NCBI RefSeq assembly: GCF_004331695.1
Contig: NZ_SJSL01000002.1
Coordinates: 1,054,001-1,118,000, forward strand
Source of the DNA: Pedobacter psychroterrae
Lineage (GTDB): Bacteria; Bacteroidota; Bacteroidia; Sphingobacteriales; Sphingobacteriaceae
Length of the DNA stretch: 64,000 nucleotides
Direction of reading: 5' to 3'
Positions 1 to 64,000 of the stretch are shown piece by piece. The position numbers and the translations under genes were made by a program. How positions within the stretch are numbered: position 1 is the stretch's first letter; each line of letters starts with the position of its first letter. Below the pieces are notes generated by a model. It made no database searches. It was not told the origin of the DNA and worked only from the letters and a program-made list of their open reading frames with translations.

Positions 1-1392
1 GTGATGAACATCACTATGGCGGGAAAATACAATGGTACAATTGTTAAAGATTTGCTAAACAAGACCATTACAGTAATAACAGGTCCGGATAGTGGCTACC
101 AGAAAGAGGGAATGAAAAAATACATTTCTGAGATGTCGGCTGAAGAAGGTTTTGTGAAGGTGTTTAACGGTACTGATCTTACTGGCTGGAAAGGCCTGGT
201 AGGAGATCCGATCAAACGCAGTAAAATGGATGCAAAGACATTGGCAGAGGCTCAGGCTAAAGCTGATGAGGTGGCTCAAAAAGGCTGGAAAGTAGTGAAT
301 GGCGAACTTCAGTTCCAGATCCACGGTGATAACCTGGCTACAGTAAAGAAATATGGCGATATGGAGATGCTGGTAGACTGGAAAATTATCGACGATAAGA
401 AAGGCGAAGGCGATGCAGGTATCTATCTGCGTGGTACGCCTCAGGTACAGATATGGGACCTTGCAAGGACTAATGTAGGTGCGCAGGTAGGTTCAGGTGG
501 TTTGTACAACAACCAGACTAACCCAAGCAAACCATTAAAAGTAGCTGACAATAAACTGGATGAGTGGAATACCTTCCGCATTTTGATGAAAGGCGACAGG
601 GTCACTGTATGGCTGAACGGTGAACTGGTGACTGACAACGTTGTCCTTGAAAACTTTTGGGACAGAAGCTTGCCAATCTTTGCAGAAGAGCAGATAGAAT
701 TGCAGGCACATGGATCGCCTGTAGCATACAGGGATATTTATATCAGGGAGATCCCTCGTCCGAAACCTTTTGAGCTAAGCGCGCAAGAGAAAAAAGAAGG
801 CTATCAGGTGTTGTTTGACGGTACCAACATGCATAGCTGGATGGGTAATACTACAGATTATGTAATTGAAAATGGCAATATTGCTATCAGACCGGTACCA
901 GGCAAAGGATCGGGCGGCAATTTATTCACTAAAAAAGAATACAGTGATTTTGTATTCAGGTTTGAATTTCAACTAACTACGGGTGCAAACAATGGATTGG
1001 GTATCCGCGCTCCTCTGGAAGGAGATGCTGCCTATACAGGAATGGAGCTACAGATATTGGACAATGAAGCGCCAATCTATAAAGACCTGCATGTGTATCA
1101 GTACCATGGTTCAGTATATGGAACAATGGCTGCAAAGAGAGGATTTTTGAAGCCTCTGGGAGAGTGGAACTATCAGGAAGTAATTGTAAATGGTCCGAAG
1201 ATCAAAGTGATCCTGAACGGTACTGTGATCCTTGACGGCGACCTTACACCATTCCGTAAGAATGGTACTCCGGATAAATTAGATCACCCGGGCATTCACA
1301 GGGCTAGCGGACACATTGGGTTTTTGGGTCACGGATCGCCATTGCAGTTCAGAAATATCAGGGTTAAAGAATTAAAAAATACAAAGAAATAG
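1..1392 (+). CDS. Two-domain DUF1080 (3-keto-disaccharide hydrolase-like) protein, 5' end probably outside window
   Basis: The reading frame is open from the first base, so the apparent GTG/ATG start is probably internal and the protein longer. Two DUF1080 (concanavalin-like) domains follow each other. The first begins near residue 51 with VFNGTDLTGW and runs to about 250; the second begins near residue 270 with LFDGTNMHSW and runs to about 458. DUF1080 members include hydrolases of 3-keto-glycosides, and the next two genes are Gfo/Idh/MocA oxidoreductases, the usual partners in oxidising a sugar at C3 and cleaving the keto-sugar. No signal peptide is visible in the part seen. The domain call is firm; the substrate is inference. 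Confidence 0.85.
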   Translation: MMNITMAGKYNGTIVKDLLNKTITVITGPDSGYQKEGMKKYISEMSAEEGFVKVFNGTDLTGWKGLVGDPIKRSKMDAKTLAEAQAKADEVAQKGWKVVNGELQFQIHGDNLATVKKYGDMEMLVDWKIIDDKKGEGDAGIYLRGTPQVQIWDLARTNVGAQVGSGGLYNNQTNPSKPLKVADNKLDEWNTFRILMKGDRVTVWLNGELVTDNVVLENFWDRSLPIFAEEQIELQAHGSPVAYRDIYIREIPRPKPFELSAQEKKEGYQVLFDGTNMHSWMGNTTDYVIENGNIAIRPVPGKGSGGNLFTKKEYSDFVFRFEFQLTTGANNGLGIRAPLEGDAAYTGMELQILDNEAPIYKDLHVYQYHGSVYGTMAAKRGFLKPLGEWNYQEVIVNGPKIKVILNGTVILDGDLTPFRKNGTPDKLDHPGIHRASGHIGFLGHGSPLQFRNIRVKELKNTKK

Positions 1393-1414
1393 ATTTTATA
1401 CAATAGAATAGATC

Positions 1415-2869
1415 ATGACTGAAGAACAAAAAAATTCAGAATCAAGTAATTCAAGAAGAAGTTTTATAAAAACCACTGCCCTTGCGGCAGCTGGTTTTAT
1501 GATTGTACCACGCCACGTACTTGGAGGCAAAGGGTTTTTGGCACCCAGCGACAGGTTGCAGGTAGCAGGAGTAGGTGTTGGTGGAAAGGGAGAGAGTGAC
1601 CTGACCGGTATATTTGCGGGTGGAAAATCGGATATTGCCTATTTATGTGATGTGGACGACAGAAGGGCTGCGGGTTCTGTAAAGCGCTTTCCAAAAGCGA
1701 AATACTACAAAGATTACCGTCAGATGCTGGACAAAGAGGCAAAGAATATAGACGGGGTAGTCGTGTCCACACCAGATCATGCCCATGCGCAGATCGCCAT
1801 GGCAGCTATGCAGCTTGGTAAACATGTGTATGTTCAAAAACCATTGGCACATGATATTTATGAGGCACGTAAACTTACCGAAGCTGCCAAGCGCTATCAG
1901 GTAGTGACACAAATGGGCAACCAAGGTGCTTCTGGTGATGGGGTAAGGAAACTGACAGACTGGTATGATGCCGGATTGATAGGAAAAGTAGAGCGTGTGT
2001 ATTGCTGGACCGACCGTCCGGTGTGGCCGCAAGGTATCCAATGGCCTGCTACACCAGCTCCGGTTCCGGCCGAGCTGGACTGGGACCTTTGGTTGGGCAG
2101 TGCGCCTTACAAACCATATATCGATAAGATGGTGCCGTTTAACTGGCGCGGATGGTGGGATTATGGAACCGGTGCGATAGGTGATATGGGTTGCCACCTG
2201 GTAGAACCGCCGTTTAGAATACTGGAACTGGATACCCCGATAGATGTACAGTGCAGTGTGGGAAGCGTATATGTAGATGAGTTTAAAAGAGGATATTTCC
2301 CGGAAAGCTGTCCGCCGTCAAGCCATGTGATCATGACCTTTGCAAAAACAAGGAAGACAAAAGGCAATATCGAAATCCACTGGATGGATGGGGGTATCAA
2401 GCCTGAACGTCCGGAAGAATTGTTGCCAAATGAATCTTTTGGCGCAAACGGAGTACTATTTATAGGAACCAAAGGTAAAATGATCTGTGATGTGTATGGG
2501 TCAAACCCAAGGTTATTGCCGTTGACACGAAATGCAAATGACAAGACTAAACCAAAAGCAATCAGGGTACCAGGTGCTGAAGCAGGTCATTATACCCAAT
2601 GGGCCGAGGCTGCTATAGCAGGTTATGGCAAGATAGAATTGAGCTCCCCGTTTGAAATAGCAGGGCCGTTAACAGAAACCTTGCTGATCGCCAACCTGGC
2701 CATCCGTGGAATAGACACACAAAGAAGGGATGCTAATGGCAAGATCAGTTACCCGGGCAGGGACATGAAGCTGATCTGGGATAAAGAGAACCTGAAGGTG
2801 ACCAATTTTGATGAAGTAAACCAGTTTGTGAAGCGCAACTATCGTGCTGGTTGGACCTTGGGTATATAA
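1415..2869 (+). CDS. Gfo/Idh/MocA family oxidoreductase with Tat-type signal
   Basis: A 484-residue NAD(P)-dependent sugar dehydrogenase-like protein. Residues 13-30 carry a twin-arginine type signal (SRRSFIKTTALAAAGF), so the protein is probably exported folded with its cofactor. The Rossmann glycine motif is at about 50-59 (AGVGVGGKG). The EKP motif typical of the family is QKP here, around residue 141, a variant common in the Tat-exported members. It starts 22 bases after the DUF1080 gene and is followed 9 bases later by a second family member. A role in oxidising or reducing the 3-position of a glycoside is inferred from that context; the substrate cannot be read from the sequence. Confidence 0.9.
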   Translation: MTEEQKNSESSNSRRSFIKTTALAAAGFMIVPRHVLGGKGFLAPSDRLQVAGVGVGGKGESDLTGIFAGGKSDIAYLCDVDDRRAAGSVKRFPKAKYYKDYRQMLDKEAKNIDGVVVSTPDHAHAQIAMAAMQLGKHVYVQKPLAHDIYEARKLTEAAKRYQVVTQMGNQGASGDGVRKLTDWYDAGLIGKVERVYCWTDRPVWPQGIQWPATPAPVPAELDWDLWLGSAPYKPYIDKMVPFNWRGWWDYGTGAIGDMGCHLVEPPFRILELDTPIDVQCSVGSVYVDEFKRGYFPESCPPSSHVIMTFAKTRKTKGNIEIHWMDGGIKPERPEELLPNESFGANGVLFIGTKGKMICDVYGSNPRLLPLTRNANDKTKPKAIRVPGAEAGHYTQWAEAAIAGYGKIELSSPFEIAGPLTETLLIANLAIRGIDTQRRDANGKISYPGRDMKLIWDKENLKVTNFDEVNQFVKRNYRAGWTLGI

Positions 2870-2878
2870 TAAACTTAT

Positions 2879-3958
2879 ATGACAAAAGGAACTAATTTAA
2901 GGGTACTAGTGGTGGGCTGCGGCAATATGGGCGCAGCCCATGCCATTGCATACCATAGCCTGGAGGGTTTCGAGATCTGTGGTATTGTATCATTGGGGAA
3001 TAGTAAAGTGGTATTGAATGATCGTTTGGGTGGAGGTTACGACCTGTACAGTGATTACTATGAAGCGCTTGAGGCGACAACGCCTGATGCGGTGTGCATT
3101 TCTACCTATCCGGATACCCATGAGCAATACGCTGTCAAAGCTTTTGAAAGTGGTTGTCATGTCTTTATTGAGAAGCCCCTGGCTGATACGGTGGAAGGAG
3201 CACAGCGCGTAGCTGAAGCAGCTAAAAAAGCCGGAAAGAAATTGCTGGTAGGATATATCTTACGTTATCATCCCTCCTGGCAAAAGTTTACTGAGCTGGC
3301 GCAGGAGATGGGCAAGCCACTGGTGATGCGCATGAACCTCAACCAGCAAAGTCATGGGCGGAAATGGACCGTACACCGTAACCTGATGAAAAGCCTTAGT
3401 CCGATAGTGGACTGTGCTGTTCACTACATCGATGTGATGTGTCAGATGACGAGGTCCAGGCCGGTGCAGGTAAGTGCGATAGGGGCCAGGCTGACAGACG
3501 ATATTCCGGACTGGAATTATAACTACGGACAGCTGCAGATCCGCTTTGAGGATGGCTCGGTAGGCTGGTATGAGGCAGGATGGGGCCCAATGGTGAGCGA
3601 TAATGCATTTTTTATTAAAGATGTGTTCGGTCCCAAGGGTGCCGTGTCTATAGTAGCCAAACAAGCAAGCAAGGCAGGTAAATCAGATGATATCGACTCG
3701 CATACGAAGACAGAATCAATAAAGGTTCATCATGCAGCTATCGGTGCTGACGATGAATTTTTGAAGCCTGATGAATGGGTTGATCTTAGTGATGAGCCTG
3801 ATCATCAGGAGCTTTGCAATCGGGAGCAGCGGTACTTTTTAAAAGCGATTTTGGAAGATCTGGACCTGACCGACCCGACGGCAGATGCGGTTAATAGTTT
3901 AAAAATTGCTTTTGCGTGCGACGAGTCGGTAAAAAGCGGGCAGGTAGTTATGCTTTAA
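2879..3958 (+). CDS. Gfo/Idh/MocA family oxidoreductase, cytoplasmic
   Basis: A 359-residue protein with the N-terminal Rossmann motif GCGNMG at residues 13-18 and the canonical EKP catalytic motif near residues 97-99. There is no signal peptide, so it is presumably the cytoplasmic counterpart of the Tat-exported paralogue just upstream. The 9-base spacing indicates one operon with the two preceding genes. Family members use NAD(P) to oxidise or reduce cyclic polyols and sugars; the specific substrate is not determinable here. Confidence 0.9.
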   Translation: MTKGTNLRVLVVGCGNMGAAHAIAYHSLEGFEICGIVSLGNSKVVLNDRLGGGYDLYSDYYEALEATTPDAVCISTYPDTHEQYAVKAFESGCHVFIEKPLADTVEGAQRVAEAAKKAGKKLLVGYILRYHPSWQKFTELAQEMGKPLVMRMNLNQQSHGRKWTVHRNLMKSLSPIVDCAVHYIDVMCQMTRSRPVQVSAIGARLTDDIPDWNYNYGQLQIRFEDGSVGWYEAGWGPMVSDNAFFIKDVFGPKGAVSIVAKQASKAGKSDDIDSHTKTESIKVHHAAIGADDEFLKPDEWVDLSDEPDHQELCNREQRYFLKAILEDLDLTDPTADAVNSLKIAFACDESVKSGQVVML

Positions 3959-4014
3959 ATTGTCAGTAACTATGAACAATGTTAACAAAAAGAATAGAAA
4001 TTGTTCATTATTCA

Positions 4015-4045
4015 TTTGGAGCAAATCCAATAATTACTAACTTTA
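4015..4045 (+). promoter_or_regulatory. Bacteroidota-type promoter of the histone H1-like gene
   Basis: TTTG at 4015-4018 and TAACTTTA at 4038-4045 are 19 bases apart, close to the Bacteroidota -33/-7 consensus (TTTG, TAnnTTTG). The box lies 44 bases before the ATG at 4090, inside the longer open frame that starts at 3979, which argues against that longer start. Confidence 0.5.
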
Positions 4046-4089
4046 GAGCGTTATATCAAAATATTTTAATCTTAAAACTAAAGAAAAAC

Positions 4090-4266
4090 ATGGAAAAATT
4101 TTCAAAACTTAAGGAACTGATTGCAGGTGTTGAAGCTGATGCAGAAAAATTCTATAACTCAGGTAATGGTGCTGCTGGTACACGAGTACGTAAAGCAATG
4201 CAGGATTTAAAAGGTCTGGCTCAGGACATCCGTACTGAAGTTACAGATAAAAAGAATGCTAAATAA
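4090..4266 (+). CDS. Histone H1-like (Hc1-type) small basic protein
   Basis: A 58-residue Lys-rich protein, EKFSKLKELIAGVEADAEKF then a segment with GAAGTRVRKAMQDLKGLAQDIR. This matches the small H1-like proteins common in Bacteroidota, which resemble the N-terminal part of chlamydial Hc1 and are presumed nucleoid-associated. The frame continues upstream to 3979, but that extension crosses a promoter-like box and looks unlike the family. ATG 4090 fits the family length. A strong terminator follows, so it is probably monocistronic and well expressed. Confidence 0.85.
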   Translation: MEKFSKLKELIAGVEADAEKFYNSGNGAAGTRVRKAMQDLKGLAQDIRTEVTDKKNAK

Positions 4267-4281
4267 TTTTTGAATTATACG

Positions 4282-4318
4282 AAAAAGGGTGACTGAGCAA
4301 TTCAGTCACCCTTTTTTT
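4282..4318 (+). terminator. Intrinsic terminator after the H1-like gene
   Basis: A perfect 10-bp stem (GGGTGACTGA at 4287-4296, TCAGTCACCC at 4302-4311) with a 5-base loop. It is flanked by five A on the left and seven T on the right, so it could work in both directions. Confidence 0.9.
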
Positions 4319-4488
4319 ATTTTATCTTGTTTATAAACCTGAATTGACAGATTTCTTTTTCATTGATTTATTACTAAGAAGTACGTTCACATTTCATAAT
4401 ATAATATGAAGATTTTTAAATTATCCTCATATAGATAGTGTGAGGATAAGTGTGTAGAGGCCTTAATTTGAAAAGCTATTAGCGCATA
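4319..4488. other. AT-rich spacer with one inverted repeat
   Basis: This is the non-coding part of the 500-base gap around the tRNA. The only structure I see is a 9-bp perfect inverted repeat, TTATCCTCA at 4421-4429 and TGAGGATAA at 4441-4449, with no T run. No credible gene is present. Confidence 0.4.
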
Positions 4489-4529
4489 AAAAAACCGGAG
4501 TAAATCGAATTTCTCAATTTTACTCCGGT
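4489..4529 (-). terminator. Intrinsic terminator of tRNA-Arg
   Basis: Read on the minus strand, ACCGGAGTAAA (complement of 4519-4529) pairs with TTTACTCCGGT (complement of 4494-4504) and is followed by a run of T. It begins 4 bases after the 3' end of the tRNA. Confidence 0.85.
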
Positions 4530-4533
4530 CATG

Positions 4534-4607
4534 TACCCCGGAAGGGACTCGAACCCCTGACCCTCGGTTTAGAAAACCGACGCTCTATCCAGCTGAGCTA
4601 CCGAGGC
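4534..4607 (-). tRNA. tRNA-Arg(TCT)
   Basis: The minus strand folds as a cloverleaf. The acceptor starts GCCTCGG; the D-arm contains TAGCTCAGCTGGATAGAGC; the anticodon stem is TCGGT/ACCGA around loop TTTCTAA with anticodon TCT; the T-arm has GGTTCGAGTCC. The CCA end is not encoded. The closing acceptor pair appears to be G-U. Confidence 0.95.
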
Positions 4608-4627
4608 ATTTCCCCTTTTAGGAGCGG

Positions 4628-4659
4628 CAAAGATATAAAATCATACATAGAAGCGCAAA
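4628..4659 (-). promoter_or_regulatory. Promoter of tRNA-Arg
   Basis: On the minus strand TTTG (complement of 4656-4659) is followed after 20 bases by TATCTTTG (complement of 4628-4635). This exactly matches TAnnTTTG with good spacing and ends about 20 bases before the tRNA 5' end. Confidence 0.75.
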
Positions 4660-4765
4660 TCTATTTTTGAATATTTTTAATGCTATTTATGAATGTTTTA
4701 TTGCTATCAGGATGTTTTAATAGTTTTATTTTCTAATTTTAATGTGGCTCATAATCGCTGTGCAG

Positions 4766-5233
4766 ATGAAAACAAACCTAATTATAATAGCCTCAGTGAT
4801 TTGCTGCTGCTGGATTGGCAGTGCTACTGCACAGACTACTAATAAGAACTATGACGAGAAGCTTGCCAGGGAGCTAAAAGCTGATGATTATGGGATGAAG
4901 AAATACATACTTGTGATCTTAAAATCAGGCTCGGTAACTGATCTGCCGAAAGCTAAACTGGACAGCGTCTTTACAGGACATATGGCCAATATTAACAAAC
5001 TGGCAACAGAGGGAAAGCTAATTGTGGCAGGCCCAATGGGTAAAAATGACAGATCGTACCGAGGCATTTTTATTCTTGATGTTGAAACTGTAGAGGAAGC
5101 ACAGAAACTTACCACCACCGATCCTGCCATTATCAGTCAGGTGCTGGCAGCTGAGTATTTTCCATGGTACGGCTCAGCAGCCTTAAAGGAAACACTAAAG
5201 ATCCATAGTAAAATAGAGAAAAAGAGCCATTAA
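4766..5233 (+). CDS. Secreted YciI-like protein
   Basis: A 155-residue protein with an N-terminal signal peptide (about residues 1-23, ending before QTTNKN) and a YciI-like ferredoxin-fold domain. It has the family's His in GHMANINKL and Asp in TTTDPAI. YciI-like proteins are small enzymes or ligand-binding proteins of mostly unknown reaction. I use ATG 4766 instead of the in-frame ATG at 4742 because the signal peptide then starts MKTN. The stop codon is shared palindromically (TTAA) with the convergent gene. Confidence 0.85.
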   Translation: MKTNLIIIASVICCCWIGSATAQTTNKNYDEKLARELKADDYGMKKYILVILKSGSVTDLPKAKLDSVFTGHMANINKLATEGKLIVAGPMGKNDRSYRGIFILDVETVEEAQKLTTTDPAIISQVLAAEYFPWYGSAALKETLKIHSKIEKKSH

Positions 5234-6615
5234 ATGGTTATCTTCTTTTGAGGGAACGCTTCGGCATGGGCAAGGATCATATGCAGTACATAATCATTGG
5301 AGGGATAGGGTTGCAATGCGGATTTTAACATATCAGGTTCATTTATATCTGTATACTGCGAAATATAGCCCATTCCATAAAACAACCCGCGCTCTACTAA
5401 AAGACAACTCTGCTCGTCTTCTGTACGGCCTTTATCTATTAGTGCAAAGGAGGGAAGCATGGTGGTAAGTTCATCAATGGCATATTTCACCCTTACATTA
5501 TAAGAAGCGGCAGACTCCTTATTCAGGCATGCGCCGGCGCAACTGCCTTCTTCATGGCCTGTACATGCGGCCCGGTTTCTTTGAATGAAACAAAGCTTTT
5601 CACATAAGAGGTGGTTTTTGATGAGCATCCTCAAAATATTATGTCCTTCCAGCAGGGTATTAAAGCTATAAAGTGCTGCAGTATTTTTACAGTATTTGTC
5701 TACCCCCAACCGCATATATCCATTCTGGTCATTAAATGCATAGAGGCCATATTTCTGTTCAAAACGTTTTAAGGCGCGGTTGTTTTCCGGCCACAGCCGT
5801 TTGATCTCAGTAGCTTCCAGTATCAGTGCCATCAGCTCTGTAGCGCAAATCTCAAAGTCTATGCGGTGAATGTCCTTAAGAAAATTCTGGCGCTGCCTGC
5901 CTGGATTGTTGCCTGTAAAATGTGAGCAGACCCTTTTCTTCAGGCTCTTCGCTTTTCCGATATAAATTACTTTTCCTTTCTGGTCTTTGAAATAGTATAC
6001 ACCTGGACTCAACGGAAGTTTGTCTACTTCTGATCTTGGTAGATTAGGCGGCAGGGCCTGTTCTTTGGAAGAACGGCTCAGTGCTTGTCCGATGATATTT
6101 GTGGTATCGGCCTGTAGCAATAATGTCAACAGCTCTGCCGTAGCAGCAGCGTCGCCACCTGCCCGGTGCCGGTTATTGAGCGTTATGTTTAACGAGGTGC
6201 AAAGCTTGCCCAGACTATACGAACTGTATCCCGGCAGTAATTTGCGGCTGAGGCGTACGGTACATAACTTTTTGCATTGCAGCTCGTATCCGCTGGAGGC
6301 CAGATGGTGCCTGATAAATGAAAAATCAAAGTTAACATTATGTGCCACAAAAACTTTGTCATGCAATAATTCATAAATTTCTGAAGCTACTTCATGGAAA
6401 GAGGGTGCTTTGGCAACCAATTCATTGCTGATCCCGGTCAGTGCCTCAATATAAGCAGGGATTTCCTGCTGAGGATTGATAAGCGTTTCATAATTGCTGA
6501 TGACGCGTTCACCATCATGCACCAGAACTGAAATTTCTGTAATCCCATTTCCTGAAGCAAAGCCACCCGTCGTTTCTATATCTACTACAGCGTATAACAT
6601 GATTTGATCTGACAC
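5230..6615 (-). CDS. DnaQ-family DEDDh exonuclease fused to GIY-YIG (UvrC/Cho-like) endonuclease
   Basis: A 461-residue fusion. The N-terminal third is a DEDDh 3'-5' exonuclease: DIETTG at about residues 12-17, HNVNFD near 95, and HRAGGD near 150 for the last His and Asp. The middle has a GIY-YIG domain (PGVYYF, then VIYIGKAKSLKKR, about 205-230). The C-terminal part resembles UvrC/Cho, with four Cys in the spacing C-X8-C-X7-C-X3-C near residues 340-365. An ATG at 6600 (MLYAVV) is an alternative start. A role in DNA repair is likely; the partner and damage type are unknown. Confidence 0.88.
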   Translation of the reverse strand: MSDQIMLYAVVDIETTGGFASGNGITEISVLVHDGERVISNYETLINPQQEIPAYIEALTGISNELVAKAPSFHEVASEIYELLHDKVFVAHNVNFDFSFIRHHLASSGYELQCKKLCTVRLSRKLLPGYSSYSLGKLCTSLNITLNNRHRAGGDAAATAELLTLLLQADTTNIIGQALSRSSKEQALPPNLPRSEVDKLPLSPGVYYFKDQKGKVIYIGKAKSLKKRVCSHFTGNNPGRQRQNFLKDIHRIDFEICATELMALILEATEIKRLWPENNRALKRFEQKYGLYAFNDQNGYMRLGVDKYCKNTAALYSFNTLLEGHNILRMLIKNHLLCEKLCFIQRNRAACTGHEEGSCAGACLNKESAASYNVRVKYAIDELTTMLPSFALIDKGRTEDEQSCLLVERGLFYGMGYISQYTDINEPDMLKSALQPYPSNDYVLHMILAHAEAFPQKKITI

Positions 6616-6707
6616 ATTTTATTGTGTAAATATGCTAATAAAATTAGTAATATGAAATATTTAATATAGCATAACATTAAATTAAAATAGAGGAAACATT
6701 TGCAGTA

Positions 6708-6715
6708 TAACTTTG
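6708..6715 (+). promoter_or_regulatory. -7 promoter box of the 79-residue ORF
   Basis: TAACTTTG matches TAnnTTTG exactly and lies 27 bases before the ATG at 6743. I see no good TTTG at the -33 spacing. Confidence 0.4.
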
Positions 6716-6742
6716 TTATTATAATCCTAACCATATATAATT

Positions 6743-6982
6743 ATGTTAAGCACTTACCTGAATATTCAATTTGATATTGAAGGAAAACCTGTTAACGGCT
6801 TCTGCATGCAAATCCATGATGATTTTCATGAAACATACGCGGTCATCCTGGATGGTTATCATTCATTTTGTGTGTGGCTGGACGGATCATCTACCTGGCA
6901 TTTTTCCAAGAATGCGAGCATAGAGCCGAGCATACTGGATCAGATCATCAGCAAACTGACTTTAAGTAAATCAGAAGAATAG
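6743..6982 (+). CDS. Small protein of unknown function
   Basis: 79 residues, acidic and aromatic-rich (DDFHETYAVILDGYHSFCVW), no signal peptide or membrane segment, no family I recognise. It is supported as a gene by the promoter box just upstream, a clean ATG and its position filling the gap up to the convergent SpmAB-like gene. It may be a small beta-rich domain; no function is assigned. Confidence 0.6.
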   Translation: MLSTYLNIQFDIEGKPVNGFCMQIHDDFHETYAVILDGYHSFCVWLDGSSTWHFSKNASIEPSILDQIISKLTLSKSEE

Positions 6983-6991
6983 TTTGCTTTC

Positions 6992-8266
6992 TTATCCGAA
7001 AAACAGGTAACAAAGCCCGATCGCTGTACATACACCTACAAGATCTGCCAATAGCATGGTACCGATTGCATACCTTGTATTCTTGATATTTACTGAACCG
7101 AAATATACCGCAATTACATAGAACGTTGTATCTGAGGCACCCTGAAATATCCCTGAAAGTCTGCTGGCGAAAGAATCCGGTCCATATGTCTCCATGGTAC
7201 TTACCATCATTCCGCGTGCCGCTCCGCCACTTAAAGGACGGATCAATGCTGTAGGCAGTCCCTCTACGAATCTGGTATCTGCTCCCAGCATTGCAAAGAA
7301 ATTTTTAATGCCGCTGATGACCACATCAAAAGTGCCGCTGGTACGCAAAAGAGAAATGGCAACCAGCATTCCGACCAGGTAGGGTACGATTTTAATGGCT
7401 GTTTCAAATCCGTTTTTAGCCCCGTCAACGAAGGCGTCAAAGACATCTATCTTTTTATAGATCCCACCTAGTATGATCAGCAGGAATACCAGTAATATGA
7501 GTCCGTTGCTTAATATGCCTGAGAAGGATTTGATACCGTCCGCGTTTAAAGAAGTAATGTACAGCACCAATAAAGCGATGATAAAAGACAAACTGAGTAT
7601 CCAGGTGATGATGACAGGCTGAAGTACATTGATCTTTTGTTTATAGGACACCATGAGCATGGCGGCTATGGTACCCACAAAAGTAACGATAAGACAGGGT
7701 ATAAAAATGTCTGTAGGGTTAGAGGCGTTCTGTGAGGCACGGATGGCGATCACACTTACCGGAATCAGGTTTAGTCCGGCTGCATGCAGACAAAGAAACA
7801 TGATCTGCGGATTGGAGGCCACATCCTTGCTGGGATTGATCTCCTGCAGGCTTTCCATAGCTTTTAACCCAAATGGGGTAGCGGCATTGTCGAGTCCCAG
7901 TAAATTGGCCGAGAAATTCATGATCATGTGTCCCATAGACGGGTGCCCTTTTGGTATTTCAGGGAATAGCTTTGAAAAGAAAGGCCCTACAATCCTTGAT
8001 AGTAATCTAATGCCGCCTGCGCGCTCAGCAATGCTCATCAGGCCCATAAAAAGCGCCAGGATACCTATCAGTTTCAGACATAGCTCTACGGCTACCCAGC
8101 AGGTCTGGATGATGCCGTCCAGTTTAAGCGGATTGGCCGGATCATCTGCCTTGCCAATGACCATCCAGTTAAATATGTCTTGCTGACCATCGATAAAAAC
8201 GCACTTTACACCTGCTACTACTATTGCTACAATGATAAAGGCCGACCAAATTCTGCTTAATGCCAT
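6992..8266 (-). CDS. Nucleoside-recognition (Gate) domain membrane protein, SpmA-SpmB fusion
   Basis: A 424-residue polytopic membrane protein. The N-terminal half carries the SpmA-type motif NLLGLDNAATPFGLKAM (about 115-130). The C-terminal half carries the SpmB-type region with RPLSGGAARGMM and FQGASDTTFYVIAVYFG (about 340-390). In Bacillus SpmA and SpmB are separate spore-maturation proteins. In non-sporulating Bacteroidota they are fused, and the transported substrate is unknown. It lies convergent to and 9 bases from the small ORF before it. Confidence 0.88.
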   Translation of the reverse strand: MALSRIWSAFIIVAIVVAGVKCVFIDGQQDIFNWMVIGKADDPANPLKLDGIIQTCWVAVELCLKLIGILALFMGLMSIAERAGGIRLLSRIVGPFFSKLFPEIPKGHPSMGHMIMNFSANLLGLDNAATPFGLKAMESLQEINPSKDVASNPQIMFLCLHAAGLNLIPVSVIAIRASQNASNPTDIFIPCLIVTFVGTIAAMLMVSYKQKINVLQPVIITWILSLSFIIALLVLYITSLNADGIKSFSGILSNGLILLVFLLIILGGIYKKIDVFDAFVDGAKNGFETAIKIVPYLVGMLVAISLLRTSGTFDVVISGIKNFFAMLGADTRFVEGLPTALIRPLSGGAARGMMVSTMETYGPDSFASRLSGIFQGASDTTFYVIAVYFGSVNIKNTRYAIGTMLLADLVGVCTAIGLCYLFFG

Positions 8267-8316
8267 TCGCTGTTTTGTTTGATGGCGTTAAAGTACCAAT
8301 TTAAAATAATATTTAC

Positions 8317-11109
8317 CTAAGGCTTTTTATCTGTAAGCTCAAATCCCCAGGTACGCCCTTTATCTACTGCTGGTATCCCGTCTACCATCCATACCGGGGC
8401 TTTGGCACCCTTCAAGTAGTAATCGAAGAACTGCTGCTCTCTTATCTGTATATCCTTACGGTTTTGGCGCTGCACCAGGTTGTGTGCCTCATTGTTGTAG
8501 TTGAGCATCCACACTGGTTTTTCAAGTCTTCTTAGACCTGTAAACAGTTCTATTCCCTGGTACCATGGCACAGCGCCATCAGCGTCATTAGCCATGATGA
8601 CCAAAGGAGTCTTTACTTTTGGTAAAAAGAAAAGCGGTGAGTTTTCTATGTACAGATCGGGTTTTTCCCAAAGTGTTGCACCGATCCTGCTCTGTGTTTT
8701 TTCGTATTGAAACTGTCTGTTCATGCCGCTTTCCCAGCGCATGCCACCGTAGGCCGAGGTCATGTTGGCCACTGGTGCGCCTGCCCATGCAGCGGCATAC
8801 ATATCTGTGCGCGTGATCAGGTGGGCTACCTGATAGCCTCCCCAGCTCTGGCCCTGCAGGCCGATTTTTGTTCCATCTACCCAGCTGTTTTTCTTCAAGG
8901 ATTCTACTCCTGAATTGATAAACTCCTCGGCAGACTTGCCCGGATATCCTTTCTCGTAACTAATGTCAGGCGCAAATACCAGGTAGACATTACTCACAAA
9001 AAAAGGAATATTCAACCGGGATGGCGTAGGGGCAGGGGCCTGATAGCTGTATAACCCGTCAGAAAGTTTCTCATAAAAGTAAACGATCATTGGGTACTTT
9101 TTTGAAGGATCGAAGTTTTCAGGTTTATAAAGGATTCCGTCCGATTTATAGCCCTTTGGTGTGGTCCAGCTTACCAGTTCAGCAGTTCCCCAGTTGTAAT
9201 CCTCCTGCTGTATATTCGTGTTGCTCAGCTTGCTTTCTGTTTTCAGATCCCTGGAAACAAATACATTTGGTGAGGTGGTGTAGTTTCCTTTATCATATAT
9301 ATAGCGCTCATCATCTTTGGCTTTAAGCAACGAAGAATACCTTGCTTTGGCCATCATTACCAGTTCCGGATTTTTATTATTTCCGACAGAAGTCCTATAA
9401 AATCCGGTCTCTTTAGTAGTATTGTTTAAAGTCTCCAGCCATATTGTTTCCTTTTTACCCAAAAACTTTTGCTCAGGATCTACCTGCATGTAGCGAAACG
9501 TAAGACCGTTTTGTCTGCCATAGCCGTTGGTAATGTTTACTGGCTCATTTTTGCCATCAGGCGAAAACTCCCAGATATCATAACGGTCATTGATCAGTAC
9601 AGATTTGTCATCTTCCGTCCAGGCTGCCATTCCGTATGAAGAAGGGTCATCGGGTACGTCATTTTGTTCATCCGAGAGTTTTACTGTCATTGCGTTGTTC
9701 AGGTGACTTACTTTACCTGCGAGGATATCATAAGTATACCAGTTTGACGTTTTTTTATCAAAATAAAGTACGTATTTTCCTGATGGAGAGGGAATGGCAC
9801 TGCCGGAAAGCCCAGTGATGATTTTTTTGCTTGAGCCATTGCGTGTATCCATCAGGTAATAGTCCCTGACAGAACCCGCTGTCCATTGAGATTGTATACG
9901 GTTGCCAAAGTCCGTGCTGGCAAGTACAAAATCTGAATTTCCTTCACCTATAGGTATGGCGTCCGGGATGTTCTGATTTGCCAATGGCACTATTTTTACG
10001 TCTGCCTTGAAGATCTCTATGGAGGTAAGGTAACTTCTTTTAGACTCGCGTTCAACATTTTTTAATTGCATAGGTTGCAAGTAATCATCTTTATAGCTCC
10101 ATATATCGAGCTTAGCATGCTCAAAGTCGACCAGTGTAGTATCTTTAGGTATTTTTACCGGGGCTATCCCAAAGAAGAGTTTCTTTCCATCTTTGCTTAA
10201 GGTAAGTTTGCCATCACCACTTACCGCCCATTTGGCCGGCATACCCGGTATGTCATTTTCTACCAGTACCTGGGCAGTATCAAGGGACAAGGAATTATAG
10301 TAAATAAAATAGTCCTTTATCTCGGCTTTCTCCGGGCTCTTTTCGCCGAGGAATACCAGGGATTCACTCTCTTCATCAAATGTCAGGCTTTTAAAATTAC
10401 CAGGCCCGTTTACCAGTGTTTTAACTGTTCCTTTTTCAGTATTTAGCAGGAAAACCCCTGATGCAGCAGCTTTGTCTTTCTTAGATCCGGTGCTGACAAA
10501 AGCAAACAATTTGCCGTCTTTGCTAAATCCATACTCATTTACATATTTAAAAGTACGTTCAGTACCTGTCTGCAGGTTTCTGAAAATTAAGTCAGTACCT
10601 TCAAGTTTATTGTTGGCGGCATTTTCATCAGGTGCTTGTTTTTTGGAAGTATCTATAGGTTTTTCAAACTGGTAAGCCAGAAATGCCCCGTTTTCCGGGA
10701 ATTTGAAAGACTTTACCCTGGCTATTTTTTGTACTGCAAGTGTAGTAAGGTTGGCTATGCCCAGACTGTCTTTGGTCATCTCATCCGCCTTTTTCTTTTT
10801 AATCTTTGCTTGTCTGATGTCCTTGTAAAAAGGCTTGATGGCAAAGGCAGCATATTTAGCATCTGCACTAAACTGCGCAAGTTCTGCTCTAGGAACCTTT
10901 ATGCCCGCATTGGTAGTTAAATTTGTAAAATATAGCGTAGCGTCACCTTCCTGCTGACTGATGCCATAAGCCGCCCAGACACCATTGTTGGACAGTCTTT
11001 TTGAAGTAATGGATTCCCAGCTATCGTATACACTGTGGTTAAGAGGTTTTTTTTGAGCAAGGCATACGCCTGATAGTAATAAGAGTATTAAACTTATATA
11101 TTTAAACAT
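8317..11109 (-). CDS. S9 family (prolyl oligopeptidase-type) serine peptidase, exported
   Basis: About 930 residues from the ATG at 11109, which opens a signal peptide (MFKYISLILLLLSGVCLAQ). The frame extends upstream to 11181, but that would bury the signal. An N-terminal beta-propeller-like region is followed by an alpha/beta hydrolase domain. The nucleophile is in GQSWGGY (about 753), the acid in NDADGAVPW (about 840) and the His in NEAHNLV (about 875). It probably cleaves peptides in the periplasm. It stands alone between the SpmAB-like gene and yidC. Confidence 0.9.
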   Translation of the reverse strand: MFKYISLILLLLSGVCLAQKKPLNHSVYDSWESITSKRLSNNGVWAAYGISQQEGDATLYFTNLTTNAGIKVPRAELAQFSADAKYAAFAIKPFYKDIRQAKIKKKKADEMTKDSLGIANLTTLAVQKIARVKSFKFPENGAFLAYQFEKPIDTSKKQAPDENAANNKLEGTDLIFRNLQTGTERTFKYVNEYGFSKDGKLFAFVSTGSKKDKAAASGVFLLNTEKGTVKTLVNGPGNFKSLTFDEESESLVFLGEKSPEKAEIKDYFIYYNSLSLDTAQVLVENDIPGMPAKWAVSGDGKLTLSKDGKKLFFGIAPVKIPKDTTLVDFEHAKLDIWSYKDDYLQPMQLKNVERESKRSYLTSIEIFKADVKIVPLANQNIPDAIPIGEGNSDFVLASTDFGNRIQSQWTAGSVRDYYLMDTRNGSSKKIITGLSGSAIPSPSGKYVLYFDKKTSNWYTYDILAGKVSHLNNAMTVKLSDEQNDVPDDPSSYGMAAWTEDDKSVLINDRYDIWEFSPDGKNEPVNITNGYGRQNGLTFRYMQVDPEQKFLGKKETIWLETLNNTTKETGFYRTSVGNNKNPELVMMAKARYSSLLKAKDDERYIYDKGNYTTSPNVFVSRDLKTESKLSNTNIQQEDYNWGTAELVSWTTPKGYKSDGILYKPENFDPSKKYPMIVYFYEKLSDGLYSYQAPAPTPSRLNIPFFVSNVYLVFAPDISYEKGYPGKSAEEFINSGVESLKKNSWVDGTKIGLQGQSWGGYQVAHLITRTDMYAAAWAGAPVANMTSAYGGMRWESGMNRQFQYEKTQSRIGATLWEKPDLYIENSPLFFLPKVKTPLVIMANDADGAVPWYQGIELFTGLRRLEKPVWMLNYNNEAHNLVQRQNRKDIQIREQQFFDYYLKGAKAPVWMVDGIPAVDKGRTWGFELTDKKP

Positions 11110-11231
11110 GATGAATAAGTGTTTTTTGTCCCTATAATATAGAAGTCTAAAAATTAGAAAAATTTTGAGATAAACAGGCATTGTACAATAATTTTTACAA
11201 TAAAGTGCTTATACACAAAAGTCCCATCCAT

Positions 11232-11263
11232 AAAAAAAGGACACTATTAATGAGTGTCCTTTT
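11232..11263 (-). terminator. Intrinsic terminator after yidC
   Basis: The arms AAAAGGACACT (11235-11245) and AGTGTCCTTTT (11253-11263) are separated by a 7-base loop. On the minus strand the hairpin ends in a run of seven T. It is 20 bases beyond the yidC stop. Confidence 0.88.
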
Positions 11264-11282
11264 GGTATAGTATGTTCTGTTA

Positions 11283-13091
11283 CTAATTTCCTTTCTTTTT
11301 CTGAGTTTGTGCCTGCTGTTGCTGACGCATATAGTTTTCTAGCTTGGCACTGAATCCAGACTTCTTAGTCTTTTCTACGGGTTTCGCCTTATTTTCTTGC
11401 AGTGTTCTGTGGATCTTCTCATCATCTACCATAGATTTGATAAGGAACTGCTGCGCAAAGGTTAGCATGTTCGCCAGGAAGTAATAGTAGTTCAATCCTG
11501 AAGGGTAACTGTTCAGTACCCCTAAAAATACGATCGGCATAATGTATCCAATATATTTCATCTGTCCTGTAGCTCCTGAGATCTGGTTGTTATAATAGGT
11601 ATAGATCAGGGTAGAGATCGTCATCAGGATACACATCAAACTCAGGTGATTGCCAATAATAGGGATGTCAACTCCAAATTTAATAAAGTCGTCATAGGTG
11701 GACAAATCCTTCATCCAAAGGAAGCTTTCACCTCTTAATTCAAATAAATTGGGGAAGAAGAAGAAGAAGGCCATGACAAACGGCAATTGCAATAACATTG
11801 GCAAACAGCCCCCCAATGGATTTACACCAACCTGCTTATACAGCTTAAGGTACTCCTGTTGCAGCAGGGTAGGGTTGTCTTCTCCCACTTTAGCTTTGAT
11901 CACATCCATCTCCGGCTTCAAAATTCTCATTTTGGCCATCGAGATGTATGACTTATAAGTAAGTGGCGACATGGCTACTTTAAGCAGGATGGTCAGGATC
12001 AGGATGATCAGGCCGTAGCTCATGTTAAAACCTTCCAGGAAGTTAAATACCGGCAATACAACAAACCTGTTGATGTATTTAAGTGGCCAGTATCCCATAT
12101 CAACCTGTTTCTCAATACCGTGTCCCTGTGCTTTTAATGTAGAGAATTTATTTGTGCCAAAGTAAAAGCTCATGGCATAGTTCTGTGACGCCAACTGGTT
12201 GAACGGCAGTTCCAGATTGGCACCATACCATTTTACCTGACCGGGCTGGGTACTTACTTTTACCTCAAGGTCTCCTTTTTCAAAAGGAACAGCAGGAAGA
12301 AGTACCGCTGAGAAGAAGTGTTGCTTGAATGAAATCCACTCTATTTTTCCTTCTTTAAGTTCTTCTTTTTCATCTTTTGCAATGTCCAGGTGATCAGGAT
12401 TTTCATTTACATACTTGTAATATGGTGCAGAATGTTCCTGCTCTTTCTTACCTGATTTTTCCTGCTCCAGCAGGGTAGCCTCCCAGTTGAGGGAAATGGT
12501 GTTGTTCTGAATAACCTGATTTAGTCCGTTAAGATTGATGTTGAAGTCAACATTGTTACTGTTTGGTTTTAAGCTGTATAGGTATTCTACGTATTTATCT
12601 CCTGAATAATTTGCACGCATACTAATGCTGCTGCCACTTTTTACTGCTGTAAAATAAAGTTCATTTGTACTTACCAGCTTACCGCCGATGTTAAGGTTCA
12701 GACCAAATTTGTTCTGCTTGCCGTCAAACAGTATTACCGGTTTGCCTTCGTATGTCTTTTCACCTTTAACCTCAACAGATAGAATTTTACCGCCTTTATT
12801 GGTAAGCGTTAATTTTAACCGCTCATTCTCTAATACTGTATTTTGTACGGTTCCGTTAATGTTGGTACCGAAAGGGCCTTTTAATGCTACAGAATCAATA
12901 AGAGATGCGGTTGCTGCTGCAGCAACAGGTGCCGGAGCAGCGGGGTTGTTTGCACTTGATTTTGCTATTGAATCTGCTGTTATTCTTTCTTTTTCTTTCT
13001 TTATTTCGGCCTCGCTGGGCTTAAAAAAGTAAAAGGAACCTGCCAGCACAATCATGATCAGGAACAGTCCTGTAAATGTATTTCTATCCAT
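11283..13091 (-). CDS. yidC: Membrane protein insertase YidC
   Basis: A 602-residue protein inserting and folding inner-membrane proteins, alone or with SecYEG. It has an N-terminal membrane anchor (about 5-23), a large periplasmic beta domain (about 75-340), and the conserved membrane core from about 355 to 545 (YGLIILILTILLKVAMSPLTYKS and the following helices). The C-terminal tail is basic and Gln/Lys-rich (QQQQAQTQKKKGN), as in Bacteroidota YidC, and may contact ribosomes. It starts 20 bases after pyrG and shares its transcript; a strong terminator follows. Confidence 0.97.
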   Translation of the reverse strand: MDRNTFTGLFLIMIVLAGSFYFFKPSEAEIKKEKERITADSIAKSSANNPAAPAPVAAAATASLIDSVALKGPFGTNINGTVQNTVLENERLKLTLTNKGGKILSVEVKGEKTYEGKPVILFDGKQNKFGLNLNIGGKLVSTNELYFTAVKSGSSISMRANYSGDKYVEYLYSLKPNSNNVDFNINLNGLNQVIQNNTISLNWEATLLEQEKSGKKEQEHSAPYYKYVNENPDHLDIAKDEKEELKEGKIEWISFKQHFFSAVLLPAVPFEKGDLEVKVSTQPGQVKWYGANLELPFNQLASQNYAMSFYFGTNKFSTLKAQGHGIEKQVDMGYWPLKYINRFVVLPVFNFLEGFNMSYGLIILILTILLKVAMSPLTYKSYISMAKMRILKPEMDVIKAKVGEDNPTLLQQEYLKLYKQVGVNPLGGCLPMLLQLPFVMAFFFFFPNLFELRGESFLWMKDLSTYDDFIKFGVDIPIIGNHLSLMCILMTISTLIYTYYNNQISGATGQMKYIGYIMPIVFLGVLNSYPSGLNYYYFLANMLTFAQQFLIKSMVDDEKIHRTLQENKAKPVEKTKKSGFSAKLENYMRQQQQAQTQKKKGN

Positions 13092-13111
13092 TATGGTTAA
13101 TTAAACGCGTA

Positions 13112-14770
<1,659 letters not shown>

Positions 14771-14791
14771 TTATTGTTTTTGTACGGGATA

Positions 14792-14799
14792 CAAAGTTA
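14792..14799 (-). promoter_or_regulatory. -7 promoter box of pyrG-yidC
   Basis: Minus-strand TAACTTTG matches TAnnTTTG exactly, 63 bases before the pyrG ATG. No clear TTTG is present at the usual -33 distance. The rest of the 174-base gap to the next gene shows nothing else. Confidence 0.45.
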
Positions 14800-14902
14800 A
14801 CAAATAAAACCAAAGCGTAACTTTTCTTTTTATAAATAATAAGTAATAACAAATTTCCCCGGTAAGCTATTAGGCTTGAAACATTTAAGGAAACCGGGTT
14901 GG

Positions 14903-17671
14903 TTATTTTCTTGATGAATTCAGGAAATTGCCGCTTAAATTCCAGTTTAACCCCAATAGAATATAGCCCGGAATGTAGCTGTAGGTGCTTTCTCCAATCA
15001 CATTTCCACCTACGAATCTATTGTAACCTATTTTTTGGTTAAGGATATCTGTTACCTGTAGCTTCACTTCGAGCGCATTATTTCTCAGCATTTTTCCTGA
15101 TAAATAGCTGTTCCAGATCGCTATATTAAAATCTCTCCCGAAAGAGGAGTTTGCAGGGCGAAATGTTAAAGATACTGTGGTATTGAATTCCAGTTGATAA
15201 GGAAGCTGTACCGTGCCTGAAAATTCGTGATCATGCATTAAGCTTTTGCCGTCATTCAGTCCACCAATAGATGATTTTCCTGTCATAAAAGTAGCTGAAG
15301 GTGTGTAGCTTACGTCTGCTGCTGGGGTGTAATAGTTGAACGATGTCCTTAAATTATACTGGGTATTCCTTATTTTGTTTTCAGTAAAGTTTATGACAGA
15401 AAGGTTGTTTGAATTATTGAACCCAAGATCAACTCCGAGCCTGAAGTTTAATTTGGAAAACCCTTTAGAATAATAGATGCCTCCTGATAAGGAATTGTTG
15501 CCATTGAGATTGGTAAAGCTGGAAATCCTTCTGTTGAATTCATCTACAATTTCCGTGTCAACAATGGCATTATTGGTAAATCCATAGGTAAAAGAGCCGG
15601 ATATGTATTGGTCTGAAGCAAATTGAAAGCTGTTGTACGACAAACCCAGTGTATTGGTAAAGGATGGCCGTAGTGCAGAATTTCCTATAATCTGGTAAAG
15701 TGGATTGTTGAGTTGCCTTACAGGCTGCAGTTGCGTGATATCGGGCTGCTGCATATAACCATTATAATTTACTGATATGGTACTGCTGTTATTGATCTTG
15801 TAAAACAGGTTGGTACTGGGAGAGAGGTTTAGGTAATTTCTTTCAAAATCGTTCATGCGGTCAAGGTCATCGAGGTCAAATCTTGTTTGTGTGGCCTCCA
15901 TGCCGGTTGAAATAGAGAAGTCGCTGAATTTATATTGCATTATTACACGGCCTACATTGGAGAAATTGATGAATCTGAAATTGTTGCTCAAGGAATCTAT
16001 CTTCCTGATATTGTTGTCCGTAACTGTTCTGAAGCTGCTTGATGAAATTGTTTTGAAACTATAGGAGGCTTCCATAGCCCATTTTGCAGATAGTGGCTCT
16101 GTATAGTTGATCCTTGTGCCTATAGAGTTTTGGTGGTTGGTATTGTCTTTATTTAAGTTGATGTTTTCAATTCGGTTTATTATGCCAAATTCGTCATAAT
16201 ACCTGGTATTGTTGATGCTGTTTTCTATGCTTTTCCCCGATTGACTTTCAGGTTGAATATCAATAGATAGTGTGCGCCCTCTTTTTTTAAATCTTTTAGA
16301 CCAGTTGATATTTCCGTTAAATGTTTCATTATCTCCGTTTCCGGTATTGACCTGATTGTTCTGACTAATGAAAAATCTTTTCCCGCTGCGAGTGTCGTCC
16401 AGACTGGTAGAGTTGCTGAAAGTTTTACTCTCCCTTGCCCCAAAGGCTATTTTTAATGAAGAAAGTGAATCAATGTTGAAACTATAAGTACCCCTCACGC
16501 TTTCTCCGGTGTTTTCTGTTTGATCGTTGTTCTTTCCTGAGCTAATATACAATGCGCCATTTGGGAGTAGCTCTTGTGTATGGTAAGTTTTTAGGTTTTT
16601 ACTACGGTAATCAAAGGCCCTGACATTCATTTTTATCCCCATTCTATTGGCGTTAAATCTGTCAGAAAGATGAGCGCCAAGATTCAAATTGTTTGGAAGT
16701 CCTCCTGTAGGCGAGCCATAATCATCATCATAATCTCCTCCCGAGGCATACATTACCGAGCTGCCATCATCCCCGACTTCAATAATATCGTAGTCCTCTC
16801 CTTTAAGCTTTCGCATAGAGTTATTGATTTTAGATTCATTTGCCAGATTGGAATAGGTGCCAAAAACCGCCGCCTTAAACTTGCCCCTAAATACACCTCC
16901 CATTGCCCCATAGTCTCTAAAATCGGAATTGCCAGTGTTGATGTCCAGTGCGCCCAGGTACCCGTTTTTGGCATTTTCTTTTAGCTTAATATTTATTGTT
17001 TTGGTTTTAATACCATCGTCAATGCCGGTTAGCTCTGCATTTTTGCTTTTTCTGTCGTAAACCTGCACTTCTTCTACGGCATTTGCCTTTAAATATTTGG
17101 TTGCCAGCAGAGGATCATCTCCGAAAAACTCATCTCCGTCTACCAGTACCGTTTTAATATTTTGGCCCTGTGCGTTAATATTACCTTTTTTATCAACAAT
17201 TACACCGGGAAGTCTTTTTAGTAGTTCCTGTACATTGGCATTACTCCGCACAGCAAAACTATCTGCCTGAAATACTATTGTATCTGCCCTAAGGCTTATC
17301 GGTTTTTTAGTTCCGCGGATCACTACTTCGTTCAGGATCTTTGATTTCAGTTCCATATAGATGCTGTTGAAATATTGTACAGAAGTATCTGACAGGCGGA
17401 CGTTTATGAGACGGTCTGCCATTTTTGGATACGAGATCTGCAGCATATATTTACCTCTGTAGAGATTGCTGATCTCAAAAAGCCCTTCGGGATTTGTTTG
17501 TGTTGTTTTGACAATGACCGAGTCGGAAGACCTGATGAGCGTGACTATTGCATTTTGAAGTTTTCTATTCTCAACTGTATCGCTAACCAAACCTCTTATT
17601 ACTGCTTTCTGGGCCAAAGCTGAAAAGGATGACAAGGTTATGAAAATTAAGACGAGTACTCCCTTGGGCAT
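14903..17671 (-). CDS. Outer-membrane beta-barrel protein, TonB-receptor-like with carboxypeptidase regulatory domain
   Basis: 922 residues. A signal peptide (about 1-20, ending ALAQ) is followed by a carboxypeptidase-regulatory-like beta sandwich (about 22-110). A plug-like segment (RLPGVIVDKKGNINAQGQNI and VLVDGDEFFGDD, about 150-185) precedes a large barrel of the OMP_b-brl_3 type. These proteins resemble TonB-dependent receptors, but I see no clear TonB box, and their transported substrates are mostly unknown. It is flanked by non-coding spacers on both sides, so probably monocistronic. There is no SusD partner. Confidence 0.85.
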   Translation of the reverse strand: MPKGVLVLIFITLSSFSALAQKAVIRGLVSDTVENRKLQNAIVTLIRSSDSVIVKTTQTNPEGLFEISNLYRGKYMLQISYPKMADRLINVRLSDTSVQYFNSIYMELKSKILNEVVIRGTKKPISLRADTIVFQADSFAVRSNANVQELLKRLPGVIVDKKGNINAQGQNIKTVLVDGDEFFGDDPLLATKYLKANAVEEVQVYDRKSKNAELTGIDDGIKTKTINIKLKENAKNGYLGALDINTGNSDFRDYGAMGGVFRGKFKAAVFGTYSNLANESKINNSMRKLKGEDYDIIEVGDDGSSVMYASGGDYDDDYGSPTGGLPNNLNLGAHLSDRFNANRMGIKMNVRAFDYRSKNLKTYHTQELLPNGALYISSGKNNDQTENTGESVRGTYSFNIDSLSSLKIAFGARESKTFSNSTSLDDTRSGKRFFISQNNQVNTGNGDNETFNGNINWSKRFKKRGRTLSIDIQPESQSGKSIENSINNTRYYDEFGIINRIENINLNKDNTNHQNSIGTRINYTEPLSAKWAMEASYSFKTISSSSFRTVTDNNIRKIDSLSNNFRFINFSNVGRVIMQYKFSDFSISTGMEATQTRFDLDDLDRMNDFERNYLNLSPSTNLFYKINNSSTISVNYNGYMQQPDITQLQPVRQLNNPLYQIIGNSALRPSFTNTLGLSYNSFQFASDQYISGSFTYGFTNNAIVDTEIVDEFNRRISSFTNLNGNNSLSGGIYYSKGFSKLNFRLGVDLGFNNSNNLSVINFTENKIRNTQYNLRTSFNYYTPAADVSYTPSATFMTGKSSIGGLNDGKSLMHDHEFSGTVQLPYQLEFNTTVSLTFRPANSSFGRDFNIAIWNSYLSGKMLRNNALEVKLQVTDILNQKIGYNRFVGGNVIGESTYSYIPGYILLGLNWNLSGNFLNSSRK

Positions 17672-17753
17672 AAACTACCGGATGATAAATGTTAGCATAC
17701 TAAAATAACGTTTTTTGAGTGTATGCAGATATGAATAATGCGGATAAAAAAAG

Positions 17754-17772
17754 GCCCGGAAATTTTCCGGGC
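17754..17772 (-). terminator. Terminator-like hairpin, minus strand
   Basis: GCCCGGAAA and TTTCCGGGC arms are followed on the minus strand by a run of seven T. It lies about 180 bases past the stop of the lipoprotein gene, so it probably ends the trpS-dNK-kdsB-lipoprotein transcript. The stretch between (17773-17950) is very AT-rich with nothing else recognisable. Confidence 0.75.
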
Positions 17773-17950
17773 ACTTTGTTCAAATATATTTGGTTAGAAT
17801 ATTTTAGGTTGATTATGAATTAATAATTATTTGATTCATAAACTTTGATTATATAAACATAATGCAAAATTTTTATTTATCCTAATATTATTTTCAACAT
17901 TTTGAAAAAATATAAACAAAATACGATTTAGCAGCTAATAATAATGGGTT

Positions 17951-18490
17951 TTATTTACAACAACTATAATAGGGCTTTACTTTTTTATTTTGCTGAGACC
18001 AGCCTATATAGCGTTTCTGTTCCTTGCCCAGGCGATAAATAAAGCCATTTAGCTGACTTTTTTTTAGTTCTTCATAAAATGATTTATCGGGAACATTTGA
18101 GTCAGGGCTTTCCTGATCTGTCAGTGCAGGTTCCATGAAGTTCTCGTCATCCAAAAAGCGGTCTACCTCATCTTTTAAGAACTTGATCTGAGTTTTCTTT
18201 TTATTGAGGTTTTTAACATCATAATTTTTAAACAGCTCTTTTGCATCGATCCTGATGTCATAGATTTTTTTGCCCTCAAAGGAAGTGATTGTAAAGGAAA
18301 GGTACATTTCCTTTGGCTCAGTGCCTATCAATTTTACCCTGAAGGTGTCTGTTTTTAGAGAATCACTAAATGGTTTGATAGCTATGGCAGCAATTTCATC
18401 AATTTTGATACTATCCTGATTGTCTGAATTGCTGCAGCTTGTTAATACCGCAACTGCTAAAAGTAATGTGCAGATGAGGCCATTTTTCAT
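17951..18490 (-). CDS. Putative lipoprotein of unknown function
   Basis: 179 residues with a lipoprotein signal (lipobox LTSC, Cys at about 19) and an acidic Ser/Asn/Asp stretch after it. The body is charged, with a possible beta region (DTFRVKLIGTEPKEMYLSF, then TSFEGKKIYDIRID) and a C-terminal CC. No family recognised. Its start overlaps the kdsB stop by 4 bases (ATGA), so it is translationally coupled to kdsB, which hints at the envelope but does not give a function. Confidence 0.8.
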   Translation of the reverse strand: MKNGLICTLLLAVAVLTSCSNSDNQDSIKIDEIAAIAIKPFSDSLKTDTFRVKLIGTEPKEMYLSFTITSFEGKKIYDIRIDAKELFKNYDVKNLNKKKTQIKFLKDEVDRFLDDENFMEPALTDQESPDSNVPDKSFYEELKKSQLNGFIYRLGKEQKRYIGWSQQNKKVKPYYSCCK

Positions 18491-19221
18491 ATACCAGCAA
18501 TTATTCGTTGTAAATCTTCCGGAGTATCTATTGCTATGGTCTCGATATCAGTTACCTTAGTTTGTATTGTATAGCCATGTTCCACCCACCTTAACTGTTC
18601 AAGGCTTTCTGAAAGTTCCAAGGTAGAAGGAGGTAATTTGGTAATTTCCAGCAGGGCAGGGCAGGTGTATCCATAAATGCCTATATGCTTGTAAAACTGA
18701 TGGGCAGACACCCACTGTTCTTTATCCTGGTTTCTCAGATAAGGAATGGTCTGTCGGCTAAAGTAAATGGCTTGCTGCCTGTGGTTGATCACTACCTTTG
18801 GTATATTGTTGTTAAATAATTCTGCATCGGTATGGATCGGTTTGATTAGTGTAGCAATCTGAACATCCTTGTTATTAAAACAGGAGGCTACCAAATCTAT
18901 CTGCAGAGGATCGATATAAGGCTCATCACCCTGGATATTGATGACAGCATCAAAGCCTGGATTGCCTGAAATAACTTCCGCACAGCGGTCTGTACCACTT
19001 AAATGATGGTTGCTTGTCATTACAAATCTGCCACCAAAATTACTTACTTCAGTTGCAATACGCTCGTCATCTGTAGCAACTACTACTTCAGAAAGACTGA
19101 TACATTTTACAGCCTGCTCGTATACCCTTTGGATCATACTTTTGCCATCGATCATTACCAAAGGTTTCCCCGGAAACCTGGTGGATGCATATCGGGCAGG
19201 TATGATTCCTAAAATCTTCAT
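18487..19221 (-). CDS. kdsB: 3-deoxy-manno-octulosonate cytidylyltransferase
   Basis: 244 residues, usual length. The enzyme activates Kdo as CMP-Kdo for lipid A/LPS core assembly in the cytoplasm. N-terminal IPARYASTRFPGKPL (about 6-20) is the nucleotide-binding loop, and VINIQGDEPYID (about 92-103) holds the metal-binding Asp. Its start codon overlaps the stop of the upstream kinase gene by one base (TAATG) and it overlaps the lipoprotein downstream. Confidence 0.97.
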   Translation of the reverse strand: MKILGIIPARYASTRFPGKPLVMIDGKSMIQRVYEQAVKCISLSEVVVATDDERIATEVSNFGGRFVMTSNHHLSGTDRCAEVISGNPGFDAVINIQGDEPYIDPLQIDLVASCFNNKDVQIATLIKPIHTDAELFNNNIPKVVINHRQQAIYFSRQTIPYLRNQDKEQWVSAHQFYKHIGIYGYTCPALLEITKLPPSTLELSESLEQLRWVEHGYTIQTKVTDIETIAIDTPEDLQRIIAGI

Positions 19222-19835
19222 TAAAACAAACCGTTAATCTCTGCGTCAATTGATTGTATGATGGTGCCGAGATCTTCAGGATTATTACTAAAATCAAGCT
19301 TATCCTTGTCCAGGATCAGTAAATTGCCAAGCTGGTAATCTTTAATCCAGGCTTCGTATTTTTCATTGAGTTTGGACAGGTAATCGATGCGGATGCTCGC
19401 TTCGTATTCACGGCCTCTGCGCTGGATATTGTTGACCAGCGTAGGTACGGATGCACGCAAATATACCAACAGGTCCGGTGGTTTGATAAAGGAGGTAATG
19501 TTTGCGAAAATAGCCTTATAGTTATGATGGTCTCTGGTAGTCATCAGGCCCATTTCATGCAGGTTATCTGCAAATATATGGGCATCCTCATAAATGGTCC
19601 GGTCCTGAATCACATTTCTGTTAAAGTTCTGGATATCCACGATCTGCTGAAACCTGCTGTTGAGGAAATAGATCTGAAGATTAAAGCTCCAGCGCTTCAT
19701 ATCACTGTAAAAATCTTCCAGATAAGGATTGTTTTCAACGGCTTCATAGAGCGCTTCCGATCCGTAATGCTTTGCTAGTAAACCTGTTAATGTGGTTTTT
19801 CCGGCTCCTATATTTCCAACTATCGCTATATGCAT
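19221..19835 (-). CDS. Deoxynucleoside kinase
   Basis: 204 residues of the dNK/dGK-dAK family that phosphorylates deoxynucleosides for salvage. Walker A is GNIGAGKTT (about 7-15), the substrate motif is DRTIYEDAHIFA near 78-89, and the lid has RRGREYEASIR near 138-148. The base specificity cannot be read with certainty. It sits 38 bases downstream of trpS and is coupled to kdsB. Confidence 0.93.
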   Translation of the reverse strand: MHIAIVGNIGAGKTTLTGLLAKHYGSEALYEAVENNPYLEDFYSDMKRWSFNLQIYFLNSRFQQIVDIQNFNRNVIQDRTIYEDAHIFADNLHEMGLMTTRDHHNYKAIFANITSFIKPPDLLVYLRASVPTLVNNIQRRGREYEASIRIDYLSKLNEKYEAWIKDYQLGNLLILDKDKLDFSNNPEDLGTIIQSIDAEINGLF

Positions 19836-19873
19836 ATGTTTATTTGATCAAGGTAGCTATTTTTATTCTTGAT

Positions 19874-20872
19874 TTAGAATGATTTGAAGCCAATTAGTTG
19901 TCTTACTTCCTTTATTGTTCTTTGTGCACTTTCCCTGGCTTTCAATGCACCGTGTTTTGCTACCTGACGTAAGTAAGAACTGTTTTTTGAAAGTTCTTCT
20001 ATACGTTCGCGGATCGGTGTGTTAAAGACAATCATGTCCTCAGCAAGCTGCTTTTTAAAGTCGCCATATCTGATAGACATCTTATTGTAAAGCTCATCAA
20101 AATGAGTCAGTGTATCCTCAGATGAAACGATTTTCATCAGGTCAAATAAGTTCTGGATTGCTTCAGGCTTTGTTTGGTTCTCTGCACTTGGTCCGCTGTC
20201 TGTCACTGCCCGCGACAGCTTTTTCCGGATGATCTCAGGGCTGTCTGAAAGATAGATACAGTTGCCATCACCGCTCGATTTACTCATTTTACCTGTACCG
20301 TCCAGCCCGGGTATTTTAACCAGGTTTTGCGCATAATTGAAGGCAAAAGGTTCAGGGAAGTAATCCGAATTGTATAGCCTGTTAAAGCGGTTGCCAAAGG
20401 TACGTGTAAACTCCAGGTGCTGTTCCTGATCTTTACCTACAGGTACCTTTGTGGCTTTATGGATCAATATATCTGCAGCCATTAATGTGGGGTAGGTCAG
20501 CAGGCCTGCATTTACGTTGTCAGGCTGTGAACGTACCTTGTCTTTAAATGAAGTACTTCTCTCCAGTTCGCCCATATAGGCGTTCATGTTGAGGTACAGG
20601 TATAATTCTGCTACCTCAGGTACATCCGATTGTATGTATATAGTGGTTTCTTCAGGATCAATCCCGCAGGCCAGGTATTCTACCAAAACGTGACGGACAT
20701 AACCATGCAGGTCCTGCGGAGTAGGGTGAGTAGTTAAGGAATGAAGGTCTGCGATAAAAAAATAGCAGTTGTAATCGTACTGCATTTTTACAAAATTGGT
20801 GACTGCACCAAAATAATTCCCGAGGTGTAATTTTCCTGTCGGACGTATGCCACTAACTACCGTTTCTTTCAT
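19874..20872 (-). CDS. trpS: Tryptophanyl-tRNA synthetase
   Basis: 332 residues, class I synthetase that charges tRNA-Trp. The HIGH-type motif is in GKLHLGNYFGA (about 13-23) and the KMSKS signature is in GTGKMSKSSGD (about 197-207). It is the likely first gene of a minus-strand transcript through dNK, kdsB and a lipoprotein, divergent from plsC with 41 bases between start codons. Confidence 0.98.
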   Translation of the reverse strand: MKETVVSGIRPTGKLHLGNYFGAVTNFVKMQYDYNCYFFIADLHSLTTHPTPQDLHGYVRHVLVEYLACGIDPEETTIYIQSDVPEVAELYLYLNMNAYMGELERSTSFKDKVRSQPDNVNAGLLTYPTLMAADILIHKATKVPVGKDQEQHLEFTRTFGNRFNRLYNSDYFPEPFAFNYAQNLVKIPGLDGTGKMSKSSGDGNCIYLSDSPEIIRKKLSRAVTDSGPSAENQTKPEAIQNLFDLMKIVSSEDTLTHFDELYNKMSIRYGDFKKQLAEDMIVFNTPIRERIEELSKNSSYLRQVAKHGALKARESAQRTIKEVRQLIGFKSF

Positions 20873-20899
20873 GAGGCCGAAATTAATAAAAAACTTTAG

Positions 20900-20907
20900 T
20901 AATTTTG
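20900..20907 (+). promoter_or_regulatory. -7 box of plsC; overlaps a false TTG start
   Basis: TAATTTTG matches TAnnTTTG. Its final TTG (20905-20907) is the first possible start of the plsC frame, so ATG 20914 is the better start. A transcript starting 6-8 bases downstream would have almost no leader. Confidence 0.45.
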
Positions 20908-20913
20908 AAGCCG

Positions 20914-21648
20914 ATGAATAACCTTTTGAGGCGAATACACTATTTATATGCAGTTTTGGTTATCGTTATATTTTCGGCGTTACTTTGGCCGTTTTATTAC
21001 CTGGGCTCAAGAAATCCAAAACATTACCCTATTTTAAATAAGCTTCGCAGGAGCCAGAGTATCATTTGCAGTTTTCTGTTGGGCTTAAGGCTTAGTTTTA
21101 AAGTAGCAGAGCCCTTAAAAAGAGGTCAGACCTATATTTATTGTGCCAACCATACCTCTAATCTTGATATTATGATCATGTGCATTATTGCAAAGGGCCG
21201 TTTTCATTTTATGGGAAAAGAAGAACTATTGAATAACCCTGTCTTAAAGCTATTTTTTAAAACTATTGACGTGCCGGTAAACCGGGATAGCAAAATTTCT
21301 GCTTTCAGGGCATTTAAAAGAGTTGGTGAAAACCTCGATAAAGGAATGAGCTTGATTATTTTTCCCGAGGGAGGAATCAATGACGTGCAGTTTCCTCCGG
21401 TAATGACCCCTTTTAAAAATGGGCCTTTCAGACTGGCCATTGAAAAGAACATCCCGATTGTACCCGTCAGCCTGGTCAATATCTGGAAAAGAATGTGGGA
21501 TGACGGGACTAAATATGGAACTACTCCCGGAATTTGCGATATTTACATCCATAAACCGATTTCCACAAAAGAATTGAATATTGATGATTCTGACGAGCTG
21601 AAAGACCGTGTTTTTGATATAATAAATAGTAAACTTGTTCATAAATGA
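20914..21648 (+). CDS. plsC: 1-acyl-sn-glycerol-3-phosphate acyltransferase
   Basis: 244 residues from ATG 20914. A hydrophobic N-terminal segment (about 8-30) anchors it in the inner membrane. The HX4D catalytic motif is in NHTSNLD (about 81-87) and the acceptor-binding motif in FPEGGIN (about 150). It acylates lysophosphatidic acid to phosphatidic acid. It overlaps gatC by 4 bases. Confidence 0.92.
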   Translation: MNNLLRRIHYLYAVLVIVIFSALLWPFYYLGSRNPKHYPILNKLRRSQSIICSFLLGLRLSFKVAEPLKRGQTYIYCANHTSNLDIMIMCIIAKGRFHFMGKEELLNNPVLKLFFKTIDVPVNRDSKISAFRAFKRVGENLDKGMSLIIFPEGGINDVQFPPVMTPFKNGPFRLAIEKNIPIVPVSLVNIWKRMWDDGTKYGTTPGICDIYIHKPISTKELNIDDSDELKDRVFDIINSKLVHK

Positions 21649-21935
21649 TTATAGATAAGCAGACGATAGATAAAGTAGCAGACCTGGCAAGGATAGAAAT
21701 AGAAGATAAAGAAGTTGATACATTAATTGCCGACATGAATAAGATCCTTACTTTTATGGAGAAGCTGAACGAACTGGATACAACAGGTATCGCTCCACTG
21801 ATCTACATGAACCCTGAAAAGAATGTTTGGAGGGAAGATGTAGTGCAACAGGAGATCTCTGTAGCTGACGGACTGAAAAATGCGGCAAAGCACAATGAAA
21901 GCTTTTTCTTTGTCCCCAAAATAATAGAAAAATAA
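21645..21935 (+). CDS. gatC: Asp-tRNA(Asn)/Glu-tRNA(Gln) amidotransferase subunit C
   Basis: 96 residues, typical length. The motif VADLARIEIEDKEVDTL and the C-terminal LREDVVQ-like region (WREDVVQQEI) are characteristic. GatC tethers GatA and GatB of the transamidosome; neither is in this window, as is common in this phylum. It is translationally coupled to plsC by an ATGA overlap. Confidence 0.95.
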   Translation: MIIDKQTIDKVADLARIEIEDKEVDTLIADMNKILTFMEKLNELDTTGIAPLIYMNPEKNVWREDVVQQEISVADGLKNAAKHNESFFFVPKIIEK

Positions 21936-21985
21936 ACGGCTTGTAACATACAGCTATTGTTGACCGTCTAAAAAGAAAAAAAGCC

Positions 21986-22756
21986 ATGGAGCCCAAATTA
22001 AATAAAGCGCTAATCCACATAAAAGATATAGGCCGTAAATATGTTATCGGTTCTGAAGTGATCCATGCTTTAAAGTCGGTATCGCTGGATATCAATAAAG
22101 GAGAGTTTGTTGCATTGATGGGCCCTTCAGGATCTGGAAAATCAACACTGATGAATATCCTTGGATGTCTGGACACGCCAAGTAAAGGTGAATATGTGCT
22201 GAATGGCATCAACGTAAGCCAGATGTCGGACAATGAGCTGGCCGAAGTAAGAAATAAAGAAATTGGATTTGTTTTTCAAACGTTTAATCTGCTGCCGCGC
22301 TCTACTTCCTTAGACAATGTAGCCTTGCCATTGATCTATGCCGGTGCAAATAAGAAAGAACGTGATGCACGGGCCCAAAAAGCTTTGGAGAATGTAGGAC
22401 TTGGCAATCGGGTCACACACAAGCCAAATGAACTGTCAGGTGGTCAGCGTCAGCGTGTTGCTGTTGCCCGTGCCTTGATCAACAACCCTTCTATCATCCT
22501 CGCCGATGAGCCAACAGGAAACCTGGACACTAAGACTTCCATAGAAATTATGGGGCTGCTGGAGGAGATACATAGTAAAGGAAATACCATTATCCTGGTA
22601 ACCCATGAAGAAGATATCGCACAGCATGCCCATAGAATAGTACGTATGCGTGATGGGCTGATTGAAAAGGACTATCAAAATACAGATATAAAAATGGTCT
22701 CACCCCGGTTGACAAATCTGGAAGAAAAAGGTGGTGATTTCGAGAAAATCAGCTAA
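21986..22756 (+). CDS. ABC transporter ATP-binding protein, MacB/LolD type
   Basis: 256 residues with Walker A GPSGSGKS (about 47-54), Q-loop [11 protein letters not shown], signature LSGGQRQR (about 152-159), Walker [13 protein letters not shown] and a switch His in VTHEED. This subfamily powers lipoprotein release or efflux with FtsX-like permeases. No permease is adjacent; a MacB-like permease lies 3 kb away on the other strand, and a link is only possible. The stretch after residue 230 is longer than in LolD. Confidence 0.93.
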
Positions 22757-22764
22757 ATTCTTAC

Positions 22765-23313
22765 ATGAAGATTTATACCAAAACAGGAGATAAGGGACTG
22801 ACCTCATTAATAGGAGGGACGCGGGTGCAGAAATTTCACCTTCGTATTGAATGCTATGGTACGGTAGATGAACTTAATTCCTATATAGGCTTGATCCTTT
22901 GTCAGGACATTGGTGCACACTATCAAAAGACACTTAAGGAAATACAGGACAGGTTATTTACAGTTGGCGCATCATTGGCTGCCGACCCTGAAAAGTCCAG
23001 GATGAAAATTCCTGACCTTCATGATCAGGACATTGCATTGCTGGAAATTGAGATGGATGGTATGAATGAAGTATTGTCCGAGTTGAAGCATTTTATCCTA
23101 CCCGGAGGGAATACAGTAGTTTCTTATTGTCATGTAGCCCGGTGTATCTGCAGAAGGGCAGAGCGACTTACGGTGCAATTGGCATCAGAGAGTTTTGTTG
23201 ACGAAAAAATGACCATCTATTTGAACCGTTTAAGCGATTATTTATTTGTTTTGGCCCGTAAACTAAATTGGGATGCCGGAACAGAAGAGAATATTTGGCT
23301 CCCTCGTTTATAA
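22765..23313 (+). CDS. Cob(I)alamin adenosyltransferase, PduO type
   Basis: 182 residues. N-terminal KIYTKTGDKGLTSLIGG (about 2-18) binds ATP, and the C-terminal RCICRRAERLTV (about 129-140) is the conserved Arg motif. It transfers the adenosyl group from ATP to cob(I)alamin, so this organism makes adenosylcobalamin, which fits the B12-uptake operon at 40-46 kb. It starts 8 bases after the ABC ATPase. Confidence 0.95.
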   Translation: MKIYTKTGDKGLTSLIGGTRVQKFHLRIECYGTVDELNSYIGLILCQDIGAHYQKTLKEIQDRLFTVGASLAADPEKSRMKIPDLHDQDIALLEIEMDGMNEVLSELKHFILPGGNTVVSYCHVARCICRRAERLTVQLASESFVDEKMTIYLNRLSDYLFVLARKLNWDAGTEENIWLPRL

Positions 23314-23336
23314 CATTAAAATCGTTGAAAAAAAAG

Positions 23337-23369
23337 TTTGTTTTGCTCAGGTTTTTTAATATACTTTTG
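23337..23369 (+). promoter_or_regulatory. Promoter of the DUF2795 gene
   Basis: TTTG at 23337-23340 and TACTTTTG at 23362-23369 (exact TAnnTTTG) are 21 bases apart, and the box ends 36 bases before the ATG. Confidence 0.65.
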
Positions 23370-23405
23370 CGAAACTGAATTAGAATAACTTAATAGTATT
23401 AAAAT

Positions 23406-23627
23406 ATGTATTGGACATTAGAACTCGCATCGCATTTGGAAGACGCTCCATGGCCTGCAACAAAAGATGAATTGATTGATTATGGTATCCGCTCAGGAGC
23501 ACCAGTAGAAGTGATAGAAAATTTACAGGCCCTGGAAGATGACGGGGAACCATATGAAACCATCGAAGAAATATGGCCTGATTATCCCACTAAGGATGAT
23601 TTTTTCTTCAACGAAGACGAATACTAA
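23406..23627 (+). CDS. DUF2795 domain protein
   Basis: 73 acidic residues ending FFFNEDEY. The DUF2795 core is visible in WPATKDELIDYGIRSGAPVE and VIENLQALEDDGEPYETIEE. The function of the family is unknown. It has its own promoter and strong terminator, so a single-gene transcript. Confidence 0.88.
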   Translation: MYWTLELASHLEDAPWPATKDELIDYGIRSGAPVEVIENLQALEDDGEPYETIEEIWPDYPTKDDFFFNEDEY

Positions 23628-23638
23628 AATGATTTTAT

Positions 23639-23667
23639 AAAGCCCCGGATATCCGGGGCTTTTTTTT
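23639..23667 (+). terminator. Intrinsic terminator after DUF2795
   Basis: A perfect 20-base palindrome, AGCCCCGGAT followed by ATCCGGGGCT (23641-23660), then seven T. Confidence 0.92.
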
Positions 23668-23745
23668 GGAACGATGATTGTTTATGAAATGTCATGGGAG
23701 TGCATACAGCATAACCTTCTATCTAAAAACTAAAAATATAAAGTT

Positions 23746-23907
23746 ATGGGAAATCTACTCTATCTTGTCGCTGTGGTATTAGTAATACTATGGGTTATTG
23801 GCTTTTTCTTCCAAGGATTCGGTCCTAATGTTGGCGGTCTGATCCACATTTTATTGGTAATTGCCGTTATCGCAATTATACTTAAAGTGATCAACAGGGC
23901 TGCATAA
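23746..23907 (+). CDS. Small lmo0937-family membrane protein
   Basis: 53 residues, almost entirely two hydrophobic segments (YLVAVVLVILWVIGFFF and GGLIHILLVIAVIAIILKVI) joined by QGFGPNVG. This is the usual pattern of the lmo0937/DUF5670 family, often stress-induced, function unknown. ATG 23746 is preceded by AAAGTT at ribosome-binding distance, and a terminator follows 17 bases after the stop. Confidence 0.85.
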   Translation: MGNLLYLVAVVLVILWVIGFFFQGFGPNVGGLIHILLVIAVIAIILKVINRAA

Positions 23908-23924
23908 TCCTGTAAATTAATTAT

Positions 23925-23960
23925 AAAAAAAGCTCCTGATGGTTTTCAGGAGCTTTTTTT
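23925..23960. terminator. Bidirectional terminator between the lmo0937-type gene and ispD
   Basis: The arms AAAAAAAGCTCCTGA (23925-23939) and TCAGGAGCTTTTTTT (23946-23960) enclose a 6-base loop. It has T runs on both strands. The ispD stop codon (complement of 23946-23948) lies inside the stem. Confidence 0.9.
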
Positions 23961-24623
23961 ATTTAAAAAGATGGTAGCTATTTCCAAATCTTCGGGGTAG
24001 GTGATTTTGATATTTTCCCGTTCTCCGGCTATCATATGTATTTCAATGCCAGAAAATTCAACTACAGATGCATCGTCTGTAAATTCATCTCTATAAGATT
24101 GTTTATAGGCATTTTTTATGATATTGACATTAAATGTCTGTGGTGTCTGTACCAAAATAAACTCTTTTCTGTTAAATGCTACACTTTTATCCGGACCTGT
24201 CAGCTTTCTGATCGAATCAGTTGGTGTTGTTCCTGCTACACAATTGCCTTTTTCTTCAGCTATTAAAAAAGATTTGTCTATTAATTGGGTCGATACCAAT
24301 GGCCTCACCGCATCATGGATGGCTACAATTCCCTCGCCAGAAATGGTTAAAAGAGCGTTTTCAACGGAATGAAATCTTTGTTCTCCGCCGTTTATAACCT
24401 GATGAAGTAGGGTAAAATGATAAGTTTTGCACAATTCTGCCCAGTAAGCCTGTTGGCTTGGATGGAGTACTAAAAGGATTTCAGGGTTTAATGCTGATCT
24501 GCAAAAGGCCCGCAGGGTATGCATCAGCACTGGTATGCCATCCAGCAGGAGGAACTGCTTTGGTACAGAATTTTGCATCCTGTTTCCAGATCCTCCCGCT
24601 ACGATTATGGCATAATATTTCAT
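23946..24623 (-). CDS. ispD: 2-C-methyl-D-erythritol 4-phosphate cytidylyltransferase
   Basis: 225 residues, normal length. It makes CDP-methylerythritol in the non-mevalonate isoprenoid pathway. N-terminal VAGGSGNRMQNSVPKQF (about 8-24) is the CTP-binding loop, and VAIHDAVRPLVS (about 99-110) carries the metal site. It follows queA with no gap. Its last codons and TGA stop are part of a terminator stem. Confidence 0.96.
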   Translation of the reverse strand: MKYYAIIVAGGSGNRMQNSVPKQFLLLDGIPVLMHTLRAFCRSALNPEILLVLHPSQQAYWAELCKTYHFTLLHQVINGGEQRFHSVENALLTISGEGIVAIHDAVRPLVSTQLIDKSFLIAEEKGNCVAGTTPTDSIRKLTGPDKSVAFNRKEFILVQTPQTFNVNIIKNAYKQSYRDEFTDDASVVEFSGIEIHMIAGERENIKITYPEDLEIATIFLNKKSS

Positions 24624-25673
24624 TTAGATGATCAGCATGGCGTCACCATAGCTATAAAAGCGGTATTTTTCTTTAAGGGCTACCTCGTAAGCATTCCTAA
24701 CATAATCATAACCTCCAAATGCACTTACCATCATTAACAAAGTAGATTCAGGAGTGTGGAAATTAGTGATCATTGAATTGGCAATGCTAAAGTCATATGG
24801 AGGAAAAATGAACTTGCTGGTCCAGTCATTAGCCGCCTTAAGGGTTTTATTTGAGGAAACAGCAGATTCGATGGCACGCATAGACGTAGTCCCAACAGCA
24901 CATACTTTCCTTTTTTCTTCCAGCGCCTTGTTTACCATATCAGCATATTTTTGCTCAATGATAAATTGCTCTGAGTCCATCTTATGTTTGGTCAGATCCT
25001 CTACCTCAACAGCTCTGAACGTGCCAAGGCCGACATGCAAAGTCACTTCTGCAAAATCAACACCTTTTAGTTCCAGACGTTTCATCAGTTCCCTGCTAAA
25101 GTGCAAGCCGGCTGTAGGAGCTGCAACAGCACCTTCATGCTTTGCGAAAATGGTTTGATAACGTTCTTTATCCTGGGCAGTAGCTTTTCTTTTGATGTAT
25201 TTAGGAAGCGGGGTTTCACCCAGTATCTCTATGTTTTTTCTGAACTCTTCATCGGTGCCGTCAAATAGGAAACGGATGGTACGTCCACGGGAGGTAGTAT
25301 TGTCAACCACTTCCGCAACCAGTAGATCGTCATCACCAAAGTATAGCTTATTACCAACGCGGATCTTACGTGCGGGATCAACAAGCACATCCCACAAACG
25401 TAGTTCTTTATTCAGTTCACGTAATAAAAATACTTCAATTGTAGCACCTGTTTTTTCTTTATTGCCATACAAACGGGCAGGAAAAACCTTGGTGTTGTTC
25501 AATATCATTACATCTTTGTCATCAAAATACTCCAAAACATCCTTGAAAATTTTATGTTCAATTTTGCCGCTGTCTTTGTGTAATACCATTAAACGGGCTT
25601 CATCCCTTTGTTCTGAAGGGGTATTGGCAACTAATGATTCAGGTAAATTAAACTTAAATTGAGATAACTTCAT
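24624..25673 (-). CDS. queA: S-adenosylmethionine:tRNA ribosyltransferase-isomerase
   Basis: 349 residues, full length. QueA adds the cyclopentane ring precursor to 7-aminomethyl-deazaguanine in tRNA during queuosine synthesis. Recognisable blocks are [20 protein letters not shown] (about 8-27), APTAGLHFS near 172, [11 protein letters not shown] near 217, and [12 protein letters not shown] near 303. It is the promoter-proximal gene of queA-ispD. Confidence 0.97.
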
Positions 25674-25699
25674 ATTTTTCGATGTGATAATTAAGGGCG

Positions 25700-25732
25700 C
25701 AAATTTATGAAATATAATCGTGTTTTTTACAA
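25700..25732 (-). promoter_or_regulatory. Promoter of queA-ispD
   Basis: On the minus strand TTG (complement of 25730-25732) is followed after 22 bases by TAAATTTG (complement of 25700-25707), an exact TAnnTTTG, 26 bases before the queA ATG. Confidence 0.55.
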
Positions 25733-25773
25733 TTAACTTATTTGCATAAATTCATACTAGAAGATGCTTGCAT

Positions 25774-27015
25774 TTACGACCTTATTGCCTCAACCGGATC
25801 AAGTCTGGATGCTGCATATGCCGGCCAGAAACCTGATATTGTCCCAATACCAACTGAAACCCCGATGCCCAGTATAATATTATCCATAAACAGCGTAATC
25901 TCAAAGCCACCCGCCTTGGTGGCAAGTGTGACGAGATAAACAAGGAAAAGACCTAATATACCACCTAGTAAACACAATGCAATAGATTCAAACAGGAACT
26001 GCAGCAGTATGAAATAGTTTTTAGCACCCAATGACTTTTGTATACCAATGATATTGGTGCGTTCTTTTACAGAAACAAACATAATATTTGCGATTCCAAA
26101 GCCGCCAACAAGAATTGAAAATCCCCCGATTACCCAGCCTGCAATATTAACCATATCAAACATCTGGTCTAACTGGTTGGATGCAATGGTACTTTTGTTC
26201 AAAGCAAAATCATCTTCAGCACCCGGCTTTGCTCTCCTGATGGAACGCATCGCGCCCCTTATTTCGCTTTCTATTTCGTCAAGTGCTATGTGCTCAAGTC
26301 CACGTACCGTTATAGTAGGATCATACCTCCCGCTCTCGACGTCCATAATGCCTTTTGCAAAGTTCAAATTCATGATGATGTTCTTGTCCTGCGACATCCC
26401 CATCATGTCCTCACCTTCTTTTTTAAACACGCCGATCACAGTTAGCTTTCTGCCCATTACTGAAATTGTTTTGCCTATGGCAGGTTCTCCATCAAACAAA
26501 CCTTCGGCTACTACCGCGCCTACCAGCACCACCGGCGAACCGGCCCTACCTTCATTTTCTGTAAAATATCTTCCCTCCTGAAATTCCAGGTTCCACGTTT
26601 TGTTAAAATCCTGTGATGCAGCCCTGATACCGGCACCCTCCACAGAATTGCTCCTGTATTTTACCGTTCTTTCATTGGCAAATATTTCATAGGAAACACC
26701 CTCAGCATATTCTAGCCTATCTTTTAATAAAGCATGGTCCCTCAACGATGGTTCAGGCCTGTTTACATATTTCCACCAAGGGTAGTCGCCAAAACCTCCC
26801 CAGGGCCACTTCTGTATGAAAACAGTTTTTGAACCCAGTTTGTCAATACTCTCCTGGAGCTTGGCCCTTAGTGAATCAACGGCAGAAAAGACAAATATGA
26901 TGGTGAAAATACCAATTGTGATCCCTAACAGGGAAAGCATGGTGCGCAGCTTATTCTGGCGCAGTGCATCCGATGCAAACCGAAAACTTTCGCCTATTAG
27001 TTTTAAAATAATCAT
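25774..27015 (-). CDS. ABC transporter permease, MacB/FtsX type
   Basis: 413 residues with MacB topology. One N-terminal membrane helix (about 20-42, after LRQNKLRTMLSLLGIT) is followed by a periplasmic MacB_PCD domain (about 50-240). Three C-terminal helices in the FtsX domain (about 285-405) include VSVKERTNIIGIQKSLGA. No ATPase or membrane fusion protein is adjacent. It may work with a remote ATPase, for example the MacB/LolD-type one at 21986; that is a guess. Confidence 0.9.
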   Translation of the reverse strand: MIILKLIGESFRFASDALRQNKLRTMLSLLGITIGIFTIIFVFSAVDSLRAKLQESIDKLGSKTVFIQKWPWGGFGDYPWWKYVNRPEPSLRDHALLKDRLEYAEGVSYEIFANERTVKYRSNSVEGAGIRAASQDFNKTWNLEFQEGRYFTENEGRAGSPVVLVGAVVAEGLFDGEPAIGKTISVMGRKLTVIGVFKKEGEDMMGMSQDKNIIMNLNFAKGIMDVESGRYDPTITVRGLEHIALDEIESEIRGAMRSIRRAKPGAEDDFALNKSTIASNQLDQMFDMVNIAGWVIGGFSILVGGFGIANIMFVSVKERTNIIGIQKSLGAKNYFILLQFLFESIALCLLGGILGLFLVYLVTLATKAGGFEITLFMDNIILGIGVSVGIGTISGFWPAYAASRLDPVEAIRS

Positions 27016-27030
27016 AATTAAAGTTTAGAC

Positions 27031-27058
27031 CAAAAGTACCCAAAAAGGTTACATCAAA
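27031..27058 (-). promoter_or_regulatory. Promoter of the MacB-like permease
   Basis: Minus-strand TACTTTTG (complement of 27031-27038) matches TAnnTTTG and is 15 bases from the start codon. A TTTG (complement of 27055-27058) lies 16 bases upstream of it, slightly short spacing. Confidence 0.45.
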
Positions 27059-27069
27059 AGCTATATATT

Positions 27070-27108
27070 ATAAAACCATCATGAATTATTAAGTCATGAT
27101 GGTTTTAT
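27070..27108 (-). terminator. Terminator hairpin after the aminotransferase
   Basis: The 15-base perfect arms ATAAAACCATCATGA (27070-27084) and TCATGATGGTTTTAT (27094-27108) enclose a 9-base loop. The hairpin lies 20 bases beyond the aminotransferase stop. The U run is short (TTTTAT), so termination may be partial. Confidence 0.7.
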
Positions 27109-27128
27109 AAAGAGTATTTCAAAAAAAA

Positions 27129-28322
27129 CTAGCTCAGTTTAGCCAACGCATCCGCTATTCGTGAAACTGCTTTTCTTAATTGTTCTTCTGATGCTGCATA
27201 AGAAATTCTGATACAATCTTCATTTCCAAATGCTTCACCTGTTACCGTAGAAACATGTGCCTCGTTCAATAGGTATAAAGAAAGGTCTTCTGCCGTGTTG
27301 ATTACAGTCGTGCCGTCTGTTTTACCAAAATATGCTTTAATCTCAGGGAAGAAATAAAAGGCACCATCAGGAAGGTTTACGTTTACACCCGGTATGGCAG
27401 AAAGCAATTCATGAACGATGTCCCTGCGTTTTTTAAATTCAGCAACCATTTCGTTTACCGTGTCCAGTCCGCCCTTATAAGCTTCCAAAGCCGCACGCTG
27501 TGCGATAGAAGAAGTTCCCGAGGTAATCTGTCCCTGCAGTTTATCACATGCATTGGCAATTTCCTTATTGGCAGCCATGTAGCCCACTCTCCAGCCGGTC
27601 ATCGCATATGATTTAGAAAATCCGTTGATCAAAATCACACGGTCTTTTATAGCGTCAAATTCTGCTATTGAAGCATGTTTGCCCACAAAATTGATGTGTT
27701 CATAGATCTCATCAGAAATGATATAAATATTCGGGTGTTTTTCAAATACCGCTACCAGATCAGCCAGTTCTTCTTTGCTGTATACAGATCCTGTTGGATT
27801 GCATGGAGAAGAGAACATGAACAGTTTGGTCTTAGGCGTGATTGCTGCTTCCAGTTCCGCTCCGGTGATCTTAAAGTTATTTTCCACAGTAGCGTTGATA
27901 AATACGCTTTCTCCTTCTCCAAGTTTGATCATTTCAGAATATGAAACCCAGTAAGGTGTAGGTACGATTACTTCGTCTCCCGGATCTACCAGACACATCA
28001 CCGCATTGGCAAGTGACTGTTTTGCACCAGTTGATACAACGATCTGGTCAAAATTATATGTTAGTCCATTCTCTCTCAGTAATTTGTCGGCAACAGCCTT
28101 ACGCAAATCAAGGTAGCCTGATACAGGAGTATAGTATGAATAGTTTTCATCTACCGCTTTCTTGGCAGCTTCCTTTACAAATTCAGGGGTAAAAAAGTCC
28201 GGCTCACCGAAACTTAAATTAATTACGTCTATCCCTTTTGCGGACAGTTCTCTACCTAACTTGGCCATTTTAATGGTCTGCGATTCAGATAGGTTGTTGA
28301 TTCTTTTGGATAAAAATGTCAT
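27129..28322 (-). CDS. Class I pyridoxal-phosphate aminotransferase (aspartate aminotransferase-like)
   Basis: 397 residues. The PLP lysine is in NGFSKSYAMTGWRVGYMA (about 232-249). Earlier blocks are SFGEPDFFTPEF near 39, SPCNPTGSVYSKEEL near 170 and ISDEIYEHINF near 200. This subgroup usually transfers the amino group between aspartate and 2-oxoglutarate, though aromatic or prephenate activity cannot be excluded. Its promoter region holds a tandem 22-base duplication. Confidence 0.92.
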   Translation of the reverse strand: MTFLSKRINNLSESQTIKMAKLGRELSAKGIDVINLSFGEPDFFTPEFVKEAAKKAVDENYSYYTPVSGYLDLRKAVADKLLRENGLTYNFDQIVVSTGAKQSLANAVMCLVDPGDEVIVPTPYWVSYSEMIKLGEGESVFINATVENNFKITGAELEAAITPKTKLFMFSSPCNPTGSVYSKEELADLVAVFEKHPNIYIISDEIYEHINFVGKHASIAEFDAIKDRVILINGFSKSYAMTGWRVGYMAANKEIANACDKLQGQITSGTSSIAQRAALEAYKGGLDTVNEMVAEFKKRRDIVHELLSAIPGVNVNLPDGAFYFFPEIKAYFGKTDGTTVINTAEDLSLYLLNEAHVSTVTGEAFGNEDCIRISYAASEEQLRKAVSRIADALAKLS

Positions 28323-28327
28323 AATAA

Positions 28328-28368
28328 TTGTGCGGATGCAAATAAAATTTTGTGCGGATGCAAATATA
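28328..28368 (-). promoter_or_regulatory. Aminotransferase promoter with tandem 22-bp duplication
   Basis: TTGTGCGGATGCAAATA occurs twice, at 28328-28344 and 28350-28366, with starts 22 bases apart. Read on the minus strand the distal copy overlaps an exact -7 box TATATTTG (complement of 28361-28368). The proximal copy gives only TTTATTTG. Confidence 0.55.
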
Positions 28369-28430
28369 TGAACCTCACGGAATTATAAACTAAAAAAAAT
28401 ACTTTTTAATGTAATTCAATGGTTATAATG

Positions 28431-28438
28431 TATTTTTG
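28431..28438 (+). promoter_or_regulatory. -7 box at the start of the CDF transporter gene
   Basis: TATTTTTG matches TAnnTTTG and contains the TTG at 28436 that begins the open frame. If this box is active, translation must start further in, for example at TTG 28457. Confidence 0.4.
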
Positions 28439-29434
28439 GGGGCTAAACTCAATAATTTGCAACCTAAGAAAAAAGCAATCCTCATCGCTTTATGCATTAG
28501 CATATTGCTTATGCTTGCAAAGTTTGTCGCATATTTTATCACACATTCCAATGCCATACTTACCGATGCAGCAGAAAGTATTGTAAACGTACTGGCCAGT
28601 AGCTTTGCATTTTACAGTATTTACCTGGCTACGGTTCCTAAAGATACCAACCATCCCTACGGGCATGGAAAAGTAGAGTATTTTTCTGCCTTTTTGGAAG
28701 GGGCACTCATTACCATTGCAGGAGTGATTATCATCTTCAAATCAGGGTACGACCTGATCTATCCAAAACCGATCCTTAAGTTATTTGAAGGTGCCGCCAT
28801 CATTGGTTTTACCGGATTCATCAATATGCTGGTTGGATATTACCTGATCAATACGGGAAAACAGCAAAATTCCATTACCCTTGAAGCCGACGGGAAGCAC
28901 CTGCTTACTGATGCCGTAACCAGTGCAGGACTGGTTGTCGGCGTGATAATGATCAAACTGACTGGAATGTACTGGCTGGATGGGGTCATCTCTATCTTAT
29001 TAGGCGTTTATATTATATACAACGGCTATAAGCTGACCAGACGCTCGGTAGGCGGACTAATGGATGAAAGTGATATCGAACTGGTAAAAGACATTATCGA
29101 TTGCATGCAGAAAAACAGGAGAGCGCCCTGGATAGATGTCCACAACCTGCGTGCGCAGCAATATGGAGCTGATCTGCACATTGACTGCCATTTTACCCTA
29201 CCTTATTATTTCGATCTTAACCATGTTCACCAGGAAATTTCTGCCATAGATCATATAATCAATGGAAATGCAAAGCGCAAAACAGAGCTTTTTATTCATG
29301 CTGACCCCTGTCTGCCTGCCTGCTGCAATTATTGCCATATGAAAGCATGTCCGGTAAGGTCAGAGCCTTTCAGTGACGAGATAAAATGGACCATAGAAAA
29401 TGCCACCAAAAACCAAAAACATTTTGACCAATGA
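28436..29434 (+). CDS. Cation diffusion facilitator family transporter
   Basis: Up to 332 residues, of the CDF family that exports Zn, Fe, Mn or similar divalent ions by proton exchange. Six hydrophobic segments span about residues 15-205. The metal site is in HSNAILTDAAESIVN (helix 2) and the HD pair is replaced by DGKHLLTDAVTSAG (helix 5). A C-terminal cytoplasmic domain is Cys-rich at the end (CLPACCNYCHMKACP), a possible extra metal site. There is no in-frame ATG near the start. TTG 28436 lies inside a promoter box, so TTG 28457 (before QPKKKAI) is equally likely. Confidence 0.88.
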   Translation: MGAKLNNLQPKKKAILIALCISILLMLAKFVAYFITHSNAILTDAAESIVNVLASSFAFYSIYLATVPKDTNHPYGHGKVEYFSAFLEGALITIAGVIIIFKSGYDLIYPKPILKLFEGAAIIGFTGFINMLVGYYLINTGKQQNSITLEADGKHLLTDAVTSAGLVVGVIMIKLTGMYWLDGVISILLGVYIIYNGYKLTRRSVGGLMDESDIELVKDIIDCMQKNRRAPWIDVHNLRAQQYGADLHIDCHFTLPYYFDLNHVHQEISAIDHIINGNAKRKTELFIHADPCLPACCNYCHMKACPVRSEPFSDEIKWTIENATKNQKHFDQ

Positions 29435-29880
29435 GCTATTTTAATATAAGGGTTTACGGACTGCTGATCAATTCTGAAAATCAGGTGCTGATCAGCGACG
29501 AGCAGTCGGGAGGCAGGAGCTTCAGTAAATTCCCTGGGGGCGGCCTGGAACTGGGAGAGGGGCTGATAGATGCGCTTAAAAGGGAATTTATGGAAGAATG
29601 TAACGCAGAGATTGAAGTGATCAGTCATTTTTACACCACAGATTTTTACGAACAATCCTCCTTTAATGACAGTCAGATCATCAGCATTTATTATATAGTT
29701 AGAGAAATCCTCCCATTGCAGCTTAATTTTAAGACTGTGGCTTTTGATTTTGATACAGGTATGCTGCAGGCGTTCAGATGGGTGGATCTGACTTTACTCA
29801 GCACTGATGATGTGACTTTTAAGACCGACAAGACCGTAATAGAACTATTGATAAACAAAAAGACCAATGAGCTTAGCTGA
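29431..29880 (+). CDS. NUDIX hydrolase
   Basis: 149 residues. The Nudix box reads GGGLELGEGLIDALKREF then MEECNAE (about 35-60), matching GX5EX7REXXEE. It hydrolyses a nucleoside diphosphate linked to an unknown group. It overlaps the CDF gene by 4 bases and the following bioA by 14 bases, so all three are on one transcript. Confidence 0.93.
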   Translation: MSYFNIRVYGLLINSENQVLISDEQSGGRSFSKFPGGGLELGEGLIDALKREFMEECNAEIEVISHFYTTDFYEQSSFNDSQIISIYYIVREILPLQLNFKTVAFDFDTGMLQAFRWVDLTLLSTDDVTFKTDKTVIELLINKKTNELS

Positions 29881-31135
29881 AAGGGATAAAAAAGTAATAT
29901 GGCACCCGTACACACAGATGAAGGATGCCTTGCCGCATATCCCCATTGTAAGAGGAGAGGGTGTGTACCTGTTTGATGAAGATGGAAAACGGTATATTGA
30001 TGCTGTTTCCAGTTGGTGGGTCAACATCCACGGACATGCCCATCCGCACATCGCAGCCCGGGTATCCGAACAACTGAAAACACTCGAGCATGTGATATTT
30101 GCCGGTTTTACACACGAGCCAGCTGTGGAACTAGCTGAACGCCTGCTACCATTGCTTCCAGGAAAGCAGGAAAAGGTTTTTTATAGCGACAATGGTTCGA
30201 CGGCAGTGGAAGTAGCCTTAAAAATGTGCCTGCAGTACTGGGTGAATACCGGCAAGCAGGGGCGGACAAAGATCATTGCATTTAAGGAAGCCTACCATGG
30301 CGACACTTTCGGTGCTATGTCCGTGAGCGGCAGGAGTATCTTTACAGATCCTTTCAAAGGATTGCTTTTTGACGTTGAATTTCTGGACTTGCCCCATGCA
30401 GGTAATATTGAGCAATTGAAATCCAAGATCAACTATCTGTCTAATGAGGTGGCCTGCTTTATATTTGAGCCCATGGTATTGGGTGCCAGTGGAATGCTGA
30501 TGTATGAAGCTGCCTACCTTGATCAGTTGATAGAAACCTGCCAGAAACACGGCATTCTCACCATCGCAGATGAAGTGATGACGGGTTTTGGAAGAACCGG
30601 TAAATATTTCTCCTGTGAAGCGCTGGCTAACAGCCCGGATATATTTTGCCTTTCCAAGGGCTTAACAGGCGGTACTATGCCCTTGGGCATTACCACCTGT
30701 AATAAGCAGGTTTTTGGTGCTTTTTTAAGCAATGATCAACTTAAAACCTTGTATCATGGACATTCTTTTACTGCCAATCCGGTCGCCTGTGCAGCTTCTT
30801 TGGCAAGTATGGATATTTTATTAAGTGCGGAGACTTTACCAAATCTGCAGCGTATCACCGCTAAACATGGGGAATTTGCGCTTACACTACAAGGTCACCC
30901 AAAGCTTAAAGCCGTCAGACAGGCAGGTACCATTTTAGCAATGGAATGGGAGACAGGAAATGACAGTTCTTATTTGAGCGGATTAAGAAACCGCCTCTAT
31001 CTGTATTTTCTGGAACGTGGGATAGTACTGAGGCCATTGGGAAATATTCTCTATATTTTACCTCCCTATGTCATCAGTAATGATGATCTGGATTACATTT
31101 ACAAAACAATAACGCAAGCACTAAACGAAATATAA
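29867..31135 (+). CDS. bioA: Adenosylmethionine-8-amino-7-oxononanoate aminotransferase
   Basis: 422 residues, normal length. BioA makes 7,8-diaminopelargonate from KAPA using SAM as amino donor. HPYTQMKDA (about 13-21), SSWWVNIHGHAHP near 50, the Asp of IADEVMTGFGRTG near 234 and the PLP lysine in CLSKGLTGGTMPLG near 266 are visible. No other biotin gene is in this window. It starts within the NUDIX gene and is followed 4 bases later by a ferritin-like protein. Confidence 0.95.
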   Translation: MSLAERDKKVIWHPYTQMKDALPHIPIVRGEGVYLFDEDGKRYIDAVSSWWVNIHGHAHPHIAARVSEQLKTLEHVIFAGFTHEPAVELAERLLPLLPGKQEKVFYSDNGSTAVEVALKMCLQYWVNTGKQGRTKIIAFKEAYHGDTFGAMSVSGRSIFTDPFKGLLFDVEFLDLPHAGNIEQLKSKINYLSNEVACFIFEPMVLGASGMLMYEAAYLDQLIETCQKHGILTIADEVMTGFGRTGKYFSCEALANSPDIFCLSKGLTGGTMPLGITTCNKQVFGAFLSNDQLKTLYHGHSFTANPVACAASLASMDILLSAETLPNLQRITAKHGEFALTLQGHPKLKAVRQAGTILAMEWETGNDSSYLSGLRNRLYLYFLERGIVLRPLGNILYILPPYVISNDDLDYIYKTITQALNEI

Positions 31136-31139
31136 ACAG

Positions 31140-31748
31140 ATGCAGATCAAATCAATTTTACAGAGTATAGTCGATGACAATGCATTGCATGCCAAATGGT
31201 TAAATACATTGTCTTACATGGAAAACGCGGGGGCCAAAAAGATCTCTGCATCAGAACATAAAGAAAATGTAAACCTGATCATTCTCAAGCATGCAGCAGA
31301 AGAGCACCGTCATGCCTACTATCTGAAAAAACAACTGGACAAGCTGGGAGGCAATCTTTGTAAAACCTATACCAATGACGAGTTGCTTACACCAAATCAG
31401 ACAAAATTCTATTTGAATGCATTAGATGTAGCAGTTTGCCGTTATCTGAAACAGCAGTTTAACCTCAGCGGTTATGAGCTCAAATTTGCGGCCTATCTCT
31501 TTGTGACTTACGCTATCGAAGTACGCGCAGACGAGCTGTATCCTATCTACCAGGATGTGCTGACCGCTGCCAGAAGTAAAGTTAACGTAAAGTCCATCAT
31601 CCTTGAAGAGGAGGGACACCTGGAAGAGATGCTCAACCAGTTAAAGACATTTTCGGCAGACTGGGAAAAGCATGCAGAGATTGTGATCCGTATAGAGCAA
31701 AAAATGTTTGACGACTGGATGAATAATCTGGGCAAACAAATCACTTAA
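31140..31748 (+). CDS. Uncharacterised protein with ferritin-like di-iron ligand pattern
   Basis: 202 residues, mostly helical, no signal peptide. The four-helix di-iron pattern is present: Glu28 in helix 1, E55-x-x-H58 (EEHRH) in helix 2, Glu127 or Glu132 in helix 3 (AIEVRADELY), and E157-x-x-H160 (EEEGHLEE) in helix 4. This matches the ferritin/rubrerythrin superfamily, but I do not recognise a named family. It follows bioA by 4 bases, so a redox or hydroxylation step linked to biotin is conceivable but unproven. Its stop is shared palindromically (TTAA) with pdeM. Confidence 0.82.
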   Translation: MQIKSILQSIVDDNALHAKWLNTLSYMENAGAKKISASEHKENVNLIILKHAAEEHRHAYYLKKQLDKLGGNLCKTYTNDELLTPNQTKFYLNALDVAVCRYLKQQFNLSGYELKFAAYLFVTYAIEVRADELYPIYQDVLTAARSKVNVKSIILEEEGHLEEMLNQLKTFSADWEKHAEIVIRIEQKMFDDWMNNLGKQIT

Positions 31749-32380
31749 ACCTTAACAACTTTCTCCGGCGTCACCGCATAGAAACTGTCACCAACTTCCC
31801 TTTTAATCATAAACAGCCCCGTAAATACACTAAAAGCCGGCAGCACGGCACAGGTATCACTAAAGTAGAAACAAGGAAATTTCAACTGCTGCCTGGCCCT
31901 ACCGTACAAAACTACTCCAGGATGAATGTGTCCCGAAATATTGTAGTACTCATCAAATTCCTTTGGCTTATCATGGATAAACCTGAAGGGAGCGCATAGC
32001 AGCTCCTTTTGATATACTTCTATATCCAACGCCTCATAGTCCTCGTTTTTCAACGCATCATGGTTACCTTTTATCAATACTATCCTTAACTCAGGATAGC
32101 TTTTTCTCCATTCCAGAAAGGCATTGGCGTCACTGTTGATCTTGTTGTGAAACATATCGCCTGTAACAAGCAACGTTTCAGCATCAAATTCAGCCATCAG
32201 CCTGCTCAGCCGCCGGAGATCAGTATGTCCCACAGCATCGGGTACCTGCAATCCATGCTTTCTAAAATGTGCAGACTTACCAATGTGCAGATCGCTGATG
32301 ATCAGCATCCTCTTTGCTGCCCAGTAAATTGCTTTCTCCTTACTTAATATCAACGCTTCTTCTCTGCAATTAATGGTCAT
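31745..32380 (-). CDS. pdeM: Ligase-associated DNA damage response endonuclease PdeM
   Basis: 211 residues of the calcineurin-like metallophosphoesterase family. The metal motifs are ISDLHIGKSAHFRKHG (about 28-43), VTGDMFHN near 70, KGNHD near 104 and GHIHPGV near 149. In other bacteria this nuclease occurs with a Lhr-type helicase, an exonuclease and an ATP-dependent ligase. Here the helicase is directly upstream (9 bases), while the ligase and exonuclease are not in the window. Confidence 0.9.
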   Translation of the reverse strand: MTINCREEALILSKEKAIYWAAKRMLIISDLHIGKSAHFRKHGLQVPDAVGHTDLRRLSRLMAEFDAETLLVTGDMFHNKINSDANAFLEWRKSYPELRIVLIKGNHDALKNEDYEALDIEVYQKELLCAPFRFIHDKPKEFDEYYNISGHIHPGVVLYGRARQQLKFPCFYFSDTCAVLPAFSVFTGLFMIKREVGDSFYAVTPEKVVKV

Positions 32381-32389
32381 TCGGTTTTA

Positions 32390-34957
32390 TTAAGTCTCTT
32401 CGTCCTCTTGTTTAAATCTTTTTGTTTTTCTCGCGGAGCTCTTCTTTTCTGCTTCAGCGGTCATTCTTTCAATTCGCTTACCCAGTTCCTCGCTGCTCAT
32501 GTTGTCCCTCAGACTGTCTACCTTAATCGGAAAACAGAGCGGTGTGTACCTGTCTGTGTTGATGATCACCACCTTGCTTGCCTGTATACGGTGCAGCGCA
32601 GCCGCCAGCCTGGGTTCTTCTATCTGCTGATAAAATGCCTCATCGTAAGCCTGCCGCAATAATAAGTTATGTTTATCATAATCTGTAAAAACGTTGAAAA
32701 ATAATCCGGCAGAAGACTGCAGGTGTTTATTGGCCACATACTTTCCTGGGTAGCCCTGGAACACCAGTCCTGAAATACAGGCAATATCCCTAAACTTGCG
32801 CCTGGCCATCTCAGTAGCATTGATGCTGGCGATGATATCATCAGATAAATTAACAGGGCTAAACAATTGTTTGATATTAGCCTCATCCAGAGGAATCGGT
32901 TGCTCGCTAAGCAATTCAAATCCATAATCATTCATGGCTATCGAAAAGCTGATGGGTTTAACCCTGCCGAGCCTATAAGCAATCAGCGAAGCCATGATCT
33001 CATTTACCTGCCTGCCTTCAAAAGGGTAGGCGAAGAAATGGTAACCGTCTTTGGTATTGATCAGCTCAATCAGAAACTCGTCATCCTTTGGTACATGCGA
33101 TACCTTTGCCTGGCGTTCAAACAAGGGCAATACGAAGTCCAGCTCTTCATCGTCATGTGTCTTATCCAGGGTCTCATTGTATTTCTTTCTCAAAATACTA
33201 CCCAGATTGGAACTAAGCGAAATTCTGCCACCCATCCAGCTGGGACTCATCGCTGTTTTCTGTTTGCTTTTGCGCACCATCACCATCATTTCCTTAATCA
33301 TGATGAACTCCAGCACCCTGCCTGCCAGCGTAAAACTATTGCCAGGCTTCATCTTAGACACAAACGACTCCTCCACCATGCCTACAAATCCACCTGTCAG
33401 GTATTTAACCTTGATCATAGCATCACTTACGATCGCACCAATGTGGAGCCTGTGCCGCATGGCCATTTGTCGGCTCTCTACCTTCCACAGTCCCTCTATT
33501 TTCTTTACTTTACTAAACTCTGTATAAGCGGTTAAGCTGTCTCCACCTGTAGTAATGAACTGCATGATCCAGTTCCATTCCTGTGGAAGTAATTCCCTGA
33601 ACGCATGCGTCTGTTTTACTTCAAAAAAGATTTTTTCATCGTCAAATCCATCGCCTACAGCCAACGTAACAAGATACTGGATCAGCACATCAAATGACAT
33701 TACCATCGGTTCACGGCTTTCAATGTTTTGTGTCCTTGCCGCTTCTTTTATTGCTGCAGCTTCCACCAGTTCCAGCGCATGGGTGGGCAGAAAATAGATA
33801 GTGGAAGTCTCATAAGGAGAGTGTCCGCTACGTCCGGCCCGCTGCAGGAATCTCGCAACCCCTTTAGGCGACCCGATCTGTACTACTGTATCTACTGGCT
33901 TAAAATCGACTCCCAGATCCAGTGATGAAGTACTAACCACCGCTTTTAAAACACCTGAATGTATCGAGTCTTCTATCCAGTTGCGCAGTTCATAATCGAT
34001 AGAGCCATGATGGATGGCCAGTTGCCCGGCGAGGTTCTCATCCTTCGCCAAAAGCGTCTGGTACCATAGCTCCGCCTGTCCGCGGGTATTGGTAAAGATT
34101 AATGTAGTTTTACTTTTGTAAATAATAGGCAACAGTTTTTCGGCCAGTTTATGGCCCAAATGACCCGCCCAGGGCAGCATGTCTATATGATCTGGTAAGA
34201 TAGATTTGATTACAATTTTTTTCTCTATATCGGCCTTTATAATAGCTTTAGGCAGGTCATCGTAGGGCACCAGCACATCCAGTGCCTGGTCAATGTTGCC
34301 AATAGTAGCCGATATCCCCCAAATCCTCAGCAGCCTTTCAGGCTGTTTTTCCTGCAACAGACCTTTGATCCTTGAAATAGCAAGTTCTGCCATTACACCA
34401 CGTTTACTGCCCAGTAGTTCGTGCCATTCATCGGCCACAATGCATTGCAAATGCTCAAAGTAATTGAAAGTACTCTTCTGTGCCAGCAGCAGGTGCATAC
34501 TCTCAGGCGTGATGATCAATACCTCGGGCATTTGCTTTTTCTGCTTTAGCTTTTCACTTTGTGAAGTATCACCATTTCGGACACCTACCATCCAGTCCAG
34601 TTCCAGCTCGTCACATACCTCGCGCATGGCGCGCGCCAGGTCTTTGGCCAGCGAGCGCAGCGGAGTGATCCAGATCAGCTTAAGGCCTGTCTCATGTTTG
34701 AATTTTTTGTCGGATTTCTTTGCTGTTTTGTCTTTAAGTATTATCGCCTCCCGCTCAGCACGCTTGTTTAGCTCATCCACCACGACTGCCAAAAATAAAG
34801 AAAAGGTCTTGCCAAAGCCCGTAGGAGCGTTCACAAGACCACTGTATCCCTCCGCATAATACTGCCAGGCATCCGTCTGAAATTTAAAAGGCTTTTTCTT
34901 GTTCAGCTTCAGCCATTTGATTACTTGTTTATACCCCTTGCTGTTCGTTAATGTCAT
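32390..34957 (-). CDS. Ligase-associated DNA damage response DEXH-box helicase (Lhr family)
   Basis: 855 residues, superfamily 2. Walker A is APTGFGKT (about 44-51), the DEXH box DEWH lies near 190, motif III is SATIGN and motif VI QRAGRSGH near 385. A Lhr-type C-terminal extension follows. It is predicted to translocate on DNA and to act with the PdeM nuclease encoded just downstream. A Lys/Arg-rich tail (KKSSARKTKRFKQEDEE) closes the protein. Confidence 0.92.
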   Translation of the reverse strand: MTLTNSKGYKQVIKWLKLNKKKPFKFQTDAWQYYAEGYSGLVNAPTGFGKTFSLFLAVVVDELNKRAEREAIILKDKTAKKSDKKFKHETGLKLIWITPLRSLAKDLARAMREVCDELELDWMVGVRNGDTSQSEKLKQKKQMPEVLIITPESMHLLLAQKSTFNYFEHLQCIVADEWHELLGSKRGVMAELAISRIKGLLQEKQPERLLRIWGISATIGNIDQALDVLVPYDDLPKAIIKADIEKKIVIKSILPDHIDMLPWAGHLGHKLAEKLLPIIYKSKTTLIFTNTRGQAELWYQTLLAKDENLAGQLAIHHGSIDYELRNWIEDSIHSGVLKAVVSTSSLDLGVDFKPVDTVVQIGSPKGVARFLQRAGRSGHSPYETSTIYFLPTHALELVEAAAIKEAARTQNIESREPMVMSFDVLIQYLVTLAVGDGFDDEKIFFEVKQTHAFRELLPQEWNWIMQFITTGGDSLTAYTEFSKVKKIEGLWKVESRQMAMRHRLHIGAIVSDAMIKVKYLTGGFVGMVEESFVSKMKPGNSFTLAGRVLEFIMIKEMMVMVRKSKQKTAMSPSWMGGRISLSSNLGSILRKKYNETLDKTHDDEELDFVLPLFERQAKVSHVPKDDEFLIELINTKDGYHFFAYPFEGRQVNEIMASLIAYRLGRVKPISFSIAMNDYGFELLSEQPIPLDEANIKQLFSPVNLSDDIIASINATEMARRKFRDIACISGLVFQGYPGKYVANKHLQSSAGLFFNVFTDYDKHNLLLRQAYDEAFYQQIEEPRLAAALHRIQASKVVIINTDRYTPLCFPIKVDSLRDNMSSEELGKRIERMTAEAEKKSSARKTKRFKQEDEET

Positions 34958-35036
34958 GTGCTTCTGCCATAATCGGCAATGAACCGATTTATCAATTGAA
35001 ATTACCTGAACTTAACAAATAATAAGGTAATTCGTT

Positions 35037-36071
35037 TTATCCCCCCGCGATATCCAGCACTATTCTACCCTCAATTTCTCCTCTTTTCATCTGTTCCAAT
35101 ACTTCATTGATATCCTCCAGCCGCGCGGAATGGATGGTCGCCTTTACTTTTCCCTCAGCAGCAAAGGCAATCGCTTCCTGCATATCTTTCCTAGTGCCTA
35201 CGATGGAACCTCTTACTGTATACCGGTTTAGTACCGTCTCAAATATTGGCAGGTCGAAACTGCCCGGAGGCAGACCGTTTAAGGCAATTGTTCCTTTTCT
35301 TCTCAATGCAGTAAGGGCTTGTCTGAATGCAATAGGGGAAACAGCAGTAACCAATACCCCATGCATTCCACCTGTTTTTTCTTTTAGAAAAGCCCCGGCA
35401 TCCACCTCTTTCGCGTTCACAGTTAGGTCTGCGCCAAGTTTTTTAGCGAGTTCAAGTTTGTCATCTGCTACGTCAATTGCGGCTACATGCAAGCCCATTG
35501 CCTTCGCATACTGCACTGCGAGATGTCCCAAACCCCCGATTCCTGAAATCGCCACCCACTCTCCCGGTTTCGTATCCGTCTCTTTAAGACCCTTATAAAC
35601 CGTCACACCCGCACAGGTTATTGGGGCCATTTCCATAAAATTTATGCCTTCAGAAAAGCGTGCTACATAGCGTGCGTCTGCTACCACATACTCTGCATAT
35701 CCCCCGTCTACACTATATCCTCCGTTTTGTTGGGATTCGCAAAGCGTTTCCCATCCTGTAATGCAATACTCGCAATGTCCACAGGCACTAAACAACCACG
35801 GTGCGCCTACAATATCACCTTCTTTCACATTGGTTACACCACGACCCAGCGCAACTACATAACCAACAGCCTCATGTCCGGGAATCAGCGGTAATTTAGG
35901 TTTGACCGGCCAGTCGCCCATACAGGCATGGAGGTCTGTATGACATACACCGCTTGAGATTACTTTCACCAGCACTTGGTTTTCGCCTGGACTTTTAACC
36001 GGAACCTGTTCAATTTTTAATGGTTTGCCAAATTCATAGAGAACTGCGGCTTTCATTGTTTTAGGTATCAT
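35037..36071 (-). CDS. adhP: Zinc-dependent alcohol dehydrogenase (AdhP type)
   Basis: About 344 residues from ATG 36071; another ATG at 36056 (MKAAVLYEF) is equally plausible and gives the standard AdhP N-terminus. The catalytic zinc site is CHTDLHA (Cys) and GHEAVG (His-Glu). The structural zinc site is [15 protein letters not shown], and the Rossmann motif is [11 protein letters not shown]. It interconverts primary alcohols and aldehydes with NAD. No partner genes adjoin. Confidence 0.93.
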
Positions 36072-36174
36072 AATGCGCTTATTTCTTAACCTAAAGATCC
36101 CTAAAGGCTGCAGAAACAAATATGACACAGGTTATTTACTTGTGTGATTGTGAACATTATTTGAAATGTATGCT

Positions 36175-37119
36175 TTAGTCTTTTATCGGCCCGATATATT
36201 TTTTAGCTATTACCAGATTCGCAAACTTAATATGATGGGATTGCCCGGCAGGGGTCGTATCGTCATAAAACTCAATCCAGAGGTAGTTTATTTTTAAACC
36301 GGGATCTGTCCTCCATCTAAAGCCCTGAAAAGGGGACTTAGAAGGATCATTTATCCAGGAATCTGCATCCCAATAGCCATTTGGAAAACCCGGTCCCCAG
36401 TGGCCTACCTCTTTTCCATCCTGCCATACCTTGAGTTCACCATTGTATGCCGAGACAGGATTGTTCATTTTAATCATTAGTTCAACACACATCCATTTAT
36501 CCCATTCCAGTTTTTTCGCACTGGGGCTGCCATTCACTAGGTCATTTCCATAGCACTTGCTGTTTGCACCATATTTCATATCACCCCAATAAAGATAGGT
36601 ATCCATAGCAGGAGCGTTTACCGGTTCGTACGCTATGGAAATCCGTTTGTCACCCAGTCCGCAAATGCCAGCACGGGGATGAGGGTAGGAGGTTCCAGGA
36701 CTGTACCCGCCAATCCAGACAGACTCATGGTGTATATATCCTTTGGACGACGAAGGATATTTCACATAATAACGCAGGTAAATCGTACTGTCAAAACCAG
36801 GTTTGAATTGCTTGTAAAGATGACCGCCATCGTTTATTGTGCCGTTATTAGTCATTTTAATTGCAGGTGTGACGCTACCGGGTGGTGTATCACTTGTGTC
36901 CAGCGACATGCCTTCCCGGTTTTTAATATCCGGATACCTGCTGAAGATTTTATCTGTACCGTCGTTAAAATGCTCCGTGTACAAGACGTCAGGGTCATCT
37001 TCTATGCCAATATCGTTCAGATATTTATCAGAAATAGCAAACGGTTTACTACTCACCAGTGGTTTGAAGCTTGTTGCCACGATCATTAAAGCGATAAAAA
37101 GCAAGAATCTGATATACAT
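36175..37119 (-). CDS. Secreted protein with probable concanavalin-like jelly-roll fold, function unknown
   Basis: About 314 residues from ATG 37119, which opens a signal peptide (MYIRFLLFIALMIVATSF). The mature part is rich in Trp, Tyr and Gly (HHESVWIGGYSPGTSYPHPR, WGPGFPNGYWDADSW, YLWIEFYDD), as in lectin-like or polysaccharide-lyase beta sandwiches. I cannot name a family with confidence; polysaccharide binding or cleavage is a guess. The frame extends upstream to 37179, where it abuts the flavoprotein start, but the later start gives the better signal peptide. Confidence 0.8.
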   Translation of the reverse strand: MYIRFLLFIALMIVATSFKPLVSSKPFAISDKYLNDIGIEDDPDVLYTEHFNDGTDKIFSRYPDIKNREGMSLDTSDTPPGSVTPAIKMTNNGTINDGGHLYKQFKPGFDSTIYLRYYVKYPSSSKGYIHHESVWIGGYSPGTSYPHPRAGICGLGDKRISIAYEPVNAPAMDTYLYWGDMKYGANSKCYGNDLVNGSPSAKKLEWDKWMCVELMIKMNNPVSAYNGELKVWQDGKEVGHWGPGFPNGYWDADSWINDPSKSPFQGFRWRTDPGLKINYLWIEFYDDTTPAGQSHHIKFANLVIAKKYIGPIKD

Positions 37120-37178
37120 TTGCTTAAATATACTGCTATTTTTTATCAGGAACGAATAGCCCTTGGCTATTGAGACCA

Positions 37179-38087
37179 TTAAAATCTTTCCTGGGTTATT
37201 TCGCTGTTTACTACAGCTCCGATCATATTTCCTGCCGCTACTGCATTAGATACAGAACGCATTGGATTGGTATTGTCTCCGCCCGCGAAAACATCTGCTA
37301 TGGTTGTCTTATAAAGCATGTCTACTTTTATATAACCCTGCTCTGTCAATTCACAACCCAGGGCAACCGGAATATCCGAATGCTGTATAAATGGGATTGC
37401 TGCATAAACGGCGTCAAAACTGTGCTCGCTGCCATCTTTGAAAATCACATGTTTGATGTGCCCATGCTCGTGCACCATTTCAGCAACTTCCTTTTCTATA
37501 ATTTTTATATTGTTTTTTTGCAATTTACTGATCTGTTCCTCATTAAAGTCAGCCTTGCCCGAAGTCAAAATTGTGATCTTATCCGTGAGGTTATTAACCA
37601 AAGAAGCAATGTGGAAGGCTCTTTCACCATTTGCCATAATTCCTGTTTTTTGATTGCGGAATTCATATCCGTGACAATAAGGGCAATGGATTACCGAAAT
37701 GCCCCAGCATGCTGCAAAGCCTTTTATATCAGGCATCAGATCTTTTATACCTGTGGTAACAACCAACTTCTTCGCTTTATATTCCCTCCCTGATTGTGTC
37801 ACGATAGCGATGCCGTTATCGGTTTTCCTTCCGCCCACTGCATGGTCATCCAGGAATTTTACGGTTTCGTAATTCAAAACCTGTGTTTTAGCCTTTTCAG
37901 CTATTACGTTTGGTTTTTCTCCGTCATGCGTGATGAAATTATGCGAGTAGGGCGTTTGCCTGTTACAAGGTAAACCACTGTCAATAATCAGCACGCTTCG
38001 CAAGGAACGGCCTAGTGCCATGGCTGCAGAAAGCCCTGCATAGCTGCCACCAAGGATGATTACGTCATAATCTTTATTGTCTGCCAT
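37179..38087 (-). CDS. Thioredoxin reductase-like FAD/NAD(P) flavoprotein
   Basis: 302 residues. FAD-binding GGSYAGLSAAMALGRS is at about 13-28, the redox-active CPYC in IHCPYCHGYEF near 135, a second dinucleotide site near 150 and FAD-contact GGDNTNPMRSVSNAV near 268. The family includes thioredoxin reductases and flavoproteins with other acceptors. GIMANGERAF replaces the usual second GGGDSA Rossmann motif, so NAD(P)H binding may be altered and it may not be a true TrxB. Confidence 0.85.
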   Translation of the reverse strand: MADNKDYDVIILGGSYAGLSAAMALGRSLRSVLIIDSGLPCNRQTPYSHNFITHDGEKPNVIAEKAKTQVLNYETVKFLDDHAVGGRKTDNGIAIVTQSGREYKAKKLVVTTGIKDLMPDIKGFAACWGISVIHCPYCHGYEFRNQKTGIMANGERAFHIASLVNNLTDKITILTSGKADFNEEQISKLQKNNIKIIEKEVAEMVHEHGHIKHVIFKDGSEHSFDAVYAAIPFIQHSDIPVALGCELTEQGYIKVDMLYKTTIADVFAGGDNTNPMRSVSNAVAAGNMIGAVVNSEITQERF

Positions 38088-38181
38088 AAAACTTGATTTT
38101 ATAAATGAATTTAGCGGAATACATAACCTTGATTCCTATTGGGAAATGTATCTCATTTGGCAAAAATACTAAAAACTATTG

Positions 38182-38205
38182 TTATTGCAATAAAGTTGCA
38201 ATAAA
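38182..38205. promoter_or_regulatory. Palindromic/direct-repeat candidate operator
   Basis: TTATTGCAATAA (38182-38193) is a perfect palindrome. It is followed directly by a second copy of its right half, so TTGCAATAAA occurs twice, 11 bases (one helical turn) apart. It sits in the 171-base divergent gap between the flavoprotein and the sigma-54 regulator. Confidence 0.4.
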
Positions 38206-38235
38206 CAACCAGACTAAAAACTGCCTGTAGATTTG

Positions 38236-38243
38236 TAGCTTTG
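38236..38243 (+). promoter_or_regulatory. -7 box of the sigma-54 response-regulator gene
   Basis: TAGCTTTG is an exact TAnnTTTG 15 bases before ATG 38259. The in-frame TTG at 38241 overlaps this box and is rejected as a start. Confidence 0.45.
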
Positions 38244-38258
38244 TTGAAATTATCAGCT

Positions 38259-39593
38259 ATGCAAGATACCGTTCTGATCATCGATGACGAGAAAAAGTTA
38301 TGCAGCCTTTTGGCCCGTATCATAGAACTGGAAGGTTTTAAAGTCTTTCAGGCCTATACAGGTAAGGAGGGACTGAAAATCCTTAAGACAGAAGATATCC
38401 TCGTCGTGCTGAGTGATGTCAAGCTTCCTGACTACAATGGAGTTGAATTGGTCAGGGAAATCAAAAAGATCAGGCCCAGTGCCGAAGTGATCAACCTGAC
38501 TGCTTTTGGTACAATAGCTGATGGTGTAATGGCTATGCGAAATGGTGCTTTTGATTACATCACCAAGGGAGACGACAACGATAAAATTATTCCGCTGGTT
38601 TATAAAGCAATGGACAAAGCCAAGCTAAAAGCCCGTGTCTATGAACTTGAAAATAAGATCCATAGGAAATATAATTTTGATTCTATCCTCGGCAAGTCCA
38701 AGGCTATAAAGGATGCCATCACGCTAGCGCAAAAGGTAGCCGGCACGACTACCACGGTGTTGCTTTTGGGGGAAACCGGAACGGGCAAAGAGGTATTTGC
38801 ACAGGCCATTCATTATGAAAGCCATAGAAAATTAAAACCCTTTGTAGCAGTAAATTGCAGTGGCTTTAGTCCGGAGCTGCTGGAAAGTGAATTGTTTGGC
38901 TATAAAGCAGGTGCCTTCACAGGGGCAATAAAAGATAAAAGAGGTTTACTGGAAGAAGCCAATGAAGGAACCCTATTCCTGGATGAGATTGGTGAAATGA
39001 ACCTTGACCTGCAGGCAAAGTTGTTACGGGTACTGGAGAACCAGACTTATATCAAAGTTGGTGATACCCAGACCAGTCAGGTGAATGTGCGGATTGTTGC
39101 CGCTACCAACAGGGATCTGAAAACCGAGGCAGAGGCCGGCAGGTTCCGGCTTGACCTTTTCTACAGGCTATCTGTATTCTCCATTGAACTGCCACCTTTA
39201 TCGCACAGGCGTGAAGACATTCTTCCGATCGCAATGCATTATCTGTCAGAGTTTACAGCCAAAGTGAATAAGCCGGAATTTACCCTCGATAAGGAGTTTT
39301 CCAGGCTCCTGACTGCGCACAGCTGGAAAGGAAACATCCGTGAACTTAAAAACATTATGGAGCGTGTAGTGATCCTCGCTGATGATGCAGTAATTTCTCC
39401 AGTTCTGCTTCCGTTTGAATTTCATCACCAGTCCAAAGGAGCCGATTCTATGAACATGCAAGCGATGGAAAAGCAACACTTAATTAAAGTGTTAAAATTT
39501 ACAGGAGGCAACAAAACAGAAGCTTCCCGCCTGCTCGGTATAGGGCTTACTACCTTATATCGCAAAATCGAGGAATATAAAATAGAAGGGTAA
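38259..39593 (+). CDS. Sigma-54-dependent response regulator (NtrC family)
   Basis: 444 residues from ATG 38259. The receiver domain (about 1-125) has the phospho-acceptor Asp in LSDVKLPD near 52. The AAA+ domain has Walker A GETGTGKE near 170 and the sigma-54 contact loop GAFTGA near 218. A Fis-type helix-turn-helix closes the protein (NKTEASRLLGIGLTTLYRKI). No histidine kinase adjoins, so the partner is elsewhere. The neighbouring flavoprotein may be a target, inferred only from divergent orientation. Confidence 0.93.
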   Translation: MQDTVLIIDDEKKLCSLLARIIELEGFKVFQAYTGKEGLKILKTEDILVVLSDVKLPDYNGVELVREIKKIRPSAEVINLTAFGTIADGVMAMRNGAFDYITKGDDNDKIIPLVYKAMDKAKLKARVYELENKIHRKYNFDSILGKSKAIKDAITLAQKVAGTTTTVLLLGETGTGKEVFAQAIHYESHRKLKPFVAVNCSGFSPELLESELFGYKAGAFTGAIKDKRGLLEEANEGTLFLDEIGEMNLDLQAKLLRVLENQTYIKVGDTQTSQVNVRIVAATNRDLKTEAEAGRFRLDLFYRLSVFSIELPPLSHRREDILPIAMHYLSEFTAKVNKPEFTLDKEFSRLLTAHSWKGNIRELKNIMERVVILADDAVISPVLLPFEFHHQSKGADSMNMQAMEKQHLIKVLKFTGGNKTEASRLLGIGLTTLYRKIEEYKIEG

Positions 39594-39658
39594 GACAACA
39601 GACAATTCAGTATAAGACAAGGACCTGTCTTCGATTTGCGTTTGATCTGACACCCTTT

Positions 39659-39713
39659 CAGCTTCGGACCAGCTTCGGGCCAGCTTCGGCTCAGGTTCGG
39701 ACCAGGGTCGGAA
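39659..39713. repeat. Five degenerate 11-bp tandem repeats
   Basis: Units start at 39659, 39670, 39681, 39692 and 39703: CAGCTTCGGAC, CAGCTTCGGGC, CAGCTTCGGCT, CAGGTTCGGAC, CAGGGTCGGAA. The core TTCGG/GTCGG is kept in each. It lies 66 bases after the sigma-54 regulator stop in an otherwise non-coding gap (39594-40183). The period of 11 is not a codon multiple. Confidence 0.85.
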
Positions 39714-39882
39714 AAACCCGACTGGGAGCCGTTGCTGACCCGATGGTGGTTAGTTGCCCATCCGTAGGCAGAACACACACAGACAAAAGGCAAATAGAAA
39801 AGCTGCCGCAAGATTATAGCTGCAAAAACAACTGAATGTATTCTTTTTCTCAATCATCTATACCTGTCATTCTTTTTTTGTT

Positions 39883-39890
39883 TAGCTTTG
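39883..39890 (+). promoter_or_regulatory. -7 promoter box of the cobalamin operon
   Basis: TAGCTTTG, an exact TAnnTTTG, lies about 10 bases before the riboswitch. A transcript starting near 39897 would contain the whole aptamer. Confidence 0.6.
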
Positions 39891-39899
39891 CATCGCTTT

Positions 39900-40072
39900 T
39901 GGTTCTTTTCTCAATGTTGGGATAAGATTAAAAGGGAATCAGGTGTAAATCCTGAACAGACCCGCTGCTGTAAGCTTCATAACGGTGTTCAAATCATAGC
40001 CACTTGTCAAATCTTCAAAAGAAGAGCGATTGGGAAGGCAGGACAACCGGAAGTAAGTCAGAAGACCTGCCA
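39900..40072 (+). promoter_or_regulatory. Cobalamin (B12) riboswitch
   Basis: The conserved aptamer blocks appear in order: AAAGGGAATCAGGTGTAAAT with CCTGAACAGACCCGCTGCTG (39931-39970), a GCCACTT block (40009-40015), TGGGAAGGC (40031-40039) and the B12 box AGTAAGTCAGAAGACCTGCC (40052-40071). It lies about 110 bases before btuB. With B12 bound it should lower expression of btuB and the lipoprotein genes behind it. I see no terminator with a T run after it, so control of translation is more likely. A possible expression-platform hairpin is around 40090-40112. Confidence 0.93.
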
Positions 40073-40183
40073 TAAGTAGTATATTTCATAGCTTTCGGGG
40101 ACTGAAGCTTGGAGTGAGTGCTTTTATTTGTATTTCATTTCCTTGATCCAACTGTTTGCTGTGGGTAATAACTCACAACAAAA

Positions 40184-42259
40184 ATGAGAAGAAACAAAAA
40201 TGCCTTTGCAGGTGTAAATTGTGTTTTTTTAACCTTAATAACTACGCTTTTGCTGAGTGGTATAGGTATACCTGTGATTTTACAGGCTCAAACAGTGCCG
40301 GCCCAAAAGGTAGCTGCCCAGCCAGATTCCCTTGATAAAATAAATCAACTGAATGAGGTAGAGATCAGGAAGATCAAAGTAAGCAGGCGACAAACATCCT
40401 CAACACCCTTACAAATATTATCAGGATCGGAACTTCAAAAGTTAAATAGCTTGTCAGTTGCCGATGCTGTCAGGTATTTTTCAGGGGTGCAATTGAAAGA
40501 TTATGGGGGCATAGGGGGGATGAAGACGCTAAACATCCGTAGTTTGGGTACCAACCATACCGGTGTTTTTTATGATGGTATACAACTTGGAAATGCACAG
40601 AACGGACAGGTAGATCTTGGTAAATATTCGCTGGACAACATTGAAGAAATAGCACTTTACAATGGTCAGAAAAGCACCATATTTCAGCCGGCAAAGGGTT
40701 TTGCGACGGCTAGCTCACTTTACTTAAAGGCGCGGCAGCCGGTATTTGAAAAAGATAAAACCTATCTTATAAATGCTTATTTAAAAACGGGCTCTTTTGG
40801 ATTAATCAATCCTTCTGTTTTATGGCAGAACAAGCTTGGTAGCAATTTTAACAGCAGCGTAAATGCTGAATATACCCGGGCAGACGGCAAATATAAGTTT
40901 AGGTATACCAATGGCGTGTATGATACAACTGCAGTGAGAAATAACGGAGATGTAGAAAGAATGCGACTGGAATTGGCACTAAACGGAGTATTGAACGATA
41001 GCAGTACACTCAGCACCAGGGTATACCTATATAGTGATGAGATGGGCCTTCCCGGTGCCATCGTTAGCAACAAATTCAACTACCTGCAACGGACATGGAA
41101 CCAGAACCTGTTTGTACAATCTACCTATCAAAAGGATATTACAAAAAAGTACAGCCTGATGGCCAATGCAAAGTATGGGTATGACTATAACCGTTACCTT
41201 GATCCAGAAAATGTATCGCTGAATGGGCTATTGGACAACCACTATCACCATCAGGAAGTTTATCTGTCGGCTGCAAACCAGTACCATCTTACTAAGTTTT
41301 GGGATCTGGTGCTTTCTGCCGATTACCAGATGAATTCGTTGGATGCTGATGTTTACTTATTTTCTTACCCCACCAGAAATACTTTTTTAACCGCACTGGC
41401 TACGCACCTTAATTTTAAAAACCTGGATGTGCAGGCCAATCTATTGGGTACATATATCCACGACAGGGTGGAGGACGGGACACCTGCTGGTACGAAGCAG
41501 AAGTTAAGCCCTACACTGATGGTTTCATGGCAGCCTTTTAATGGTAAGGAATTTAGAATACGCTCGTTTTATAAGGAAATATTCAGGATGCCTACTTTTA
41601 ACGATTTATATTATACAGATTTTAGAAGAGCTTATATCCGTCCGGAATCTGCCAGGCAGTACGATTTGGGTGTTACCTATATTAAAGTATTTCATAAGAG
41701 CTACTTACAGCAGGTATCTATACAAACAGATGCCTATTACAATGAAGTAAGAGACAAGATAGTGGCCGTTCCGGGCAATAATTCGCAGCGATGGAGCGTA
41801 GAAAATATTGGAGAAGTGGAGATAAAAGGTATTGATGTGAATATACAGACCAATTGGAAAGTACAACCTCTTGATTTTAATGTAGGTATCAATTATACCT
41901 GGCAGCAAGCACTGGATGTAACGCCCTTGTCGATAAACCCAGATTACGGTCGACAAATCCCGTATACGCCTGAGCACAGTGGATCGGTGCTTTTTGCAGC
42001 CTCTTTAAAAAAGCTGTCACTCAATTACAGTTTTATTTATACAGGAGCGCGTTATAACCAGAAAGCAAATATTCCGGTAAATTATATACAGCCCTGGTAC
42101 ACACATGATTTAGCGTTGAATTATTTGACGAAGGTTGCAAAAAGCAAGGTTAGGGTGGGTGCAGAAATAAACAACCTGCTCAACCAGTATTATGACGTGA
42201 TCGCTAATTTTCCAATGCCTGGACGTTCCTTCCGTTTCACTTTAATTTATAGTTATTAA
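40184..42259 (+). CDS. btuB: TonB-dependent outer-membrane receptor for cobalamin (BtuB-like)
   Basis: 691 residues. A signal peptide spans about 1-37. The plug domain follows (about 60-160), with DAVRYFSGVQLKDYGGIGG and LNIRSLGTNHTGVFYDGIQL. The 22-strand-type barrel ends in an aromatic residue, RFTLIYSY. Assignment to B12 rests on the cobalamin riboswitch directly upstream and the BtuG-like genes behind it. It imports substrate across the outer membrane using TonB energy. The next gene starts one base after its stop. Confidence 0.92.
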   Translation: MRRNKNAFAGVNCVFLTLITTLLLSGIGIPVILQAQTVPAQKVAAQPDSLDKINQLNEVEIRKIKVSRRQTSSTPLQILSGSELQKLNSLSVADAVRYFSGVQLKDYGGIGGMKTLNIRSLGTNHTGVFYDGIQLGNAQNGQVDLGKYSLDNIEEIALYNGQKSTIFQPAKGFATASSLYLKARQPVFEKDKTYLINAYLKTGSFGLINPSVLWQNKLGSNFNSSVNAEYTRADGKYKFRYTNGVYDTTAVRNNGDVERMRLELALNGVLNDSSTLSTRVYLYSDEMGLPGAIVSNKFNYLQRTWNQNLFVQSTYQKDITKKYSLMANAKYGYDYNRYLDPENVSLNGLLDNHYHHQEVYLSAANQYHLTKFWDLVLSADYQMNSLDADVYLFSYPTRNTFLTALATHLNFKNLDVQANLLGTYIHDRVEDGTPAGTKQKLSPTLMVSWQPFNGKEFRIRSFYKEIFRMPTFNDLYYTDFRRAYIRPESARQYDLGVTYIKVFHKSYLQQVSIQTDAYYNEVRDKIVAVPGNNSQRWSVENIGEVEIKGIDVNIQTNWKVQPLDFNVGINYTWQQALDVTPLSINPDYGRQIPYTPEHSGSVLFAASLKKLSLNYSFIYTGARYNQKANIPVNYIQPWYTHDLALNYLTKVAKSKVRVGAEINNLLNQYYDVIANFPMPGRSFRFTLIYSY

Positions 42260-42260
42260 T

Positions 42261-43400
42261 ATGCGCATCAATAATTTGAGATATATAGTGGTTATGTTGT
42301 TCGCAGTGGCGTTCCTGGCATCCTGTCGTAAAGACCCTAAGCCAGTTCCGGAGGAGGTAGTAGAAACGCTTTTTCCGGCGGATTTGAATGTGGCTGTTAA
42401 AGGTCTCTACCTGGTTAATGAAGGAAATATGAGCATGAACAAGGCTTCGCTGGATTATGTGGACTTTACTTCGGGTCAATATAGAAGGAATATTTATAAT
42501 CAATCGAACCCTCAGATTACCAAAGGGTTGGGTGATGTAGCGAATGATATAGGCGTATATGGGTCGAAGTTGTATATCGTGGTAAACGGCTCTAACAAGG
42601 TGGAGGTATTGGATGTGAAGACAGGTAGGCGTTTGGGTCAGGTTGACCTGCTGAATCCCCGCTATATCATTTTCAACCAAGGCAAGGTATATGTAAGTTC
42701 TTATCTGGGGCAAATTGGGGATCCGAATGCGCCTAAAGGCATTGTGGCTGAAATAGATACCCTGACTTTAAAAGAAATAAGAAGAACGGAAGTAGGCCGG
42801 CAACCTGAAGAAATGGCGGTGGTTGGCGGTAAACTGTATGTAGCCAATTCAGGAGGGTATAGTCCGGAGAAGTATGAACGGACGATCTCTGTGGTGAGTT
42901 TGGTAACTTTAAAAGAAATCAATACCATTGATGTTGCCATTAATCTGCACCGCTTAAAAGCAGATAAGTATGGAGACTTGTATGTAACCTCCAGGGGCGA
43001 TACTAAAAATATACCGTCCAAATTGTATGTAATCAATACACAAACTGAACAGGTGAAAAAAGTCTTTGATATTTCGGCGGGTAACCTGGCTATCGATGAT
43101 GATCTTGCTTACATCTATAGTGCAGAATTTAACAGCAGTACGGGAATGAATTCCATTTCTTATACCATGCTGAACGTCAAAGATGAAACTTTACTTACTA
43201 CAAAATTCATCACTGATGGCACTGATATTAAACTGCCCTATGGGATAGCCGTGCATCCTGTTACCAAGGAAGTTTTTGTGACCGATGCTACGGATTACGT
43301 CACCCCGGGAGTGCTGTATTGCTTTGATGTTAGTGGTAAGAAGAAATGGTCTGTACAGACCGGTGATATTCCGGCACAATTTGCATTTGTATATAAATAG
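42261..43400 (+). CDS. BtuG-like beta-propeller surface lipoprotein (DUF5074/YncE-type), copy 1
   Basis: 379 residues with lipobox LASC (Cys22), then RKDPKP, a lipoprotein surface-export type signal. The body is a repeated propeller pattern (GVYGSKLYIVVNGSNKVEVLD, AVVGGKLYVANSGG, ISVVSLVTLKEINTIDV). In Bacteroides, BtuG proteins of this architecture sit on BtuB and bind B12 very tightly. The same gene order here, under a cobalamin riboswitch, supports that role. It starts one base after the btuB stop. Confidence 0.85.
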   Translation: MRINNLRYIVVMLFAVAFLASCRKDPKPVPEEVVETLFPADLNVAVKGLYLVNEGNMSMNKASLDYVDFTSGQYRRNIYNQSNPQITKGLGDVANDIGVYGSKLYIVVNGSNKVEVLDVKTGRRLGQVDLLNPRYIIFNQGKVYVSSYLGQIGDPNAPKGIVAEIDTLTLKEIRRTEVGRQPEEMAVVGGKLYVANSGGYSPEKYERTISVVSLVTLKEINTIDVAINLHRLKADKYGDLYVTSRGDTKNIPSKLYVINTQTEQVKKVFDISAGNLAIDDDLAYIYSAEFNSSTGMNSISYTMLNVKDETLLTTKFITDGTDIKLPYGIAVHPVTKEVFVTDATDYVTPGVLYCFDVSGKKKWSVQTGDIPAQFAFVYK

Positions 43401-43419
43401 AAAAATAAAATAAACAACA

Positions 43420-44532
43420 ATGAATAAATCAATTTTCAATTCGGTTAGGTTTGTAGCAGCAGGGCTGATTAGTTTAGCAGTTTTAAGTTCTTGTAAGAAA
43501 GATAAAATGAAGGATCCTGTGGGTGATCCGCTTCCAAAGTCTACACTTGGAGTATATGTCTTGGCAGAGGGTGCTTTCGGTCGGCCAAATAATAGTACCA
43601 TTACTTATTATGATATTGCTAGTAAAGCTGTAGATAAAGACTATTTTAAGACAAAGAACGGTATTGATTTGGGGACTGACGCTAACGACCTAAAGCAATA
43701 TGGTAGTAAAATGTATTGTGTGGTCACCGGAAGTGCCGGTATCATAAACGATGCTTATGTGGAAGTTATCAATATTACTACTGGTAAATCAATTAAAAGA
43801 ATTTCTTTTTCGGATGCCATAGGCGATTTTCATCCTCGCTATATTGTCTTTAATAAAAATAAAGCGTATGTATCTAGCTATGACGGGAATATCAGTAAGA
43901 TCGATACCGCTGCACTGACAATTGAGTCAAGGGTAAAAGTTGGTGGTGCTCTTGAAGGAATGGCTATTGTGAATAATAAACTTTATGTTGCTAACTCTAG
44001 CCATCCTTTTATTATAGATCCAAACAATTCGTCGGTTTCTGTTTTAGACTTAAGCACTTTTACCAAGAAGACAGAGATTCCCGTTAGTTTTAACCCAACT
44101 AAGCTTGCAGCGGCATCTAATGGAGATGTTTATGTGATTACCAGCGGACAGTATTTGCCTGAGATCAAGCCAGCTTTTGAAAGGATCAACACCATTTCAG
44201 ATACAAAAACTCAGACATATGATTTAGGGATTAGTGCTCTTGCAATTGGCGCAAACAAAACATTGGCCATTACTAATTATCCTAATCTCTTAAAAGCGAT
44301 AGACGTAAATACTGGTACCCTCAATGCAGAATTTATTACAGACGCAACACATATTACCTCTCTTTATGCTCTGACTTTCAATCCAATAAATAATGACATA
44401 TTTGTATTTGATGCCACTGATTATTCGGGCGACGGTAAGGCTTTTAGTTTTGATTCCAATGGTAAAAAAACTTTAGAGTTTCCTACCGGTACTGCTCCTA
44501 AAGCTGGAGTTTTTCATTACAGTTACAAATAA
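43420..44532 (+). CDS. BtuG-like beta-propeller surface lipoprotein (DUF5074/YncE-type), copy 2
   Basis: 370 residues, lipobox LSSC (Cys25) followed by KKDKMKD. The propeller repeats align with copy 1: DLKQYGSKMYCVVTGSAG, FNKNKAYVSSYDGNISKID, AIVNNKLYVANSS, TDATHITSLYALTFNPINND. The two copies are diverged, not a recent duplication, which suggests distinct roles, for example different corrinoids or docking to another transporter. It is 19 bases downstream of copy 1 in the same operon. Confidence 0.83.
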   Translation: MNKSIFNSVRFVAAGLISLAVLSSCKKDKMKDPVGDPLPKSTLGVYVLAEGAFGRPNNSTITYYDIASKAVDKDYFKTKNGIDLGTDANDLKQYGSKMYCVVTGSAGIINDAYVEVINITTGKSIKRISFSDAIGDFHPRYIVFNKNKAYVSSYDGNISKIDTAALTIESRVKVGGALEGMAIVNNKLYVANSSHPFIIDPNNSSVSVLDLSTFTKKTEIPVSFNPTKLAAASNGDVYVITSGQYLPEIKPAFERINTISDTKTQTYDLGISALAIGANKTLAITNYPNLLKAIDVNTGTLNAEFITDATHITSLYALTFNPINNDIFVFDATDYSGDGKAFSFDSNGKKTLEFPTGTAPKAGVFHYSYK

Positions 44533-44562
44533 TCATAAATGCTACAATTAAACAAACATCCC

Positions 44563-45660
44563 ATGAGAATAAAACAATACCTGTCCGCTGCCTTAGTTTG
44601 CGTTGCCTTGTTTAGCGCCTGTAAAAAAGATGAACCCGCTGAAAAAGTACCTGAAGTGACTATGTCCATCGAAGGCAATGCCCTGAATGGTAAAGTCAAC
44701 GAGAAAATCGCCTTTGCAGCGGTAAGCCCGAGTGGTAAATCGTATCAACACGAGTGGAAGTTGGATGGCACAGTGAAAAGTACGACAGCTACTTATGATT
44801 TTACACCTGCACAGTCTGGAATATTTATAGTGGAGCATACCGCTACGAACAGCGCCGGTAGTGCCAGTTTTAAATACACGGTGAATGTAGGTGTACCTAC
44901 TGTTCCGGTTACACCTACCAGCAATATGTATGTGACCAATATGTTCGAGTTTTTGCCGGCTCCTGGTCAAAATACCAACAAAACTCTTGGAATTATTACA
45001 GCAGCTGAAAGTCTGAAAGGCAAAAAAGGATTGGTATCTCTTGGTGCATGGGGCGGTTATATCGTGCTGGGTTTTGATCATACGGTGATCAATGAGCCAG
45101 GAAAGGAAGATATCATAGTGTACAACAATGCGCAATCTAACTTTGCTGAGCCAGCTGTGGTTTGGGTAATGCAGGACGAGAATGGCAATGCCAAGCCAGA
45201 TGATACCTGGTATGAACTGAAGGGAAGTGAATTTGGAAAGGAAGGCTATGTGCGCAATTATGAAGTAACTTATACCAAACCTGCGGTAGGGGGTAGTATA
45301 GCATGGAAAGACAACAAAGGTCAAACTGGTACTGTCAATATCTTTAGTGCTTCTTTTCAATCTTTTCCCAACTGGCTAACAGGTACGGAATATACATTAA
45401 AAGGATCTTTACTGCCTACTACCGGTATTAAACCTGGCGGACTGGTTACCAGTATGCCTTTTGGCTTTGGTTATGCAGATAACACAGTTAATGGCGATAA
45501 ACTGGACATTGCAAATGCAATGGATAAAAACGGAAATGCGAAGTCGCTTTCAGGAATTGATTTCATTAAAATCCAGACAGGAATACAGGCGAATTTGGGT
45601 GTTCTGGGTGAATTGTCCACCGAAGTAGTGGGCGTAGCCGATCTTAGCCTTGTTAAATAA
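44563..45660 (+). CDS. PKD-domain surface lipoprotein of the B12 operon
   Basis: 365 residues from ATG 44563 (the ATG at 44539 adds eight residues before the signal peptide). The lipobox is FSAC (Cys20), then KKDEPAE. A PKD/Ig-like domain covers about 32-108 (KIAFAAVSPSGKSYQHEWKL, FIVEHTATNSAGSASFKYTV). A larger C-terminal domain of unknown type runs from about 120 (GAWGGYIVLGFDHTVINEPG, NAQSNFAEPAVVWVMQDENG). Proteins like it occur beside BtuB/BtuG genes in other Bacteroidota. A corrinoid-binding or accessory role is inferred from the operon. Confidence 0.82.
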   Translation: MRIKQYLSAALVCVALFSACKKDEPAEKVPEVTMSIEGNALNGKVNEKIAFAAVSPSGKSYQHEWKLDGTVKSTTATYDFTPAQSGIFIVEHTATNSAGSASFKYTVNVGVPTVPVTPTSNMYVTNMFEFLPAPGQNTNKTLGIITAAESLKGKKGLVSLGAWGGYIVLGFDHTVINEPGKEDIIVYNNAQSNFAEPAVVWVMQDENGNAKPDDTWYELKGSEFGKEGYVRNYEVTYTKPAVGGSIAWKDNKGQTGTVNIFSASFQSFPNWLTGTEYTLKGSLLPTTGIKPGGLVTSMPFGFGYADNTVNGDKLDIANAMDKNGNAKSLSGIDFIKIQTGIQANLGVLGELSTEVVGVADLSLVK

Positions 45661-45690
45661 ATCGTTTGTGTACCAACCCGGAATTTTAGC

Positions 45691-45722
45691 TTGTTTTTAT
45701 ACCAATGAAATACATAACTTTG
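45691..45722 (+). promoter_or_regulatory. Promoter of the DUF6580 gene
   Basis: TTG at 45691-45693 and TAACTTTG at 45715-45722 (exact TAnnTTTG) are 21 bases apart, ending 18 bases before the ATG. The gene can therefore be transcribed apart from the riboswitch-controlled operon. Confidence 0.6.
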
Positions 45723-45740
45723 CTACATAATTAAATAACC

Positions 45741-46322
45741 ATGTCTGATATCAAATTTAATCCCCGTATTCTCGTAGTCTTACTGATTATTGTCTTTATA
45801 AGTGTTATTCGTATTGTGATGCCTTATTCTGATAATTTTGATAGCATTGCTGGATTTTCTGCGGTAGGGGCTATCGCATTATTTGGTGGTGCTTACTTCA
45901 ATACTAATTTCAAGGCTTTTGGTTTTCCACTGGCAATTTTGCTGTTAAGTGATATTTTCATTGCGCAGACTTCCGGGTACGGCTTTTTTTATGCGGGTTG
46001 GTATTGGACGTATATCGCTTTTATACTGATGGTATTTGCAGCTAAGTTTTTGCTGGCAAAAATTAATGTACTAAATTTTGTTACTTCTGTAATTGCTATT
46101 GTATTGATCCACTGGATTGTAAGTGACATTAGCGCCATGTATATTCCCGGATTATATGAGCCTACACTTGCAGGTTATTGGAAGTGCCTGGTAGCAGCGA
46201 TTCCTTTTGAACTGAAATTTTTATATGGTACAGTTATTTACGGTGGCGTAATGTTTGGTGCTTTTGAACTGCTTAAAGTGAAGTATCCTGCATTGAGCCT
46301 GGTAAGAGTTACTGCAAGATAA
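45741..46322 (+). CDS. DUF6580 family multi-span membrane protein, possible ECF-type substrate component
   Basis: 193 residues with about six hydrophobic segments (LVVLLIIVFISVIRIV, GFSAVGAIALFGGAYF, FPLAILLLSDIFIA, YIAFILMVFAAKFLL, FVTSVIAIVLIHWIV and a last one near 165). Size and topology resemble S components of ECF vitamin transporters, including the B12-specific BtuM family. It directly follows the B12 operon, so transport of a corrinoid or its base across the inner membrane is an attractive guess. Only one Cys is present (WKCLVAA). The family function is not established. Confidence 0.8.
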   Translation: MSDIKFNPRILVVLLIIVFISVIRIVMPYSDNFDSIAGFSAVGAIALFGGAYFNTNFKAFGFPLAILLLSDIFIAQTSGYGFFYAGWYWTYIAFILMVFAAKFLLAKINVLNFVTSVIAIVLIHWIVSDISAMYIPGLYEPTLAGYWKCLVAAIPFELKFLYGTVIYGGVMFGAFELLKVKYPALSLVRVTAR

Positions 46323-46339
46323 GCAACTCCAAAATAATA

Positions 46340-46370
46340 TCGTCATCCTGAATTTATTTCAGGATGACGA
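46340..46370. repeat. Perfect palindrome between convergent genes
   Basis: The arms TCGTCATCCTGAA (46340-46352) and TTCAGGATGACGA (46358-46370) surround a 5-base loop. There is no T run. The GTCATCCTGAA sequence resembles dispersed palindromes common between genes in Bacteroidota. It may act as a terminator for both flanking genes. Confidence 0.75.
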
Positions 46371-46397
46371 TCGTTTAGATCAATTCTCGCGATCTGC

Positions 46398-48131
46398 TTA
46401 AAATAGTGTAATCCCTGCATTCCAGCCCCACCAACCTTTAATGTCGCCTGTATAAGCATGATGTTTAGCAGGCGCTACCTGTTGCTTGTATCCCTTTGCA
46501 GCTGATCCAACAGGCGCTTCACTGGTATATACAGAGTAAACCGGCCCGCCGAAAATAGTCAGCCCTTTAAAAATCTGTATCTGGAGGTTGGCCTGAAACC
46601 GGTTCAGGAAGTTTGCATAATCCCAGTTGCCGATGTAGACATATTGTGAGGAGTACTCTCCGGCTATGGAAACTTTATTGCTAAAGATAAAATCGTGTCC
46701 AAAGCCAAAGCCCATTGTTTCCAGTCGGGCGGTATCGGAATAATTCTTACCCACAAACAGGACGTTGTAGAGGTTGGCATTGCCCATTTTAAATGCAGCA
46801 TTTGCATTAAAAATCTCATTGGAGGATAGGCTGACCTTATGATATCCATGGCTTGCATAATTGATAAGGCCTATGCTGTAACCTGTGTTAGTGCCAGAAA
46901 TGTTGATTACGCCAAATTGCACACCGGTCATCTCTTTTGCATAATTCAGTAAGCCTGATATTTGGATACCTCTCTGTTTACGGGAAGCAAAATTGAGCAA
47001 TCCGGCCAACTGTACGCCATCCATAGAGCCGCTTACAATGTTACCCAGTCCGGCTGCCTGCGTGCCTCTGATATTTTTAGAAACAATATTTCCGAGTCCT
47101 GCCAGTTGTACACCTTCTGCGTCTTTCACTACATGATTTACCAATCCGGCGGCCTGTACCCCTTTCATATCGGTTCGTACATCATTTACCAGTCCTGCGA
47201 GTTGTATCCCTTCTACTGAACCTCCTATGGTATTAAACAGACCTGCGGCCTGAAATTTCTTAACGTCGCCTTTGCTGATGTTAAATAATCCTGCCAGTTC
47301 AATTCCATTAACTCCTGCAGTATAGCCACCTAGTATATTTAAAGAAGCCTTGTTTACTACCTGTGAACTCATGATGCCATGCGAACTAAGCCCCGGTATC
47401 AGCGAAGCCTGAAAGGGACTATTAGCAAAAAAACCGGGAATGTTTAAGCTTTGGAACCGCTGCTTTGAAGAAATAAAAAACCTGCTGATTCCCGAGTTTT
47501 CAATAGAGTTAAAAAACCCTTTTACGTACTCACTGTTTTTGTCCTTATATCCTTCGGGCTTTACCTTAATGTCAGACAGGAAGACCAGGGAAGTATCTCT
47601 GTAAAACTCCTTACTTGCCGTAAGGATCACCGTGCTGTGTTCGCCTTTAAAACGCAATCTGAAATATCCTTCATCGTCAGTTAGTGTAGATTGCAGCAGT
47701 CGCTTTTCATAGACACTGGCTTGTTTTACTTTTTTGCCGGTTTCTGTATCTATGATATATCCGCTGATCATGTAGAGGTTTTCTGCAGTGGTAATGTTCT
47801 CTGGCTCAATGGTTAGCCTTGAGGCGGCATAGCGTAAGATAACGTATTCACCGGTTTCTCTGTAGTCTACCTTACCGTCAAATAGCTTGTCCAGTACATC
47901 CCTCACGGGAGCCTCTTTTACTTTCAAACTTACGAGGCTGTCCTGCTTGAATAACGCACCGTTATAAGAGAAATAGAAATCACCTGCCTTGCTTACCCTC
48001 TCCAGCACATCGCCCACTTTTTCCTGGTTGATGTTCATACTAACCAGTTTGTCCAGGTTGTGCTGAAATGCCTTTTGAGCATTGGCAAAGCAGGTTAGTG
48101 AGAGCAGGATAAGCGTTAATTGTAGTTTCAT
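46398..48131 (-). CDS. STN-domain and carboxypeptidase-regulatory-domain protein with 16-residue surface repeats
   Basis: 577 residues. A signal peptide (about 1-18) is followed by an STN domain (about 40-95, VSMNINQEKVGDVLERVSKA and APVRDVLDKLFDGKVDY). A carboxypeptidase-regulatory-like beta sandwich (about 122-195) precedes at least eight repeats of 16 residues of the form AGLxN...GxQ (about 280-420). The C-terminal region looks barrel-like. STN domains normally pass signals from TonB receptors to FecR; here the FecR gene overlaps this one by 4 bases, but no TonB receptor barrel is present. The repeats resemble the LA_2272 surface-repeat family. Confidence 0.85.
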   Translation of the reverse strand: MKLQLTLILLSLTCFANAQKAFQHNLDKLVSMNINQEKVGDVLERVSKAGDFYFSYNGALFKQDSLVSLKVKEAPVRDVLDKLFDGKVDYRETGEYVILRYAASRLTIEPENITTAENLYMISGYIIDTETGKKVKQASVYEKRLLQSTLTDDEGYFRLRFKGEHSTVILTASKEFYRDTSLVFLSDIKVKPEGYKDKNSEYVKGFFNSIENSGISRFFISSKQRFQSLNIPGFFANSPFQASLIPGLSSHGIMSSQVVNKASLNILGGYTAGVNGIELAGLFNISKGDVKKFQAAGLFNTIGGSVEGIQLAGLVNDVRTDMKGVQAAGLVNHVVKDAEGVQLAGLGNIVSKNIRGTQAAGLGNIVSGSMDGVQLAGLLNFASRKQRGIQISGLLNYAKEMTGVQFGVINISGTNTGYSIGLINYASHGYHKVSLSSNEIFNANAAFKMGNANLYNVLFVGKNYSDTARLETMGFGFGHDFIFSNKVSIAGEYSSQYVYIGNWDYANFLNRFQANLQIQIFKGLTIFGGPVYSVYTSEAPVGSAAKGYKQQVAPAKHHAYTGDIKGWWGWNAGITLF

Positions 48132-49087
48132 CTCAGTTTAGACAACAGTATTTGGTTTCCGTTACGTGTTACTTTCAGGTCCATTGTTTGTTGGAGTATT
48201 TTTAGATTTTGGTTCAGCGAGTATTTAATGAGAAAAGTACTTTTTACCGTCATCGCATCAATGGAAGGGTCGTCGGTCTTAATATCTACACCGTAAACAT
48301 CTTCCAGTATTTCTGCTATTTTTAAAATAGGCGTATTATTTGCAATGATCACCCCGCTGTGATAGTAATTGTATACCTGATCTGTGTTTTTTTCTTTCAG
48401 CAGTTCGGGGTTTTTATCTCTGATCACTACTTTTTCTCCCCTGCGCAATTCTACTTCTTCTCTACCCACGGAAACCCTCACGATTCCTGATTCCACATTT
48501 ACTTCCGTTTCACCCGCCTGGTGCTTGACATTAAATGAAGTACCCACTACGGTAACAGATACCTGGTCTACATCGATCACGAAAGGCTTGCTTTCGTCAT
48601 GGGCCACATTGAAGAACACATCACCTTTTTTAAGGCGCAAACTTCTGTTTCTGGTGAAATTGCTGGCATAACTGATCGCTGAGTTTTTATTCAATGTGAT
48701 TTCAGATCCATCGGGTAGTTTTTCTTTAATAATCTGGTTTTTAGCCGTTAAGTCGGTGTAGGTTACAGGATTTAATAAATTGTATCCAAGCCATATACCC
48801 GCTACCAATGTAATCATAGCGGCCACCTTCATCCAGGTATATTTCTTCAGCGGACGTACTATTGCCTCTTTTTTTACGGCGGCTGTTCTTTCTTTAAACT
48901 TCTGCCAGGCCTGTTCTTCATCTACCTTACTTTTCACAGCAAGGCTCTTGCCGGCATCCCAGATCTTTTCAAACTGCAGGTAATAAACTTCATTCGCAGC
49001 ATCTTCGGCCAGCCAGTTTTTTACTGCTGCGTTTTCCTCCTCAGTGCTTTCTTTTAGAAGATATTTTATCAATAATTCATCTTTCAT
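48128..49087 (-). CDS. FecR family anti-sigma factor
   Basis: 319 residues. A cytoplasmic N-terminal part (about 1-80) includes EENAAVKNWLAED. A single membrane helix lies near 85-105 (VAAMITLVAGIWLGYNLL). The periplasmic FecR domain (about 110-215) has LPDGSEITLNKNSAISYA and VVGTSFNVKHQAGETEVNVESGIVRVS, and a DUF4974-type tail (about 245-315) has NNTPILKIAEILEDVYGV. It relays a periplasmic signal from an STN domain to the sigma factor. It starts 9 bases after the sigma gene. Confidence 0.94.
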   Translation of the reverse strand: MKDELLIKYLLKESTEEENAAVKNWLAEDAANEVYYLQFEKIWDAGKSLAVKSKVDEEQAWQKFKERTAAVKKEAIVRPLKKYTWMKVAAMITLVAGIWLGYNLLNPVTYTDLTAKNQIIKEKLPDGSEITLNKNSAISYASNFTRNRSLRLKKGDVFFNVAHDESKPFVIDVDQVSVTVVGTSFNVKHQAGETEVNVESGIVRVSVGREEVELRRGEKVVIRDKNPELLKEKNTDQVYNYYHSGVIIANNTPILKIAEILEDVYGVDIKTDDPSIDAMTVKSTFLIKYSLNQNLKILQQTMDLKVTRNGNQILLSKLR

Positions 49088-49096
49088 CTGCTTTCC

Positions 49097-49699
49097 CTAT
49101 TTAAAAAAATCTTTGTAATACGTTATTATTTGCGGCAAGCTATAGCCGGCATAGGTGCTGACCATTAAGGCAATCACCGTTATAAAATCTGCCAGTTTGA
49201 TGCGCAATATCCTTAGTGCTTTGCCCATCTGGTTTTCTATGGTCTTTACCGAAAGGCCCAGTTGGTCTGCGATCTCCCTATATTTCAGCTCCTCAAACCT
49301 ACTCATCTGAAATATCGTCCTGCACTGTTCCGGAAGTTCCTTTAACGCCTCCTGCAGCCTGGTTTCAAGTTCCGTTAACTCCACTTTGGATGAGGCTGGT
49401 TCATAATGGTCATTCATACTATGTACGGCATAATCCTGGTACTTTATTTTAATGGTCTGATGTTTCAGGTAGTTCAGGCTGTCGTTGTGTACACATTTGT
49501 ATAAATACGCTTTGATGGAAGTCTGGACATTCATCAGCGAGCGTTTCTCCCAGAATTTCAGGAACATAGACTGCACAATTTCTTCTGCAGTGTCTTCATC
49601 CCTCAGCATCACGCTTGCATAGGCATGCAAGGCTTTGTAATGGGATTTGAACATCTGTTCAAAAGCACTGTCATCGTAAAGTGTTAATGTATCGGTCAC
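49097..49699 (-). CDS. ECF RNA polymerase sigma factor, Bacteroidetes sigma-70 family
   Basis: 200 residues. Region 2 is near 18-85 (YASVMLRDEDTAEEIVQSMFLKFWEKR) and region 4 near 120-170 (LKELPEQCRTIFQMSRFEELKYREIADQLGLSVKTIENQM). A C-terminal hydrophobic segment (about 177-193, FITVIALMVSTYAGYSL) is unusual in length for a cytoplasmic sigma factor and may tether it to the membrane. It is the first gene of the sigma-fecR-STN repeat cassette. Confidence 0.93.
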   Translation of the reverse strand: MTDTLTLYDDSAFEQMFKSHYKALHAYASVMLRDEDTAEEIVQSMFLKFWEKRSLMNVQTSIKAYLYKCVHNDSLNYLKHQTIKIKYQDYAVHSMNDHYEPASSKVELTELETRLQEALKELPEQCRTIFQMSRFEELKYREIADQLGLSVKTIENQMGKALRILRIKLADFITVIALMVSTYAGYSLPQIITYYKDFFK

Positions 49700-49718
49700 G
49701 GTTTGTTTAATTCTACTT

Positions 49719-49726
49719 CAAATATA
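49719..49726 (-). promoter_or_regulatory. -7 box of the sigma/fecR cassette
   Basis: Minus-strand TATATTTG, an exact TAnnTTTG, 20 bases before the sigma ATG. This is the housekeeping promoter type; I do not see a separate ECF-type promoter. Confidence 0.5.
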
Positions 49727-49767
49727 TTAGTTTCTTTGACTTGAGTCGAGATGACATGTTGTCAAGT

Positions 49768-51270
49768 TTAAATATTAATCCTTTTCAAAAACTCTATTCC
49801 AGTTGTGCTATTGGTAGTAATCAAATCAATATACTGAACCTTAGGGAACCAAAATGACCCGCCATTTACCCTTACAAATACCCTTTTTAGCAATAAATCT
49901 TTCCCTTCATCTTTTATATAAATCCGGTATTTCTGGTCGGACTCAGATTTCTTAAGGTACAACGGGAGCTTTTTGTAAGCCACCAGTCTGATCTCGTATT
50001 CCTCATTACCGAGTGATTTACATTTCACCCCATAGGCAAACTTTTGTTCTATCGACGTAAGCTCTTTAAACTTTTCTTCTTCTTCATACCTGATCCATGA
50101 CCCCTTTACCGGTCTTCTATCGTTCAGTTTTCCATCTTTTTCAAAGTTCAGCTCGTAGATCACCGTATTGGCATCCGGGTTTCGTTGTAAAAAGAACAGC
50201 AGATTTTCCCCTTTGGGCACAGGCAGGGGTTCAGGCATGCTGCTTTTCTGCGCGGGTGAGGATTCGTTCAGGCATAAAATCAGCGCCAGAATCAGTATTG
50301 CTGCCTTCAAAAACCGCATCAGTAGAGGTTCCTTTCGTACATTGCCGGCCGGCTCAATGCCTTTCTTGATGTTTGCTATTTTATGCTGATAGATCTTGCC
50401 TGGACTCCCGAAAATAAAGAACAGCAGCTCTTTGATCCCATCGCTCTGTCTGATGTCGGCTATCATGTCCCTGTATTCATGAAAATTCAATACAAAGGGA
50501 TTGGTTTTATTGGCCACAGGAGTAGTCAGTCCGTATATCGGTTTTTCTTCCTCATACTGAAAAGTACCAAACATATGGTCCCAGATCATAAACACTGCAC
50601 CGAAATTCTTATCCAGGTATTTCTCCTGACTGCCATGGTGTACCCTGTGGCTGGATGGCGTACCAAAATGCCGCTCTATAAACGGGTGCAGCTTTCCGAT
50701 ACGCTCCGTATGCACCCAGAATTGGTATAACGTGCTCAACTGACTCGCAACAAAAAATACCACAGGATGAAATCCCATCAGTGCTACTGGGATAAAGAAC
50801 AGGGTCTTGAAATGCTGCACCCAGCTTTGTCGGAATGCAACAGTCAAATTATAATGCTCAGCCGAATGGTGTACCACATGCGTGGCCCAAAAGAAGCGGT
50901 TAAAATGCGAGATCCTGTGTGACCAGTAAGAACAGCAGTCGTACGCTACAAAACATGCGATCAAAGTCCACCAGTTCAGCTCCATTCTCCATGGCAACAA
51001 GTTATAGATCCACACGGCTGCATACAGCAATGCCATTTTCATCAGTAGGTTTACCGCCAGGTTGCCTAGCCCGATCATCACGGAGCCCAATGTTTCCCTG
51101 TTCTCGTAACTCTTGTGTTCAGAGAAATAAGACACACCATATTCTATTAAAGTAAATAACAATACAGCGGGCAGGGCATAGACCATCAAGTTTGGCGCTG
51201 CCTTTTCCAGGTCTGCAATGCTATCCAGTGGGATAGGGGATGCGCCGAATATAAACTGCAAGGTTGCCAT
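49768..51270 (-). CDS. Fusion of sterol desaturase/fatty acid hydroxylase with DUF4833
   Basis: 500 residues. The N-terminal half (about 1-290) is a membrane-bound di-iron hydroxylase of the sterol desaturase family. The His boxes are HRISH (about 117-121), HVVHH (about 130-134) and HRVHH (about 206-210), between several hydrophobic segments. Another hydrophobic segment (about 315-332, FLKAAILILALILCL) leads to a DUF4833 domain (about 345-495). The two parts normally occur as separate genes. It probably hydroxylates a lipid or fatty acid; the role of DUF4833 is unknown. Confidence 0.87.
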   Translation of the reverse strand: MATLQFIFGASPIPLDSIADLEKAAPNLMVYALPAVLLFTLIEYGVSYFSEHKSYENRETLGSVMIGLGNLAVNLLMKMALLYAAVWIYNLLPWRMELNWWTLIACFVAYDCCSYWSHRISHFNRFFWATHVVHHSAEHYNLTVAFRQSWVQHFKTLFFIPVALMGFHPVVFFVASQLSTLYQFWVHTERIGKLHPFIERHFGTPSSHRVHHGSQEKYLDKNFGAVFMIWDHMFGTFQYEEEKPIYGLTTPVANKTNPFVLNFHEYRDMIADIRQSDGIKELLFFIFGSPGKIYQHKIANIKKGIEPAGNVRKEPLLMRFLKAAILILALILCLNESSPAQKSSMPEPLPVPKGENLLFFLQRNPDANTVIYELNFEKDGKLNDRRPVKGSWIRYEEEEKFKELTSIEQKFAYGVKCKSLGNEEYEIRLVAYKKLPLYLKKSESDQKYRIYIKDEGKDLLLKRVFVRVNGGSFWFPKVQYIDLITTNSTTGIEFLKRINI

Positions 51271-51280
51271 GGTCTTAAGA

Positions 51281-51931
51281 TTATAGCTTTATAACCTTAC
51301 CAGACCCGCTGATCTGCGAATCTACCTGCGGATTGCCTTTGTAGTATACTTTACCGCTGCCACTGATTCTTGCTTTCAGTGACTCCTGTACTTTAAGCTT
51401 TGCGTCGCCACTGCCTGAGATGTTTATATCAGCATGTCTGGTGCTTAACTTTTCCAGGTCAGCCTCACCAGATCCGGAGATTTTGACAACGGTTTCATCT
51501 GCATTAAAAGCATCCTCAACCTCCACTTCCCCCGAACCGCTGATCGACAGATCGAAGAAATCAACCGCTGGAAATGCTCCGTAAATATCTACCGATCCAC
51601 TGCCGCTTAACGAAACATATTGTATTTCCGGGAGGGTAACAAATACCTCGATGTCGTCTCGGCGCACATTTACACGTTCGTATCCAAGGTGCAAGGTATT
51701 GCCTACGATGTCTGTTTTAAAATAGGGGATCAGGTTGTCCGATCCTTTTAGCGTCACCTTAAATTCGGTGCCATAAGTGATGTGCACATCGTTTGCCCCG
51801 CTTGATTTTACTCCAGTGAAGTCCCTTACAATTCGCGTTTCTGTAGTTTTGTCGCCACTGGCCGTAAGCCTGTCTTTGGAGCAGGAGATAAGCAGCAGGC
51901 TGCTCAGTGCGAATAGAATTAATGCTTTCAT
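51281..51931 (-). CDS. GIN-domain (DUF2807) lipoprotein
   Basis: 216 residues from ATG 51931, with lipobox LISC (Cys about 16) and SKDR after it. The body is a right-handed beta-helix type repeat in which Ser-Gly-Ser-Gly recurs about six times (SLSGSGSVDI, SISGSGEVEV, KISGSGEADL, NISGSGDAKL). GIN domains are frequent in secreted Bacteroidota proteins, possibly adhesins; no function is established. An ATG at 51955 would add eight residues before the signal peptide. It sits 10 bases beyond the sterol-desaturase fusion. Confidence 0.88.
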   Translation of the reverse strand: MKALILFALSSLLLISCSKDRLTASGDKTTETRIVRDFTGVKSSGANDVHITYGTEFKVTLKGSDNLIPYFKTDIVGNTLHLGYERVNVRRDDIEVFVTLPEIQYVSLSGSGSVDIYGAFPAVDFFDLSISGSGEVEVEDAFNADETVVKISGSGEADLEKLSTRHADINISGSGDAKLKVQESLKARISGSGKVYYKGNPQVDSQISGSGKVIKL

Positions 51932-51990
51932 TTTGTGATGATTAATTGTTTTCATTTGTATGTGTTATTAATATTGTGTTGGTTTGATAA

Positions 51991-53160
51991 TTAAAATGTG
52001 ATGTGCAATCCACCTGTGTAGCCCAGGTACAATGCCCTGAAGTCATCGTCCAAGTCGCCCGGCCATTCTTTGATTGTTTTTTTCGTCAATGCAATCCCTT
52101 CAGTAGTATTGGTGCTGATGAAGTTCAATGAAGGACCTGCAAATATTTCCAGGAAAGGCGTGATCCTGAGTGCTGGCATTAATCTTAAAGAGGCTTTCAT
52201 ATAGTCGCCTTCTTTAAAGCTCTCCAGCATGCTGCTGGTGATTTCGGCGTTCAGCCTGAAACTACGTGATTGAAAGAAATGGGCACCTAAGCCTGCCTCA
52301 AAAGCATAGACCTCATCTGTGTTTTTGAAGTTGTACCCTATGCCCAGGATGCCATACAGCACCTTTCCTCCCGATCTGAAAGACAGCATGCTGGTTTGAT
52401 TTTCATCAATGGTAAGGCCAATGCTTTTTTCGCCATTTTTTATAATGTTGATGATCCCGATAGGGCAGTCACTGCTGTCGGCAATGTTGATGAACCCGGC
52501 TACCTGTGCGCCTTTCACTTTTTTAGCAATGTTGATAAAACCAGCGAACTGTGAGCCTTTTACGTCTTTAGCTGTATTGATAAAGCCTGCCATCTGGCTG
52601 ATGGAAACATCTTTTGCTACATTGGCAAAGCCGGCAAACTGAGATCCTTTCAGATTTTTAGCGGTATTGCTGAAACCAGCAAACTGGACACCATTTACGT
52701 TTTTTGCTACGTTTGCAAAGCCTGAGAACTGAGCACCCTTTACATTTCCTGCAGCAACATTGGTAAATCCTGCAAATGCAGATCCGATGCCACCACCATA
52801 GGTATTCATGAATCCAGCAACCAAAGCCCCGTTTGCTGTCTTGCCAATATGGTTGGAAAAGCCTGCAAACTGTGAACCTTTGGTATCGTTTACTACTACA
52901 TTAGAGAGACCGGCAAAGGATGGTCCGCGTTCGGCAGCTGACACACCTGCTATGAGGTGCAGTGAAAAACTATTGGTGTCCAAAGCAGCATGGCTTCCAT
53001 TGGTGCTTAGCGGATATACCAGGCCCAAGTGCATTTTTCCCGGAATGGAAATGGTTACTGAGCGTGAATCAGCAGACTTATCTTTTGTGGTACTTTGCTG
53101 ATCCTGTGCAGTGGCAGTTAATCCTGCGGCAACTAAAACTGAGGTAATTATTGTTTTCAT
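51991..53160 (-). CDS. Exported surface-repeat protein with 15-16-residue repeats (LA_2272-like)
   Basis: 389 residues from ATG 53160, signal peptide to about 19 (VAAGLTATAQ). Roughly residues 65-235 contain at least nine repeats of the form AGFxN-(V/T/I)AK-(D/N)VKGxQF, each 15 or 16 residues. A C-terminal beta-rich, barrel-like part follows (VLYGILGIGYNFKN, EAGLGAHFFQSRSF). It is a paralogue of the repeat part of the STN protein at 46398, without the STN and regulatory domains. Substrate or ligand unknown. Confidence 0.82.
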   Translation of the reverse strand: MKTIITSVLVAAGLTATAQDQQSTTKDKSADSRSVTISIPGKMHLGLVYPLSTNGSHAALDTNSFSLHLIAGVSAAERGPSFAGLSNVVVNDTKGSQFAGFSNHIGKTANGALVAGFMNTYGGGIGSAFAGFTNVAAGNVKGAQFSGFANVAKNVNGVQFAGFSNTAKNLKGSQFAGFANVAKDVSISQMAGFINTAKDVKGSQFAGFINIAKKVKGAQVAGFINIADSSDCPIGIINIIKNGEKSIGLTIDENQTSMLSFRSGGKVLYGILGIGYNFKNTDEVYAFEAGLGAHFFQSRSFRLNAEITSSMLESFKEGDYMKASLRLMPALRITPFLEIFAGPSLNFISTNTTEGIALTKKTIKEWPGDLDDDFRALYLGYTGGLHITF

Positions 53161-53227
53161 TTCGTGTCTTATTTGAGAGTAAGACAACGAGATCAGGGTT
53201 CACCCCTACGCAGGAAATAAAAATAAG

Positions 53228-54439
53228 TTAAATTAGCTGAGGATCTTTTGCTTTTTTACCAATTATCTTTCTGCCGAAATGCAGGATTCCAAATGCCATA
53301 ACGGTAGTTACCGTCATGATGCAGACCATTGGGACAGCACTTTCCTGTACAAAAAAACCAATAAATGCCGAAGCTATAGAGCCTATTGCCATTTGGGAAG
53401 CTCCCATCAGGGCAGAGGCACTGCCTGCGTTTTTAGTGAACGGCGCCATAGAAAGTGCCGCTGCATTAGGATTGGAAAAGCCAAGGCAACTTAAAAAGAT
53501 AAATAACATTACCAATGTTCCGCCCAGTCCAAACCATCCGTTCATGCTGCCTATTAAGAAAATAAAAACGGTGATCGTCTGTACAATTAATGCGGCATAG
53601 ATCAGTTGTTCGCTTTTGAATTTTCTAAGCATCAGGGTATTCACCTGGCTGGAACCAATAAAGCCGACCGACAATCCAGCAAAGATCCATCCATAGGTTT
53701 TTTCTTCTACTCCAAATACGGACATAAACAATACCGGTGAGGCACCTACATAGACAAATAATCCGGCAAAGGCCAGCGCACCGGTAAATGCATAAGTATA
53801 AAACTGTGGAACTTTAAGTACCGCGAGGAAATTAGTAATGATGGGACGCGGCTTTAATGACATACTGGTATCTGGTTTATAGCCGGAAGGCAGCCATAGC
53901 CAGCTCGCCAGTAATGTAAGTATTCCCAATCCAGTGAGTACGATAAATATAGAATGCCAGCCAAATGCCACAGTTACATAGCCGCCCAGCGTAGGGGCAA
54001 TCATTGGTGAGGCCCCCAGAACAAGCATCAGCAAGGCAAAAACCTTAGCGTTTTGTTCTACCGGGAATAGGTCCCTTACCAAAGTAATCGAGGCTACACC
54101 TGCCGCACAGCTTCCTACCGCTTGAATAAAGCGCAATGCAATAAATGAATCGATATCGCTTACGAAGATACAGGTGATAGAGGCCAGGATATATACCAGC
54201 AGACCAATGTATAAAGGCTTCTTACGGCCAAACCTGTCCAGCAAGGGGCCGTACAGCAGTTGCCCGGCCGAGATACCTATAAAATAGCTAGACAGCGACC
54301 AGGCTACCTTACCCTCGGTGGTGTTTAGGTCCTGTGCAATGGCTTTAAAACCAGGCAGGTACATGTCTATGGAGAAAGGCCCCAGAGCAGTGAGGGAACC
54401 CAAAATAAGGATCAGAAAGACGTATCGTTTTTGTGTCAT
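53228..54439 (-). CDS. Bcr/CflA family multidrug MFS transporter
   Basis: 403 residues from ATG 54439. There are twelve hydrophobic segments. The family motifs PFSIDMYLPGF (helix 1), DRFGRKKPLYIG (motif A, about 65-76) and RFIQAVGSCAAGVASITLVRD (motif B, about 100-120) are visible. It exports drugs such as bicyclomycin or chloramphenicol in related bacteria; the substrate here is not known. Its promoter box (TATATTTG) shares a 108-base divergent gap with copA. Confidence 0.93.
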   Translation of the reverse strand: MTQKRYVFLILILGSLTALGPFSIDMYLPGFKAIAQDLNTTEGKVAWSLSSYFIGISAGQLLYGPLLDRFGRKKPLYIGLLVYILASITCIFVSDIDSFIALRFIQAVGSCAAGVASITLVRDLFPVEQNAKVFALLMLVLGASPMIAPTLGGYVTVAFGWHSIFIVLTGLGILTLLASWLWLPSGYKPDTSMSLKPRPIITNFLAVLKVPQFYTYAFTGALAFAGLFVYVGASPVLFMSVFGVEEKTYGWIFAGLSVGFIGSSQVNTLMLRKFKSEQLIYAALIVQTITVFIFLIGSMNGWFGLGGTLVMLFIFLSCLGFSNPNAAALSMAPFTKNAGSASALMGASQMAIGSIASAFIGFFVQESAVPMVCIMTVTTVMAFGILHFGRKIIGKKAKDPQLI

Positions 54440-54455
54440 ATGTAAATTTAGGGCG

Positions 54456-54463
54456 CAAATATA
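54456..54463 (-). promoter_or_regulatory. -7 box of the MFS transporter gene
   Basis: Minus-strand TATATTTG, exact TAnnTTTG, 16 bases before ATG 54439. No TTTG at the -33 distance. Confidence 0.45.
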
Positions 54464-54520
54464 GGCCAAATTGTATAACTTTTAATCAGGATTATGTAAA
54501 TGCTAAGGGCGGTGATGCCG

Positions 54521-54528
54521 TACTTTTG
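54521..54528 (+). promoter_or_regulatory. -7 box of the copper operon, with an inverted GTAC repeat
   Basis: TACTTTTG matches TAnnTTTG and lies 19 bases before ATG 54548. It is embedded in GTAC-TTTT-GTAC (54520-54531). No -33 element is seen, so an activator, perhaps the AraC-type protein of the same operon, may be needed. Confidence 0.45.
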
Positions 54529-54547
54529 TACAGTAAATAATAGAAGA

Positions 54548-56779
54548 ATGGACTCACACGAAAATATAAAGACAATTTCAATTCCGGTATTGGGTATGAC
54601 CTGTGCCGGATGTGCCGTAAGTGTAGAATCTATGATCGGGGCGCAGGAGGGAGTAAAGCAAGCTGCTGTAAACTATGCTACGCAAAAGGTTAGCGTTACC
54701 TATGATCAGGAGGCCACAAAGCCCGAAAACTTCCAAAAAGCAGTGCAGTCAGTCGGCTACGACCTTATTCTGGATACCGAAAAAGGGGATGAACTGCAAG
54801 AGGAAGTACAGGCCGGTGCATACAACTCGCTTAAAAAAAGGACCATTATTTCAGGCATCCTTGCCCTGCCGGTAGTAATGATCGGTATGTTTTTTATGGA
54901 TATGCCCTATGCCAATTACATGATGATGGTGCTTACTGCGCCGATAGTCTTCTATTTCGGCAAAAGCTTTTTTATCAACGCCTACAAACAGGCGCAACAC
55001 AGCAAGGCCAATATGGATACGCTGGTAGCGCTCAGCACAGGAATAGCCTTTTTATTTAGCTTGTTCAATACGTTTTTCCCTGAGTTCTGGCACCATAGAG
55101 GCCTGCATCCGCATGTATATTATGAGGCAGCTGCTGTAGTTATCGTATTTATCATGTTGGGTAAACTGCTGGAGGAAAGGGCCAAGTCTAATACCTCCTC
55201 CGCTATTAAGAAACTGATCGGCCTGCAGCCTAAAACTGTTTTGCTGATTACCGATCAGGGAGAGAAAGAGATTTCCATAGCCGATGTAAAACGCGGAGAC
55301 CAGATACTGGTCAGATCAGGAGAGAAAATTGCGGTAGACGGAAAGGTATATGAAGGCAGTTCTTATGTAGATGAAAGCATGATTACCGGCGAACCGGTAG
55401 CAATACTGAAGAGAGAAGCCGATAAAGTCTTTGCCGGTACCATTAATCAAAAGGGCAGCTTTAGGTTTATTGCGGAGAAGGTGGGTAGTGAAACCATGCT
55501 GGCACAAATTATTAAGCTGGTGCAGGAAGCCCAGGGTTCAAAAGCTCCGGTGCAGAAACTGGTAGATAAGATAGCAGGTATTTTTGTACCCATTGTGATG
55601 CTGATCGCGGTTGTTACATTAGGTGTATGGTTGTTATTGGGAGGAGAAAATGCATTTTCTCAAGGTATGCTGGCCATGGTTACCGTTTTGGTAATCGCCT
55701 GTCCCTGTGCGCTGGGCCTGGCTACGCCGACTGCCATTATGGTAGGGATAGGGAGAGGAGCGGAGAACGGGATATTAATTAAAGATGCGGATGCCTTAGA
55801 ATCCGGATACAAAGTCGATGCTATTGTACTGGATAAGACAGGCACGATCACGGAAGGCAAGCCTGAGGTGACTGAGTTGATCTGGGTAGAAGGCCCGGCT
55901 GCAGCGCTAGCGTTGTACAAACAGATCTTTTTGGCGATGGAACAAAATTCTGAACATCCGCTTGCAGCAGCGATCGTCGACGAACTAAAAAAGCAATCCA
56001 TTACAGCGGCTCTCATTACAAATTTTGAAAGCCTGACGGGAAAAGGCGTAAGTGCAGATTATGATAGTCAGCTATATTGGGCAGGGAGCCACAAATTGTT
56101 ATCCGGACAAACGATCAGTTCCGAGCTGGAGCAACGTGCACAATCATTACAGGCAAAGGCCCAAACGGTGATTTATTTTTTCGACGAATCCCGGGTCCTG
56201 GCAGTAGCTGCAATTGCAGATAAGATAAAACAAGCTTCAAAGTCAGCCGTTGCAGCCCTGCAGAAGCAAGGAATAACTGTATATATGCTCACCGGAGACA
56301 ATCAGCAGACCGCGGCTGCAGTGGCGGGGGAAGTTGGCATCGATCGTTTTCAAGCAGAAGTACTGCCCTCAGACAAAGCAGACTTCATTAAGCAGCTTCA
56401 GTCGGAAGGGAAAGTAGTAGCCATGATAGGGGATGGGATCAATGACAGTCAGGCACTGGCGCAAGCCAATTTGTCCATTGCCATGGGAAGAGGCTCAGAC
56501 ATTGCCATTGATGTAGCCAAGATCACCCTGATGTCTTCTGATCTGGAGCAGGTGCCCAAAGCACTGTTGCTTTCTAAAAAAACAGTACAAACCATCCGCC
56601 AAAACCTGTTTTGGGCGTTTATTTATAACCTCATCGGCATACCCATTGCGGCAGGATTATTGTATCCTTTTAATGGATTCTTGTTGAATCCCATGATTGC
56701 CGGAGCAGCGATGGCACTTAGCTCGGTGTCGGTAGTCAGCAATAGCTTAAGATTAAAATTCGCCAGTTTAATTTCATAA
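54548..56779 (+). CDS. copA: Copper-translocating P1B-type ATPase
   Basis: 743 residues from ATG 54548; the frame is open from 54500, but that stretch contains the promoter box. One N-terminal HMA domain has GMTCAGC (Cys19, Cys22). The membrane Cu site is CPC in VIACPCALGLATPT near 395, phosphorylation is at DKTGT near 432, and the SEHP (HP) motif is near 473. This is a Cu(I)-exporting ATPase. It begins a three-gene copper operon. Confidence 0.95.
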   Translation: MDSHENIKTISIPVLGMTCAGCAVSVESMIGAQEGVKQAAVNYATQKVSVTYDQEATKPENFQKAVQSVGYDLILDTEKGDELQEEVQAGAYNSLKKRTIISGILALPVVMIGMFFMDMPYANYMMMVLTAPIVFYFGKSFFINAYKQAQHSKANMDTLVALSTGIAFLFSLFNTFFPEFWHHRGLHPHVYYEAAAVVIVFIMLGKLLEERAKSNTSSAIKKLIGLQPKTVLLITDQGEKEISIADVKRGDQILVRSGEKIAVDGKVYEGSSYVDESMITGEPVAILKREADKVFAGTINQKGSFRFIAEKVGSETMLAQIIKLVQEAQGSKAPVQKLVDKIAGIFVPIVMLIAVVTLGVWLLLGGENAFSQGMLAMVTVLVIACPCALGLATPTAIMVGIGRGAENGILIKDADALESGYKVDAIVLDKTGTITEGKPEVTELIWVEGPAAALALYKQIFLAMEQNSEHPLAAAIVDELKKQSITAALITNFESLTGKGVSADYDSQLYWAGSHKLLSGQTISSELEQRAQSLQAKAQTVIYFFDESRVLAVAAIADKIKQASKSAVAALQKQGITVYMLTGDNQQTAAAVAGEVGIDRFQAEVLPSDKADFIKQLQSEGKVVAMIGDGINDSQALAQANLSIAMGRGSDIAIDVAKITLMSSDLEQVPKALLLSKKTVQTIRQNLFWAFIYNLIGIPIAAGLLYPFNGFLLNPMIAGAAMALSSVSVVSNSLRLKFASLIS

Positions 56780-56791
56780 ATTTACATCATC

Positions 56792-56998
56792 ATGCATACA
56801 ATAAAATTCAAGACAAATATCAAATGCGGAGGCTGTGTAGCTACCGTGACCCCTTTTCTAAACGCGATATCCAGCAAATGGAGTGTAGATACAGAAAATC
56901 CGGACAAAGTACTGAGCATCGATACCGATGAACCTGTAAATCCTAAACAAGTAATCAGCGTATTGGATACTGCCGGTTACAAGGCAGAAAAGATATGA
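56792..56998 (+). CDS. Small HMA-domain copper chaperone
   Basis: 68 residues, one heavy-metal-associated fold with the metal motif KCGGCV (Cys12, Cys15). It lacks the usual MxCxxC Met, having IKCGGC. It presumably carries Cu(I) to CopA, which is encoded 12 bases upstream. Its stop overlaps the next start by 4 bases (ATGA). Confidence 0.9.
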   Translation: MHTIKFKTNIKCGGCVATVTPFLNAISSKWSVDTENPDKVLSIDTDEPVNPKQVISVLDTAGYKAEKI

Positions 56999-57561
56999 CA
57001 CTTTATGTGAAAAATATGGTTTGCGACCGCTGCATCATGATCGTCAACCAGCAGTTGCAGAACCTTGGTTTTGAGGTCGGGGAAATCTCCCTTGGTAAGG
57101 TTACTGTGCAGCCCGATCCTGATGCAGCAAAACTGCAGGACATTTCTTCTGCCCTGCAGGTATTGGGTTTTGAGCTGATCGACAAGGAAAAAGATCAGCT
57201 CATAGAGCAAATTAAAACAGAGGTGATCAACCTGGTACATTATTCAGATCTCAACGAAATCAACCAGAGCCTCATGCATTTAATTGCAGACCGGTTAAAT
57301 AAAGATTATGCCTACCTGAGCAGGTCATTTTCAGACGCTGAAGGCATTACCATCGAACGCTATATCATACAGCAAAAAACAGAAAAAGTAAAAGAACTGC
57401 TGGAATATGGAGAACTCAACCTGAATGAAATCTCTTATAAAATGGGTTATAGCAGCAGTGCCCACTTATCGGCTCAGTTTAAAGCTATAACCGGTTTTTC
57501 ACCCAGCAAGTACAAAGCTGCAAAGGATCAGAACAGGAAGTCTTTAGATAAAATTGGCTAG
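56995..57561 (+). CDS. AraC-family regulator with HMA-like N-terminal CxxC domain
   Basis: 188 residues. The first 65 residues look like an HMA fold with a CxxC motif (VCDRC, Cys10 and Cys13). A linker follows, then an AraC-type DNA-binding domain (about 95-178) with two helix-turn-helices (ELNLNEISYKMGYSSSAHLSA and FKAITGFSPSKYK). A direct copper sensor controlling the operon is the simplest reading. It is translationally coupled to the chaperone gene and shares its palindromic stop CTAG with the convergent response regulator. Confidence 0.87.
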   Translation: MTLYVKNMVCDRCIMIVNQQLQNLGFEVGEISLGKVTVQPDPDAAKLQDISSALQVLGFELIDKEKDQLIEQIKTEVINLVHYSDLNEINQSLMHLIADRLNKDYAYLSRSFSDAEGITIERYIIQQKTEKVKELLEYGELNLNEISYKMGYSSSAHLSAQFKAITGFSPSKYKAAKDQNRKSLDKIG

Positions 57562-58199
57562 CTACCGGAAACCAGGCCTTTTTCAAAAGCGATGCGCACC
57601 AGGCCCGCGGTATTCTTAACCCCCAATTTCTGGATCAGGTTACTGCGATGCGATTCCACCGTCTTTACGCTGATGAATATCTTTTCGGCGATCTCTTCTG
57701 TCGTATATTCTTTAATGATCAGGTCCAGTATTTCTTTCTCCCGGCTTGTCAGCTTTGGAATGAAATAGGCCGAAGGGTTAGATTTCCCGAGCGATTCATT
57801 GAGCAGCATCTGGCTGATGCGCTGCGGCAGGTACCGTTGCCCTTCCAGGGCTGATTTAATAGCCACTACCAGTTCCGTTTTGTCTGTGTTCTTCAAAAGA
57901 TAGCCCATTGCCCCATTTTTAATGATCTGCTTGATAAAAGCTACATCCTCAAAGTTGCTGAGGGCAATAATGCGCAATTGCGGAAACTTTTGCAGCAGTT
58001 CTTTACATGCGGTAATGCCATTGCCATCTGGCAGGTTGATGTCCAGCAGCAGTACCTGTATGTTTGGCTGCAATCCTTCAAAAGTCTCTGCTATGGTTGT
58101 AAAAGACTGAGAAATCATTACTTCCTTGTTGGACTTCAACATTGTCCGGATGCCTTCAATCACGATGGTATGGTCATCGGTTATGGCTACTTCAATCAT
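57558..58199 (-). CDS. NarL/LuxR-type response regulator
   Basis: 213 residues. The receiver (about 1-120) has TDDHTI near the N-terminus and the phospho-acceptor Asp in LLLDINLPDGNG (about 53). The LuxR-type helix-turn-helix (about 147-208) has LTSREKEILDLI and EKIFISVKTVESHRSNLIQKL. The partner kinase is the gene directly upstream, which it overlaps by 8 bases. Confidence 0.95.
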   Translation of the reverse strand: MIEVAITDDHTIVIEGIRTMLKSNKEVMISQSFTTIAETFEGLQPNIQVLLLDINLPDGNGITACKELLQKFPQLRIIALSNFEDVAFIKQIIKNGAMGYLLKNTDKTELVVAIKSALEGQRYLPQRISQMLLNESLGKSNPSAYFIPKLTSREKEILDLIIKEYTTEEIAEKIFISVKTVESHRSNLIQKLGVKNTAGLVRIAFEKGLVSGS

Positions 58200-60105
58200 C
58201 TTTCAAGGTATTTAGGTCGATGGTAATGTTAAAAAATGTTCCCTTTTCGGTACTGGTAATATCGAGTTGCGCATTTAAAAACTCTATGCGTGAGCGGATG
58301 TTCTTTAGGCCCAGTCCTTTCTGAACTACCAAAGTATCAAAGCCTTTTCCATTGTCCTCCACGGTGATAAACAGTTCGTTTTCATGAAAATTCATCTGTA
58401 CCATCGCAGTAGTAGCCCCGGCGTGTCTGGTGATGTTATTTATCAGTTCCTGTATGATCCTGTAGATGACCGTTTCGGCTTTTTTAGGCAATACTGCCGG
58501 ATTTCCAAAGTACTGGAAATCGAGGCTCAAGGCTTGCGACTGGTTTATTCTGGCACAATACTCCCTTACCGTTTCTACCAGGCCAAAATCTACAATGGAA
58601 CTGGGCATCAAGTTGTGAGAAATACTGCGGATCTGTGTGCAGGAACTATCGATCATCTCGATGGCTTTTTTAAGGTTTTCCTGGTCATCCAAAACCAGTC
58701 CCGCATCCTCCAGACTTGACAAGCGATATTTAATAGCCGCCAGGTCGCCATTGATGCCATCATGCAATTCCTGAGCAATGCGCCTGCGCTCTTTCTCCTC
58801 TCCATCTATCAAAGCTTCTAGTTGCGCTATTTCCTGCTGCTGCTTTAAGCTCAGGATTTCCTTGTTTTTTCGCCGCTGTCGCTGACTGAAAAATAGCCAT
58901 ATCCCGAAAGAAAGTATCACCAAAAGCAAGATTACGATCAGTGATATCGTGGTTTGGTTTTCTTTTTTAAGTAATTCTATCTCCGTTTTTTTAATCTGGC
59001 TTTGCTGTTCAGCAATGGATTTATCTTTTTTCTCCGTTTCGTATTGCGTCTGTATCAGGGAAATCTGTTTCAGGTAGTTTTCATCCATCACGGAATCTTT
59101 CAGATTATCGCTTAGGGCGAGGAATTTAAATGCCTTTGCAGGCTGATTGGTGTTGTCATAAATCACAGCAAGCCTTTTGTATGCCTTAAACAAAATTTCC
59201 CTTGCTTTGATTTGCCTGGCGAGAGCGATGGTTTGCTGAGTATAATCCAGGGCCTTGGCATAATTTTTCATTTCAAGATAAAGTCCAGACAGGATATACA
59301 TCAAATCATTCTTTTCAATGATTGTCGGTTCACCAATCCGGTTTGCCGTTTCATAATACCCAATTGCTTTATTGAACTGTTTAATATAACTATAATAATC
59401 GCCAAGGTTTCTTTTTGCAATAAACTGTAGATGCATGTCAGTAGAGTTCTCCGCAGACTTTGCAGTCTTGTTGAAATTAATGAGGGCTTCATCCGGCTTG
59501 TTTTGCCTTAAAAGGGTGAGTCCTACATCCCCGTAAAGTTCAGCTATTTGCGCTGTTTGGGCGGGACTGGAATATTGTATTGCTTTTTTGAGGTAAAATA
59601 CTTCCAGTTTTGGGTTTTTTATGGTAGCATATATAGCGGAGAAGTTTTGATAGCTCTGGCTTAATGCGGCACTGTCCTTCAAGGTTTCAAAGATTTTTAA
59701 ACCTGAAAGATAATTGGATACCGCCAGTTCGTAATCGCCTTTAAACTGATACGTATTTCCTATGTTGATAAAGGTTTGAGCCTGACCGCGTTTATATCCC
59801 ATTCTTTCACTGTGGGGCTTTGATTTTTGGTAGTAATAGAGTGCAGAATCGTAGTTGCCTATGTCGTTATGTACTATTCCGCTGTATTGCATGGATTTAA
59901 AGGCACCAAGTTCGTATTTTTCCTTTAGGCTTAATTGGTAAGCATCCTGATAAATTTTTAAAGCCTTCCTGGGTTCAGAAACTTCAAATACATACGCTTT
60001 GTCCAGTAATTCTTTGATACGTGCAGAGTCTTTCTGAGCCCGGGCCGGCACAGAAGTCATTGCCCACATCGTGGTTAAGAGCAGGAGGGCGACGTAGATC
60101 TTCAT
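58192..60105 (-). CDS. TPR-repeat sensor histidine kinase (HisKA_3 type)
   Basis: 637 residues. A signal peptide (about 1-23) is followed by a periplasmic array of tetratricopeptide repeats (about 30-345), a coiled coil (about 350-390) and a membrane helix near 392-412 (TTISLIVILLLVILSFGIWL). The dimerisation domain has the phospho-His in ERRRIAQELHDGINGDLAAI (about 455), and the ATPase has ELINNITRHA and DNGKGFD. The ligand is presumably a peptide or protein sensed by the TPR domain. The partner regulator is downstream. Confidence 0.94.
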   Translation of the reverse strand: MKIYVALLLLTTMWAMTSVPARAQKDSARIKELLDKAYVFEVSEPRKALKIYQDAYQLSLKEKYELGAFKSMQYSGIVHNDIGNYDSALYYYQKSKPHSERMGYKRGQAQTFINIGNTYQFKGDYELAVSNYLSGLKIFETLKDSAALSQSYQNFSAIYATIKNPKLEVFYLKKAIQYSSPAQTAQIAELYGDVGLTLLRQNKPDEALINFNKTAKSAENSTDMHLQFIAKRNLGDYYSYIKQFNKAIGYYETANRIGEPTIIEKNDLMYILSGLYLEMKNYAKALDYTQQTIALARQIKAREILFKAYKRLAVIYDNTNQPAKAFKFLALSDNLKDSVMDENYLKQISLIQTQYETEKKDKSIAEQQSQIKKTEIELLKKENQTTISLIVILLLVILSFGIWLFFSQRQRRKNKEILSLKQQQEIAQLEALIDGEEKERRRIAQELHDGINGDLAAIKYRLSSLEDAGLVLDDQENLKKAIEMIDSSCTQIRSISHNLMPSSIVDFGLVETVREYCARINQSQALSLDFQYFGNPAVLPKKAETVIYRIIQELINNITRHAGATTAMVQMNFHENELFITVEDNGKGFDTLVVQKGLGLKNIRSRIEFLNAQLDITSTEKGTFFNITIDLNTLKDD

Positions 60106-60133
60106 GTATTATACGGGTTGGGCTTTTAAACTG

Positions 60134-60991
60134 CTAATTTACTCTTTGATATACTTTTTTACTGTTTTTTCCTGTAAGCATCATCCGGTTTGGTTCAGCA
60201 TAAAAGCTAATCGCTTCTTTCTGATGGGTTTTCGGATCTACAAAGATCAGCGCCTTGCCTTCAGTGTACCATTGCATTCTTTGTACCTGCGTTCCCTGCG
60301 GCGCATCTATAGTCACATCCCTGGTACCGCCGGCACTTTTGCCAGTCCAGATAGAAGCATTTCCATTGCCATCAAATTTTACAAAATAATCTGTCGAGAA
60401 AGAGGAATAAAACTCACCGCTTCCGCTGCTAATCACCTCTGTATTCCGCCAGGTACCAATAAGGGAAGGATTCCTTGAAAGACCGGAGGTGTTCTTAATA
60501 ACAGCAGTATTGGCAGCAGCAACAGGACTCTTTTTCAATACAATTTTGACACCAGGCACAGTTTGGCCGGGATCCAGTAAAGTGAAGTTGAGATTTTGAC
60601 CGGATTTTTCTGCGGAGAAGCGATAGGTAATATTGGTATTGTCCTCTGTGATCTTTCCCGAACAAATTGAACTAATGACCGTACCATTGATGGTTGCCTG
60701 TTCACCGTTGATGGTAAAAGAACCAGTAACCGCTTTATCTTTTTGTACAAGCTGGATAGATAAGGGTATTCCTTTGATTTCGCCGGTATAAGTCCCGCTA
60801 AAGCTGATTACATTTTGTTTTGCTTTAATGACCGGCTTAACTACTTTTTTTACCGGTTTTTTAACTGTCTTAGCCACTGTTTGTGCTGGTCTCTGTACGT
60901 TGCTATTAGAATGAGTGGCCCATTCTGTGCCTGGAATTAAAGAGATGATCACCACACAGATTTTTAGCAACATAATTCCTTGAATTTTCAT
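60134..60991 (-). CDS. Exported protein of unknown function with Lys-rich linker
   Basis: 285 residues from ATG 60991 (the frame runs back to 61039, into the previous gene). It has a hydrophobic signal (MLLKICVVIISLIPG), then a Lys/Pro-rich linker (TVKKPVKKVVKPVIKAK, about 40-58). Two beta domains follow: SFSGTYTGEIKGIPLSIQLV to about 150, and SLIGTWRNTEVI to the end with DYFVKFDGNGNASIWTG. The second resembles lipocalin-like domains in which a fold opens with GTW; I assign no function. It lies 28 bases upstream of the kinase and 10 bases downstream of the next lipoprotein. Confidence 0.75.
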   Translation of the reverse strand: MKIQGIMLLKICVVIISLIPGTEWATHSNSNVQRPAQTVAKTVKKPVKKVVKPVIKAKQNVISFSGTYTGEIKGIPLSIQLVQKDKAVTGSFTINGEQATINGTVISSICSGKITEDNTNITYRFSAEKSGQNLNFTLLDPGQTVPGVKIVLKKSPVAAANTAVIKNTSGLSRNPSLIGTWRNTEVISSGSGEFYSSFSTDYFVKFDGNGNASIWTGKSAGGTRDVTIDAPQGTQVQRMQWYTEGKALIFVDPKTHQKEAISFYAEPNRMMLTGKNSKKVYQRVN

Positions 60992-61001
60992 GATGAAACT
61001 A

Positions 61002-62192
61002 CTAATTATTTTTAACAAATATGCCGTTAACCGAACCATTTAGGTTAACAACCTTTTCTGTCCCGTTCTTCCATTGGAAGGCTTGTTTGTTTGCATTGCC
61101 GACAACATATTCGATTCCATTTACGATGGTGAAAGCGGCGGCACTCGCATCATCACTGCCATTTGAAAGCTCTTTTGCGACACCATTTTTAGCGATTTTA
61201 GCAATTAGCGTATTGCTCGCATTGTCCTCTTCAAATAGGACGTAAACATCGCTACCAGCTATTTGCATATCGATTTCGTATCCGCTGCGGTTTCCATTGG
61301 TAATTTCTTTTTTAGCAGCATCTGCCCAGTAAACTACCTGTTGCGATGCATTTGGCATGTTTTGGCGGCCCAGCACATGTGCCACATTGTTTTTAAGAAT
61401 GATTTTCTTACCAAAAGTATTGAAGTTGCCGCTATTCAGAATGCTTACCACATTGTTTTTCCAAACCTTTAGGTCATTTCCAAACTGGGTGCTGTTTTTT
61501 TGATTGAAAAGTACCGTTATAGTAGATCCTTCTACCGAGATAGACTCTCCATAAGCATCCTTTGATCCATCTGTAATTTCTACAGCTACACCATTTTTCC
61601 AGTATTTTGCGATGACCCTTCCAGCTGCATTTGTTTCATTTCCGGAGATGTATACCTCGTTATTTATCACCACCATATCCGTCGCTTGTCCGTCTCTTGT
61701 GTTCAGCGGTGTAACCACCCCATTTTTCCAGTATTTATAAAGCGTAGTACTGCTTCCCTGACTTTGGTCTGTTTCCGTACCCAATACATAAACATTCCCA
61801 TTGTCAACCACCATTTTGATCGGTGCGGCCTTTTTGCTTCCATCAGTAACTGGTACCAGTTCATCGTTTTTCCAGGTTACGATCCTTGAAGTCCGGATAA
61901 ATCCGTTGGGGCTTGTTTCATGCCCCAGAATATAGACATCATTACCGGCAATGGTCACCGATTTGGCTACGGTGTTTTGTGAGGACTCAAAAGGAAGTGC
62001 TGTCAGTTCACCATCTTTCCAGACCACAGGCTCCTTACGCTGAGCATTATTTAATGCGCCTACCATAAATTCTTTGACGTTGCCGGCATTGCCATTTCCA
62101 TTGCCTTCCGGTTCGCCCTCAGCACCTTTTTTCTTGCAGGACAGGATAAAGCTGAATGATAAGATAGCGAGTAGGAGTGTTGTTGATTTCAT
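61002..62192 (-). CDS. Putative beta-propeller-like lipoprotein of unknown function
   Basis: 396 residues with lipobox ILSC (Cys about 19), then KKKGAEGEPEG and a Gly/Asn linker. The rest has repeated motifs of the type (Y/V)WKNG plus VYVLGxE and DGSK (about 50-390), about seven blades, consistent with a propeller. First gene of a four-gene minus-strand operon with the exported protein, TPR kinase and response regulator. It may bind a ligand for that signalling system; this is inference. The frame is unrelated to the B12 propellers in detail. Confidence 0.78.
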   Translation of the reverse strand: MKSTTLLLAILSFSFILSCKKKGAEGEPEGNGNGNAGNVKEFMVGALNNAQRKEPVVWKDGELTALPFESSQNTVAKSVTIAGNDVYILGHETSPNGFIRTSRIVTWKNDELVPVTDGSKKAAPIKMVVDNGNVYVLGTETDQSQGSSTTLYKYWKNGVVTPLNTRDGQATDMVVINNEVYISGNETNAAGRVIAKYWKNGVAVEITDGSKDAYGESISVEGSTITVLFNQKNSTQFGNDLKVWKNNVVSILNSGNFNTFGKKIILKNNVAHVLGRQNMPNASQQVVYWADAAKKEITNGNRSGYEIDMQIAGSDVYVLFEEDNASNTLIAKIAKNGVAKELSNGSDDASAAAFTIVNGIEYVVGNANKQAFQWKNGTEKVVNLNGSVNGIFVKNN

Positions 62193-62365
62193 AGTTTTAA
62201 TTTTAAGTTTTTAAGAATGATTTTATGTGTGGTTTTTTCATTTATTGATTGAGACCAAATTCTACATAAAAATCAGGCATAAAATCGGTGTAAACCTTAA
62301 TTGAGAAAACTCAGGGAAAACCCTTAGTCGGCCAGCATATCCCTCTCTATCAAACAAACTAATTT

Positions 62366-62389
62366 AACTTTCAATATATTTTGAAAGTT
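62366..62389. promoter_or_regulatory. Inverted-repeat operator of the GbsR/MarR gene
   Basis: The 9-base perfect arms AACTTTCAA (62366-62374) and TTGAAAGTT (62381-62389) have a 6-base spacer. The right arm overlaps the -33 TTTG (62380-62383), and 19 bases later comes the -7 box TATATTTG (62403-62410). A dimeric MarR-type repressor would block this promoter, so autorepression is likely. Confidence 0.6.
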
Positions 62390-62402
62390 TAATAACTTGT
62401 AT

Positions 62403-62410
62403 TATATTTG
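62403..62410 (+). promoter_or_regulatory. -7 box overlapping the GbsR/MarR start
   Basis: TATATTTG, exact TAnnTTTG, with TTTG 19 bases upstream. It ends four bases before ATG 62414, so the transcript is leaderless or nearly so. The TTG at 62408 is part of this box and is not a start. Confidence 0.6.
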
Positions 62411-62413
62411 TAT

Positions 62414-62920
62414 ATGGAATTAGCAGAAGGAAAACAGAAATTCATAGAGGCCTGGGGTAAATTAGGCTCAGAATGGGGGATCAACCGCACCATGGCGCAG
62501 GTTCATGCATTACTACTCATCTCAGCCGACGCACTTACTACCGAAGAGATCATGGACACCCTAAGTATCTCCAGAGGCAATGCCAACATGACTCTAAGGG
62601 ATTTGATCGGCTGGGGCCTGATAGAAAAACAGCATAGGGCAGGGGAGCGCAAAGAGTATTTTTATGCAGATAAAGACACCTGGAATATTGCAAGACAAGT
62701 GGCCAAGGAACGCAGAAAAAGGGAACTAGATCCGGTGTTGAAGGTGCTTGACGAACTTGCCAATGTAAAAGGAGAAGATAAAGATCCTGAATTTGCTACT
62801 TTCAAAAAGTCCATTGCCGATATCAATAAGCTGGCTAAAAATGTAGATAAAACCCTCGATACCATGCTAAAAGCAGAGGAAAGCTGGTTTTGGGGCTCGA
62901 TATTTAAAATGTTCAAATAG
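62414..62920 (+). CDS. GbsR/MarR family transcriptional regulator
   Basis: 168 residues from ATG 62414. The N-terminal EAWGKLGSEWGINRTMAQVHALLL (about 12-35) is typical of the family. A winged helix follows at about 38-90 (LTTEEIMDTLSISRGNANMTLRDLIGWGLIEKQ), and a basic linker and helical C-terminus complete the protein. It probably represses its own promoter through the inverted repeat just upstream. It is followed by the DCC-family gene after 136 bases. Confidence 0.9.
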   Translation: MELAEGKQKFIEAWGKLGSEWGINRTMAQVHALLLISADALTTEEIMDTLSISRGNANMTLRDLIGWGLIEKQHRAGERKEYFYADKDTWNIARQVAKERRKRELDPVLKVLDELANVKGEDKDPEFATFKKSIADINKLAKNVDKTLDTMLKAEESWFWGSIFKMFK

Positions 62921-63056
62921 TCTGTAATTAATTTATTCAAATGACCAATATTCAAATAACCATTTTTAAAATGTCCAGATAAGCCTATTTTTTTTAACTA
63001 GATATTTCATTTTTTACTGAAAGTTCCATAAGAAATAAATAATAAGAATAAACAAT

Positions 63057-63878
63057 ATGAAAACGCTGAAAAACCACCTCATCCTATTCGACGAAGAATG
63101 TCCAATGTGCAGAATGTATACCAGTGCATTTGTAAGTACTGGCCTTTTAGAAAAGCAGGGGAGGTCAGCTTATCAGGAATTGTCTGCCCGTGCTTGCCCG
63201 ATGGTAGACAGGCAGCGTGCAGCAAATGAGATAGCACTGGTGAACCAGGAAACGGGTGAGGTCACCTACGGCATCAAAAGTCTGTTTAAAATCATTGGCT
63301 TGGCCATGCCGGTTTTCCGTCCGCTCTTTAGTTTCCAACCCTTTATCTGGCTGATGAGCAAAGTATATGCATTTATTGCCTACAACAGGCGGGTTATTAT
63401 ACCTCCGGTAAAGGAAGAGGCTTATCAGTTTCAGCCCGCCTTTAAACTTCATTACCGCATTGCTTATCTGGTATTTACCTGGTTTCTGACTGCCTGTATT
63501 TTATCTAATTATACAGTTTTAATGAAAGAACTCCTTCCGGCAGGACATGCCTATCGAGAGTACTTCATTTGCTGTCGACAGATCGTTTTTCAGGGCATCA
63601 TCGTCACCCTGCTTAACCCGCAAAAAGCCTGGGCCTATCTTGGCAACATGATGACTATTTCATTTGCAGGAGCATTATTGCTCCTGCCACCAATGCTATT
63701 GGCCACTTGGGTCGACCTTGATCCAATATTTTATCTGATTTGGTTTTTGGGCGTTGCAGGCCTGATGTTACTGGAGCATATCCGCAGAAGTAGCCTTTTA
63801 AAAATAGGCTGGACCTTGACGGTCACCTGGGTACTATACCGAATTGCAGTCCTATTAGTTATACTTTTAAATGCATAA
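63057..63878 (+). CDS. DCC-family thiol-disulfide oxidoreductase with membrane domain
   Basis: 273 residues. The N-terminal DCC-type fold has FDEECPMCRMY (about 11-21), the DxxCPxC site. The rest contains about four hydrophobic segments (about 130-270, e.g. LVFTWFLTACILSNYTV and MTISFAGALLLLPPMLLATW). DCC proteins are presumed thiol-disulfide exchangers; the membrane part is unusual and its substrate unknown. It leads, with a 2-base gap, into an epimerase. Confidence 0.85.
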   Translation: MKTLKNHLILFDEECPMCRMYTSAFVSTGLLEKQGRSAYQELSARACPMVDRQRAANEIALVNQETGEVTYGIKSLFKIIGLAMPVFRPLFSFQPFIWLMSKVYAFIAYNRRVIIPPVKEEAYQFQPAFKLHYRIAYLVFTWFLTACILSNYTVLMKELLPAGHAYREYFICCRQIVFQGIIVTLLNPQKAWAYLGNMMTISFAGALLLLPPMLLATWVDLDPIFYLIWFLGVAGLMLLEHIRRSSLLKIGWTLTVTWVLYRIAVLLVILLNA

Positions 63879-63880
63879 TT

Positions 63881-64000
63881 ATGAAATACAATAAGATCAT
63901 TTTGGCAGGTGGAAACGGATACCTGGGCCAGGTATTTGCAGAATATTACCATAATCTGGCTACAGAGATTATCATCTTAAGCCGAAAACCAGCAGCAAGC
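63881..64000 (+). CDS. NAD-dependent epimerase/dehydratase-like protein, 3' end outside window
   Basis: Only the first 40 residues are present. They start MKYNKIILAGGNGYLGQVFA, a GxxGxxG Rossmann motif, then ATEIIILSRKPAAS. This is the start of an extended short-chain dehydrogenase, probably of the TIGR01777 group. It is co-directional with the DCC gene, 2 bases after its stop. Confidence 0.8.
   Translation, partial: MKYNKIILAGGNGYLGQVFAEYYHNLATEIIILSRKPAAS

Follow-up and report, generated by a model that had tools for sequence, protein, structure and literature searches.

The closest described counterparts of the locus presented here are the riboswitch-controlled BtuBG and BtuH systems of gut Bacteroides, as described in PMC10404256 and PMC8941943, and, at the inner membrane, the B12 carrier BtuM of Thiobacillus denitrificans (PMC6072759; PDB 8c7p, 8ovv). 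BtuM is reported mostly from Proteobacteria, functions in E. coli without an ECF module and carries an invariant cysteine (Cys80) in loop 3 (PMC6072759). The same source notes that some B12 auxotrophs have BtuB but lack BtuCDF, and that the proteins bringing B12 across membranes mostly still await identification. A further parallel is found in solitary BioY biotin carriers, which share the S-component fold and for which transport without an ECF module has been reported (PMC11109136). A literature search for 'DUF6580' and 'PF20221', with preprints and most subscription papers outside its scope, found no paper, and among the matches listed no other inner-membrane B12 carrier was named for these bacteria.

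The window, i.e., the whole 64,000-nucleotide stretch of the Pedobacter psychroterrae genome that was analysed, contains a plus-strand operon starting with a cobalamin riboswitch (RF00174) at 39883..40088, which scored 104.1 bits in cmscan over the full model (1-189), above the gathering score of 31.5 bits. It lies just upstream of position 40184, where the locus of the initial annotation began, and from the RNA family match we infer that it controls the operon. The first gene, btuB (40184..42259), encodes a TonB-dependent B12-type receptor of 691 aa with a Pfam plug domain, matching the B12 receptor model TIGR01779 at E 7.3e-30 (104 bits, under the model cut-off of 599.7). It is followed by two BtuG-like propeller lipoproteins, a further lipoprotein and a DUF6580 gene, and all genes of the initial annotation are thereby present. 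Downstream, an inverted repeat of 14 pairs (46339..46371), called on the minus strand by a terminator-like scan, sits between the DUF6580 gene and a convergent gene and is possibly a terminator shared by both; the scan gave 9 sites in the region against 5.3 expected. Scanning the operon for plain sigma-70 promoters showed no excess, with 17 sites against 20.1 expected.

The outer-membrane part of the operon resembles the gut Bacteroides systems in having BtuB, BtuG and BtuH with clear sequence similarity, but differs from them as described in that a pair of BtuG proteins shares one operon with a separate BtuH and in that DUF6580 would replace BtuFCD. Both propellers carry DUF5074 and a lipobox identified by eye, and both combine similarity to solved BtuG structures with a neighbouring btuB. 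Copy a (42261..43400, plus strand, clade a) starts 2 nt past the end of btuB and matches B. theta BtuG1 (8blw) at E 5.4e-46, and copy b (43420..44532, plus strand, clade b) does so at E 5.1e-46; BtuG2 structures are matched more weakly. The two copies are 31% identical and are maintained paralogues, occurring in tandem in 16 other loci. The suggestion that they serve different corrinoids found no support: according to PMC10404256, BtuG2 accepts several corrinoids, and the lower ligand faces away from the protein.

The third lipoprotein (44539..45660, plus strand) had initially been described as a PKD lipoprotein, a description that holds for its PKD-like N-terminal part, where the Pfam match is weak and under the cut-off, but not for its identity. 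Its C-terminal H-domain, of a predicted B12-binding type, makes it BtuH-like: the H-domain of BtuG1 (8blw) is matched over residues 123-370 at E 4.5e-48 and BtuH2 (7biz) over residues 133-370 at E 1.8e-47. DUF4465 (BtuJ) was considered as an alternative identity and rejected, since it was absent from the Pfam scan and the protein matches BtuH.

The last gene (45741..46322, plus strand) encodes a six-helix membrane protein of 193 aa assigned to DUF6580 (PF20221) with a Pfam score of 157.4 bits against a curated cut-off of 27. A promoter-like element precedes it at 45691..45722 (plus strand; TTG, 21 nt, TAACTTTG), as seen in a pattern scan of 21 sequences. The element TAACTTTG, a Bacteroidota-type -7 element, occurs 26-43 nt upstream of the start codon in all 21 sequences (the window and L166-L185), but only two of them also have a TTG that fits the pattern at the usual distance upstream. 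The initially proposed promoter of its own for DUF6580 finds partial support. Within the clade of the window the gene seems to have such a promoter, which may keep the inner-membrane step going while the outer-membrane step is lowered by the riboswitch.

Two predicted models of DUF6580 display an S-component fold, and their best match in the PDB is BtuM, itself a solitary B12 carrier. The VIA Z scores to BtuM are 14.4 and 14.5 over 168-170 residues (rmsd 3.3-3.4), followed by the next-best S-component at Z 13.0, BioY (PDB 4dve) at Z 11.2 to 11.7 and CbiM-type subunits at Z 9.3, while the Foldseek E-values of the models are weak (0.26 and 0.9). The structural comparison with BtuM proposed in the initial annotation thus gave BtuM as top match for both models; still, a common fold alone says nothing on function. 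Like BtuM as described in PMC6072759, DUF6580 is around 20 kDa with six helices and is found with btuB in organisms lacking BtuCDF or an ECF module. Unlike BtuM, it belongs to Bacteroidota in our data. It is only 11% identical to BtuM in the structural alignment, and searching the PDB with a profile of 50 of 64 selected DUF6580 sequences gave no match to any chain, and so no sequence link to BtuM, up to the limit of E <= 10. A search of phage records with DUF6580 gave no match either. In place of an invariant loop 3 cysteine, DUF6580 has a non-invariant one, which the model places between helices 5 and 6 (C149 column), with Cys in 88 and Ser in 27 of the 123 frames counted (of 127; L112, L139, L147 and L157 were excluded for length or a missing start), ruling out a strict BtuM-like invariant cysteine.

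The initial annotation had seen no BtuCDF-type genes in the window, which was borne out, and the absence of the permease extends to the whole 5.1-Mb genome: it has no match to FecCD (BtuC-type) and only one orphan Peripla_BP_2 protein, in which no signal peptide was visible by eye. Neither CbiQ/EcfT nor ABC_membrane_2 (the BacA kind) was found in the source genome. Since these three routes are missing, DUF6580 would have to act alone. The genome encodes a B12-dependent MetH and has no CbiC, on which ground de novo corrin synthesis was rejected. Its second cobalamin riboswitch precedes metE (named by eye) and does not head another uptake operon.

Of 127 DUF6580 loci, counting two adjacent pieces on G171:C123 as one, 43 loci from 14 families have a cobalamin riboswitch upstream in the same orientation. 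Of these linked loci, 23 came from a genome-wide search with Rfam's model, whose stricter filters may miss weak riboswitches, and the other 20 were all confirmed with that model (20/20). For an additional riboswitch model, R1, 27 riboswitches served as input; they lie in 24 of these 127 loci, all of which Rfam's model had previously found genome-wide. In eight loci DUF6580 directly follows the riboswitch, which ends 64-167 nt before it, and the order btuB - BtuG - DUF6580 recurs in nine other linked loci from six families. Among loci of Pedobacter and its relatives, 64 of 80 have a riboswitch upstream. In family f23 the neighbours of DUF6580 look unrelated to B12.

Among 296 Bacteroidota genomes, DUF6580 and FecCD are nearly mutually exclusive: ancestry ignored, 100 have DUF6580 only, 175 FecCD only, 18 both and three neither. 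Here, 18 weak FecCD matches (E 4.3e-4 to 1.2e-14; weakest strong match 2.3e-55) were scored absent; scoring them present gives 35 with both, 83 with DUF6580 only, 176 with FecCD only and two with neither. G062, with a DUF6580 match at E 3.6e-4 over 77 positions, and G001, with CbiQ under the cut-off, were left out of the counts. Among genomes with MetH and without CbiC, DUF6580 is present in 94 of the 97 lacking FecCD and in 13 of the 164 having it. Held against the initially named counter-case, DUF6580 mostly beside unrelated genes in genomes lacking B12 uptake, the survey gave a split answer: at the level of loci, 84 of 127 had no riboswitch upstream, but at the level of genomes the signs of B12 use are there, with a cobalamin riboswitch in 116 and a B12-dependent MetH in 107 of 118 DUF6580 genomes (the MetH domain is missing in 11). 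The sole sampled genome of the source's family without DUF6580 also lacks the riboswitch and MetH.

Taken together, fold, riboswitch linkage and a distribution complementary to FecCD strongly support the initially proposed candidate role of DUF6580 as a B12 or corrinoid carrier. We put the probability at roughly 0.84 that the operon serves B12 salvage and that DUF6580 is an ATPase-free, BtuM-like corrinoid carrier in place of the ABC importer BtuCD. By homology to the B. theta proteins and their solved structures, surface BtuG a, BtuG b and BtuH would catch corrinoids and pass them to BtuB, which would move them over the outer membrane; DUF6580, as suggested by its predicted models, may then carry the corrinoid across the inner membrane, acting alone as BtuM does. 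The proposed task is that of BtuCDF, a FecCD-type ABC importer, namely bringing corrinoid from periplasm to cytoplasm beside btuB and btuG, but the DUF6580 model needs neither ATPase nor binding protein. Across Bacteroidota, DUF6580 would, as we infer from its observed distribution, be a non-orthologous replacement of BtuCD. It could be speculated, although this is doubtful, that DUF6580 is the ATPase-free main inner-membrane B12 importer of ~40% of Bacteroidota genomes (118/296), with uptake pulled by a BtuF-like receptor relocated to the cytoplasm. A BtuF-like gene directly follows DUF6580 in eight of the 43 riboswitch-linked loci, and the one member examined has Peripla_BP_2 and, by eye, no signal peptide. 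Against this, the operon in the window lacks the gene, and L088 and L095, which are among the eight loci, come from genomes that also have FecCD.

Most S-components act with an ECF module, and CbiQ/EcfT is present in eight DUF6580 genomes, so that DUF6580 might need an energising partner, be it a distant module of the ECF type or some other ABC ATPase. This is unlikely, given that CbiQ/EcfT was not found in the other 110 of 118, the source genome included, and that BtuM is active in E. coli in the absence of an ECF module (PMC6072759). The cargo could also be not an intact cobamide but a B12-related compound, e.g., cobinamide, a lower-ligand base or cobalt, with B12 itself entering by an unrecognised route, as S-components carry many substrates, CbiM-type subunits are among the matches of the DUF6580 model and cobalamin riboswitches govern cobalamin-related genes in general. 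Such a cargo appears quite improbable when DUF6580 is present in nearly all genomes where FecCD is missing and BtuM is its best structural match; moreover, CbiC occurs in none of the 118 DUF6580 genomes, and cobalt for corrin synthesis is therefore an unlikely cargo.

Finally, the exclusion between DUF6580 and FecCD could mostly reflect common ancestry, DUF6580 being a membrane protein or sensor loosely tied to B12. The states do largely follow families, a FecCD match does not single out BtuC, riboswitch linkage is missing from two thirds of the DUF6580 loci, and the S-component fold has also been tied to receptors (PMC11109136). Against this, states differ within families f1, f14 and f23, and riboswitch linkage spans many families, with DUF6580 in places directly behind the riboswitch; such an explanation, which we consider very improbable, would also leave DUF6580 genomes using B12 with no known importer.

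If DUF6580 is indeed a solitary corrinoid carrier, it would supply the B12 importer still missing from a sizeable part of Bacteroidota (118 of 296 genomes sampled), and an as yet unnamed Pfam family would gain a function. Metabolic reconstructions in which BtuCDF marks the importers in B12 exchange would change accordingly, and ATP-free vitamin transport could be studied in solitary S-component-like carriers of a second family.

At the head of the operon, a cobalamin riboswitch matched over its full length (39883-40088; 104.1 bits) lies upstream of btuB (40184-42259). Both propeller lipoproteins after btuB match BtuG1 of B. thetaiotaomicron (8blw; E ~5e-46 each), and the identity between them is 31%. 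The initial annotation listed the parts of the operon correctly except for the next gene (44539-45660), labelled a PKD lipoprotein, which is BtuH-like, its C-terminal part matching the H-domain of BtuG1 (E 4.5e-48) and BtuH2 (E 1.8e-47); BtuH2 binds B12 through its H-domain (PMC8941943). The last gene encodes DUF6580 (PF20221; 45741-46322), which scores 157 bits where the cut-off is 27. A genome-contig scan, with its best match in Pedobacter frigoris (74% identity over DUF6580), puts the source organism within or close to Pedobacter. The element TAACTTTG lies 26-43 nt ahead of the DUF6580 start codon in 21/21 sequences of the window's clade, and its conservation supports the earlier suggestion that DUF6580 has its own promoter in this clade. 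Within the clade's operons (L166-L184), DUF6580 is preceded by btuG-like and btuH-like frames, at most three of each kind, in varying order, as if these surface catchers were often gained and lost. Convergent with DUF6580, the stretch 46398-49699 on the minus strand encodes a protein that has GIQLAGLVN-like repeats and matches CarbopepD_reg_2 and STN weakly, together with an anti-sigma factor (FecR) and a sigma factor of the sigma-70 family.

The window's genome shows no inner-membrane B12 importer of the FecCD, CbiQ/EcfT or BacA kind. In the 5.1-Mb assembly, rated 99.97% complete, searches found no FecCD (BtuC-type) permease (the same search being positive in 13/14 control genomes), no CbiQ/EcfT marker of an ECF module (controls positive in 10/14) and no BacA-type ABC_membrane_2 protein (2/14); the corrin synthesis marker CbiC was likewise not found (7/14). 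The genome does use B12, as it encodes the B12-dependent methionine synthase MetH (a 1226-aa frame with a Met_synt_B12 domain) and two further frames, of 1131 and 140 aa, with B12-binding domains above cut-off. Its second cobalamin riboswitch (G000:C15:22089-22284; fetched sequences L003 and L034) lies ~0.2 kb before metE, a 775-aa frame recognised by eye as the B12-independent methionine synthase. One BtuF-like protein (Peripla_BP_2), with no signal peptide visible by eye, is encoded elsewhere in the genome.

Across Bacteroidota, DUF6580 appears to replace the FecCD-type permease, in a nearly exclusive distribution. Among 296 evenly chosen genomes, 118 encode DUF6580 (119 with one weak match, which was dropped): 18 have both it and a strong FecCD, 100 DUF6580 only, 175 FecCD only and 3 neither (Fisher p 1.3e-55, treating genomes as independent of ancestry), and by majority state 22 families have DUF6580, 26 FecCD, 2 both and 0 neither. 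Shared ancestry inflates such counts, yet the states differ within families f1, f14 and f23. When only genomes with MetH and without CbiC are considered, DUF6580 is found in 94/97 of those lacking FecCD (exceptions G136, G256 and G280) and in 13/164 of those having it. The DUF6580 genomes themselves carry MetH in 107 cases (the domain is missing in 11/118), CbiC in 0 and CbiQ/EcfT in 8. Of the eight genomes sampled from the window's family, G002 (f1) alone has no DUF6580; it also lacks the riboswitch and MetH, keeps one FecCD permease and seems to have given up B12. The FecCD domain is not specific to BtuC, so the FecCD-only genomes do not necessarily import B12 by it. In four of the 18 genomes with both DUF6580 and a strong FecCD (G065, G077, G108, G191), the FecCD and riboswitch sites among the matches listed are on separate contigs or at distances above 0.5 Mb, a layout to be expected if these are siderophore permeases. 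FecCD is matched weakly (E 4e-4 to 1e-14) in 18 genomes, e.g., G037, G064 and G196, nearly all of which (17/18) encode DUF6580.

DUF6580 also travels with B12 genes. The association with cobalamin riboswitches and importer loss that the initial annotation proposed to survey holds at the genome level, where 116/118 DUF6580 genomes have a riboswitch and FecCD is mostly absent, and in part at the locus level, where a same-strand upstream riboswitch was found in 43/127 loci from 14 families (on the opposite strand in one more) and none within the stretch read in 84/127. These were all DUF6580 loci of the sampled genomes, taken with up to 8 kb upstream, shorter at contig ends. The search model was built from 27 riboswitches in 24 of the same 127 loci; Rfam's own model had already given 23 of the 43 and confirmed the remaining 20/20. 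By our own estimate, assuming 1-2 riboswitches per 4-Mb genome, ~0.2 linked loci would be expected by chance. At eight loci from four families the riboswitch ends only 64-167 nt before DUF6580, which is thus the first gene behind it, and nine other linked loci (L047, L049, L074, L086, L090, L098, L103, L122, L128) from six families (f34, f20, f14, f26, f36, f1) show the order riboswitch, btuB, BtuG-like frame, DUF6580, with weak BtuG matches in L047 (39 bits) and L128 (33 bits). In Pedobacter and close relatives, 64/80 loci have the upstream riboswitch, 48 of them at 2.0-2.1 kb before DUF6580. The intervening gene was examined at two loci, L186 and, from the phylum sample, L039, where its best match is TIGR01779, a B12 receptor model (E 1.6e-79 and 5.5e-99, respectively; each under the model cut-off). 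Many of the 16 loci lacking a riboswitch are close relatives of the window, in which it would fall outside the 7 kb fetched, and several stop at contig borders. In the large family f23, neighbours are by eye mostly without a visible B12 link.

Other neighbours in the 43 linked loci include BtuF-like (8), DUF71 (9) and Sir2 (5) proteins, each group named from a single member; bacterial DUF71 genes have been tied to B12 salvage through gene neighbourhood (PMC3541065). The BtuF-like (Peripla_BP_2) gene lies directly 3' of DUF6580 (L117, L119, L120, L121, L129, L132, L088, L095); the one copy read has no visible signal peptide, and its product is possibly a cytoplasmic corrinoid receptor. Four f30 genomes (L094, L100, L104, L118) have DUF6580 flanked by tandem cobalamin riboswitches, before and after.

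The proposal of a B12 or corrinoid carrier comparable to BtuM is supported by structure prediction, BtuM being the best PDB match of both models. The AlphaFold2 model of the window's DUF6580 (81 input sequences; mean pLDDT 85.4, pTM 0.81) is predicted to have an S-component fold: Foldseek placed BtuM on top (probability 1.00, TM 0.65/0.70, E only 0.26), and VIA-align gave BtuM Z 14.4 and 14.1, other S-components from 13.0 downward, an MreD chain 9.4, cobalt or metal ECF subunits 9.3 and 8.8, and entries without the fold from 6.6. A model of the L243 protein (42% identity to the window's protein; pLDDT 89.6) repeated this, with BtuM at 14.5 twice and the next at 13.0. Helical bundles may reach ~13 through common arrangement, so the fold by itself is insufficient for the carrier case.

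In BtuM the cobalt-binding cysteine sits in loop 3 (PMC6072759), whereas C149 of DUF6580 lies between helices 5 and 6 of the model, its column holding Cys in 88/123 and Ser in 27/123 sequences. R24 (121/123), D71 (122/123) and Y91 (123/123) are nearly invariant; the conserved pocket residues of BtuM are H28, D67, Y85 and R153, and D71 and Y91 may be counterparts, as a lead only. The DUF6580 profile matched no PDB chain. DUF6580 is not assigned to the BtuM family, since BtuM's invariant cysteine has no invariant counterpart in it and this profile search gave no sequence link to BtuM; the claim of BtuM-like working is not weakened by this. DUF6580 is probably a variant of the solitary S-component B12 carriers, with a putative transport function. 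The literature searched contained no mention of DUF6580 or PF20221, and among the published papers listed no other inner-membrane B12 carrier was named for these bacteria.

The two propellers had been suggested to serve different corrinoids. Copies a and b form two clades (support 0.86 and 0.73), co-occur in 16 loci other than the window, and a single BtuG beside btuB is of type a (L196, L201, L202, L203, L218, L236, L244); by inference, BtuB has copy a as its lid, and copy b serves as an extra catcher like BtuH. BtuG2 exposes the lower ligand and binds cyano- and adenosylcobalamin as well as cobinamide (PMC10404256), and corrinoid specialisation of the propellers therefore needs direct evidence. 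In the proposed pathway, the surface lipoproteins (the BtuG copies and BtuH) would catch corrinoids, which would enter the periplasm via BtuB and be moved inward by DUF6580 with no ATPase involved, the mode also proposed for BtuM. They may then be retained in the cell by adenosylation, by binding to enzymes or by a BtuF-like receptor in the cytoplasm.
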